37,365 nucleotides of DNA from an uncultured Mycoplasmatota bacterium (lineage in GTDB: Bacteria; Bacillota_I; Bacilli_A; RF39; UBA660). The notes under the pieces were generated by a model, which ran no database searches, was not told the DNA's origin, and saw nothing but the letters and a program-made list of their open reading frames with translations. Position numbers and translations under genes: made by a program. Positions 1 through 37,365 of the stretch are shown in pieces; position 1 is the first letter of the stretch, and each line of letters begins with the position of its first letter. Location of the stretch: positions 1 to 37,365 of the forward strand of contig CANSRH010000017.1 in the NCBI GenBank assembly GCA_947649365.1, read 5' to 3'.

Positions 1-275
1 GTAGCTCCAATAGGACCAGTCACACCAGGTAATCCTTGGATACCTTGAGCACCTTGAGGTCCTTGAGGTCCAGTAGCACCTGTTGGTCCAATTGGTCCTG
101 TAGATCCAGTCGGTCCTGTTGGTCCGCCACTAGGTCCCGTAGGTCCTGTTGGCCCAGTAGGCCCTGGAATAGATCGTCCACAGCAACAGCATCCCATTGA
201 TGGGCGATTACAAGCAAAATCATTTACTATATCAACTGCTCTATTATACATTGGACTATTTCCGTTATTATTCAT
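1..275 (-). CDS. Collagen-like surface protein, N-terminal part (runs off the window)
   Basis: The minus-strand frame starting at the ATG at 273-275 gives a short non-repetitive N-terminus of about 36 residues with a CCCCGR cluster, followed by Gly-X-Y triplets rich in GPT/GPS/GPQ that continue to the window edge. A strong SD (AGGAGG, complement of 281-286) precedes the ATG. Bacterial collagen-like proteins form surface or exosporium filaments; which applies here cannot be told. The triplet register is interrupted once (GPSGGPTGP). No signal peptide is obvious, and the four adjacent cysteines may crosslink or anchor the stalk (inference). The C-terminus is not in the window. Confidence 0.85.
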
Positions 276-398
276 TTTTTTCCTCCTTTACTATAAAATA
301 TGAAGTCAAAACATTTTTGTAAGTGCGATTGACACAACCAAAAAAGTTTTCCAACATAAATAAAAAAAAGTAAAACATACTAAGAAAAGGTGGAAAAT

Positions 399-1691
399 AT
401 GAACAATCAAAAATTTAATCAAGAATTATTTACATTCATAGAAACAGCAACTTGTTCCTTTACAGGAATCAAAGAAATCAAAAATGATTTACACAAAAAT
501 GGCTTTACAGAACTTCAAGAAAATGAAGTGTGGGACTTAAATCAAAAGCAAAAGTATTTTGTCACTCGAAACGATGCCTCTATAATTGCATTTACATTAG
601 GAAAGAACGAAAGCTTTAACATCACATGCACGCACATAGACACTCCTGCGTTCATGATAAAACCCAAAAATGCCATTTACGAAAAGAATTATTTAAAAAT
701 CAATGTCATGCCATATGGAGGATTATTAAACTATGCTTGGTTGGATGAGCCGCTCTCCATAGCAGGAAGAATAATTATAAAAAAGAAAGAAACCTATGAA
801 AAAGAAATCATTGACTTAAAAGAACCTTTATTATGTATTCCTAGTGTTGCTATCCATCAAAATGAAAATGCAAACGACGATTTAAAACTCAATAGTCAAA
901 TTGACATGATGCCCATTCTTGCTCTTAAAGACACAAAAGAGCCCATAAAAAAGCTTATTGCAAACAAAATAAAACGAAAAGAAGGGGAAGAAATAGCAGA
1001 CTTTGACTTATTTCTTTATACAACAGAAAAGCCAACGTATTTTGGCTTAGAAAAAGAAATGATTTTGTCTCCCAGAATTGATGATCTATCCTGTACTTAC
1101 AGCGCTCTAAAAGGATTCATAGAAAGTAAGAAATCTCAAAACAACAATATATTTTGTGCCTTCAATAGTGAAGAAATAGGAAGTCTAACAAAAGAAGGGG
1201 CGGACTCCTCTTTTCTAATGGACATCCTAAAACGAATAGCAGCCCAAACAAAAAAAGACATCTCCATTCTAATCAACAATTCCACCATACTAAGTGCAGA
1301 CAACACCCATGCAACACACCCAAACCATCCAAGCAATAGTGATAGAAATAACGAAGCTTTACTAAACAAAGGAATTGTCATTTCCAAAGATGCATCATCA
1401 ACCACTGATAGTATCACTTCTTCCTTATTTAAAGGAATATGTGAGAGCGCCAAAGTTCCCTACCAAGACTTTGTCACCAAAAATGACATGACCAGTGGAA
1501 GTACACTATCAGGAATTAGTCTAAGACATGTAAGCATTGACTCCATTGATATAGGGCTAGGGCAACTGGCTATGCATGGTGCAAAAGAAATAATAGGAAG
1601 CAAAGATGCTTATTATTTATATTTAGCATTTAAAAACTTTTATGAAACAAAAATTACCAAAACAAAAGATCAAATCAAATTAAGTAAATGA
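399..1691 (+). CDS. M18 family metalloaminopeptidase
   Basis: This is a cytosolic zinc aminopeptidase of family M18 (aspartyl aminopeptidase group), which trims N-terminal residues from peptides. M18 landmarks appear in order: the metal-binding THIDTP near residue 79, the YGGLLNYAWLDEPLSIAGR segment, a central DDLSCTYSALKGF, the acidic NSEEIG, a SADNTHATHPNH histidine segment and a C-terminal TSGST / LAMHGAKE block. The length of 430 aa is normal for the family. A GTG at 390 is in frame, but AAAAGGTGG at 385-393 lies 5 nt before the ATG at 399, so 399 is preferred. A TTGACA at 329-334 lies upstream, without a convincing -10. The gene appears monocistronic. Confidence 0.93.
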   Translation: MNNQKFNQELFTFIETATCSFTGIKEIKNDLHKNGFTELQENEVWDLNQKQKYFVTRNDASIIAFTLGKNESFNITCTHIDTPAFMIKPKNAIYEKNYLKINVMPYGGLLNYAWLDEPLSIAGRIIIKKKETYEKEIIDLKEPLLCIPSVAIHQNENANDDLKLNSQIDMMPILALKDTKEPIKKLIANKIKRKEGEEIADFDLFLYTTEKPTYFGLEKEMILSPRIDDLSCTYSALKGFIESKKSQNNNIFCAFNSEEIGSLTKEGADSSFLMDILKRIAAQTKKDISILINNSTILSADNTHATHPNHPSNSDRNNEALLNKGIVISKDASSTTDSITSSLFKGICESAKVPYQDFVTKNDMTSGSTLSGISLRHVSIDSIDIGLGQLAMHGAKEIIGSKDAYYLYLAFKNFYETKITKTKDQIKLSK

Positions 1692-1747
1692 AAAAGAAAC
1701 GGAAAACAAACTTTACTAGAAACATAAAAAAATAGAGTTTCTTTTTT
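1691..1747 (+). terminator. Weak Rho-independent terminator after the M18 peptidase
   Basis: AGAAAC (1718-1723) can pair with GTTTCT (1737-1742), and the longer AAAAAGAAAC (1691-1700) can compete for the same 3' arm. The arm runs into TTTTTT at 1742-1747. The stems are short and AT-rich, so the call is tentative. Confidence 0.45.
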
Positions 1748-1842
1748 ATTTGTAAAAATGTAAACATAAAGTTAAAACTATGTAAAATAACAACGAAATA
1801 AGTCATTATCAGAAAAAAAATAAAAATTTTAAGATAAAAAAA

Positions 1843-1871
1843 TTGCAAAGCAAAAAGAAGTGGTGTAGAAT
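1843..1871 (+). promoter_or_regulatory. Sigma-A type promoter of the TasA-like gene
   Basis: TTGCAA (1843-1848), a 17-bp spacer, then TAGAAT (1866-1871). The start codon follows 43 nt later, with the SD AAGGAG at 1900-1905. Confidence 0.65.
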
Positions 1872-1913
1872 ATAAGTAGTCAAGAAAAATAAAAATGCAA
1901 GGAGTTTTGGAAT

Positions 1914-2603
1914 ATGAAGAAAGGTACAATGACAATAGTAAGTATTCTACTAATAGCAACCTGTGTTTCTACTTATTTTATTAGTAGTACTTATGCAAAA
2001 TATACGAGTGAGTTTAAAGGGTCAGACACTGCACGTGTTGCAGAATGGAAATTAGAATACAAGAATGAAGCCAATTTATTTGCAACACTTTATGATACAG
2101 AGGGTGAAACATTAGTAAATCCTGGAAAGGGACCAGTAAATCATAAAGAAGAAACAGATATAAAAAAAGCAGCGGAGGGAGAGACAGCAATTATTGCTCC
2201 AGGAGCTTATGGGGAATACAAATTTACGCTTTCTGGAACAGCTGAAACTTCTTACAAAATACAATTTGATTTTACAGGAAGTGAAGACAATACGGGAGGA
2301 AGAATCACATACTATTTAAATGGGATTCCTTGTGGAAATAGTATTGAAACATTAACAGAGCAAATCAATGCAAATTTTAAAAATAAAATTTTTAGACCAG
2401 GAGATTTACCAGGAAATTATTTTGATACAGAAGACAATACAGAACACAATGGACCATTGGTACAAACAATTAATGTTGTGTGGGATTATGGAGAATCAGA
2501 AGCCCAAGATGCGATAGATACAGAACTAGGAATAAGAGCAGCGCAAGGGAAAGAAATTATAGTAAAATTAGTAGCAAAAACTATTATTACACAAGTAGAT
2601 TAA
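1914..2603 (+). CDS. TasA/camelysin-like exported protein (SipW-type signal region)
   Basis: The 229-aa protein has a basic N-terminus, a hydrophobic segment (about residues 8-25) and a YAKYTSE...DTARVAEWKLE region. This closely resembles the signal and first strand of SipW-dependent, TasA/camelysin-like proteins that form extracellular fibres or biofilm matrix in Firmicutes. The remainder is predicted from its sequence to be beta-rich and carries one cysteine (GIPCGNS). The gene is followed after about 60 nt by a signal peptidase I gene, the arrangement expected if a dedicated peptidase processes it. That pairing and the fibre role are inference from context; the export signal is directly visible. 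It has its own promoter. Confidence 0.72.
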   Translation: MKKGTMTIVSILLIATCVSTYFISSTYAKYTSEFKGSDTARVAEWKLEYKNEANLFATLYDTEGETLVNPGKGPVNHKEETDIKKAAEGETAIIAPGAYGEYKFTLSGTAETSYKIQFDFTGSEDNTGGRITYYLNGIPCGNSIETLTEQINANFKNKIFRPGDLPGNYFDTEDNTEHNGPLVQTINVVWDYGESEAQDAIDTELGIRAAQGKEIIVKLVAKTIITQVD

Positions 2604-2628
2604 AAAACTTATAAAAAGTTTTTTTTTA
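2602..2628 (+). terminator. AT-rich hairpin with T-run between the TasA-like gene and lepB
   Basis: AAAAAACTT (2602-2610) pairs with AAGTTTTTT (2616-2624) around a 5-nt loop, followed by further T. Its position inside a likely two-gene operon suggests partial termination that would lower peptidase expression relative to its substrate (inference). Confidence 0.5.
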
Positions 2629-2662
2629 TAGAAAAATGCAAGTGAATAGGAGAGAATGAGAA

Positions 2663-3190
2663 GTGGATTGGTTAAGTATTAAAGAATTTTTGAAGGATAG
2701 TATAAAAGCCCTCCTTTTCATAGGAATCATTTTAATAGCAATGTTGTATGTAGTTTCGATAACCCAGGTGGTAGGAAATTCTATGTCTCCAACATTAAAA
2801 AATAATGAAGTTCTTCTTTTAAATAAATTAAAATATCGTCTTTCTAAAGTAAAAAGAGGAGACATTATTTCTTTAAAATACAAAGACACAAAGTACTTAA
2901 TTAAAAGAGTCATTGGGCTTCCAGGAGATACAGTAGAAATAAAAGATAGTGTTTTATATATTAACAAGGAAGTTTATCAAGAAGAATATATATCTAGCGA
3001 TTTAAAATACAAAGACTTTCAATTAGAGGACTTGGGAGTAAGCAAAATTCCTGAGGATATGTATCTTGTTTTAGGAGACAATCGTATAGACTCTTTAGAT
3101 AGTAGAGAAATAGGATTAATAAAAAAAGAAGACATTATTGGAAAGATTTCAGCACGTTTTTGGCCAATCAATAAATTTAAATTTTTTTAA
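2663..3190 (+). CDS. lepB: Signal peptidase I (Ser/Lys type)
   Basis: This membrane-anchored signal peptidase cleaves signal peptides on the outer face of the membrane. There is a single N-terminal transmembrane segment (about residues 14-34), then the catalytic-serine box GNSMSPTL, the lysine box KYLIKRVIGLPGD and the C-terminal GDNRIDSLDSR box. The Ser-Lys dyad makes it a P-type enzyme, not the Ser-His ER-type SipW, although the gene upstream has a SipW-type substrate signature. The GTG start at 2663 is chosen because the frame is closed by TGA at 2657-2659 and AGGAGA lies at 2648-2653. The length of 175 aa is typical. Confidence 0.92.
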   Translation: MDWLSIKEFLKDSIKALLFIGIILIAMLYVVSITQVVGNSMSPTLKNNEVLLLNKLKYRLSKVKRGDIISLKYKDTKYLIKRVIGLPGDTVEIKDSVLYINKEVYQEEYISSDLKYKDFQLEDLGVSKIPEDMYLVLGDNRIDSLDSREIGLIKKEDIIGKISARFWPINKFKFF

Positions 3191-3209
3191 AAAAGAAGAC
3201 AAGAATTTC

Positions 3210-3230
3210 GAAACAATGTTTCTTTTTTTT
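3210..3230 (+). terminator. Rho-independent terminator after lepB
   Basis: GAAAC (3210-3214), loop AAT, GTTTC (3218-3222), followed by an uninterrupted T-run. Confidence 0.7.
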
Positions 3231-3243
3231 TGGTTAAATTTGA

Positions 3244-3272
3244 TTGACTAAGAGAAGGTTAGCATATATAAT
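3244..3272 (+). promoter_or_regulatory. Strong sigma-A promoter of the secreted linker protein
   Basis: TTGACT (3244-3249), exactly 17 bp, then a perfect TATAAT (3267-3272). The SD AGGAGG at 3284-3289 and the ATG at 3300 follow. Confidence 0.8.
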
Positions 3273-3299
3273 AAATATATAATAGGAGGCTGTAAAGTC

Positions 3300-4043
3300 A
3301 TGGATAAAAATAGAGGTTTGATTATTGCGACGATATTATTATTTATATTTGGAACAGGAACATTTGTATTTGCCAATCCAAGTGAAGAAGATTATCAAAA
3401 TTATGCAACAGACAAAACAGGGAATGGTCAAAACAAACCACAATCAGAAAGCGATAAAAACAAAATACCTGCTGAAAATAATGGAGAAATAGACCCAATA
3501 GAGGGGACAGAAGGAATAGAAAATTCAGAAATACCAACAATAAATACAGAACCAGAAACTAATAGACCAGACTCAACAAATACAAGCAATACAAATACTC
3601 CAAACCAAGGAAACAGCAATACAAACAATGGGAATAATAACAATTCAACAAATAATCCAGGAAATAGCGGAGAAGAAAACAACAACCAAACCCCAGATAA
3701 AGAACCAGGAAATGGAGAAGGGAATGGAGATTCTGGAAACGTGCCACCAATAGATTCTGGAAACGAAAACAACCCTGGAGACAATGAAGAAAAACCAGAA
3801 GAACCAAAATACGAACCATTCACATTTACTCCAAATGGAACTTTTGATACAGAAGTGATTTATATCAACGACCCAAATTATGACCATATGGACATCTACA
3901 ATTCTGCATCATACAAAACAACAACAATATATGAAAATATGTACAAAATAAATGTAAAAAATATTATGTATTACTTTACTGTTTATTACAAAGATGGAAC
4001 AAAAAATAGTTTTGTAATGTATCATAAAGAAAAAGCAAATTAA
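3300..4043 (+). CDS. Secreted protein with Asn/Pro/Gly/Glu-rich linker and small C-terminal domain
   Basis: The family is not recognised. The 247-aa product has a signal-like N-terminus (MDKNRG, then a hydrophobic stretch with FGTGTFVFA at about residues 18-26, a likely cleavage region). A linker of about 145 residues follows, built from NTNNGN, GNSG, EEKPEEP and similar low-complexity runs. The C-terminal domain of about 75 residues (from YEPFTFTP) is rich in Tyr and Thr. The linker resembles wall-spanning spacers, so a surface-exposed or secreted role is inferred. No LPXTG motif or C-terminal anchor is present. It has its own strong promoter and lies in the surface-protein cluster with the TasA-like gene and lepB. 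Confidence 0.7.
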   Translation: MDKNRGLIIATILLFIFGTGTFVFANPSEEDYQNYATDKTGNGQNKPQSESDKNKIPAENNGEIDPIEGTEGIENSEIPTINTEPETNRPDSTNTSNTNTPNQGNSNTNNGNNNNSTNNPGNSGEENNNQTPDKEPGNGEGNGDSGNVPPIDSGNENNPGDNEEKPEEPKYEPFTFTPNGTFDTEVIYINDPNYDHMDIYNSASYKTTTIYENMYKINVKNIMYYFTVYYKDGTKNSFVMYHKEKAN

Positions 4044-4071
4044 AAAAACAACATAGGATAGAGGTAGCAAA

Positions 4072-4464
4072 GTGGCATACATAAAATTCAAAGAATTAAC
4101 AAAATATTTTGATTTCAAAGAAGAAATAATAGACATCGAAACTTTACCAGAATATGTAAAAGAATATGTTTATGAAAAAGAAAAAATAATTTTAGCCTAT
4201 AAAAACAGCAAAGATTATGCAGTATTTACTGACAAAAGAATGTTATTATTTGATAGAGATCCGTTAGCAGTTTATTATAAAAAAGTACATGTAGTACCAT
4301 ATCGTTCTATATCTACCAGTGCGATTAACTACATGCCTGGAAAAGTAGAATTACTATTTAGTTTAGATAGTAGTTATCAATTACATATCAATTTTGTAGG
4401 AATGAATCATCAAAAGAAGGAAAACTTAAAACAAGTCTTTCGTTTAATGATGCGTCCAGAATAG
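4072..4464 (+). CDS. Bacterial PH-domain protein (bPH type)
   Basis: This 130-aa soluble protein matches the bacterial PH-like fold: a helical N-terminus, then YAVFTDKRMLLFDRD, VVPYRSISTSAI and a terminal helix (QKKENLKQVFRLMM). Family members are mostly uncharacterised cytoplasmic proteins. It starts with GTG at 4072, preceded by GAGG at 4061-4064; no ATG fits. It lies 28 nt after the secreted linker protein without a terminator between, so the two may be co-transcribed. The domain call is good; the function is unknown. Confidence 0.72.
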   Translation: MAYIKFKELTKYFDFKEEIIDIETLPEYVKEYVYEKEKIILAYKNSKDYAVFTDKRMLLFDRDPLAVYYKKVHVVPYRSISTSAINYMPGKVELLFSLDSSYQLHINFVGMNHQKKENLKQVFRLMMRPE

Positions 4465-4487
4465 AAGACTGTAAAGTCTTTTTTTAT
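4465..4487 (+). terminator. Rho-independent terminator after the PH-domain gene
   Basis: AAGACT (4465-4470), loop GTAA, AGTCTT (4475-4480), then a T-run. Confidence 0.8.
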
Positions 4488-4549
4488 TGTTAAAACAGAT
4501 AAAGAATAAATTAATCAAGAACTCCACAACCTAATACTGGTGATAACAT

Positions 4550-5992
4550 ATGAGTTTATGGGGAAAATACAAAAAAGAAGAAAACATAGAAAAACTAAAT
4601 CAAGACATTGAAAGCGATATATTAATTATAGGTGGTGGAATTACAGGACTAACAACCCTTTATTATTTAAGAGAAAAAACAGACGTGGTTTTGGTCGAAG
4701 CAAATTCTATTGGAGAAGGTGTAACAAAAAATACAACAGGAAAACTTACCTTTTTACAAGGGGCAATTTATAGCGAATTAGAAAAGAATAGAAGCAAAGA
4801 GACAGCAATACAATATCTAAACTCTCAAAAATATGCAATTTCTTTAATAAAAGAAATCATAGAAAAAGAAAAAATAAATTGTGACTTAGAAAAAGTTGAT
4901 TCTTACTTATTCACAAACAAAGAAAAAGAACTAGAAAAACTAAAAAAAGAAGAACAATTTTTAAAACAACAAAATATAGAAGTGCAAGAAAATTCACTTC
5001 CATTTAATGTTCCCTACTTAAAAGCAATCAGTGTTTCAGACACCTATGTTTTTAATCCTATCAAATACTTAAATCAATTAAAATCAAAAGTAAAAGAAAA
5101 AACAATCTACGAACAAACCAAAATCAAAAAAATTGAATTTCAAAACAATCAATATATTTGTTATACAGACAACGTAAAAATAAAAGCCAACAAAGTTATT
5201 ATTGCATGTCATTATCCTTTTTTTATTCTTCCATTTCTACTACCAATCAAATCACATATAGAAAAATCTTATTTAATAGCAATCAAAGCGAATGATTACA
5301 AAAAAGCATCTTGCATCAACATTTCCAATCCTAGTATTTCTATAAGATATTATAAAGAAGAACAACAATCCTATCAAATTTTCCTAACCGAATCACACAA
5401 TACTGCTATCAAGCAAAATGACCAAGAAAATTTTGAAAAAGTAAAACAAATATTTCAATTAAAAGAAGAAGAAATTGTAGCCAAATGGAGCAATGTAGAC
5501 ATTATAACAGATGACAAACTGCCTTACATAGGAAAAATAAAAGATCAACTTTTTATAGCAACCGGTTTCAATACTTGGGGAATGACAAATGGAATTCTTG
5601 CTGCTAAAATACTTTCAGACAACATAAAAGAAACAGAAAATGTCTACCAAGAGCTATTTAAAATTCATCGTAAGAATTTTTACAAATGCAAAAATTTACT
5701 TCCTAACTTAACCACGAGTATGTTAGCTATGATAAGAAGCAAATGGCAAAAGAAAAAATGGTATTCTAACAATATTACGTTTCAAAAAAAGAAAGGGAAA
5801 ACAATTGCAATTTATAAAGACGAACAAGAAAAAGAACACATAGTTTATGCGACATGTCCTCATTTTGGATGCAGTCTTTTATTCAATGAGACCGAAAAAA
5901 CATGGGATTGTCCCTGTCATAGTTCAAGATTTGATATAGATGGAAAATGTATAAAAGGCCCAAGTTCCTATGATATTTCTTACAAAAAATAA
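4550..5992 (+). CDS. FAD-dependent oxidoreductase fused to a C-terminal Rieske [2Fe-2S] domain
   Basis: The N-terminus has a Rossmann FAD-binding motif (DILIIGGGITGL, about residues 23-34) of the DAO/glycine-oxidase-like superfamily. A second FAD-side motif (PYIGKIKDQLFIATGFNTWGM) lies near residues 325-345. The last 50 residues are a Rieske domain with CPHFGC (C436, H438) and CPCHSS (C454, H457), plus the two extra cysteines (C441, C456) that form a disulphide in many Rieske proteins. Such fusions are known in Firmicutes, but their substrates are mostly unknown. At 480 aa it is slightly short. GGTGAT lies 5 nt before the ATG at 4550. A soluble electron-transferring oxidoreductase is inferred. 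Confidence 0.9.
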   Translation: MSLWGKYKKEENIEKLNQDIESDILIIGGGITGLTTLYYLREKTDVVLVEANSIGEGVTKNTTGKLTFLQGAIYSELEKNRSKETAIQYLNSQKYAISLIKEIIEKEKINCDLEKVDSYLFTNKEKELEKLKKEEQFLKQQNIEVQENSLPFNVPYLKAISVSDTYVFNPIKYLNQLKSKVKEKTIYEQTKIKKIEFQNNQYICYTDNVKIKANKVIIACHYPFFILPFLLPIKSHIEKSYLIAIKANDYKKASCINISNPSISIRYYKEEQQSYQIFLTESHNTAIKQNDQENFEKVKQIFQLKEEEIVAKWSNVDIITDDKLPYIGKIKDQLFIATGFNTWGMTNGILAAKILSDNIKETENVYQELFKIHRKNFYKCKNLLPNLTTSMLAMIRSKWQKKKWYSNNITFQKKKGKTIAIYKDEQEKEHIVYATCPHFGCSLLFNETEKTWDCPCHSSRFDIDGKCIKGPSSYDISYKK

Positions 5993-6012
5993 AATAAAAA
6001 AAGCAAGGAATA

Positions 6013-6021
6013 TGGTATAAT
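6013..6021 (+). promoter_or_regulatory. Extended -10 promoter of the methyltransferase gene
   Basis: TGGTATAAT has a consensus -10 with the TGn extension and no clear -35. The SD AGGTGA (6029-6034) begins about where transcription would start, so the leader would be very short. Confidence 0.6.
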
Positions 6022-6039
6022 TCTAATAGGTGATTCTTT

Positions 6040-6909
6040 ATGAAAATAAGTAGTGATTGGACAGATTACGAATGCATTGACGCTGGGGGAAGCGAAAAAT
6101 TAGAACGTTTTGGAAAATTTGTATTTAGAAGACCCGATCCCCAAGCCATATGGGATGTAGAAGATTATACCATGTGGGAAAAGGTAGACGGATATTATCA
6201 TCGAAGTCATGATGGCGGCGGGAATTGGGAATTTAAGCGGAAACTCCCTGATTTTTGGACCATGAACTACAAACACTTAACTTTTAAGATTAGTCCTACC
6301 AATTTTAAACACACAGGAATATTCCCTGAACAAGCTGCCAATTGGGATTTTTGTATGAACAAAATAAAAAATGCAAATCGTCCAATAAAAGTTTTAAATC
6401 TTTTCGCTTATACGGGATGTGCAACGATGGCAGTCGCTAGTCAAGGAGCAAGTGTAGTCCATGTGGATGCTTCAAAAGGAATGACGGAGTGGGCCAAAGC
6501 CAACTCGCGCCTTTCGCATTTAGAAGAAAAAGAAATTCGTTTTATTGTAGATGATTGTGTAAAATTTGTCAGTCGTGAAATAAGAAGAGGAAACAAATAC
6601 GATGCAATAATTATGGATCCGCCCAGTTATGGAAGAGGACCCAACAAAGAAGTATGGAAATTTGAAAAAAATATTTATTATCTCATTGATTTATGTATGC
6701 AAGTTCTAACAAACAAGCCTTTATTTTTTCTAATCAATTCTTACACAACAGGAATTTCATGTATTGTCTTAGAAAACATACTAAAAACAACCATGTTAAA
6801 AAAGTATCCAAAAGGAAAAATCGAAGCAGGGGAAATAGGACTTCCTATCACAAGAGACAACTTAATTTTGCCATGTGGTATTTATGGACGTTGGGAAGAA
6901 AATGATTAA
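6040..6909 (+). CDS. Class I SAM-dependent methyltransferase, RlmI/RlmK-like
   Basis: The 289-aa protein carries the SAM-binding motif VLNLFAYTGCATMA (about residues 120-133), an acidic VHVDAS loop, and the catalytic-type motif IIMDPPSYGRG (about residues 192-202). Together these match the Methyltrans_SAM/RlmI-like family that modifies 23S rRNA. There is no PUA domain, so it is a shortened relative and the exact target is open. Its 3' end overlaps the following pseudouridine synthase gene by 8 nt, suggesting an RNA-modification operon. Confidence 0.85.
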   Translation: MKISSDWTDYECIDAGGSEKLERFGKFVFRRPDPQAIWDVEDYTMWEKVDGYYHRSHDGGGNWEFKRKLPDFWTMNYKHLTFKISPTNFKHTGIFPEQAANWDFCMNKIKNANRPIKVLNLFAYTGCATMAVASQGASVVHVDASKGMTEWAKANSRLSHLEEKEIRFIVDDCVKFVSREIRRGNKYDAIIMDPPSYGRGPNKEVWKFEKNIYYLIDLCMQVLTNKPLFFLINSYTTGISCIVLENILKTTMLKKYPKGKIEAGEIGLPITRDNLILPCGIYGRWEEND

Positions 6910-7558
6910 CATTTTATACGAAGACAATCACATACTTGTAGTAGAAAAACCAATCAATCTCTTAGTACAAGAAGACGACACAAAAGATCCAGACTTACTA
7001 AACAATTTAAAATCCTATTTAAAAGAAAAATACAAAAAAACAGGAAATGTTTACTTAGGTTTAGTTCATCGTCTAGACCGAGTAGTAGGGGGAGTCATGG
7101 TATTTGCCAAAACGAGTAAAGCTGCAGGAAGGCTCTCCAAACAAGTAGAAAATCATGAGTTAAAAAAAATCTATTATGCAGTAGTTTGTGGAAACTTAAA
7201 AGAAAATGGTCATTTAGAACATTCTCTTTACAAAGATGAAAAAACAAACACCTCTTATGTAAGAAAAGAAGGAAAATTATCCATTTTAGAATATCAAACA
7301 ATAGAAAAGAAAAAGAATTTAACTTTAGTAAAAATTAAATTAAAAACAGGAAGACATCATCAAATACGAGTTCAATTCTCGTACATTGGTTATCCTCTTT
7401 ATGGTGATGCAAGGTACAACAAAAACTATCAAAATGGTGAACAAATTGCCTTATTTGCTAAAAGTCTAACATTTTTTCATCCCACAACCAAAGAAGAAAT
7501 GACATTCACACTGAAATTACCAAAAAGATATCCATTTACATTATTTGAAAGAGAATAA
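6902..7558 (+). CDS. RluA-family pseudouridine synthase
   Basis: The protein converts uridines to pseudouridine in rRNA or tRNA. The catalytic aspartate is in HRLDRVVGGVMVFAKT (about residues 50-65), and the RluA signature GRHHQIRVQFSYIGYPLYGD is present near residues 149-168. At 218 aa it is a minimal catalytic domain without an S4 domain. An in-frame ATG exists at 6875, but the ATG at 6902 gives the normal start (MINILYEDNHILVVEKP) and overlaps the upstream gene by 8 nt, indicating translational coupling. The target uridine cannot be predicted. Confidence 0.92.
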   Translation: MINILYEDNHILVVEKPINLLVQEDDTKDPDLLNNLKSYLKEKYKKTGNVYLGLVHRLDRVVGGVMVFAKTSKAAGRLSKQVENHELKKIYYAVVCGNLKENGHLEHSLYKDEKTNTSYVRKEGKLSILEYQTIEKKKNLTLVKIKLKTGRHHQIRVQFSYIGYPLYGDARYNKNYQNGEQIALFAKSLTFFHPTTKEEMTFTLKLPKRYPFTLFERE

Positions 7559-7563
7559 ATAAA

Positions 7564-7599
7564 AAATGAACTTTTAAAAAAGGAAGTTTATTTTTTTTT
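7564..7599 (+). terminator. Rho-independent terminator after the pseudouridine synthase
   Basis: AAATGAACTT (7564-7573) pairs with AAGTTTATTT (7584-7593), including one G-U pair, around a 10-nt loop, followed by T through 7599. Confidence 0.75.
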
Positions 7600-7628
7600 C
7601 TTTTTCATATACTTCAATAGGTGATAAT

Positions 7629-8126
7629 ATGCAAATACAAAAAATAGATGTTCCTTACCCAGAAATAAAAGTAGAACAAAAAGATGTGGAACTTGCCAAA
7701 GAAATATTAAATCTATATGCTGGTGAAATCAGTGAAGATACAGCTGTTCACAATTATGTATTTCAAATGCTTATTATGAGTGAAGACCAAAACCGAAAAA
7801 AAATCATAAAAGAAATTGCCATCACCGAAATGAAGCATTTAGAAATATTAGGATTATTAATAAAAGAACTAGGATTAACACCATTTTATGTTGGTGTCAA
7901 AAACAACACTACAAAGTGGTGGAGTGGAGAATACGTAAACTACGAAAAAGAATGGAAAAAAATCTTACTAGACAACATTGGACTAGAAGAACTAGCAATA
8001 CAAAATTATCAAAAAGTCATAGAAAAAACAAAAGATGAACATGTTCGTCATATTCTAAAGCGAATCATACTAGACGAACGATTACACATTGAAATCTTTT
8101 CAAAATTATATAGTGAATGCAAATAA
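7629..8126 (+). CDS. Ferritin-like di-iron/di-manganese protein
   Basis: This 165-aa all-helical protein has the paired carboxylate pattern of the ferritin-like superfamily: E33/E36 in helix 1, E67-x2-H70 (EMKH) in helix 2, E119/E120 in helix 3 and E149-x2-H152 (ERLH) in helix 4. The WW-containing connector between the helix pairs resembles rubrerythrin/manganese-catalase-like domains without a rubredoxin domain. A role in oxidative stress or metal handling is inferred, not shown. A TATACT box at 7608-7613 and AGGTGAT just before the ATG give a very short leader. The WYL regulator gene follows after 28 nt. Confidence 0.75.
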   Translation: MQIQKIDVPYPEIKVEQKDVELAKEILNLYAGEISEDTAVHNYVFQMLIMSEDQNRKKIIKEIAITEMKHLEILGLLIKELGLTPFYVGVKNNTTKWWSGEYVNYEKEWKKILLDNIGLEELAIQNYQKVIEKTKDEHVRHILKRIILDERLHIEIFSKLYSECK

Positions 8127-8154
8127 TATGCTAAAATAAACTTGTGATGTACAA

Positions 8155-8715
8155 ATGAGCAAACTATCCAATACACTACTATTACTAAACTATTTAAAAA
8201 GTGGCAGAAAATATTCTTTAAGCGAATTAGCAACTCTTCTAGAAGTATCAAAAAGAATGGTAAGAATCTATAAAGAAGACTTAGAAAAAGCAGGAATTTA
8301 CATTGATACCATCAAAGGGCCTTATGGTGGCTATATCTTAAGAAGCAAAACCTACCTACCACTGCCTTTATTTACAATAGAAGATATAAAAAGAATAGAA
8401 AAATTAGATGCGAAAAAAGAACATCTAGATATTTTAAAGAAAATGAAATGCTTAACATATGAAAAAGAAACATTAGACACGAACAATACTAGTTTTAAAA
8501 TCATAAGTAGAGCAATAAAAGAAAAAAGAAAAGTCAAAATTCTTTATTATACAGAAGGAAAAGGAAAAACACATCGAATCATCCATCCTTATCATATCAT
8601 TTATTATAGCAGCTCGTTTGGATGTGCTGCCTATTGTGAGACAAAAAAAGATTTACGCCACTTTGCATTAGAACGAATAGAGAAAATAGAACTTTTAAAT
8701 GAATTTTATAATTGA
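8155..8715 (+). CDS. WYL-domain transcriptional regulator (HTH_11 + WYL)
   Basis: The N-terminus is a winged helix of the DeoR/HTH_11 type (YSLSELATLLEVSKRMVRIYKEDLEKAGI, with the wing GPYGGYIL near residues 56-63). The C-terminal part (about residues 115-186) is a compact WYL-type domain (KVKILYYT...HRIIHPYHIIYYSSSFGCAAYCE...HFALERIEKI). At 186 aa it is shorter than typical family members of about 300 aa. WYL regulators sense nucleic-acid or small ligands. Its position directly upstream of the SIS/PfkB pair suggests local control of those genes (inference). A TGCTAAAAT box lies at 8129-8137. Confidence 0.85.
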   Translation: MSKLSNTLLLLNYLKSGRKYSLSELATLLEVSKRMVRIYKEDLEKAGIYIDTIKGPYGGYILRSKTYLPLPLFTIEDIKRIEKLDAKKEHLDILKKMKCLTYEKETLDTNNTSFKIISRAIKEKRKVKILYYTEGKGKTHRIIHPYHIIYYSSSFGCAAYCETKKDLRHFALERIEKIELLNEFYN

Positions 8716-8728
8716 GACCATATATTAC

Positions 8729-8765
8729 CACTTCTTGCGTTAAAGTGAACGCAAGAGGTGTTTTT
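8729..8765 (+). promoter_or_regulatory. Hairpin that buries the SD of the SIS-type gene and ends in a T-run
   Basis: CACTTCTTGCGTT (8729-8741) and AACGCAAGAGGTG (8748-8760) form a 13-bp stem with one G-U pair and a 6-nt loop. The 3' arm contains the SD (AGAGGTG) of the gene starting at 8769, and TTTTT follows at 8761-8765. It can act as an intrinsic terminator for the WYL gene, as a translational block, or both. Confidence 0.75.
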
Positions 8766-8768
8766 AAA

Positions 8769-9686
8769 ATGGGAAAATTAACAGATTATAATTATGAACA
8801 ATTAAAAAAAAGAATAGAATATAGTTTAGAATACACAAATAAAGACTTTTATGAAAAACTAGAAAGTATAAAAGGAACTACACTAATTACAGGAGTCGGA
8901 GGAAGTCTAGTGGTTGCTATTTTTCTAAAAAAGATATTAGAGCGAAAAAACAATAATTTATGTGTGTTAGAAGAATTAGACCAAATTACAAATGAATGCA
9001 CTCAACTTTTTCAAAATTTAATCATTATAAGCAGTAGTGGAAAAAATCATGGAGTAACAGAAAATTTAAAAAAAGACTTTAAAAGAAAATATCTATTCAC
9101 TAGAAATAAGAAAGAAATCAAAGAAGCAACGCTATTAAACTATGAAATGATAGACCAAGAAAAAAGTTTTATTTCTCTCGCAAATACACTGGTACCCATA
9201 ACCATTTTACTAAAATACTATACCAAAAAAGATAAACCAAGAAAGATAGAAATTCAAAAGTGGCCAGAAATAAAAAATAATCTCTCAGATTGGGAAGTTT
9301 TTTATGATGAAGCGAGCAAAGGAACTGCATATTTTCTAGAATCTACTTTTATAGAAGCAGGATTAGGAAATATCATTCTTCATGATAAATATAGTTATTG
9401 TCATGGCAGAAGTACACTTGCAAGCAAAAGAAAAGGGGAGTGCATTTATTTATTAAGTAAAAAAAATGATTTAGACCTTTGCTTACTAGAAAATATTAAA
9501 GTCCTATATCATTCAATTTATATACTAAAAAGTAACGAAAAAGATAGCATACTAATTGATTATGATTTATTATTACAAGCTTATGGTTTTGTATACCAAA
9601 TAGCAAAAAACTTAAAAAGAGACTTATCCAAAGTAAAATATGCCAAAATTGTTTCAACACTTTATCACTTTAAAGGAGAAATGTAA
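8769..9686 (+). CDS. SIS-like (sugar isomerase fold) protein
   Basis: The 305-aa protein shows two features of the SIS phosphosugar-binding fold: a glycine/serine loop, TGVGGSLVVA, near residues 36-45, and a strand ending in LIIISSSGKNHG near residues 87-98, equivalent to the usual SxSGxT(x)E loop. A later STFIEAGLGN...YCHGRSTLAS segment fits the second SIS half. Motifs are degenerate, so it may be a phosphosugar-binding or isomerase-like enzyme without a defined substrate. An in-frame ATG at 8712 would precede the hairpin; the ATG at 8769 with AGAGGTG is preferred. The PfkB gene follows 1 nt after the stop. Confidence 0.62.
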   Translation: MGKLTDYNYEQLKKRIEYSLEYTNKDFYEKLESIKGTTLITGVGGSLVVAIFLKKILERKNNNLCVLEELDQITNECTQLFQNLIIISSSGKNHGVTENLKKDFKRKYLFTRNKKEIKEATLLNYEMIDQEKSFISLANTLVPITILLKYYTKKDKPRKIEIQKWPEIKNNLSDWEVFYDEASKGTAYFLESTFIEAGLGNIILHDKYSYCHGRSTLASKRKGECIYLLSKKNDLDLCLLENIKVLYHSIYILKSNEKDSILIDYDLLLQAYGFVYQIAKNLKRDLSKVKYAKIVSTLYHFKGEM

Positions 9687-9687
9687 C

Positions 9688-10548
9688 ATGAAATGCATTG
9701 GAGTAGGAGAACTAGTAGTGGATTATTACTACAAAAAAAACAAATTTCTAGGAAGAATGAATGGCAAATCCTTTCAAAATATTTGTATCAATCTAAAGTA
9801 TTTAGGACAAAATGTAAAAATAATCGGTAGTGTAGGAAACGATGAAACAGGAACCTTTGCTCTAAATAACTTAGAAAAATTACAAGTCGAAACAGAAATC
9901 AAACGAAATACGTTAATAACGAATCGCATATACGTTGTAGACAACTTACATCATTTAGAATGGCAAGGAAAACGGTACTATCAAAACAAAGCAGAAATCT
10001 ACGAAATAAAAGCAGAAAAAGATGATATTATTATTGTAGACAATATCAAGAGCAACATAAAAAAAAGCATTCAAAATTTATCCTGTGAAAAAGTAATAGA
10101 CATAGGTTCTGCAAGAAGTTTGATCTATCTAAAAAAAGAACAATTGATAGAAAGAGTAAAAGGAATATTTACCATTATAAATATAAATGAAAAAGCTTAC
10201 AACATAATCAAAGGAAAAATAAAAATAGAAGCGCAAGAGTTATGTAAATTATTGAACTTAAAATTATTAATAATCACCTATGGAGCAAAAGGTATATCTT
10301 ATTACACCCCAACAATAAAAAAAGAATATCAAATAAAAAAGCCCTACAAAGAAGAAGACGCAACAGGAGCTGGAGATGCATTTTTTTCTATTCTCATCAA
10401 TGAATACATAAAAAAAGACAGAAAAATAACGGAAGAGTTCTTGGACACTTGTTTTCAATTAGGACATCAATATGTAAAAAAAGTAGTACAAACTAGTGGA
10501 GCACTTAGTCATATTCTACCCTTACAAAGAGAAATAGAAAAGGAATAA
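9688..10548 (+). CDS. PfkB/ribokinase-family sugar kinase
   Basis: This is an ATP-dependent kinase of the PfkB family. The N-terminal GVGELVVDYYY is the family's first strand, GSVGNDETGTFALNNL is the sugar-binding region, and the second PfkB signature DATGAGDAFFSILI (anion hole and catalytic Asp, near residues 227-240) is intact. At 286 aa it is slightly short. The ATG at 9688 has AAGGAG at 9673-9678. Coupling to the SIS-type gene suggests a two-step path in which a sugar or sugar phosphate is isomerised or bound, then phosphorylated. The substrate is unknown. Confidence 0.85.
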   Translation: MKCIGVGELVVDYYYKKNKFLGRMNGKSFQNICINLKYLGQNVKIIGSVGNDETGTFALNNLEKLQVETEIKRNTLITNRIYVVDNLHHLEWQGKRYYQNKAEIYEIKAEKDDIIIVDNIKSNIKKSIQNLSCEKVIDIGSARSLIYLKKEQLIERVKGIFTIININEKAYNIIKGKIKIEAQELCKLLNLKLLIITYGAKGISYYTPTIKKEYQIKKPYKEEDATGAGDAFFSILINEYIKKDRKITEEFLDTCFQLGHQYVKKVVQTSGALSHILPLQREIEKE

Positions 10549-10556
10549 AAATTGAT

Positions 10557-10585
10557 TTTACTTGTCCATTTCTCCATGATATAAT
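10557..10585 (+). promoter_or_regulatory. Promoter of the CrtI-like/reductase operon
   Basis: TATAAT at 10580-10585 with TTTACT 17 bp upstream (10557-10562). The SD GAAAGAGGG follows at 10596-10604. Confidence 0.6.
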
Positions 10586-10611
10586 GATTACAATAGAAAG
10601 AGGGTTCGACA

Positions 10612-12171
10612 ATGGAAAATACATACGATTGTATTGTGATTGGTGCAGGAAACGCTGGTCTTATTGCGACGCTTGAATTAGTGAAAAAGAATAAAAAAGT
10701 GTTATTATTAGAAAGCAATCTTACTCCTGGAGGATTTGCAACAAGCTTTAAAAGAGGTCGATTTGAATTTGAAGCTTCATTGAATCAAATCACTGATTAT
10801 GGAAGAAAAGAGAATCCAGGAAAAATTTACAAACTTTTTGAAAAATTAGGTCTAAATGAAAAGATAGAATTAGAAACCATACCAGAGGCTTACCATGTAT
10901 ATGAAACAGAAAGCAAAGAAAATTTTAAAATGCCATTCGGTATCGATGAGTACATAGAAAAAATGGAAGAATACGTTCCAGGGAGCTACGAATCAATAAA
11001 AAATTTCTTTTCGTTAGCTATTGAAGTAAAAGATGCCCTAGCTTATATAGAAGAAAGCAAAGGGGGAATCAATGAAGAAATACTAAATAGTGAATATGAA
11101 AACTTTATGAAAGTGGCAACTCATTCGGTTGATAAAGTATTAGATGCTTTAAAAATGCCTAAAAAAGCGCAAGAAATACTAACATCTTATTGGATTTTTT
11201 TAGGAAGTCCTACAGAAAATTTAAGTTTTGTTGAATTTGCAACAAGCCTGCATACTTATATTTCCTTAGGAGGCCAAATCCCCAAAAAAAGAAGTTACGA
11301 AATTAGTATCTTACTTGCCGAAGAAATAGAAAAAAATGGGGGAGAAATCAAATATTTATCCACAGTCAAAGAAATTTTATTCAAAGACAAAAAAATAGCA
11401 GGAGTACAATTAACCAATGGAGAAATTTATAAAGCCAATCATATCATTTCTTCTGTATCCCCAACATTTGTATATGGCAAATGGATACCTAGTCCTATGT
11501 TACCAAAAGAAGCTTTGAAACTAACGAATTCGCGTGTTTTAGGAGCCCAAGGGTTTGCTATTTACTTAGGATTAAATCAAACAGCAGAAGACTTAGGACT
11601 AAATGATTACACATACATCATACATCATTCATTAAATAGCAACAAAGAATTTCAACATCGAAGTAGCATCAAAAACAGTAGTAGCATAGCAGTTGTAATC
11701 AACAATGCAAATCCATTATGTTCTCCGAAAGGAACCTGTATCATCAATCTTATATCTACTTTTTTTGGAGAAGCATTTGAAAAGAATATAACAGAAGAAA
11801 ACTATTTTGAATTAAAAGATAAAATCGCCGAAGAAATAATTAGTACATTTGAAAATACTACAGGAATCAAAATAAAACCATACATAGAAGAAATAGAAAT
11901 TGCAACCCCAGTCACATTTGCTAGATATGGAGGACATCCTGGGGGAGTAATTTATGGTTACAAAAGAACCGGTTTAGACAATACCCTTCCAAGAATGCTT
12001 ACCATGGGAAAAGAAAACTATATAAAAAACTTACAATTTTGTGGGGGATTTGGGGTATATGCTTCTAGCTATAGTTCCGCGTACTTATCAGGAGATTTAG
12101 CCGCCAAGTTAACAAGAAGAGATATAGCAAGTGAAGAAAGAAATAAGGAGGAAGACGCATGGCAAAGCTAA
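10612..12171 (+). CDS. CrtI/CrtISO-like FAD-dependent oxidoreductase
   Basis: The 519-aa protein starts with an FAD-binding Rossmann motif (DCIVIGAGNAGLIATLEL, about residues 5-22) and the phytoene-desaturase-family second motif (LESNLTPGGFATSFKRG). It ends with the family's C-terminal FAD motif (FCGGFGVYASSYSSAYLSGDLAA). Members include carotenoid desaturases and isomerases and retinol saturase-like enzymes. No other carotenoid gene is present, so a carotenoid role is not supported. The gene overlaps the next (FAD/2Fe-2S reductase) by 13 nt, which probably supplies electrons. Confidence 0.85.
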   Translation: MENTYDCIVIGAGNAGLIATLELVKKNKKVLLLESNLTPGGFATSFKRGRFEFEASLNQITDYGRKENPGKIYKLFEKLGLNEKIELETIPEAYHVYETESKENFKMPFGIDEYIEKMEEYVPGSYESIKNFFSLAIEVKDALAYIEESKGGINEEILNSEYENFMKVATHSVDKVLDALKMPKKAQEILTSYWIFLGSPTENLSFVEFATSLHTYISLGGQIPKKRSYEISILLAEEIEKNGGEIKYLSTVKEILFKDKKIAGVQLTNGEIYKANHIISSVSPTFVYGKWIPSPMLPKEALKLTNSRVLGAQGFAIYLGLNQTAEDLGLNDYTYIIHHSLNSNKEFQHRSSIKNSSSIAVVINNANPLCSPKGTCIINLISTFFGEAFEKNITEENYFELKDKIAEEIISTFENTTGIKIKPYIEEIEIATPVTFARYGGHPGGVIYGYKRTGLDNTLPRMLTMGKENYIKNLQFCGGFGVYASSYSSAYLSGDLAAKLTRRDIASEERNKEEDAWQS

Positions 12172-13325
12172 ACTTAAATGGTTTAGGGAAAAAAGAGATA
12201 AAAAAATTTTATGAAATACCAAAAGAACGAGACAAAATCATTCGTGACACATCTGCAAGTCAAATAAACACCAACTTTTTAATCAACAAAATTGCCAAGA
12301 ACTTACATCCAAAAGTGCAATATGTCAAAGTAGCAAAAATCATAGAAGAAAATGAAGAAACAAAAACCTTTGTCTTAACTCCCGACTTAGAAACCAGTAC
12401 CAAACAACTCGCAAAATTCAAGCCTGGGCAATATATAAGTATAGAAGTTCCTATCGGAGAAAGTCTCTACAAAAGGCCCTATACATTAAGTAGCAGTCCC
12501 AAAAAAGTAGAAGAGAATAAATATACCATAACCATAAGAAGAGTTCCTTATGGGAAAGTTTCCAATTATTTTCTTGATCATGTAGAAATAGGGGATGCTT
12601 TCAAAATAAGTGCTCCAACAGGAGAACTCTATTACAATCCTCTTCGCGATGCAAACCATATCATTGGGATAGCAGGAGGAAGTGGAATCACTCCATTTAT
12701 GTCTATGGCAGAAGCTATTTATGATAAAACACTAAATTGTAAATTGACCATTCTTTATGGTGTCAAATCCAAAAGTGACATTATCTTTAGAGAAAGATTA
12801 GAAGAAATAACTTCCAAAACAGACAATGTAAAGCTAGCATATGTTATGGTCGTCGATGACGATACGGAATTTGCCTCTAGCTTTATCGATAGAGAATTAT
12901 TAGACAAATACCTAGAAGAAGAAAATTCCTTTTTTGTGAGTGGGCCATTAAGTATATATGAAAGAATGAATGAAGTATTAAAAGAATACAACCTTCCTAT
13001 AAAATATATTCGTCATGATGCTTTTATGAGCGAAATGGAAATTTACAAAGAAGAAGAATACAATGTAAAAATTCTAACCCACAACGAAGAAATAAACATA
13101 AAATGCAATAGCAAAGAAACCATCCTTGCAGCCATGGAAAGAAATGGCATCCTTGCTCCAAGCAGATGTCATGTAGGAGAATGTGGTTTTTGCAGAAGCA
13201 AATTAATAAGTGGAAAAGTAAAAACATTCAATGATACAATAAGAATAGCAGATAGACAATACAATTATATTCATCCATGTGCTTCGTATCCAGAAAGTGA
13301 TATCGTCTTAAAATTACCTAAATAA
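12159..13325 (+). CDS. FAD/NAD(P)-binding reductase with C-terminal plant-type [2Fe-2S] ferredoxin domain
   Basis: The 388-aa protein has an FNR-like FAD domain (RPYTLSSSP), an NAD(P) domain (GIAGGSGITPFMSMAEA, near residues 169-185) and a C-terminal chloroplast-type ferredoxin domain with CHVGECGFC and HPCASYP supplying the four cluster cysteines. This is the layout of single-component reductases that move electrons from NAD(P)H through FAD to 2Fe-2S. An N-terminal extension of about 50 residues (MAKLNLNGLGKKEIKKFYEI) is unexplained. AAGGAGG at 12146-12152 and the 13-nt overlap couple it to the CrtI-like flavoprotein, its likely partner. Confidence 0.88.
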   Translation: MAKLNLNGLGKKEIKKFYEIPKERDKIIRDTSASQINTNFLINKIAKNLHPKVQYVKVAKIIEENEETKTFVLTPDLETSTKQLAKFKPGQYISIEVPIGESLYKRPYTLSSSPKKVEENKYTITIRRVPYGKVSNYFLDHVEIGDAFKISAPTGELYYNPLRDANHIIGIAGGSGITPFMSMAEAIYDKTLNCKLTILYGVKSKSDIIFRERLEEITSKTDNVKLAYVMVVDDDTEFASSFIDRELLDKYLEEENSFFVSGPLSIYERMNEVLKEYNLPIKYIRHDAFMSEMEIYKEEEYNVKILTHNEEINIKCNSKETILAAMERNGILAPSRCHVGECGFCRSKLISGKVKTFNDTIRIADRQYNYIHPCASYPESDIVLKLPK

Positions 13326-13355
13326 AAAAAATCACATCCAAACATGTGATTTTTT
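13326..13355. terminator. Bidirectional Rho-independent terminator
   Basis: ATCACAT (13331-13337) pairs with ATGTGAT (13344-13350) around a 6-nt loop. The flanking A5 and T5 extend the stem and give a U-run on both strands. It serves the reductase gene on the plus strand and rpsD on the minus strand. Confidence 0.85.
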
Positions 13356-13358
13356 CTA

Positions 13359-13961
13359 TTATCTGTTGTAGAATTCAACAATAAGGCTTTCGTTAATCTC
13401 TTGATTAAGTTCACTTCTATCAGGAAGTCTTACATAGCTACCTGATAACTTCTTATCATCAAAACTAACATAAGCAGGACGATTAAGAGTAGCTTCTACA
13501 GCTTCACGAATTGCTTTATGATCTTGTGAATTTTCTTTAACAGAAATAATATCTCCTGGTTTTACTTGGAAAGATGGAATATCCACCTTTTTGTCATTAA
13601 CCAAAATATGTCCATGATTAACAACTTGTCTTGCAGCACGTCTAGTTTTAGCCATACCCATACGATAAACCAAATTATCCAAACGACTTTCTAACAATTT
13701 AAGTAAGTTCTCACCAGCAACACCTTTCATACGGCTTGCTCGTTCAAAAACTTTTCTAAATTGTTTTTCTGTTAAACCATAAAGCAAACGAACCTTTTGT
13801 TTTTCTTGCAACTGAACACCATACTCACTAATCTTTTTTCTACGATCAGCGCCATGCATACCAGGTGCATAAGGTCGACGTGCAAGTTCTTTTCCATTTT
13901 CTAAAAGGGAAAAGTTAAGTCTTCTTGCTTTTTTATAAGCAGGACCAGTATATCTTGCCAT
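13359..13961 (-). CDS. rpsD: Ribosomal protein S4
   Basis: This is a primary-binding protein of the 30S subunit. The 200-aa sequence starts [15 protein letters not shown], includes [11 protein letters not shown], and carries the S4 RNA-binding domain ([12 protein letters not shown]...[13 protein letters not shown], about residues 90-125). The length is typical of Bacilli. The SD AAAGGAG lies before the ATG. It is a single-gene unit with its own consensus promoter and a structured leader of about 150 nt. In B. subtilis S4 represses its own rpsD mRNA (established), and the leader here could serve the same purpose. Confidence 0.98.
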
Positions 13962-14113
13962 AATCGTTTCTCCTTTCTTTTTATTTGCTATAAGTTATGA
14001 AAAATATTGTAATTAGGGAGTTTAGATAAATCATTTCACTAAGGCAGACTTTGCTACTTTGAAAATTATTCTAAACACGTTAACTCTTTATTTTTCGCTG
14101 CCAACTCATTGCA
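13962..14113 (-). promoter_or_regulatory. Structured rpsD 5' leader, candidate S4 autoregulatory RNA
   Basis: Reading the minus strand, GGCAG (14102-14098) can pair with CTGCC (14047-14043). Inside that span, GTTTAGA (14076-14070) can pair with TCTAAAC (14026-14020), which lies outside it. The two helices interlock, so the leader can form an H-type pseudoknot about 58 nt before the start codon. Pseudoknots are known in the S4-bound alpha-operon mRNA of E. coli. That S4 binds this leader is inference. Confidence 0.55.
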
Positions 14114-14119
14114 TTACTA

Positions 14120-14147
14120 ATTATACACTATATTTTTATTATGTCAA
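14120..14147 (-). promoter_or_regulatory. Consensus promoter of rpsD
   Basis: On the minus strand, a perfect TTGACA (14147-14142), a 16-bp spacer, then a perfect TATAAT (14125-14120). Confidence 0.85.
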
Positions 14148-14156
14148 ATCAGGAAA

Positions 14157-14210
14157 TATACCTCATGCTTTTCAAAAAAAGACTAGTATTTTTAAAAAGC
14201 ATAAGGTATA
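14157..14210. repeat. Long inverted repeat between divergent promoters, candidate operator
   Basis: The arms are 14157-14172 (TATACCTCATGCTTTT) and 14195-14210 (AAAAGCATAAGGTATA), 16 bp each with one mismatch. They enclose a 22-nt centre that can extend the pairing (A5/T5). The right arm runs into TATACT (14207-14212), a plausible -10 for the gene at 14244. The left arm lies 9 bp from the rpsD -35. No T-run follows, so it does not look like a terminator. Confidence 0.65.
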
Positions 14211-14243
14211 CTAAAAAAGTTCGTAAAAGAAAGAAGGGAACAT

Positions 14244-14672
14244 ATGACAACATTACAAGAACAAGTTGCTAAATTTACAAAGAATAATGAAAGAGTATGC
14301 TATTTTGATTATTCAAAAAGAGAAAATGGTGTGGATCCAAGAAAAAAAGAAGACAATCTAAACATTCTTCTTTATCTCATAAAAGGATACAATTTTATTT
14401 ATTTAATTGGTTTTCCAGTACCAGAAGAATGTAAAACAATATTTGTTCTCATGACGACTATTATTAAGGAAGAAATTCCAGTAGAAGAAAAAATAGAAGA
14501 ACTAAAAAAAGAATTATTTTTAAAAGAAAAAACACAATACCAAGAAACACTAAAAGGAATACAATGGATACAAAACAATGTGGAAGAAGTAATAAAAAAT
14601 TCCTATTTACCTTATGTTGTTGATCTCATCATCAAAAAAGAAGAAAAGATGCAAGAATTAAAATCTATCTAG
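14244..14672 (+). CDS. Hypothetical protein
   Basis: I do not recognise this 142-aa acidic/lysine-rich protein. Its first half has a hydrophobic core (NILLYLIKGYNFIYLIGFPV) and its second half is predicted helical and charged (EEKIEELKKELFLKEKTQYQETLKGIQ). It has no signal peptide or clear membrane segment. GAAGGGA precedes the ATG, and an inverted repeat lies upstream. The annotated stop at 14670-14672 is followed, in the -1 frame, by 21 further codons (14663-14728) that look like a natural charged C-terminus, so the 3' end may be frameshifted. It lies upstream of cca on the same strand. Confidence 0.6.
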   Translation: MTTLQEQVAKFTKNNERVCYFDYSKRENGVDPRKKEDNLNILLYLIKGYNFIYLIGFPVPEECKTIFVLMTTIIKEEIPVEEKIEELKKELFLKEKTQYQETLKGIQWIQNNVEEVIKNSYLPYVVDLIIKKEEKMQELKSI

Positions 14673-14748
14673 AATATTTAGAACCAACAAACCCCTTAGA
14701 TGAAACTAGAAAAAGAAAAATAAGTTAATTACAAAAAGAAGAAAAAAA

Positions 14749-14757
14749 TGGTACAAT
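14749..14757 (+). promoter_or_regulatory. Extended -10 promoter of cca
   Basis: TGGTACAAT (TGn plus TACAAT at 14752-14757) ends 15 nt before the ATG at 14773. The SD TTGGTGA lies between, implying a very short leader. Confidence 0.5.
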
Positions 14758-14772
14758 ATAGTTGGTGAAACA

Positions 14773-15858
14773 ATGAACAAAACGGCACAAGAAATACTAA
14801 CAATGTTAGAACAACATGGTTTTGAAGCTTATATCGTGGGAGGATACGTCCGCGACTTTTTATTAAATAGCAAAAGCACCGACATTGATATATGTACGAA
14901 TGCAACCATGAAAGAAGTTTTAGAATTCATTTCAGGGGAAGTAAACGAATATCATTCTTTAAATTTAAAAAAGAATGAACTAAACATTGACATAACAACA
15001 TTCCGAATCGATGGTTCCTATCAAAACAGAAGACCTACAGAAATCGCGTACACAAAAGAGTTAAAAAAAGATTTAGAACGACGTGACTTTACAATCAACA
15101 CGATTTGTATGAACAAAGAAGGAAAAATAATAGACATATTAAATGGTAGAAAAGATTTATATAACAAATGCATTCGAATGGTAGGAAATAGAGAAACTAA
15201 GGTAAAAGAAGATCCCTTACGGATTTTAAGAGCCATACGATTTGCAACCACATTGGATTTTGAAATCGAAGAAGATTTAAAACAAGAAATAAAAAAACAG
15301 AATCACCTAGTAGCCACTTTAAGCACCTATCGAATAAAAGAAGAAATAGCCAAAATAATTACATCGCCCAACTATAAAAAAGGACTCAAATTACTAAAAG
15401 AATTAAAATTATGTGAACACCTAGGAATCTCTTATACAAATATAGTCTACACAAAAGATATTTGTGGAATGTGGGCCCAAATGAAAATAACCAAAACTTT
15501 TCCATTTACAAAAACAGAAAAAGAGAATATAGTAAAGTTAAAAGAAATAAAGGAATTGGGAATAATCAATCGAGAAGTGATTTACAACTATGGGTTATAT
15601 CTTTCTTTAATCGCAGGAGAAATTCTTGGCATAGAAAGTAATTCTATTTATAAAATAGAAAAAGAAATGCCTATGAAAGAGAAAAAAGAATTAGCTCTAA
15701 CATTTCCTGAACTAGAAAATATAGTAGGTAACCTCTCCAAAAAAGAAGCAGGGATTCTTATGAAAAAACTAGAAAAAGAAGTACTATATGGACGAATTTC
15801 CAATGAAAAAAAAGAATTAATGAACTATATAACAAACAACAAGACGAGGTGGTTTTAA
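14773..15858 (+). CDS. cca: CCA-adding tRNA nucleotidyltransferase
   Basis: The enzyme adds or repairs the CCA end of tRNAs. The nucleotidyltransferase signature is complete: GGYVRDFLL (about residues 22-30) followed by DIDI, the metal-binding carboxylates. RRDFTINTI and DPLRILRAIRFA (near residues 151-162) are the class II motifs that follow. There is no HD domain, and at 361 aa it is shorter than the 390-450 aa usual for Firmicutes CCA enzymes, with the C-terminal body/tail reduced. dnaD follows 1 nt after the stop, so cca-dnaD-nth form an operon. Confidence 0.93.
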   Translation: MNKTAQEILTMLEQHGFEAYIVGGYVRDFLLNSKSTDIDICTNATMKEVLEFISGEVNEYHSLNLKKNELNIDITTFRIDGSYQNRRPTEIAYTKELKKDLERRDFTINTICMNKEGKIIDILNGRKDLYNKCIRMVGNRETKVKEDPLRILRAIRFATTLDFEIEEDLKQEIKKQNHLVATLSTYRIKEEIAKIITSPNYKKGLKLLKELKLCEHLGISYTNIVYTKDICGMWAQMKITKTFPFTKTEKENIVKLKEIKELGIINREVIYNYGLYLSLIAGEILGIESNSIYKIEKEMPMKEKKELALTFPELENIVGNLSKKEAGILMKKLEKEVLYGRISNEKKELMNYITNNKTRWF

Positions 15859-15859
15859 A

Positions 15860-16495
15860 TTGAATATAGAATTATTAAAAGAAAATACGATTTGTTTTCC
15901 AAGTTTTTTAATTCCAATGGCGAAAAAGTTTTCATTGAACTTGGAAGATTTTCTTCTTTTGGCCTATTTTTGGAATTTTAAAGAAGCAACCTTTGACGTT
16001 TCACTAATAAAAAAAGAAACAAAACTATCAGAAAGTGAAATTTTAACTTCCTTTAACAATCTAATAAGTAAAAAAGTAATAGCTTTGGATACTAAAAAAG
16101 ATGGAAATGGAAAAATTGTAGAATACATTAACTTAGATAGATTATGTCAAGACATTTTACTTTCATACCAAGAAGAAGAAAATGAAAATTCTAAAAAAGA
16201 CATTTTCACTATCTTTGAAAATGAATTTGGACGACCTTTTTCCTCTATGGAATACGAAATCATCAAAGCATGGATTGACAAAGGAATCAAAGAAGAACTC
16301 ATTTTAGGAGCTTTAAAAGAAGCGGTGTATAACAATGCGAACAGTTTAAGATACATTGATACCATCTTAAACAATTGGAAAAAGAAAGGGTACAAAACAA
16401 TGAAGGAGGTACGTAATCATAACTATGGTCGTAAAGAAAAAGAAACACCGCAAGAGTTATTTGATTACAATTGGTTAGATGATAACGAAGAATAA
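15860..16495 (+). CDS. dnaD: DnaD-domain replication initiation protein
   Basis: The N-terminal half (about residues 1-95) is a winged-helix domain (LSESEILTSFNNLISKKVIAL) and residues 115-185 form the DnaD domain (FENEFGRPFSSMEYEIIKAWIDKG...ILGALKEAVYNNANSLRYIDTILNNWKKKG). In B. subtilis DnaD helps load the helicase at oriC and during restart (established). It starts with TTG at 15860 behind GAGGTGG; no ATG fits. Its 3' end overlaps nth by 17 nt, reproducing the dnaD-nth order of Bacilli. Confidence 0.92.
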   Translation: MNIELLKENTICFPSFLIPMAKKFSLNLEDFLLLAYFWNFKEATFDVSLIKKETKLSESEILTSFNNLISKKVIALDTKKDGNGKIVEYINLDRLCQDILLSYQEEENENSKKDIFTIFENEFGRPFSSMEYEIIKAWIDKGIKEELILGALKEAVYNNANSLRYIDTILNNWKKKGYKTMKEVRNHNYGRKEKETPQELFDYNWLDDNEE

Positions 16496-17102
16496 AACAA
16501 TAGAATATTTAGAGGAATTATTTCCAGATGCAAGATGTGAGCTTCAATACAAAAAAGACTATGAATTAGTAATAGCGACGGTATTAAGTGCGCAATGTAC
16601 AGACAAAAGAGTAAATCAAGTAACAGAAGAATTATTTAAAAAATATGATATATTTTCTCTAGCCAAAGCAAATAGAAAAGACATTGAAAAAATAATTAGA
16701 CCCGTAGGAACATTTACAAGAAAAGCCATGTACATAAAAACCATTGCGGAAGAGCTTGTAAAAAACTACAATGGAATCGTCCCAAACGATAGAGAATTTT
16801 TAGAAAGCTTACCAGGAATAGGACGAAAAACATGCAACGTAGTACTATCCAATCTTTATGATGTTCCAGCAATTGCAGTAGATACTCACGTTGAAAGAGT
16901 ATCGAAACGACTAGGACTTGCAAAGAAAAACGATACAGTACTACAAGTAGAAAAAAAGTTAATGAAATACTTTCCAAAAGACAAATGGAGTAGAATTCAT
17001 CATCAAATGGTTTTATTTGGAAGATACAAATGCAAAAGTATCTCCCCAGATTGTACCGATTGCAAATACCAAGAATATTGTAAATACCAAAAAGAAAAAT
17101 AG
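16479..17102 (+). CDS. nth: Endonuclease III (DNA glycosylase/AP lyase)
   Basis: This base-excision repair enzyme removes oxidised pyrimidines and cuts AP sites. The helix-hairpin-helix LPGIGRKTCNVV (about residues 111-122) contains the catalytic lysine, VDTHVERVSKRLGL holds the catalytic aspartate, and the C-terminal CKSISPDCTDCKYQEYC gives the C-x6-C-x2-C-x5-C [4Fe-4S] cluster motif. The length of 207 aa is normal. The start overlaps dnaD by 17 nt. Its stop codon is part of the terminator stem that follows. Confidence 0.96.
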   Translation: MITKNKTIEYLEELFPDARCELQYKKDYELVIATVLSAQCTDKRVNQVTEELFKKYDIFSLAKANRKDIEKIIRPVGTFTRKAMYIKTIAEELVKNYNGIVPNDREFLESLPGIGRKTCNVVLSNLYDVPAIAVDTHVERVSKRLGLAKKNDTVLQVEKKLMKYFPKDKWSRIHHQMVLFGRYKCKSISPDCTDCKYQEYCKYQKEK

Positions 17103-17130
17103 TTAGAATTTTTTCAATCTAACTATTTTT
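17095..17130. terminator. Bidirectional terminator between nth and ponA
   Basis: AAAAATAGTTAGA (17095-17107) pairs perfectly with TCTAACTATTTTT (17118-17130) around a 10-nt loop. It ends convergent transcription of nth (plus) and the PBP gene (minus). Confidence 0.85.
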
Positions 17131-19904
17131 TAATTTTCTTTCTTTTTTACAACAACTGTATACGTTTTAGTTGTTGTTTCATCACCAGCAGTCACAAGGA
17201 TTTTACAAGTGGTCATATCTCCTGTAAGAGGACAAACGAGACCAGAAGTAATCGAAGCTTTAGAATCCAAAGTCGTTCCAGTAAAAGTGACAGAATTTAA
17301 ACTATTTTCTACCAAAAGGGTATAAGAAGTCACATCCTTAGAAAAAGTAGGACTTAAAGTACCAGAAACAGTAGATAAAGTTTTCAAAGAAGCATCGGTT
17401 GGAATAGAAGAAGATCCTAAATTTGCTTTAATCGTTAGTCCGTTACTCATATTACTTTTAAAAATACTATAAGCAGACTTAATCACAAAAGTATAATCTG
17501 TGGCTTCATTAGCAACATAAGTATAAGTAGTTTTGTCGGTATAACCAAGAGAAATCAAAGAGCCATCTTTATTTTGTAAATACACTTGGTATCCTAAAGT
17601 ACCTATATGACTATTATTATATTGAATACGTTCGTTATAGTATTTCTCTGCAAAACTAGTATCCTTACTTTTATAATTATCATTAAAATACGTTTGTAAT
17701 TTATTAGTATCAATCGCATCCGGAGTAGCAATTGGATTCCAAGTCAAAGTAATCGATGCACCATTCACTAACGAATTTCCATTGGTTGGTGCCTCCAAAG
17801 TATCAAATCTTGAAGAAACAGTAGTAGGTTCAGTACCTGCTTTATAAATAGAAGTTAATTTTAAATCTTCAGGAGTATGACTACTTGCAAGTTGGAAAGG
17901 AACAGTACCCCATTCAACAGTCACTTCAACAACACCACTTGGTCTTTCAAAACGAGCATTTGGTTTTAAAATTCGTTTTGCAACAGCCTCCATAATTCTT
18001 CTTCTTGCTTGCCCACCAGGAGTACTAGTTAAATAGCCATCGGAATGCTTATCATAACCATACCACAAAGCGATAGAGTAATCCGTTGTATAAACAATAT
18101 TCCAGTGATCAGGTGTAGCATTGGTTGGAATCTTATTGGCTTTTGCTTGCGCTTCATCAATGGTTGTGGTACCACCCTTAGCAGCGACATCCGTATTACT
18201 AATTCGTATGTTACCACCGACATTTCTAGCACCACCTTCTGTCAACATATGATTAATCATATAAGCGGTTTCTTTACTCATCACTTGTATCTTTGTATAT
18301 TTATAAGGAACTTCTTCCTCATTTTCCAAATAAACAATTTTAGTAAAAGAATAAGGTTCAATGTAATAGCCACCTCGACCGAATGTTGCATAAGCAGCAC
18401 TCATATCCAGAGGACTAGCGCCTCCCACATTTGGATTGGTAGGAAGAGCAGAGAATGCACCAATACTATAAGATTCATACAAATCTTTACCATAATCAAT
18501 TCCTAAATTATGAACAAATTCAGCGATTTTAGCAGGATCCACTTGTTGGAAAGCTTGCAAAGCAGGAACGTTACGAGAATCAATCAAAGCTTCGCGCATG
18601 GTAATTAAACCTTTATGTTTTCCATCATAATTACGAATAGTTCCTCCACCAGAATAAGTATAAGGTTCGTCAAAGAAAAGTTGACTAGTAGAAGCATTGT
18701 TATACTCAATCAAAGGTCCATAATCGAATAAAGGTTTCGCTGTTGATCCGATTTGTCTTGTACGAACGAGAGCACGATTGGTTCCCGTTTTAATATAATT
18801 TCTTCCAGGAGCAAGTCCCAAAATAGAACCATCTTGTGTAGAAGTAACTGCAATACCATTTTGAACCTTATCGTTTACAAACTTATAAAGTTCACCATTT
18901 TCTAAAGAAGTAAGAACATTTTGAATATTTCGATCCAAAGTCGTATAGATTTTCATTGGTGTAGTAAGAGGGTCACTACCAGTTTTTTCCTTTACCTCAT
19001 CCAAAACATATTCAATAAATGGTTGCAAACCATCATCACTTGTTTGCACATCATTCGATTTCATTTTCAAAAGAGAAGCAATAGGAATTTCCCCTGCAGC
19101 CGCAGCTTCTTCCTCTGTAATATATCCATGTCTAGCCATTAAGCTAAGAACTACTTTCTGACGAGACTTACAATTTTTAGGATTTCTTATAGGGTGATAA
19201 TACGATGGGTTATTAAACATACCAACAAGCATAGCAGCTTCTGGCAAAGACAAATCACTAACGTGTTTTCCAAAATACGTTTGACTCGCTTGTTCGATTC
19301 CATAAATTCCATCATAATTGGCACTACCATAACCAAGCCATTGGGTATTCATATAAAACTCAATAATTTCTTCTTTGGTATAGGCTTTTTCAATTTTAAA
19401 AACGGCCATATAAATATCAGTAAACTTACGAACAATACTAACATCTTTACTTGTATAGGTATTTTTAACAAGTTGCATCGTTAATGTAGAAGCACCACCG
19501 GCATCCTTACCCATTGCTTGTTTAATACTTGCAGTAAAAAAACGAGCGGCATCAAATCCATTGTGTTGAAAAAATCTTGAGTCCTCAGTAGCTACCAATG
19601 CATCAATTAACACTTGTGGCAAATCGTTATAAGTAATCAGTTCTCGATTTTCTTCACCAACACGAGCAATTTCGTTATTGTCCTTATCATACAAAACTGT
19701 TGCTTCCTTATTATATAGTTTTGTTGTAACAAAATCAGGAGCAGTTAAAATAATATAAAGTCCAAAAGCCAAAACCAAAAGAGCAACTAAAATACCCATA
19801 GTCATTAAAAAGAGTAAAATTCCATTTTTAACTCTTCCTTTTTTCTTTACTTTTTCTTTTTTCTCTTTCTTATTGTGTTTTTTAAGTAGTTTCAATTTCG
19901 CCAT
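17130..19904 (-). CDS. ponA: Class A penicillin-binding protein with C-terminal beta-sandwich domains
   Basis: This bifunctional peptidoglycan glycosyltransferase/transpeptidase has a lysine-rich cytoplasmic tail and one membrane segment (about residues 28-54). The GT51 domain (about 70-250) carries TEDSRFFQHNGFD (catalytic E107), GGASTLTMQLVKN and GIEQASQTYFGK. The transpeptidase domain (about 340-650) has STAK (S387, K390), SRN (443-445) and KGGT (576-579) where KTG is usual. Downstream lie a fibronectin-type-like region (about 695-845) and a terminal Cadherin-like beta-sandwich (about 845-924, TLSTVSGTLSPTFS...TKTYTVVVKKKEN). The gene overlaps recU by 23 nt, as in the B. subtilis recU-ponA pair, with its SD AAGGAGG inside recU. 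Confidence 0.93.
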   Translation of the reverse strand: MAKLKLLKKHNKKEKKEKVKKKGRVKNGILLFLMTMGILVALLVLAFGLYIILTAPDFVTTKLYNKEATVLYDKDNNEIARVGEENRELITYNDLPQVLIDALVATEDSRFFQHNGFDAARFFTASIKQAMGKDAGGASTLTMQLVKNTYTSKDVSIVRKFTDIYMAVFKIEKAYTKEEIIEFYMNTQWLGYGSANYDGIYGIEQASQTYFGKHVSDLSLPEAAMLVGMFNNPSYYHPIRNPKNCKSRQKVVLSLMARHGYITEEEAAAAGEIPIASLLKMKSNDVQTSDDGLQPFIEYVLDEVKEKTGSDPLTTPMKIYTTLDRNIQNVLTSLENGELYKFVNDKVQNGIAVTSTQDGSILGLAPGRNYIKTGTNRALVRTRQIGSTAKPLFDYGPLIEYNNASTSQLFFDEPYTYSGGGTIRNYDGKHKGLITMREALIDSRNVPALQAFQQVDPAKIAEFVHNLGIDYGKDLYESYSIGAFSALPTNPNVGGASPLDMSAAYATFGRGGYYIEPYSFTKIVYLENEEEVPYKYTKIQVMSKETAYMINHMLTEGGARNVGGNIRISNTDVAAKGGTTTIDEAQAKANKIPTNATPDHWNIVYTTDYSIALWYGYDKHSDGYLTSTPGGQARRRIMEAVAKRILKPNARFERPSGVVEVTVEWGTVPFQLASSHTPEDLKLTSIYKAGTEPTTVSSRFDTLEAPTNGNSLVNGASITLTWNPIATPDAIDTNKLQTYFNDNYKSKDTSFAEKYYNERIQYNNSHIGTLGYQVYLQNKDGSLISLGYTDKTTYTYVANEATDYTFVIKSAYSIFKSNMSNGLTIKANLGSSSIPTDASLKTLSTVSGTLSPTFSKDVTSYTLLVENSLNSVTFTGTTLDSKASITSGLVCPLTGDMTTCKILVTAGDETTTKTYTVVVKKKEN

Positions 19905-20466
19905 AAATATCCTCCTTAAAATAAATATAATTGACTGTTCTTAAATAATCGAGTGGGGGAGTAAGTCCATACGGAATAACAAATCCCATTTCTTTTATAA
20001 AATCATAATCAATACTTTTTCTTTCGTGTGTATTTTTATAATTAAGAAAATCATCGCCCTTTAATAAATAAACAATATCATTCATTTTAATAAGCAAAAA
20101 AACAATTCCTTGATGTTTTAAAACGCTTTCAATATGTTTTATTTGATGAGCATGAATATTTGCAAGGGGAAACGATGTCTTATTTTGAGTTACTTTTGCT
20201 TCAAACTCAATATATTTTCCTCTATACAAACCATTATAATCGAGAGTAGAAGGTTCTTTAAAATAAGCTCGTTCAATGATTTTTCCTTTTGGAGAATAAG
20301 AAACATTCGTAACCCCGATAGGAGTAGGCTTCTTAAAAATAAGAGCAATATCTTTCTCTAAATAATAATCATTACTTAGATTGATTTCATCTTCCAAATC
20401 CATTCCTCGATTTTTATGAGAGAGAGGGTTTTTATAAGTCTTTACAATACGATTAGGATAATTCAC
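19882..20466 (-). CDS. recU: Holliday junction resolvase RecU
   Basis: RecU resolves Holliday junctions in Gram-positive bacteria. The 194-aa sequence has the N-terminal NRGMDLEDEINLSN nuclease region, the KKPTPIGV strand, the metal-binding DYNGLYRGKYIEFEAKVT core (near residues 75-92) and the H-x2-Q-containing ANIHAHQIKHIE segment. It starts with GTG behind AGGAGG. It is the first gene of the recU-ponA operon, and the opposite-strand dnaD-nth unit completes a Bacillus-like neighbourhood. Confidence 0.94.
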   Translation of the reverse strand: MNYPNRIVKTYKNPLSHKNRGMDLEDEINLSNDYYLEKDIALIFKKPTPIGVTNVSYSPKGKIIERAYFKEPSTLDYNGLYRGKYIEFEAKVTQNKTSFPLANIHAHQIKHIESVLKHQGIVFLLIKMNDIVYLLKGDDFLNYKNTHERKSIDYDFIKEMGFVIPYGLTPPLDYLRTVNYIYFKEDIYGEIETT

Positions 20467-20485
20467 GTTTCACCCTCCTAACCAA

Positions 20486-20491
20486 ATTATA
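20486..20491 (-). promoter_or_regulatory. -10 box of the recU-ponA promoter
   Basis: A perfect TATAAT on the minus strand, 20 nt before the GTG start. No convincing -35 is visible. Confidence 0.45.
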
Positions 20492-20608
20492 CTATAAAGT
20501 TTTCCATTTTACTATATTAAGGAAAAGAATTTGACAATAGAAGGCAAGAAAAGTTAGTATACATTTTTTTAGCGTAATGACATAAAATAAAAAAGAAAGA
20601 ATTGCAAC

Positions 20609-20637
20609 TTGACGTACGTTTAAAAGTACGTTATCAT
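20609..20637 (+). promoter_or_regulatory. Toxin-antitoxin promoter with inverted repeat inside the spacer
   Basis: TTGACG (20609-20614), a 17-bp spacer, then TATCAT (20632-20637). The arms ACGTAC (20612-20617) and GTACGT (20626-20631), 8 nt apart, occupy the spacer and overlap the -35, as expected for an autorepressed toxin-antitoxin operon. A second possible promoter (TTGACA at 20531-20536 with TAGTAT at 20555-20560) lies upstream. Confidence 0.7.
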
Positions 20638-20656
20638 ATTTATGAGGTGATGCAGA

Positions 20657-20914
20657 ATGGCTACAATTAATATTACGAATGCTCGTCAAAATTTGTATAA
20701 ATTAGTGTCTGATGTAAATGTTGGATTTAATCCTATTACCATAGTAAACAATAAAGGGAAAAATGCAGTTTTAATTTCAGAGGATGAGTGGAAAAGTATT
20801 GAAGAAACATTATATTTATTAAGTATTCCGGGATATGTAGAAGAAATAAATAGCATGAGACAAAATGAGATATGGGAAGAAAACGAGGAATATACTCCAA
20901 ATGAAGAATGGTAA
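20657..20914 (+). CDS. yefM: Phd/YefM-family antitoxin
   Basis: This 85-aa antitoxin has the canonical N-terminal DNA-binding fold of the Phd/YefM family (INITNARQNLYKLVSDV, then PITIVNNKGKNAVLISEDEWKSIEETLYLL) and an acidic disordered C-terminus (EEINSMRQ...EENEEYTPNEEW) that would wrap the toxin. It starts behind GAGGTGAT. The stop codon overlaps the toxin gene by 14 nt. In known systems the antitoxin-toxin complex represses the operon promoter; the inverted repeat at 20612-20631 is the likely operator. Confidence 0.94.
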   Translation: MATINITNARQNLYKLVSDVNVGFNPITIVNNKGKNAVLISEDEWKSIEETLYLLSIPGYVEEINSMRQNEIWEENEEYTPNEEW

Positions 20915-21176
20915 ACCATATAGAATTATATTTTCAAAACAAGCCAGTAAAGATAAAATAAAACTTAAAAATTCCAATTTAGATAAGAATTGTCAAAATA
21001 TATTAAATTTAATGAGGGAAAATCTCTTTTGTTATCCACCTACTTATGAAAAACTATGCGGAGAATTAAATGGATTATATTCAAGAAGAATAAATAGACA
21101 ACATCGTATTGTTTATGAAGTAGATGAAGAAAAACATGAAATCCATATTTTTAGAATGTGGACACATTATGAATAA
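20901..21176 (+). CDS. yoeB: YoeB/Txe-family mRNA interferase toxin
   Basis: The 91-aa RelE-superfamily toxin cleaves mRNA at the ribosomal A site (known for YoeB). The active-site residues of the family are present: a glutamate in PTYEKLCGEL (E50), SRRIN and the arginine in QHRIVYEV (R69), and a C-terminal WTHYE (H89, Y90). An in-frame ATG at 20865 would add 12 residues unlike the family; the ATG at 20901 gives the usual MKNGKPYRIIFSKQ start and overlaps the antitoxin, with GAGGAA upstream. No truncation is seen, so the toxin is probably active. Confidence 0.94.
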   Translation: MKNGKPYRIIFSKQASKDKIKLKNSNLDKNCQNILNLMRENLFCYPPTYEKLCGELNGLYSRRINRQHRIVYEVDEEKHEIHIFRMWTHYE

Positions 21177-21183
21177 AACGAAG

Positions 21184-21205
21184 AAAGGGAAAGTATCCCT
21201 TTTTT
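21184..21205 (+). terminator. Rho-independent terminator of the toxin-antitoxin operon
   Basis: AAAGGGA (21184-21190), loop AAGTA, TCCCTTT (21196-21202), then T through 21205. Confidence 0.85.
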
Positions 21206-21328
21206 GTTTGATGCAGCTGTTGTGGATGTTACAAGAGATGATGTAAGAAAAAATTTTTTGTAAGAACATGTCGAAACCCTAGATTTTATCTATAATTTTA
21301 TTACAATGGAACTAAGAAGGTGATAAAT

Positions 21329-21487
21329 GTGTTTCACATGGATGCTTTTTATAATGAAATGTTAGAAAAAATAAACAATGCAGAAGTAACAATGCATGGG
21401 AAAATCATACAAGAAAAAGAAGTAAAAAACATCAACAAAGCATATACTATTACAGAAGAAAAAAAAGAAAATATTGACAAGAAATAG
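21329..21487 (+). CDS. Small hypothetical protein, 52 aa
   Basis: A short frame starts at GTG 21329 with AGGTGA (21318-21323) spaced 5 nt before it, and ends at TAG 21485-21487. The product (MFHMDAFYNEMLEKINNAEV...) is lysine/glutamate-rich and predicted helical, with no membrane segment. A TATAAT at 21291-21296 lies upstream. It sits between the toxin-antitoxin terminator and the gpsB promoter. The SD fit supports translation, but the frame is short and no family is recognised. Confidence 0.5.
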   Translation: MFHMDAFYNEMLEKINNAEVTMHGKIIQEKEVKNINKAYTITEEKKENIDKK

Positions 21488-21502
21488 ACACTTGTTTGTT
21501 AC

Positions 21503-21531
21503 TTGACACAAACTCTTGCTTTTATTATAAT
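21503..21531 (+). promoter_or_regulatory. Perfect-consensus promoter of gpsB (and probably rnpB)
   Basis: TTGACA (21503-21508), 17 bp, TATAAT (21526-21531). Both hexamers and the spacing are ideal, fitting the need for abundant RNase P RNA downstream. Confidence 0.85.
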
Positions 21532-21554
21532 ATGGGTGTAAGAAGGTGGTAATT

Positions 21555-21890
21555 GTGCAAAATGATAAGATACTATTAACAGCGCAAGACATTTTAGAAA
21601 AAGATTTTAAAATCGATGCGAGAGGATATCGTCCGCAAGAAGTAGATAAATTTTTAGATGTAATTATTACCGACTACACAGAGTTTAACGCGATTATTAA
21701 AAGACAAGCAAGAGAAATACAAGCTTTAAATGATGACAACGCAAAATTAAAACAAGAATACAGCAAATTAAGAAATCGTTTAGAGGCAGTAGGAGAAGAA
21801 GGTGGAAATAGTCGCTCAAGCGTTAACAATGTAGATCTTCTAAGAAGAATTAGTCAATTAGAAAAAGTTGTATTTGGAAGAAATGAATAA
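21555..21890 (+). CDS. gpsB: Cell-division regulator GpsB (DivIVA family)
   Basis: GpsB is a small membrane-associated coiled-coil protein that couples division and elongation by binding class A PBPs. The conserved DivIVA-type N-terminus is clear: ILEKDFKIDARGYRPQEVD, then FLDVIITDYTEF (about residues 11-42). A coiled coil (about residues 45-75), a Gly/Ser linker and the C-terminal helix LLRRISQLEKVVFG follow. The GTG at 21555 is preferred because AAGGTGG lies 5 nt upstream; an in-frame GTG at 21546 overlaps that SD. As in B. subtilis, rnpB lies directly downstream. Confidence 0.93.
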   Translation: MQNDKILLTAQDILEKDFKIDARGYRPQEVDKFLDVIITDYTEFNAIIKRQAREIQALNDDNAKLKQEYSKLRNRLEAVGEEGGNSRSSVNNVDLLRRISQLEKVVFGRNE

Positions 21891-22236
21891 TTTGTAGGCA
21901 AATGCTGCAACATGTAGTTGTAGAGGAAAGTCCATGCTCGCACAATCTGTGATTGATTGTAGTGTTCGTGCTTAGGGAAAAAATAACCTAAGGTAGAGAA
22001 ATCTAACGGCGAAGAAATTACCTTTAAAATGGTAAAAGTATTCATAAAGTGCCAAAGAGACGAGCTTTTTTGGAAACAAAAAAGGTGGAACGTGGTAAAC
22101 CCCGCGAGCGAGAAACCCAAATTTGGTAGGGGAGCTTTTGCAAGTGAAGAAGAAACAAGCAAAGGACCGTAAGGTAGATAAATATTTGCCACACAAAAAG
22201 TGTACAGAACATGGCTTATGCAGGTTATTTATTTTA
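21882..22236 (+). ncRNA. rnpB: RNase P RNA (bacterial type B)
   Basis: This is the catalytic RNA of RNase P, which matures tRNA 5' ends. The conserved 5' core GAGGAAAGTCCATGCTCGCA lies at 21930-21950, internal core elements (GGTAAACCCCGCGAGCGAG) near 22093-22111, and the 3' core ACAGAACATGGCTTATGC near 22204-22221. The terminal P1 helix can be formed by about 21882-21890 and 22225-22233, so the RNA's 5' strand would include the gpsB stop codon. Ends are estimated from pairing, not mapped. Confidence 0.93.
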
Positions 22237-22257
22237 ATTACAAAGGAGTGAAAAATC

Positions 22258-22731
22258 TTGAACGAAATTGGTGAGCTCTTTCGAGTAACCAGGGAGGAAG
22301 CTGGTGTTTCCATTAGTGAAGCCAGTAAAGATTTGGATATAAAAGAGGTTATATTAGAAAATATCGAAGATGGGAACATTGGTTGCTTCAAAGATATTTA
22401 TGTATTAAAAGATTATATAGTGGGATATTCAAAATATTTAGGAATTGATTCTACAAAAGTAATTGATAACTTTAATGAGTATATGTTTGAATACACATCA
22501 AAAATCCCACTAGAAGAAATTGAAAAAAAAATGCAAGAGCAAAATAATACAAAAGAGGAGAAAAAAGAAATCATTTCGCCTTACACAAAAGAAATAAAAA
22601 AAGAAAAGAAAAGCTTCTATGTATTTCTTTATTGTATAGTAATTCTTATGATTATGTTTATAGCTTTTTGGAGTGTCAAACAAATCATAGTAAATAAAGA
22701 AACGGCTTCTTTTATTAGTTATGTCAAATAG
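22258..22731 (+). CDS. rodZ: RodZ-like HTH membrane protein
   Basis: The 157-aa protein has an N-terminal HTH_25 domain (IGELFRVTREEAGVSISEASKDLDIKEVILENIEDG, residues 4-40), a charged linker, and one transmembrane segment (about 120-140) with a short exterior tail. RodZ anchors the MreB elongation machinery in rods. The exterior domain is almost absent, as in the shortest Firmicutes versions. It starts with TTG at 22258 behind AAGGAG (22243-22248). The order rodZ-pgsA-recA matches B. subtilis ymfM-pgsA-(cinA)-recA; cinA is missing. Confidence 0.83.
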   Translation: MNEIGELFRVTREEAGVSISEASKDLDIKEVILENIEDGNIGCFKDIYVLKDYIVGYSKYLGIDSTKVIDNFNEYMFEYTSKIPLEEIEKKMQEQNNTKEEKKEIISPYTKEIKKEKKSFYVFLYCIVILMIMFIAFWSVKQIIVNKETASFISYVK

Positions 22732-22739
22732 GAGGGAAA

Positions 22740-23336
22740 ATGAATTTACCAAATAAAATTACGATTACAAGAATCATTTTATCCATTGGTGTGCTTGTTT
22801 TATTAATACTTCCTTGGTATCAATTTGGAATACAATTTCCTATAGTTACAATCGCTGGAAAAATCATTGTAGATACAAAATATTTAATTGCAGGGGTAGT
22901 ATTCTTAATTGCTTCTATTACTGATTTTTTGGATGGCTACATTGCAAGAAGTGAGAATTTAGTGACTGATTTTGGAAAAGTGATGGATGCCATAGCAGAT
23001 AAAATTTTAGTAAATGGAATATTAATTATTTTAGCTTATCATGGATTTATAAGCATTTTGGTTCCCATCATTATCATAACGAGAGATACATTTGTGGATG
23101 CAATCAAAATGGCTAGTGGAGCCAAAGGAAAAGTCGTAGCAGCTAGTAATTTAGGAAAATTAAAAACCATTTTTATGATGATAGGGATAACGTTTATGTT
23201 ATTTTATAATCTTCCTTTTGAGTTACTTCATGTTCCGTTTGCAGATATTTTAATTTTACTTGCATGTATTTTATCCATTGTATCAGGTTGTCAATATTAC
23301 TTTAAAGCAAAAGAATTATTATTTAAAGAGAAATAA
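22740..23336 (+). CDS. pgsA: CDP-diacylglycerol-glycerol-3-phosphate 3-phosphatidyltransferase
   Basis: This integral membrane enzyme makes phosphatidylglycerophosphate, the precursor of phosphatidylglycerol. The CDP-alcohol phosphotransferase signature is complete: DGYIAR followed by G and the spaced aspartates in DFGKVMDAIADK (about residues 65-87). N-terminal LPNKITITRI is typical, and several hydrophobic segments follow. The length of 198 aa is normal. It starts 8 nt after the rodZ stop with the SD GGAGGG, so it belongs to the same operon. Confidence 0.95.
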   Translation: MNLPNKITITRIILSIGVLVLLILPWYQFGIQFPIVTIAGKIIVDTKYLIAGVVFLIASITDFLDGYIARSENLVTDFGKVMDAIADKILVNGILIILAYHGFISILVPIIIITRDTFVDAIKMASGAKGKVVAASNLGKLKTIFMMIGITFMLFYNLPFELLHVPFADILILLACILSIVSGCQYYFKAKELLFKEK

Positions 23337-23363
23337 GGAATACCTACTTATTTCTTCTTTTTT
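23328..23363 (+). terminator. Rho-independent terminator after pgsA
   Basis: GAGAAATAAG (23328-23337) pairs with CTTATTTCTT (23347-23356), including one G-U pair, around a 9-nt loop; a T-run follows. The pgsA stop codon lies in the stem. Confidence 0.7.
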
Positions 23364-23457
23364 TAAATTCAAATTTTGAGAATTGGCAAGAAAAAAGTCG
23401 TTCAATTTTCCATTTTTTTTAGACAAATTTTAAAAAATTAGTAGAAAAACCAAGTAA

Positions 23458-23471
23458 CAAACAATTGTTTG
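23458..23471. repeat. Perfect 14-bp palindrome upstream of the recA promoter
   Basis: CAAACAATTGTTTG is its own reverse complement and ends 8 bp before the recA -35. It does not match the Bacillus LexA box (CGAAC-N4-GTTCG). It may be an operator for a different SOS regulator or a chance AT-rich palindrome. Confidence 0.5.
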
Positions 23472-23479
23472 GAAAAATG

Positions 23480-23508
23480 TTGACAAAGCAAGTGGAATAT
23501 AATAAAAT
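23480..23508 (+). promoter_or_regulatory. recA promoter
   Basis: TTGACA (23480-23485), 17-bp spacer, TAAAAT (23503-23508). An overlapping TATAAT at 23498-23503 would give a 12-bp spacer and is less likely. Confidence 0.75.
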
Positions 23509-23542
23509 GAGGGTGTAATAAAAAACAAGAAGGAGATATTTT

Positions 23543-24586
23543 ATGAAAACAACCAAAGACGTAAAAGACAAAGATAAAGCATTAGAGGCAGTTCTAGCAG
23601 ATATAGAAAAACAATTTGGAAAAGGAGCCATCATGAAACTTGGCGAGGATTCTCATATGGAAATAGATGTGACAAGTAGTGGTTCCCTAACACTAGATGT
23701 AGCCTTAGGAGTCGGAGGATTTCCAAAAGGAAGAATTATAGAAATCTATGGACCAGAATCTTCTGGAAAAACAACCTTTGCCTTACAAGCGATAGCAGAA
23801 GTTCAAAAAGTAGGAGGAAGAGCAGCATTTATTGACGCAGAACATGCTCTAGATCCTGTATATGCTAAAAATTTAGGAGTCAATATTAATGAACTTTTAT
23901 TATCTCAACCAGATACAGGAGAGCAAGCATTAGAAATTTGTGAAGCATTAGTAAGAAGTGAAGCAGTAAATATTGTAGTCATTGACTCCGTAGCAGCTTT
24001 GGTTCCTCAAGCAGAAATTGATGGAGAAATGGGAGATACGCATGTAGGATTACAAGCAAGATTAATGAGTCAAGCCCTTCGTAAACTATCTGGAACAATT
24101 AATAAAACAAAAACAACAGCTATATTTATCAATCAATTAAGAGAAAAAGTAGGAGTCATGTTTGGAAATCCAGAAACAACTCCAGGAGGAAGAGCATTAA
24201 AATTCTATTCAACAATACGTTTGGACATTCGTCGTGCAGAACAAATAAAAAATGGAGACCAAGTAATAGGAAATCGTACGACAATTAAAGTAGTAAAAAA
24301 TAAAGTAGCGCCACCATTTAAAACAGCAAGTGTAGATATTATGTACGGAGAAGGAGTAAGTCGTGAAGGAGAAATCATTGATATTGCTAGTGAATTAAAC
24401 ATTGTAGAAAAAAGTGGTGCTTGGTATTCTTACAATGGTGAAAAAATAGGACAAGGAAAAGAAAATGTAAAAGCAATGCTTAGAGAAAATAAAGTACTTA
24501 AAGAAGAATTAGAACATAAAGTACGTGTACATTATGGTTTTGATAAAGAAACAGAAAAGAAAGAAAAAATACCAGTAGAAGAATAA
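23543..24586 (+). CDS. recA: Recombinase RecA
   Basis: RecA is the homologous recombination and SOS coprotease ATPase. It has an N-terminal helix ([26 protein letters not shown]), Walker [10 protein letters not shown] (near residues 72-80), Walker [10 protein letters not shown], the DNA-binding loops ([19 protein letters not shown], and [20 protein letters not shown]) and a short acidic C-terminus. The length of 347 aa is typical and no intein is present. The gene has its own promoter and terminator and is monocistronic. Confidence 0.99.
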
Positions 24587-24605
24587 CAATAATTTTATTG
24601 TATGA

Positions 24606-24630
24606 GATAACGAAAACGTTATCTTTTTTT
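24606..24630 (+). terminator. Rho-independent terminator of recA
   Basis: GATAACG (24606-24612), loop AAAA, CGTTATC (24617-24623), T7. Confidence 0.92.
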
Positions 24631-24631
24631 A

Positions 24632-24661
24632 TTGATTTTTTTGCTGGGGGGGGGGTATAAT
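24632..24661 (+). promoter_or_regulatory. thyA-folA promoter with a G10 tract in the spacer
   Basis: TTGATT (24632-24637) and a perfect TATAAT (24656-24661) are separated by 18 bp. Ten of these are a G homopolymer (24646-24655) that abuts the -10. A tract of nine would give the optimal 17-bp spacing, so tract length could set promoter strength, as known for Neisseria porA. The effect here is inference. Confidence 0.7.
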
Positions 24662-24709
24662 CAAACTATAAAGAAATACTAGGGGGAAGGAAAGAAAGGA
24701 ATTTTTTAT

Positions 24710-25564
24710 ATGACAAAAGGAGATATGTACACAAAACAAATTTTTGAAAGGATTTTAAAGGAAGGTTGCTTAGACGAAAATCCACGTCCTCATTATGAAG
24801 ATGGAACACCTGCCCATACGTTAAGTGTCAATCATGGAATGTGTACCTATGATTTAACCGGGGGGGGGGAGTCTCCATTAATAACTTTAAGACCAATTGC
24901 TATAAAAAGTAGCATTGGTGAATTATTATGGATATACCAACAACAATCCAATAATTTAGATGTTTTAAAAGAAAAATATCATGTAACTTGGTGGGATGAA
25001 TGGGATATTGGTAATAGGACAATTGGCACTTGTTATGGACATACTATAAAACGATACAATTCTATGGAAAAATTATTAGATGGAATGAAGAAAGACCCAG
25101 ATGGAAGACGTCACATAATTAGTTTGTGGCAGGAAGAAGAATTAAATGACAATCCAGGTCTAAAACCATGCGCTTTTTTAACAATGTGGAATATTCGCCA
25201 TGGAAAAGATGGAGTAGACTATCTAGATATGTGTTTAACACAGCGCTCGAGCGATTTTGCAACAGCTGGATGTATCAATCAAGTACAATATTTGATTTTT
25301 CAACTAATGGTTGCAAGACATCTTAATTTAACACCTGGTCGTTTTACTTGGTTTTATAATAATATTCAAATTTATGATAGACATATTGAACAAGTAAAAG
25401 AAATGCTTCGAAGAGAGCCAATAGAATGTAATCCAAAATTTATACTTAATCCAGATAAAACCAACTTTTTTGACTTTGAACCAAATGATGTAATTCTAGA
25501 AGATTATCCAAGACAATTAATAAAAGAAAAAAATCCACAATTAAAATTTGAGATAGGAATATAA
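24710..25564 (+). CDS. thyA: Thymidylate synthase
   Basis: ThyA methylates dUMP to dTMP using methylene-THF, which becomes DHF. Recognisable blocks are the SVNHGMCTYDL start, ITLRPIAIKSSIGELLWIYQQQSNN, the active-site cysteine in KPCAFLTMWNIRHG, QRSSDF and the dUMP-binding NQVQYLIFQLMVARHL...FYNNIQIYDRH. The length of 284 aa is normal. Residues 51-53 are three GGG-coded glycines inside a G10 tract (24860-24869), just before ESPLITLRP; relatives as I recall them have Lys-Gly-Glu there and one residue fewer. The frame is currently intact. folA follows 2 nt after the stop to recycle the DHF. Confidence 0.97.
   Translation: MTKGDMYTKQIFERILKEGCLDENPRPHYEDGTPAHTLSVNHGMCTYDLTGGGESPLITLRPIAIKSSIGELLWIYQQQSNNLDVLKEKYHVTWWDEWDIGNRTIGTCYGHTIKRYNSMEKLLDGMKKDPDGRRHIISLWQEEELNDNPGLKPCAFLTMWNIRHGKDGVDYLDMCLTQRSSDFATAGCINQVQYLIFQLMVARHLNLTPGRFTWFYNNIQIYDRHIEQVKEMLRREPIECNPKFILNPDKTNFFDFEPNDVILEDYPRQLIKEKNPQLKFEIGI
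24860..24869 (+). repeat. G10 homopolymer tract inside thyA
   Basis: Ten consecutive G encode three glycines plus the first base of a GAG codon. Any gain or loss not divisible by three truncates ThyA near residue 50-60. Confidence 0.9.
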
Positions 25565-25566
25565 AA

Positions 25567-26079
25567 ATGAAAGAAATAAATATGATTGCTGCAATCGGTG
25601 CGAACAGAGAATTAGGATATCAAAATGATTTAATATGGCATTTTAAAGAAGATATGAAATTCTTTCGTAAAATAACAAACGGTCATCCGATTATTATGGG
25701 GAGAAAAACATTTGAATCTCTTCCAAATTTGTTACCTAATAGACAACACATAGTATTATCACATCAAAATTTAGAAATACCAGAAGTAAAAGTATTTTCT
25801 TCTAAAGAAGAAATAGACTTCTACTTAAAAGAATTAGAAGAAATTCCATTTGTTATTGGAGGGGCTTCTTTATATCGAATGTATTTATTAGAAGCGAAAA
25901 GAATTTATTTAACAGAAATACAAGCTACTCATCCCGCAGATGTGTATTTTCCAGAAATACTTTTAGATAGATACGAAAGAAACACGATATATTCTGGCGA
26001 CGAAAGGAATACAAAATATGAAATAAATGAATATGTATTAAAAAAATCATTACAACTGGAAGCATCCAATAAGAATTAG
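25567..26079 (+). CDS. folA: Dihydrofolate reductase
   Basis: The enzyme reduces DHF to THF. The 170-aa sequence shows MIAAIGANRELGYQNDLIWHFKEDMKFF (Asn/Asp-Leu-Ile-Trp-His active site), HPIIMGRKTFESLP for NADPH binding and FVIGGASLYRMYL near residues 98-110. It is the second gene of the thyA-folA operon, 2 nt after thyA, so both would respond to the poly-G promoter. The target of trimethoprim is thus under the same potential switch. The stop codon is part of the terminator stem. Confidence 0.96.
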   Translation: MKEINMIAAIGANRELGYQNDLIWHFKEDMKFFRKITNGHPIIMGRKTFESLPNLLPNRQHIVLSHQNLEIPEVKVFSSKEEIDFYLKELEEIPFVIGGASLYRMYLLEAKRIYLTEIQATHPADVYFPEILLDRYERNTIYSGDERNTKYEINEYVLKKSLQLEASNKN

Positions 26080-26105
26080 CAAAAAATTTATTGCTAATTT
26101 TTTCT
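26074..26105 (+). terminator. Rho-independent terminator of thyA-folA
   Basis: AATTAGCAA (26074-26082) pairs with TTGCTAATT (26091-26099) around an 8-nt loop, followed by T to 26103. Confidence 0.85.
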
Positions 26106-26119
26106 TTAAACTTTATAAT
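26091..26119 (+). promoter_or_regulatory. rny promoter embedded in the folA terminator
   Basis: TTGCTA (26091-26096) lies in the 3' arm of the preceding terminator. A 17-bp spacer leads to TATAAT (26114-26119). The leader to the ATG at 26185 would be about 60 nt. Confidence 0.6.
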
Positions 26120-26184
26120 AGTACTATAGACTTATTTATTGAATAATGAATTTGCTATAGATAAAAATAATGGAGGAAAATAGT

Positions 26185-27741
26185 ATGGATTTTAATTTAG
26201 CATCCATTATTTTAGCTTTGATGATTGGAATTATCGGTGGAGTAGCAATTACTATGGTTTTAAATATCATAAAAGGAAACCAAGCCGAAGCAAAAGCCAA
26301 AGAATTATTAAACGATGCCAAAAAAGAGGCAGACAAGCACAAAAGAGATTCTTTATTAGAATTAAAAGAAGAATCTTTTCGTCTAAAACAAGAAGCAGAA
26401 AAAGAAATCAAGCAAAAGAAACAAGAAGCCAAAGAAGCAGAAAATCGATTAATGCAACGAGAAAACAACTTAGACAAGCGAGAAGAAATGCTTCAAAAAA
26501 GAGATGCAATGTTAGAAGATCGTGACAATAATTTGATAGCCAAGCAAAAAGAATTACAAGAAAAAGAAGCCAAAATGGATGAAATGTTGAAAGAAGAATT
26601 ACAGCAACTAGAAAATATTTCTAAATTTTCTCGAGAAAAAGCACGTGACATGATTATGAAGCGGATAGAGAGCGAGATGTCTTTAGAAATAACAAATTAC
26701 ATCAAAGAAAAAGAAAGAGAAGCAACATTGGTTGCCAATGAAAAAGCAAGAGATTTAATTGTTTCAAGCATGCAGCGATATGCAGAAGATGTTGCAAGTG
26801 AGCAAACGGTGAGCACAATTACTCTTCCAAACGATGAAATGAAAGGAAGATTAATTGGTAGAGAAGGAAGAAATATAAGAACCATTGAATCCGTAACAGG
26901 AGTGGATTTAATTATTGATGACACACCAGAAGCAATTGTAATATCAAGTTTTGATCCGTTACGTCGTGAAATGGCAAAAGTAACAATTGAAACATTGATA
27001 AAAGACGGAAGGATACATCCATCTCGAATAGAAGAAGTGTATGACAAAGTTTCAAAAGACATTGACAATAAAATTACTGACATGGGACAAGAAGCCTTGT
27101 TTAATTTAGGAATAACCAATGTAGAACCAGACTTAGTGCATCTTATTGGGAAACTACACTTTAGAACAAGCTATGGACAAAATGCCTTACAACATTCAAT
27201 AGAAGTAGCGAATCTAGCAGGTCTAATGGCAAGTGAATTAGGAGAAAATATAACACTGGCCAAAAGAGCAGGATTATTACATGACATTGGAAAGTCCATT
27301 GATTTTGAAATGGAAGGTTCTCATGTGGAAATTGGTTTGGATATTGCAAAAAAATACCATGAAAATGAAATAGTAATGAATGCCATTGCCTCTCACCATG
27401 GTGATGAAGCACAGACTTCAATTATTTCTGTTTTAGTACAAATAGCAGATACTTTATCTGCTGCAAGACCAGGAGCAAGAAATGACTCTTTAGAAAACTA
27501 TATCAAACGATTAGAACAACTAGAAGAAATAGGAAATTCTTTTGAAGGAGTAGACAAAGCCTTTGCTATGCAAGCGGGACGTGAAATACGTGTCATGGTT
27601 CGTCCAGAAGAAATTGATGATGCCACAAGCTTTAAATTAGCAAGAGAAATGAAAGAAAAAATAGAAGCAGAAATGCAATATCCTGGGACAATAAAAATTA
27701 CAGTAGTAAGAGAAACAAGAGCGCAAGAAGAAGCAAAATAA
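26185..27741 (+). CDS. rny: Ribonuclease Y
   Basis: RNase Y is the membrane-anchored endoribonuclease that initiates mRNA decay in Bacilli. It has an N-terminal transmembrane helix (about residues 5-28), a long charged coiled coil (about 30-195), a KH domain (TLPNDEMKGRLIGREGRNIRTIE, about 210-270) and an HD domain with LLHDIGKSID and ASHHGDE (about 330-420). The length of 518 aa is typical. An ATG at 26170 is in frame, but its surroundings form the SD (GGAGGA, 26172-26177) of the ATG at 26185. rnjA, encoding the other main decay nuclease, lies 2 kb downstream on the opposite strand. Confidence 0.97.
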   Translation: MDFNLASIILALMIGIIGGVAITMVLNIIKGNQAEAKAKELLNDAKKEADKHKRDSLLELKEESFRLKQEAEKEIKQKKQEAKEAENRLMQRENNLDKREEMLQKRDAMLEDRDNNLIAKQKELQEKEAKMDEMLKEELQQLENISKFSREKARDMIMKRIESEMSLEITNYIKEKEREATLVANEKARDLIVSSMQRYAEDVASEQTVSTITLPNDEMKGRLIGREGRNIRTIESVTGVDLIIDDTPEAIVISSFDPLRREMAKVTIETLIKDGRIHPSRIEEVYDKVSKDIDNKITDMGQEALFNLGITNVEPDLVHLIGKLHFRTSYGQNALQHSIEVANLAGLMASELGENITLAKRAGLLHDIGKSIDFEMEGSHVEIGLDIAKKYHENEIVMNAIASHHGDEAQTSIISVLVQIADTLSAARPGARNDSLENYIKRLEQLEEIGNSFEGVDKAFAMQAGREIRVMVRPEEIDDATSFKLAREMKEKIEAEMQYPGTIKITVVRETRAQEEAK

Positions 27742-27758
27742 CAAAAGCTTCTTTTTTT
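27725..27758 (+). terminator. Rho-independent terminator of rny
   Basis: AAGAAGAAGC (27725-27734) pairs with GCTTCTTTTT (27747-27756), including one G-U pair, around a 12-nt loop that contains the rny stop codon. Confidence 0.7.
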
Positions 27759-27802
27759 TAGAAAATAAAAAGAAACCAACATAGCAAAAGAATAGTTACA
27801 TT

Positions 27803-27811
27803 TGCTATAAT
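27803..27811 (+). promoter_or_regulatory. Extended -10 promoter of the YcxB-like gene
   Basis: TGCTATAAT has a perfect -10 with the TGn element, 21 nt before the ATG. No -35 is evident. Confidence 0.55.
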
Positions 27812-27832
27812 AGAAAAAATAGAGGTGAAAGA

Positions 27833-29110
27833 ATGCGAATTGATTATGAATTATCTAAAAAAGAATATCGACAATGTTACAATTTAGCACAAGGAATTTA
27901 TGCAAACCGAAAACAAGTGAAAAAAAATCCTTACAAAAGGGTTTGTTCGTTTTCTATCATTTTATTAAAAAATTATTTACGATGCTTCCTCTTAATTCCC
28001 TTTATTGCTTTTTTTGATACTTGCGTAAACTTATCTTTTTTAGAAGACATAGCAATACTTCTGTTTCTTTTCCTTTTCTTTATGAACACCATCTTGCTAA
28101 TAGTAACCAGCATCACTTATTTTCTATCCAAAAAAAGAACAAAAAAAGGAGAACTCCGTTTGGAAGAACATACCATCACAGACACCACTGAATATGGAAA
28201 AACAATATCAAAACAATGGGAAGAAATAGACTTTGTATACGTAACCAAAAAAGCTATTTTTGTAATAGCCAAAAAACGATTTATTTTTGTAATTCCCGAA
28301 AGTACGCGAAAACTAGAACCCGCCTTAAACTATTTAAAAACGATACAAGAAAAGAATCCAAAAATAAAAATAATAGAAACTATTCCTCAGGATGAATTAG
28401 AAGAAAAAAAATGGAAACAACATTTTTTGAATTGGGGAATTTATATCGTATTATTTCTTGTATTAATGACAGCAACCGTTGCATGGGATATGCACAATTT
28501 TTATAAAATAGCAAAAGAAATGGCTAAAATAGAAGAAACAGACTACGAAATAGACAACACAATTTATTCCTTTCAAAAATATGGGAAAGTAGAAAAAGAA
28601 TTAAAAGATTTTTTTCATACCTATAGAACCAATTACAATACCTATTTAAAAAACTCTGCTACAGGAATTATGTATCTTTTAAATATAGAATTTCTAGAAA
28701 AAGAGAAAGACAATTTAAAAGAAATCATAAAAGAATTTCCAAACATGGAAAACAAAACCCAAAAAGCGATTGAAAAAATAATAGAATTAGCAGACGAAGA
28801 AAAATGGCGAATGAATTTAGAAAAAATGGAACTAGGAGATAGTTATATTGATGTATTTAAAGAATATGCTTTCTCTTTTGCAAATAATCGTTTTAAAAGA
28901 GAATGGGAAATGGAGCTTTATAACAACCAGTTACGTATGCAATATCTAACTCGTATGGTAGAAATACTTACGTTACCAAATGCTTGTTGGTACATAGAAA
29001 AAAAGAATTTATATTTTTGTGACGATGCCCAATTAAAAGAATACAACGAATTATACGATTTGCTAATGAAAGACAACAACAAACAATTTTCAAATGGAGT
29101 AAAAATGTGA
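27833..29110 (+). CDS. Membrane protein with YcxB-like domain
   Basis: The 425-aa protein has two hydrophobic hairpin segments (about residues 43-65 and 70-97), then a beta-rich YcxB/PH-like section (LRLEEHTITDTTEYGKTISKQW, with FVIAKKRFIFVIPES, about 105-165). A third membrane segment (about 200-222) precedes a charged C-terminal domain of about 200 residues that I do not recognise. YcxB-like domains are widespread in Firmicutes with no assigned function. The SD AGAGGTGAAAG precedes the ATG. The gmk-like gene follows after 26 nt. Confidence 0.68.
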   Translation: MRIDYELSKKEYRQCYNLAQGIYANRKQVKKNPYKRVCSFSIILLKNYLRCFLLIPFIAFFDTCVNLSFLEDIAILLFLFLFFMNTILLIVTSITYFLSKKRTKKGELRLEEHTITDTTEYGKTISKQWEEIDFVYVTKKAIFVIAKKRFIFVIPESTRKLEPALNYLKTIQEKNPKIKIIETIPQDELEEKKWKQHFLNWGIYIVLFLVLMTATVAWDMHNFYKIAKEMAKIEETDYEIDNTIYSFQKYGKVEKELKDFFHTYRTNYNTYLKNSATGIMYLLNIEFLEKEKDNLKEIIKEFPNMENKTQKAIEKIIELADEEKWRMNLEKMELGDSYIDVFKEYAFSFANNRFKREWEMELYNNQLRMQYLTRMVEILTLPNACWYIEKKNLYFCDDAQLKEYNELYDLLMKDNNKQFSNGVKM

Positions 29111-29136
29111 TAAAATAAAATAATCAGGAGGTTAAA

Positions 29137-29741
29137 ATGACAAATCAAAAGAAAGGTATCTTCTTTATTGGAAAAAGTGGGAGTGGAAAAGATACATTTT
29201 ATGTGAGTACTCTAGAAAAATACCAAATAGAACGTGCAACTCCCTATACAACACGACCAAAAAGACCTGGAGAAAAAGAAGGAGAAACCTATTATTTTAT
29301 TACCCAAGAAAAAATGGACTGGCTTGAAAAAACAAAACAACTTTTGGAAATTCGGAAATACAACGCGACTGGGGGGGGGTCTGGACTTATGCTACTGGGA
29401 GAGAACATTTTAATTTAGAAGAAAATAATTATTTAAATATCATCACATGGCAAGGGTATGAACAATTTTTAAACTATTATCCTCGTAGTCAATTAATCCC
29501 TTTCTATTTTCAAATGGATGATGGAATTCGACTAGAACGAGCAATCGATAGAGAAATTAATACCAACAATAATAAGTTTCATGAATTGTGTCGTAGATTT
29601 CTAGCAGATAGCGAAGACTTTAAAGACGATTATATTGAAAAATACCAACCATTCCTAATCAACAATGATGGAGATGTCGAAAGTACTCAAAGCCAAATTG
29701 ATGATATATTGATTCACAAACTTCATATTTCTTTAAAATAA
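29137..29741 (+). pseudogene. Guanylate-kinase-like protein, frame broken at a G9 tract (possibly phase-variable OFF)
   Basis: The first frame (29137-29418, ATG behind CAGGAGG) has the nucleotide-kinase P-loop GKSGSGKD and the GMP-binding TTRPKRPGEKEGETYYF of guanylate kinases. The -1 frame continues without a stop as VWTYATGREHFNLEE...CRRFLADSEDF to the TAA at 29739-29741. The frames part exactly at nine G (29371-29379); ten or seven would restore one protein of about 201 aa. The CRRFLADSEDF tail and YN-x-W region recall a guanylate-kinase-like paralogue family rather than housekeeping Gmk (from memory). Current state: truncated after 93 residues. It may be phase-variable, decayed, or a sequencing error. 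Confidence 0.8.
29371..29379 (+). repeat. G9 homopolymer tract breaking the gmk-like gene
   Basis: Nine G follow codon 78 on a codon boundary. The downstream coding frame requires 3n+1 G. Confidence 0.9.
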
Positions 29742-29771
29742 AAATTCGAATCTTTAACGTTCGAATTTTTT
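29741..29771. terminator. Bidirectional terminator between the gmk-like gene and rnjA
   Basis: AAAAATTCGAA (29741-29751) pairs with TTCGAATTTTT (29761-29771) around a 9-nt loop; A- and T-rich flanks suit both strands. Confidence 0.8.
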
Positions 29772-31452
29772 AATTATTAGTAGTTTCTCTAACTTCCATA
29801 ATCACTGGTAAAATAATAGGATGTCTTCCTGTAAGTTCATTAATATAAGGATGCAACTCTAAAATAATTTGATTTTTTAAATCGGTATAATTGTAATTAT
29901 TACGTTCCAAAGTACTATTGACAATATAAGTAACCTTTCTTTCAATTTGGTTAATCAATTCACTATTTTCGTTCACCATAACAAATCCTCTAGTAGTAAC
30001 ATTTGGCTTAATCAATAATTTTTTCGTAAAAGGATTGATATTCAAAATCGTAAGTAAGATTCCGTCGTTACTCATAAGTTTTCTATCTTTAATCACAACA
30101 CTACCAATATCACCGATACGAGAACCATCGACATACACGTCACCAGCTTGTACAGGACTACCACGATGGATTCCATTTTTATCTAAAATCAAAGTATCGC
30201 CATTTTTACAAATAAAAATATTTTCTTTAGGAATACCACAAGACTCTCCAAGCTCAGCATGTTTTTTAAGCATTCGATATTCCCCATGACAAGGCATAAA
30301 ATAATCTGGTTTGATTAAACGTAACATTAACTTTTGTTCCTCTTGTTTTCCATGTCCAGAAGCATGGATATCACTAAACTCACTATTTGTAAAAACTTGT
30401 ACACCTTTTAAATAAAGTTTGTTAATAATACGATTGACACTACTTGCATTTCCAGGAATAGGATTAGAAGAGAAAACCACCAAATCATCCGGTTGTAAAG
30501 TAATTTGTTTATGTACACCATTAGCAATACGAGAAAGAGCTGCCAGTGCTTCTCCTTGAGAACCTGTACACAAAATACAAATTTCATTTTTCTTTAAAGA
30601 CTTTGCTCTGTTGTAATCAATAATAATGGTTTTATCTTCAATAAGACCATTATTAATAGCAAGCTCAATATTGGTTTCCATACTTCTTCCAAACACGACA
30701 ATTTTACGATTGTGTCTTTTGCAAGTTTCAATAATATGTTTAATACGATAAATATTAGAAGCAAACGTCGCAATAATAATACGAGCAGGGTGTTTATTTA
30801 CTACACTTTCTAAAGCCTCATCCACATTACTTTCACTTGTAGAAAAACCAGGAGACAAAGCATTGGTACTATCACTCATCAAAAGTTTCACACCACGCTC
30901 ACTAATCCGTGTCATTTTATGTAAATCTGCTTCTGGTCCAATCGGAGTCAAATCAAACTTAAAATCACCTGTTTCAAAAATAGTTCCATTTGGAGTATGA
31001 ATGGCTACTGCATAAGAACCAGGAATAGAGTGGGTAGTATTTACAAATTCAAGTTCAAAATACTTGGTTTTCACAATCGATTCATTTGTAATTATTTCCA
31101 TCTCTGGATATTTAATATTGTGTTCTATTAATTTTTTATTAATTAAATCCGCTGCAATTTTAGAAGAATAAATTTTAGGAATATACACACTTTGCAAAAG
31201 ATAAGGAATTCCTCCGATGTGATCTTCATGCCCATGGGTAATTACAAGACCAACAATTTTATCTTCGTTTTGTTTAAGATAGGTAAAATCTTGGATAACT
31301 GCATCGACACCTAACAAATCATCTGTAGGAAACATCACTCCTGCGTCAATAATTAAAATCTCATTTTTATGTGTTACCACATACATATTTTTTCCAACTT
31401 CGCCTAAACCACCTAAAGCAACGATAGACGTACTGGTATTATCTTCTTTCAT
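29770..31452 (-). CDS. rnjA: Ribonuclease J
   Basis: RNase J is a beta-CASP metallo-beta-lactamase nuclease with 5'-3' exo- and endoribonuclease activity, central to mRNA turnover and rRNA maturation. It has the metal-binding HGHEDHIGG (near residues 75-83), beta-CASP motifs (FGRSMETNIELA, FSSNPIPGNASSVNRII), SGHGKQEE and PCHGEYRML (near residues 365-390), and the C-terminal RNase J domain. At 560 aa it matches RNase J1. An in-frame ATG at 31515 is possible, but the ATG at 31452 has AAAGGA 9 nt upstream and starts at the conserved N-terminus (KEDNTSTSIVALGGLGEVGKN). Confidence 0.96.
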   Translation of the reverse strand: MKEDNTSTSIVALGGLGEVGKNMYVVTHKNEILIIDAGVMFPTDDLLGVDAVIQDFTYLKQNEDKIVGLVITHGHEDHIGGIPYLLQSVYIPKIYSSKIAADLINKKLIEHNIKYPEMEIITNESIVKTKYFELEFVNTTHSIPGSYAVAIHTPNGTIFETGDFKFDLTPIGPEADLHKMTRISERGVKLLMSDSTNALSPGFSTSESNVDEALESVVNKHPARIIIATFASNIYRIKHIIETCKRHNRKIVVFGRSMETNIELAINNGLIEDKTIIIDYNRAKSLKKNEICILCTGSQGEALAALSRIANGVHKQITLQPDDLVVFSSNPIPGNASSVNRIINKLYLKGVQVFTNSEFSDIHASGHGKQEEQKLMLRLIKPDYFMPCHGEYRMLKKHAELGESCGIPKENIFICKNGDTLILDKNGIHRGSPVQAGDVYVDGSRIGDIGSVVIKDRKLMSNDGILLTILNINPFTKKLLIKPNVTTRGFVMVNENSELINQIERKVTYIVNSTLERNNYNYTDLKNQIILELHPYINELTGRHPIILPVIMEVRETTNN

Positions 31453-31771
31453 AATTCTAAATCCTTTCAAAAAGACGAAACAAAGTTTTTTATAAGAAAC
31501 CCTTTCAAGACTCATACTTTAAAAAAGGAAGTACTTCTTATTTAAAAGATTTCCTTTCTTTCGCCATTACTTTATTTTAAATGTAAATTTACATACGAAA
31601 ACTTATTTTTATTATAAGCAATAAGAAACAATTCACTCCCAAAAGAAGAGAAATTCTTATAATTAATTTTCTTGAAAAATAAAAAATAAAGTTTTTTCTT
31701 GTCTAATAGTATAACGCAAATTCCTTTGTTTGTCTACCATTTCTATGATATACTTAAGTTAGGTGTTAAAA
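31453..31771. other. Divergent intergenic region between rnjA and the prepilin gene
   Basis: The rnjA side has a possible -10 (minus-strand TATAAT at 31616-31611, weak -35), which would give a leader of about 150 nt. That leader contains a perfect 14-bp palindrome, ATGTAAATTTACAT (31581-31594), and an AAAGGAA/TTCCTTT inverted repeat (31524-31530 / 31551-31557). The prepilin side has its own promoter. No further gene is seen. Confidence 0.5.
31726..31754 (+). promoter_or_regulatory. Promoter of the prepilin gene (and ftsY)
   Basis: TTGTTT (31726-31731), 17-bp spacer, TATACT (31749-31754) with a TGn extension at 31746-31748. The ATG lies 17 nt after the -10. Confidence 0.65.
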
Positions 31772-32200
31772 ATGAAAAAAGGATTTACCATTGTAGAATT
31801 ATTAGCAGTGATAGTGATTTTAGCGATTGTAGTATTAATTGGTGGCAATAGTGTAATAAATGTTTTAAATCGAACAAGAGCAGAAACGACGAAAGAAATG
31901 CAAGAAAATGTAAAAGAAGCAGCACTAACATATGCTTATGAAAATGTGCACATCAAAACATGTTCGAAAGAGTTTTCCAAAGAAATGTATGTGGACAACA
32001 ATATTGCCAATTTAAACCAACCAGAAAATGCTAGTTGCATTGCAAAAATAAAAGTAGAAACATTAAAAAAAGAAGGATTGTTTGAAGACAAACAAAATCA
32101 CTGTCTAGAGGAAGATACTGTAGTAATCTATAGATATGTGGACGAGTTTGGAAATAGTGAATATAAAGCCTATACAAGTGATACAACTTGTAGCAAATAG
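31772..32200 (+). CDS. Type IV prepilin-like protein
   Basis: The 142-aa protein starts with a class III prepilin signal: MKKG cut before F, the conserved Glu at mature position +5 in FTIVELLAV, and a hydrophobic helix to about residue 28. The remaining 110 residues are soluble, with three or four cysteines that could form disulphides. It resembles ComGC-type pseudopilins. No assembly ATPase, platform protein or prepilin peptidase gene is in the window, so it is an orphan here. A GTG at 31763 is in frame, but AGGTG at 31761-31765 is the SD for the ATG at 31772. ftsY follows after 15 nt. Confidence 0.82.
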   Translation: MKKGFTIVELLAVIVILAIVVLIGGNSVINVLNRTRAETTKEMQENVKEAALTYAYENVHIKTCSKEFSKEMYVDNNIANLNQPENASCIAKIKVETLKKEGLFEDKQNHCLEEDTVVIYRYVDEFGNSEYKAYTSDTTCSK

Positions 32201-32215
32201 TAAGGTGGGAAAAGA

Positions 32216-33202
32216 ATGGGAATTTTTGACAAATTAAAAAATTTAGTAAACAAAAAAGCAATTGCTCAAGAAAAAGAACTCGAAGAAGTGTATGACAAAG
32301 GTCTAAAAAAAACCAGAGAAGAATTTGTATCCAAATTAAGTTTATTAGGAATTAAATACACCAAAGTAAACGAAGAATACTTTGAAGAATTAGAAGATTT
32401 GCTTATTTCAGCAGATATTGGAGTAAACACAGTCTTCAAATTCATGGAACGTTTAAGAAAAAGAGTAAAAGAAGAGCACATCGAAAATACAGAAACCTTA
32501 ACGGAAGTCATCGTCGATGAACTATTTATCATTTATGTAAACAATGAATCCTTAACGACGAAAGTAAATGAACAAGAAAATGGTCCAACAGTAATTTTAA
32601 TGGTTGGAGTCAATGGGGTAGGAAAAACAACGACAATAGCCAAGCTAGCATACAAATATAAGAATTTAGGAAAAAAAGTCATGATGATTGCTGGAGACAC
32701 CTTTAGAGCAGGAGCGGTAGAACAACTTAAGATTTGGGCAGACAAAACAGAAAGTTTATTTTATGGGCGTGACAATACAGACCCAGCAGGAGTAATTTAT
32801 GATGGACTAGAAATTGCCAAAAAAGAAAATGCCGATATGGTATTCATTGATACTGCTGGTCGATTACAAAACAAAGTAAACTTAATGAAAGAACTTGAAA
32901 AAATAAACAAAGTCATTGAACGGATCATTCCAGGCGCCCCTCATGAAACACTTTTAGTAATAGATGCAGCAACAGGACAAAATGGAATCATGCAAGCGGA
33001 AAGTTTTAAAGAAATTACCAATATCACAGGTATTGTTCTAACAAAACTTGATGGTACAGCCAAAGGAGGAATTGTCTTAGCTATCAAAGAAAGTGTAGAT
33101 ATTCCTGTAAAATTTATTGGCCTAGGAGAAAAAATGACGGACCTACAAACCTTCGATATCGAAGAATACATCTATGGTTTATTTAAGGATATGATAAAGT
33201 GA
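32216..33202 (+). CDS. ftsY: Signal recognition particle receptor FtsY
   Basis: FtsY is the membrane-side GTPase that receives SRP-ribosome complexes. The 328-aa sequence has a short N-terminal region, an N domain (about 30-105) and a G domain with GVNGVGKTTTIAKLA (P-loop, about 131-145), DTFRAGAVEQL, DTAGR and TKLDGTAKGG. It lacks the long acidic A domain of E. coli, like other Firmicutes FtsY. Its stop overlaps the GTG of ylxM (GTGA), so the SRP genes are translationally coupled. Confidence 0.96.
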   Translation: MGIFDKLKNLVNKKAIAQEKELEEVYDKGLKKTREEFVSKLSLLGIKYTKVNEEYFEELEDLLISADIGVNTVFKFMERLRKRVKEEHIENTETLTEVIVDELFIIYVNNESLTTKVNEQENGPTVILMVGVNGVGKTTTIAKLAYKYKNLGKKVMMIAGDTFRAGAVEQLKIWADKTESLFYGRDNTDPAGVIYDGLEIAKKENADMVFIDTAGRLQNKVNLMKELEKINKVIERIIPGAPHETLLVIDAATGQNGIMQAESFKEITNITGIVLTKLDGTAKGGIVLAIKESVDIPVKFIGLGEKMTDLQTFDIEEYIYGLFKDMIK

Positions 33203-33507
33203 ATCGTACAGAAGAATACATCTATTACAACGAATTATTTGATATCTATGGCAATCTTTTAAACGAAAGAGAAAAGGAAATATATGAACTTTTTTATGAA
33301 GAAGATTTGAGTTTACAAGAAATTGCAGACAGTCGACAGGTAAGCAAAAGTGCGATTGGAAATGCCATAAAAATTATTAATGAAAAATTAGAAAACTATG
33401 AAAACAATTTACAATTTTTAAACAAGAAAAAAGAATTACAACGTTTCATAGAAAAAATAGAAGAGAAAGAAATAAAAGAAAAACTCCAAAAAATTTTGGA
33501 TAAATAA
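33199..33507 (+). CDS. ylxM: YlxM-family (UPF0122) HTH protein
   Basis: This 102-aa protein has a sigma-70 region-4-like helix-turn-helix (LNEREKEIYELFYEEDLSLQEIADSRQVSKSAIGNAIKII, about residues 17-56) and a helical tail. YlxM lies between ftsY and ffh in many Firmicutes and has been linked to SRP function. It starts with GTG in a 4-nt overlap with the ftsY stop. No role as a DNA-binding regulator is proven. Confidence 0.9.
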   Translation: MNRTEEYIYYNELFDIYGNLLNEREKEIYELFYEEDLSLQEIADSRQVSKSAIGNAIKIINEKLENYENNLQFLNKKKELQRFIEKIEEKEIKEKLQKILDK

Positions 33508-33572
33508 CAAAAAAAGCAATTTAATCGTCCAAATAAGAAAAATAAAAAAATGGAAGAAAGGAAGAAAACTTT

Positions 33573-34139
33573 ATGATAATAAACGAAAAATCTACGGAAG
33601 AGATAATAGGTTGTATTACTCCTCCTACTAGAATAAAAGAAAGTTTAAAAAATGTTCTGTACCTTACTTTTAGCAAATTCGATTTTATTAAACTTTTTAT
33701 TGCTTATATGAAAAAAGAAGGAGAAACAGTAATAGAGATAGAAAATTTAGCAGAAGACTTATATTATTACCATGATTATGGATTTGAAATATTATTTGGA
33801 GATATAGTAAAAGAAGATAGAAAAAAGAGTATATTAGAACTACAATCTTCTATCCAATATGCAAAAGAACAAGGTTTACTAAAGGAAAAAGAAAATAAAA
33901 CAGAAAGTTTCATTTTAATGCCAGAAACACAAAAAGGACAAATAATAAGACAATATGACATAGTGATTTGTAAAAGAATGGAACAGTTAGTAAAACAATA
34001 TATAGTCCACAAAAAAATCAAAAAAAAGATAAGTGAAGGTTTACTCGAAGAACCAGAAGAAACGATATCATTGTCTAGATGTTTAAAAATAAGGGAAGAT
34101 CAAAGAAAAAAAGATGTCCAAGAAATGACGAATAAATAG
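33573..34139 (+). CDS. Hypothetical protein within the SRP gene cluster
   Basis: I do not recognise this 188-aa soluble, lysine/glutamate-rich protein. The first two-thirds look like a mixed helical domain (KNVLYLTFSKFDFIKLFIAYM, ENLAEDLYYYHDYGFEILFGDIV, SILELQSSIQYAKEQGLL), reminiscent in layout of a winged helix but without a clear motif. The last third is a helix (CKRMEQLVKQYIVHKKIKKKI). AAAGGAAG precedes the ATG. It lies 66 nt after ylxM and 14 nt before ffh, so it is likely co-transcribed with ffh; whether it contributes to SRP is unknown. Confidence 0.6.
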   Translation: MIINEKSTEEIIGCITPPTRIKESLKNVLYLTFSKFDFIKLFIAYMKKEGETVIEIENLAEDLYYYHDYGFEILFGDIVKEDRKKSILELQSSIQYAKEQGLLKEKENKTESFILMPETQKGQIIRQYDIVICKRMEQLVKQYIVHKKIKKKISEGLLEEPEETISLSRCLKIREDQRKKDVQEMTNK

Positions 34140-34153
34140 AAAAAGGTGAAAAT

Positions 34154-35461
34154 ATGTTTGAATATATGGGAGAACGATTATCCAATGCAATAAAAAATAT
34201 CAAAGGAATGGGTCGTGTCACAGAAGAAAATATAAGTGATGCCCTAAGAGAAATTCGAATGGCTCTTTTAGAAGCGGATGTAAACTATGTTGTAGTAAAA
34301 GAATTTATTGCCAACATAAAAGAAAAAGCACTAGGAATGGAAGTTGGAAAAAGTCTAAAACCAGAAGAAGTATTCATAAAATTAGTAAAAGACGAGTTAA
34401 TCTCTCTTTTAGGTGGAGACTTTGTTCCCTTAGAAACAAAAAAAACACCAACCATATTGATGTTAGTAGGACTACAAGGAAGTGGAAAAACAACAACAGC
34501 TGGAAAACTAGCCAACCATTTACGAAAAAAACAAGCCAAAAATCCTCTTCTTGTTGCGTGTGATATTTATCGTCCTGCTGCTATTGAACAATTAGAAACC
34601 ATTGGAAAAAGTCTTGGCATAGAAGTATTCAAAGAAGGAATAGAAAATCCCGTAAAAATAGTTACAGATGCCTTAGAGTACGCCAAAGAAAACAAAAAAG
34701 ACTACATCATCATCGATACCGCAGGTCGTTTACAAATCGATGAACCATTAATGCAAGAATTAAAAAATATAGTAACTACCATAAATCCTCATGAAATACT
34801 TTTAGTGATTGATGCCATGATGGGACAAGATGCAATCAACGTCATCAATGGATTTAATGAAGCCTTAAGTCTAACAGGAACCATTTTAACAAAATTAGAT
34901 GGGAACACCAAAGGAGGAGTTGCCCTTTCGGTAAGACACCTAACCAATATTCCTATCAAATTTGTTGGAGACAGTGAAAAACTAGATGGTTTATCAGAAT
35001 TTTATCCAGAACGTATGGCGAATCGTATTTTAGATATGGGAGACATATTATCCATCGCTGACAAAGTAGAAGGCATTATGAACGAAGAAGAAGCCTTAGA
35101 CACTGCCAAAAAAATGAAAAAAGGAACCTTTGACTTAGGAGACTTCTTAACTACTTTAAAGCAAATCAAAAAATTAGGCCCTTTAGAAAATCTACTAAAA
35201 ATGCTACCAGGAGCTAGAAAAATGGGAATCAACAATGTGAGCATTGATCCAAAAGACATGGCTCATGTAGAAGCAATTATTTTATCCATGACTCCCTACG
35301 AAAGACATCATCCTGAAATTCTAAAAGCAGAAAGAAAGCAAAGAATAGCAAAAGGGAGTGGAAGAAGTGTGGAAGAAGTCAATCGTCTATTAAAACAATT
35401 TGAAGAAATGAAAAAAATGATGAAAATGGTATCCTCAGGAAATATGAAAATGCCATTTTAA
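34154..35461 (+). CDS. ffh: Signal recognition particle protein Ffh (SRP54)
   Basis: Ffh is the SRP GTPase that binds signal peptides and SRP RNA. The N domain (1-90) is followed by the G domain with GLQGSGKTTTAGKLA (about 105-119), CDIYRPAAIEQL, DTAGRLQID and TKLDGNTKGG. The methionine-rich M domain (about 305-435) includes the RNA-binding ERKQRIAKGSGRSVEEVNRLLKQF split across two helices. At 435 aa the M domain is compact and ends KKMMKMVSSGNMKMPF. The SRP RNA gene is not seen here. fhs follows after 19 nt. Confidence 0.96.
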   Translation: MFEYMGERLSNAIKNIKGMGRVTEENISDALREIRMALLEADVNYVVVKEFIANIKEKALGMEVGKSLKPEEVFIKLVKDELISLLGGDFVPLETKKTPTILMLVGLQGSGKTTTAGKLANHLRKKQAKNPLLVACDIYRPAAIEQLETIGKSLGIEVFKEGIENPVKIVTDALEYAKENKKDYIIIDTAGRLQIDEPLMQELKNIVTTINPHEILLVIDAMMGQDAINVINGFNEALSLTGTILTKLDGNTKGGVALSVRHLTNIPIKFVGDSEKLDGLSEFYPERMANRILDMGDILSIADKVEGIMNEEEALDTAKKMKKGTFDLGDFLTTLKQIKKLGPLENLLKMLPGARKMGINNVSIDPKDMAHVEAIILSMTPYERHHPEILKAERKQRIAKGSGRSVEEVNRLLKQFEEMKKMMKMVSSGNMKMPF

Positions 35462-35480
35462 AAAGAAAGAGGAGATTACC

Positions 35481-37004
35481 GCGAACAATTTAAGAGAAAT
35501 CCTAAAGAAAAATGGATTTGACGAAAAAAACATAACCTTTTATGGTACAGAAATAGCCAAAATAGAAAATTTTCTAGAAGAGGGAAAACGAGGCAAGTTA
35601 GTATTAGTAACCTCTACCTCTCCAACAAAATATGGAGAAGGAAAAACAACCCTTGCCATTAGTCTAAATGATGCATTAAACAAACTAAATTACAAAAGTA
35701 TCGTAGCATTAAGAGAACCATCTTTAGGACCAGTCTTTGGCGTAAAAGGTGGCGCAACAGGAGGGGGAAAAGCATGCATCACACCAGAAGAAGAAATCAA
35801 TTTACACTTTACAGGAGACATTCATGCCATTACAACCGCGAACAACTTATTAGCAGCCATTATTGACAATCATATCTATCAAGGAAATGAATTAAACATA
35901 GATCCCCAAAAAATCATGCATGAACGATGTATGGACTTAAACGATAGAAGTTTAAGAACCATAACCATAAATGGACATACAACTCACTTTAATATTACAA
36001 CAGCATCAGAATTTATGGCACTTTTATGTCTAGCGAAAAACGAGAATGATTTAAAAGAAAGGATTGGAAAGGTAATTGTTGGATACACCTATAGCAATCA
36101 ACCCGTGTTTACAAAAGACTTAAATTGCGTGAATGCCTTATTTTTACTTTTAAAACATGCCATCAAACCCAATCTAGTCACAACCTTAGAAAACAATCTA
36201 GCCTTAGTACATGGAGGACCTTTTGCCAATATTGCCCATGGAACCAATAGTATTATTGCAACACAATATGCCTTAAATCATTTTGATTACACCATTGTAG
36301 AAGCTGGTTTCGGAAGTGATATGGGAGCCTTAAAATTTTATGACATACTAACAAGAATCAATCCTGAATTTATTCCTGATGTTGTAGTGTTAAATACAAC
36401 GATTCAAAGTCTAAAACACAATGGAGAAGGAAATCTAGAAAAAGGAATTGTAAACCTTGATTATCATATAGAAACAATGAGCATCTATACAAATCATTTA
36501 CTTGTTGTAGTAAATAAACACGACACCGATACAGAAAGTGAAATAGAATATATCAAACAACATGTAGAAGAAAAAGGGATTCTATTCAGCGTAAGTACAG
36601 GCTTTCTAGAAGGAAGCGATGGTTCTACAGACGTAGCAAAAAAAGTAGTAGATGTAGCTTCAAAAGAAAAAAAAGAAATTGTTTATTCTTATGAATTAGA
36701 AGAAGATTTAAAAACAAAGATTGAGAAATTTTGTAAAATAAATTATGGCGCCAAAGAAATACTTTACACCAAAGAAGCAGAAGAAAAAGTAAAGTTGTTT
36801 CATGGTTTACATCTTCCTATTTGTGTAGCAAAAACCCAATATTCTATTACAGACAACAGCAAAATACTAGGATATCCTAAAGAATTTAGCATGACCATAA
36901 AAGACATCAAACTATTTCATGGCGCAGGATTTATAACCATTTATTTTGGAAATATCCTAACCATGCCAGGTTTGTCTAAAGATGCAAATTATCTTCATAT
37001 GTAG
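35481..37004 (+). CDS. fhs: Formate-tetrahydrofolate ligase, lacking a standard start codon
   Basis: The enzyme makes 10-formyl-THF from formate, THF and ATP, feeding purine and formyl-Met synthesis. The frame carries the nucleotide loop SPTKYGEGKTT, VALREPSLGPVFGVKGGATGGGKA, NLHFTGDIHAITTANNLLAAIIDNHI and the C-terminal PICVAKTQYSI and GAGFITIYFGNILTMPGL. At 507 aa it is shorter than the usual 555. The frame has no stop from 35448 on, but no ATG, GTG or TTG before 35916, which would cut off the ATP loop. GGAG at 35471-35474 points at GCG 35481-35483, one T-to-C change from GTG. I annotate from there; the true start is uncertain. Confidence 0.82.
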   Translation, partial: ANNLREILKKNGFDEKNITFYGTEIAKIENFLEEGKRGKLVLVTSTSPTKYGEGKTTLAISLNDALNKLNYKSIVALREPSLGPVFGVKGGATGGGKACITPEEEINLHFTGDIHAITTANNLLAAIIDNHIYQGNELNIDPQKIMHERCMDLNDRSLRTITINGHTTHFNITTASEFMALLCLAKNENDLKERIGKVIVGYTYSNQPVFTKDLNCVNALFLLLKHAIKPNLVTTLENNLALVHGGPFANIAHGTNSIIATQYALNHFDYTIVEAGFGSDMGALKFYDILTRINPEFIPDVVVLNTTIQSLKHNGEGNLEKGIVNLDYHIETMSIYTNHLLVVVNKHDTDTESEIEYIKQHVEEKGILFSVSTGFLEGSDGSTDVAKKVVDVASKEKKEIVYSYELEEDLKTKIEKFCKINYGAKEILYTKEAEEKVKLFHGLHLPICVAKTQYSITDNSKILGYPKEFSMTIKDIKLFHGAGFITIYFGNILTMPGLSKDANYLHM

Positions 37005-37026
37005 AACACATTGTGTTCTTTTTTTT
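37003..37026 (+). terminator. Rho-independent terminator of fhs
   Basis: AGAACAC (37003-37009), loop ATT (37010-37012), GTGTTCT (37013-37019), T-run to 37026. The fhs stop codon enters the stem. Confidence 0.85.
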
Positions 37027-37090
37027 GACATTTTTTTTATCAAAGAAAGCGTATAGTAGAAAAGTAAAAAATAAAATAACAACACAAGTA

Positions 37091-37119
37091 TTGTAATTAA
37101 AAATATTTTAATCTATAAT
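37091..37119 (+). promoter_or_regulatory. Promoter of the last gene
   Basis: TTGTAA (37091-37096), 17-bp spacer, perfect TATAAT (37114-37119). The SD GGAGGA lies at 37138-37143. Confidence 0.75.
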
Positions 37120-37147
37120 AATAGATAGAAAATAGATGGAGGAAAAA

Positions 37148-37365
37148 ATGAAAAAAGAAAAGAAAATCCTCTCAACCTCTGAAAACTTCGGGGGGGGGGG
37201 TCTTAAGTAAAAAGAAAAACCCTAAGGATTTAGAGAAAAAACTACTAATCGTACTAAGTGTTTTAGGCATAGTAACAGTAATGATAGGAATCACGTATGC
37301 ATACATAGCATATTATACAAGTCAAAAAGAAATAAATGTACTAGAAAGTAGTTGTATCAAAATAG
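37148..37365 (+). CDS. Exported/membrane-anchored protein, broken near its start by a G11 tract; runs off the window
   Basis: The ATG at 37148 behind GGAGGA begins a lysine-rich N-terminus (MKKEKKILSTSENF) that enters eleven G (37190-37200) and then stops at TAA 37208-37210. With ten G the frame would continue as GGGVLSKKKNPKDLEKK, then a hydrophobic segment (LLIVLSVLGIVTVMIGITYAYIAYY) and a soluble start (TSQKEINVLESS) to the window edge. This is a typical N-terminal signal-anchor with a cytoplasmic basic tail, so a surface or secreted protein is expected. Strong promoter and SD argue against an old pseudogene. State here: OFF by +1. The C-terminus and family are unknown. Confidence 0.7.
37190..37200 (+). 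repeat. G11 homopolymer tract in the 5' coding region of the exported-protein gene
   Basis: Eleven G start on a codon boundary after codon 14. Ten (or 7, 13) would keep the downstream frame open. Confidence 0.9.

Follow-up and report, generated by a model that had tools for sequence, protein, structure and literature searches.

Poly-G tracts in the promoter spacer and coding sequence of a thyA–folA operon: a putative two-gate contingency locus in an uncultured Mycoplasmatota bacterium

Introduction

Phase variation is known mostly from surface antigens of pathogens, among them those encoded by the vlp genes of Mycoplasma hyorhinis, whose variable repeat is a poly-A tract in the promoter spacer. 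In Neisseria meningitidis, a poly-G tract is located between the -35 and -10 elements of porA, where a change of one base alters transcription and the optimum spacing is 17 bp (PMC7864442; PMC3899988). Treponema pallidum tp0126 also carries a poly-G between its -35 and -10 elements and is best transcribed at a spacing of 17 (PMC7864442). The promoter repeat of M. hyorhinis vlp controls surface antigens (PMC3899988), and Campylobacter jejuni NCTC11168 harbors 29 poly-G loci of seven or more (PMC4965091). Additionally, thymidine-dependent thyA variants have been described in Staphylococcus aureus (small-colony variants) and Haemophilus influenzae, in which ThyA loss leads to a need for thymidine and an altered antifolate response (PMC5476696; PMC8552798).

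The locus considered here is a thyA–folA operon on contig 17 of an uncultured Mycoplasmatota assembly (GCA_947649365.1; 1.47 Mb, 43 contigs, 31% GC); this contig, analysed over its whole length of 37,365 nucleotides, is referred to as the window. Like porA, thyA possesses a G homopolymer in its promoter spacer, with the same geometry as tp0126. Unlike porA, which is the promoter of a single outer-membrane protein in a proteobacterium, the arrangement is found here at about ten promoters of a single genome, one of them serving a metabolic operon in which the tract adjoins the -10 and a second tract lies in the coding sequence; tp0126 also differs, being an OmpW-like surface gene of a spirochaete for which no additional gate in its coding sequence is described. 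C. jejuni shows a similar number of tracts, a small AT-rich genome and a predominance of surface genes, but its tracts are described in reading frames, whereas about one third of those found here lie in promoter spacers (most of the others being within reading frames), MutS is present and the host belongs to the Bacilli. M. hyorhinis is a reduced relative with a promoter repeat as here, but its vlp repeat is an A tract rather than a G tract and acts on surface lipoproteins only. The S. aureus and H. influenzae thyA variants arise by mutation under drug selection, whereas a reversible, built-in switch is proposed here. A limited search of the open literature found no report of thyA phase variation or of this system in uncultured Bacilli.

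The thyA–folA promoter and coding tract

Since recA ends upstream of thyA and is followed by a terminator-like hairpin (Table 1), thyA and folA need a promoter within the intervening 84 bp, and between the hairpin and the thyA start the promoter scan returned a single match, TTGATT/TATAAT. The initial annotation had placed here a TTGATT and a perfect TATAAT 18 bp apart with ten G residues touching the -10, and all of these positions proved exact on re-inspection; the homopolymer thus sits between the putative -35 and -10 in a spacer close to 17 bp, as in porA. The -35 is weaker than those of sister G-tract promoters of the same genome, and a 10/12 match alone is little proof in AT-rich DNA (the scan of the window gave 7 promoter-like sites compared with 11.0 in shuffled sequence, i.e., no excess), so that the support for this promoter comes from the genome-wide pattern described below.

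The second G10 changes the DLT-KG-E of related proteins (ACAAAAGGGGAA) to DLT-GGG-E, which adds one residue in the alignment, apparently in a tolerant-looking loop. Among tract lengths from G8 to G12, only G10 yields full-length thyA (the in-frame series being G7, G10 and G13), and the other two frames reach a stop after 3 or 13 codons; neighbouring lengths would therefore truncate the protein, as in frameshift contingency loci. The operon thus carries both a transcriptional and a translational tract, and its state in the assembly (18 bp spacer and ON frame) looks expressed at both. The proximity of the two tracts, within 215 bp, is only mildly unlikely by chance, with about 0.14 such pairs estimated among 31 random tracts.

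Table 1. Features of the thyA–folA region and other tract-bearing genes of the window, with the related surface-protein loci
Feature	Position	Strand	Evidence or remarks
recA, upstream neighbour	23543..24586	+	PF00154 E=7e-141
Predicted intrinsic terminator of recA	24604..24625	+	9-pair stem then T run; 0.3 expected (shuffles); ends just 5' of the -35
Putative -35, TTGATT	24632..24637	+	4/6 consensus match
G10 in promoter spacer, adjoining the -10	24646..24655	+	no such tract at orthologous loci
-10, TATAAT	24656..24661	+	also in sister species G118 and G109 at the equivalent position
thyA, thymidylate synthase, 284 aa	24710..25564	+	PF00303 E=5e-59; frame analysis; alignment
Second G10, thyA codons 51-54	24860..24869	+	reads TGGGE; relatives TKGE
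folA, dihydrofolate reductase, 170 aa, thyA operon	25567..26079	+	PF00186 E=7.5e-45
Second guanylate-kinase-like gene	29137..29738	+	G9 at 29371-29379; OFF; in frame at G10; PF00625 E=1.6e-11 on first part
Surface paralogue start	37136..37364	+	G11 at 37190-37200; OFF (ON frame at G10); truncated by contig end
Surface paralogues	L010, L011, L013, L015, L017-L019, L022, L025-L027, L032, window 37136-37364		

History of thyA and supply of dTMP

The order recA–thyA–folA–rny is kept, in whole or in part, in two sister species, G118 (ThyA 90% identical) and G109 (85%, folA being absent there), whose thyA promoters retain the TATAAT and lack the tract. Moreover, of the 41 orthologous loci examined, none had a G run of six or more close to thyA. 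Shared ancestry of the thyA tract was therefore rejected, and both tracts must have been gained in this lineage.

Among the 22 genomes of the genus, thyA was found in three, folA in three and ThyX-like matches in eight, while 11 had neither ThyA nor ThyX. In G101, G105 and G110, the ThyX matches comprise two domains in a single ORF of about 500 aa. thyA is thus accessory in the genus and loss of dTMP synthesis is evidently tolerated, which makes a switch on thyA plausible. In the present genome, no ThyX, thymidine kinase (TK, PF00265) or dNK was recognised, and the TK and dNK families are hardly found in the genus; for this reason complete shut-off could be lethal unless another salvage route exists.

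G tracts across the genome, genus and class

The genome contains about 31 G tracts of 9–11, the mode being G10 (22 tracts), where none is expected by chance; their neighbourhoods were examined as extracted stretches. In the window itself, four tracts of at least nine G (8 overlapping matches) compare with 0.01 matches expected from shuffling, and since no G runs of 6–8 occur there, the window tracts constitute a distinct class. About ten tracts, including that of thyA and one G8, adjoin a perfect TATAAT. Eight of these ten show a perfect TTGACA at 15–19 bp upstream (15, 15, 16, 17, 17, 18, 18 and 19 bp), a motif that played no part in their selection; among tract-free TATAAT sites, a -35 of at least 5/6 was found at 12 of 213. 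Among the genes behind the promoter-class tracts are those for an ABC transporter, for two surface proteins of cell-wall type and for a Spo0A C-terminal domain protein, as well as several unknowns. At L009, G10 lies directly 3' of TTGACA and CATAAT is 18 bp away.

Flanked G10 tracts occur in all 22 genus genomes (2 to 63 each). Counted as G8 followed by TATAAT within 0–2 bases, the promoter pattern was found in 9 of 98 family genomes and in 39 of 395 class genomes (27 of 193 genera), the reversed pattern used as control in 0/98 and 3/395, and the C-tract version in one of the 98 family genomes; in the class sample, most G-tract/TATAAT sites again had a TTGACA at 15–19 bp. The porA-like spacer geometry proposed in the initial annotation is real, and its recurrence at about ten promoters of the genome and in 39 of 395 class genomes renders control by strand slippage likely. 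The kind of switch had been correctly recognised there, and the account was incomplete, having missed the thyA coding G10, the set of some 31 tracts and the accessory nature of thyA. It also predicted ideal spacing after loss of one G, and possible cell-to-cell variation in thymidine dependence or trimethoprim sensitivity.

At L023, L128, L147 and L151, from several species of the genus, a G10 lies near the 3' end of apparently the same gene and is followed by TTCTAGGTAA-like sequence, a recurrence which suggests that the tract itself is conserved. In G463 (C6:8343-27050), a single cluster contains at least six G-tract promoters at intervals of about 2 kb and may represent an array of switchable surface genes. 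A viral route for the spread of such promoters was considered and rejected (no exact match in viral contigs; viral ThyA relatives at most 61% identical).

Homologous copies of these tracts differ in length: promoters L029 and L031 of this genome carry G9 and G11, the copies L096 and L109 carry G10 and G11 with 48 of 50 flanking bases identical, and the surface paralogues differ between G9 and G10. Such differences point indirectly to slippage.

ON and OFF frames at coding tracts

Thirteen signal-anchor surface-protein paralogues bear the tract about 10–20 codons past the start, of which one is ON and 12 are OFF; the set is mostly arranged for ON at G9, and the sole in-frame copy, L022, is G9. 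Also OFF in the assembly are the guanylate-kinase-like gene, a gene of unknown function (L034) and a Fic-domain gene (L030, G000:C21) that is split by G9 and would be in frame at G10, while thyA and a CDP-alcohol transferase-like gene are ON. These adjacent ON and OFF frames give the set the look of contingency loci. The idea that an essential guanylate kinase is being switched was rejected because a full-length gmk is present at G000:C20. The ON gene L021 (G000:C9:60843) encodes a sigma-70-like protein (regions 2 and 4), possibly a phase-variable sigma factor, whose frame of at least 798 aa has a G10 midway.

Mismatch repair

MutS is present in 21 of the 22 genus genomes; thus a lack of mismatch repair does not account for the tracts, and its loss as their cause is not supported. 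Campylobacter is not known to have MutS, so slippage may be rarer here than in that genus. The mutS gene of this genome (L220:90-2639, minus strand; end of contig 37 and contig 23) lies about 1.8 kb downstream of a putative G-tract promoter on the same strand, which serves the Spo0A-C-domain gene and a kinase-like ORF. It seems that mutS also has an extended -10 of its own (TGGTATAAT), and tract-dependent mutS expression is a possibility suggested by this arrangement.

Discussion

The reading favoured here, to which we assign a probability of about 0.7, is that thyA–folA is a phase-variable simple-sequence contingency operon with two gates and one of some 31 G-tract switches in the genome. The observations behind it are the sequence, the spacer geometry, the frames, the absence from orthologues, the recurrence and the reversed-pattern controls; slippage of the tracts in vivo, promoter strength by tract length and the phenotype are what we infer. 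Since the two tracts of this operon belong to a set of about 31, random up and down switching by gain or loss of G is probable. Slippage in the spacer would reset the distance between -35 and -10 and hence the strength of the thyA–folA promoter: by analogy with porA and tp0126 (PMC7864442), G9 (17 bp) is expected to be strongest, G10 (18 bp) intermediate, and tracts from G11 (19 bp) upward weak, although the change from 17 to 18 bp may alter output only modestly. Slippage in the coding tract would set the ThyA frame, G10 being ON and G9 and G11 truncating the protein. folA output would follow the promoter and perhaps also translation effects, and the predicted phenotype is a mixture of ThyA and DHFR levels between cells, with variable thymidine need and antifolate response.

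A gentler version of this model, in which the tracts do slip and the effect on thyA is slight tuning or neutral, is unlikely. It holds that spacers of 17–19 bp all work and that purifying selection keeps the coding frame because ThyA is needed, which agrees with the expressed state found at both gates and with the lack of another recognised dTMP source in the genome. Nevertheless, selection should remove a hypermutable G10 from an essential gene, the sister species are free of the tract, and other tract promoters have 15 and 19 bp spacers consistent with weak states. The tract could instead be a fixed recognition element of a regulon, read by a regulator or an alternative sigma factor and not meant to vary in length; this is very unlikely. 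The sense strand invariably carries the G residues, the tract adjoins the -10 with few exceptions, the C version is almost absent, and the genome does encode a sigma-70-like protein with a G tract of its own, but tract lengths of 8–13 with spacers of 15–20 bp, differences of one or two G between homologous promoters, and the same tracts inside reading frames in both ON and OFF states are not what a fixed element would be expected to show.

Sequencing or assembly artefacts of two-colour Illumina chemistry are an extremely improbable source of the tracts. Several tracts do lie near contig ends, and contig 37 ends in a 48-G run beside a real tract; this run, outside the 31, is an artefact from reading into a tract and the only one among them. 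The internal tracts, in contrast, measure 8–13, have unique sequence on both sides and defined contexts, and occur in many independent MAGs, including all of those of the genus, whereas the reversed pattern is absent from the family; the artefact reading was rejected on the internal tracts of independent MAGs.

If thyA–folA is a two-gate contingency operon, its mechanism is most likely one already known, namely promoter-spacer homopolymer phase variation joined to a frameshift contingency locus. What is unusual is the large phasome in uncultured Bacilli and the doubly gated target, the sole detected dTMP synthase together with DHFR. A broader proposal is made more tentatively, and we consider it somewhat doubtful as a whole: a reversible two-gate slippage switch on this core DNA-precursor operon would maintain gut populations with standing thymidine-dependent, antifolate-tolerant subpopulations, and would be part of a class-wide system of G-spacer promoters, as yet unreported, that operates in uncultured Bacilli and also includes the sigma-like factor, the Spo0A-C protein and surface proteins.

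The many natural promoters of known spacing (15–20 bp) would allow strength versus length to be read directly from metagenomes. Within a gut-commensal G-tract phasome, the logic of slippage seems to have been applied to DNA-precursor synthesis, where a single operon bears two independent tracts; if true, this would explain how reduced genomes hedge between thymidylate synthesis and scavenging.
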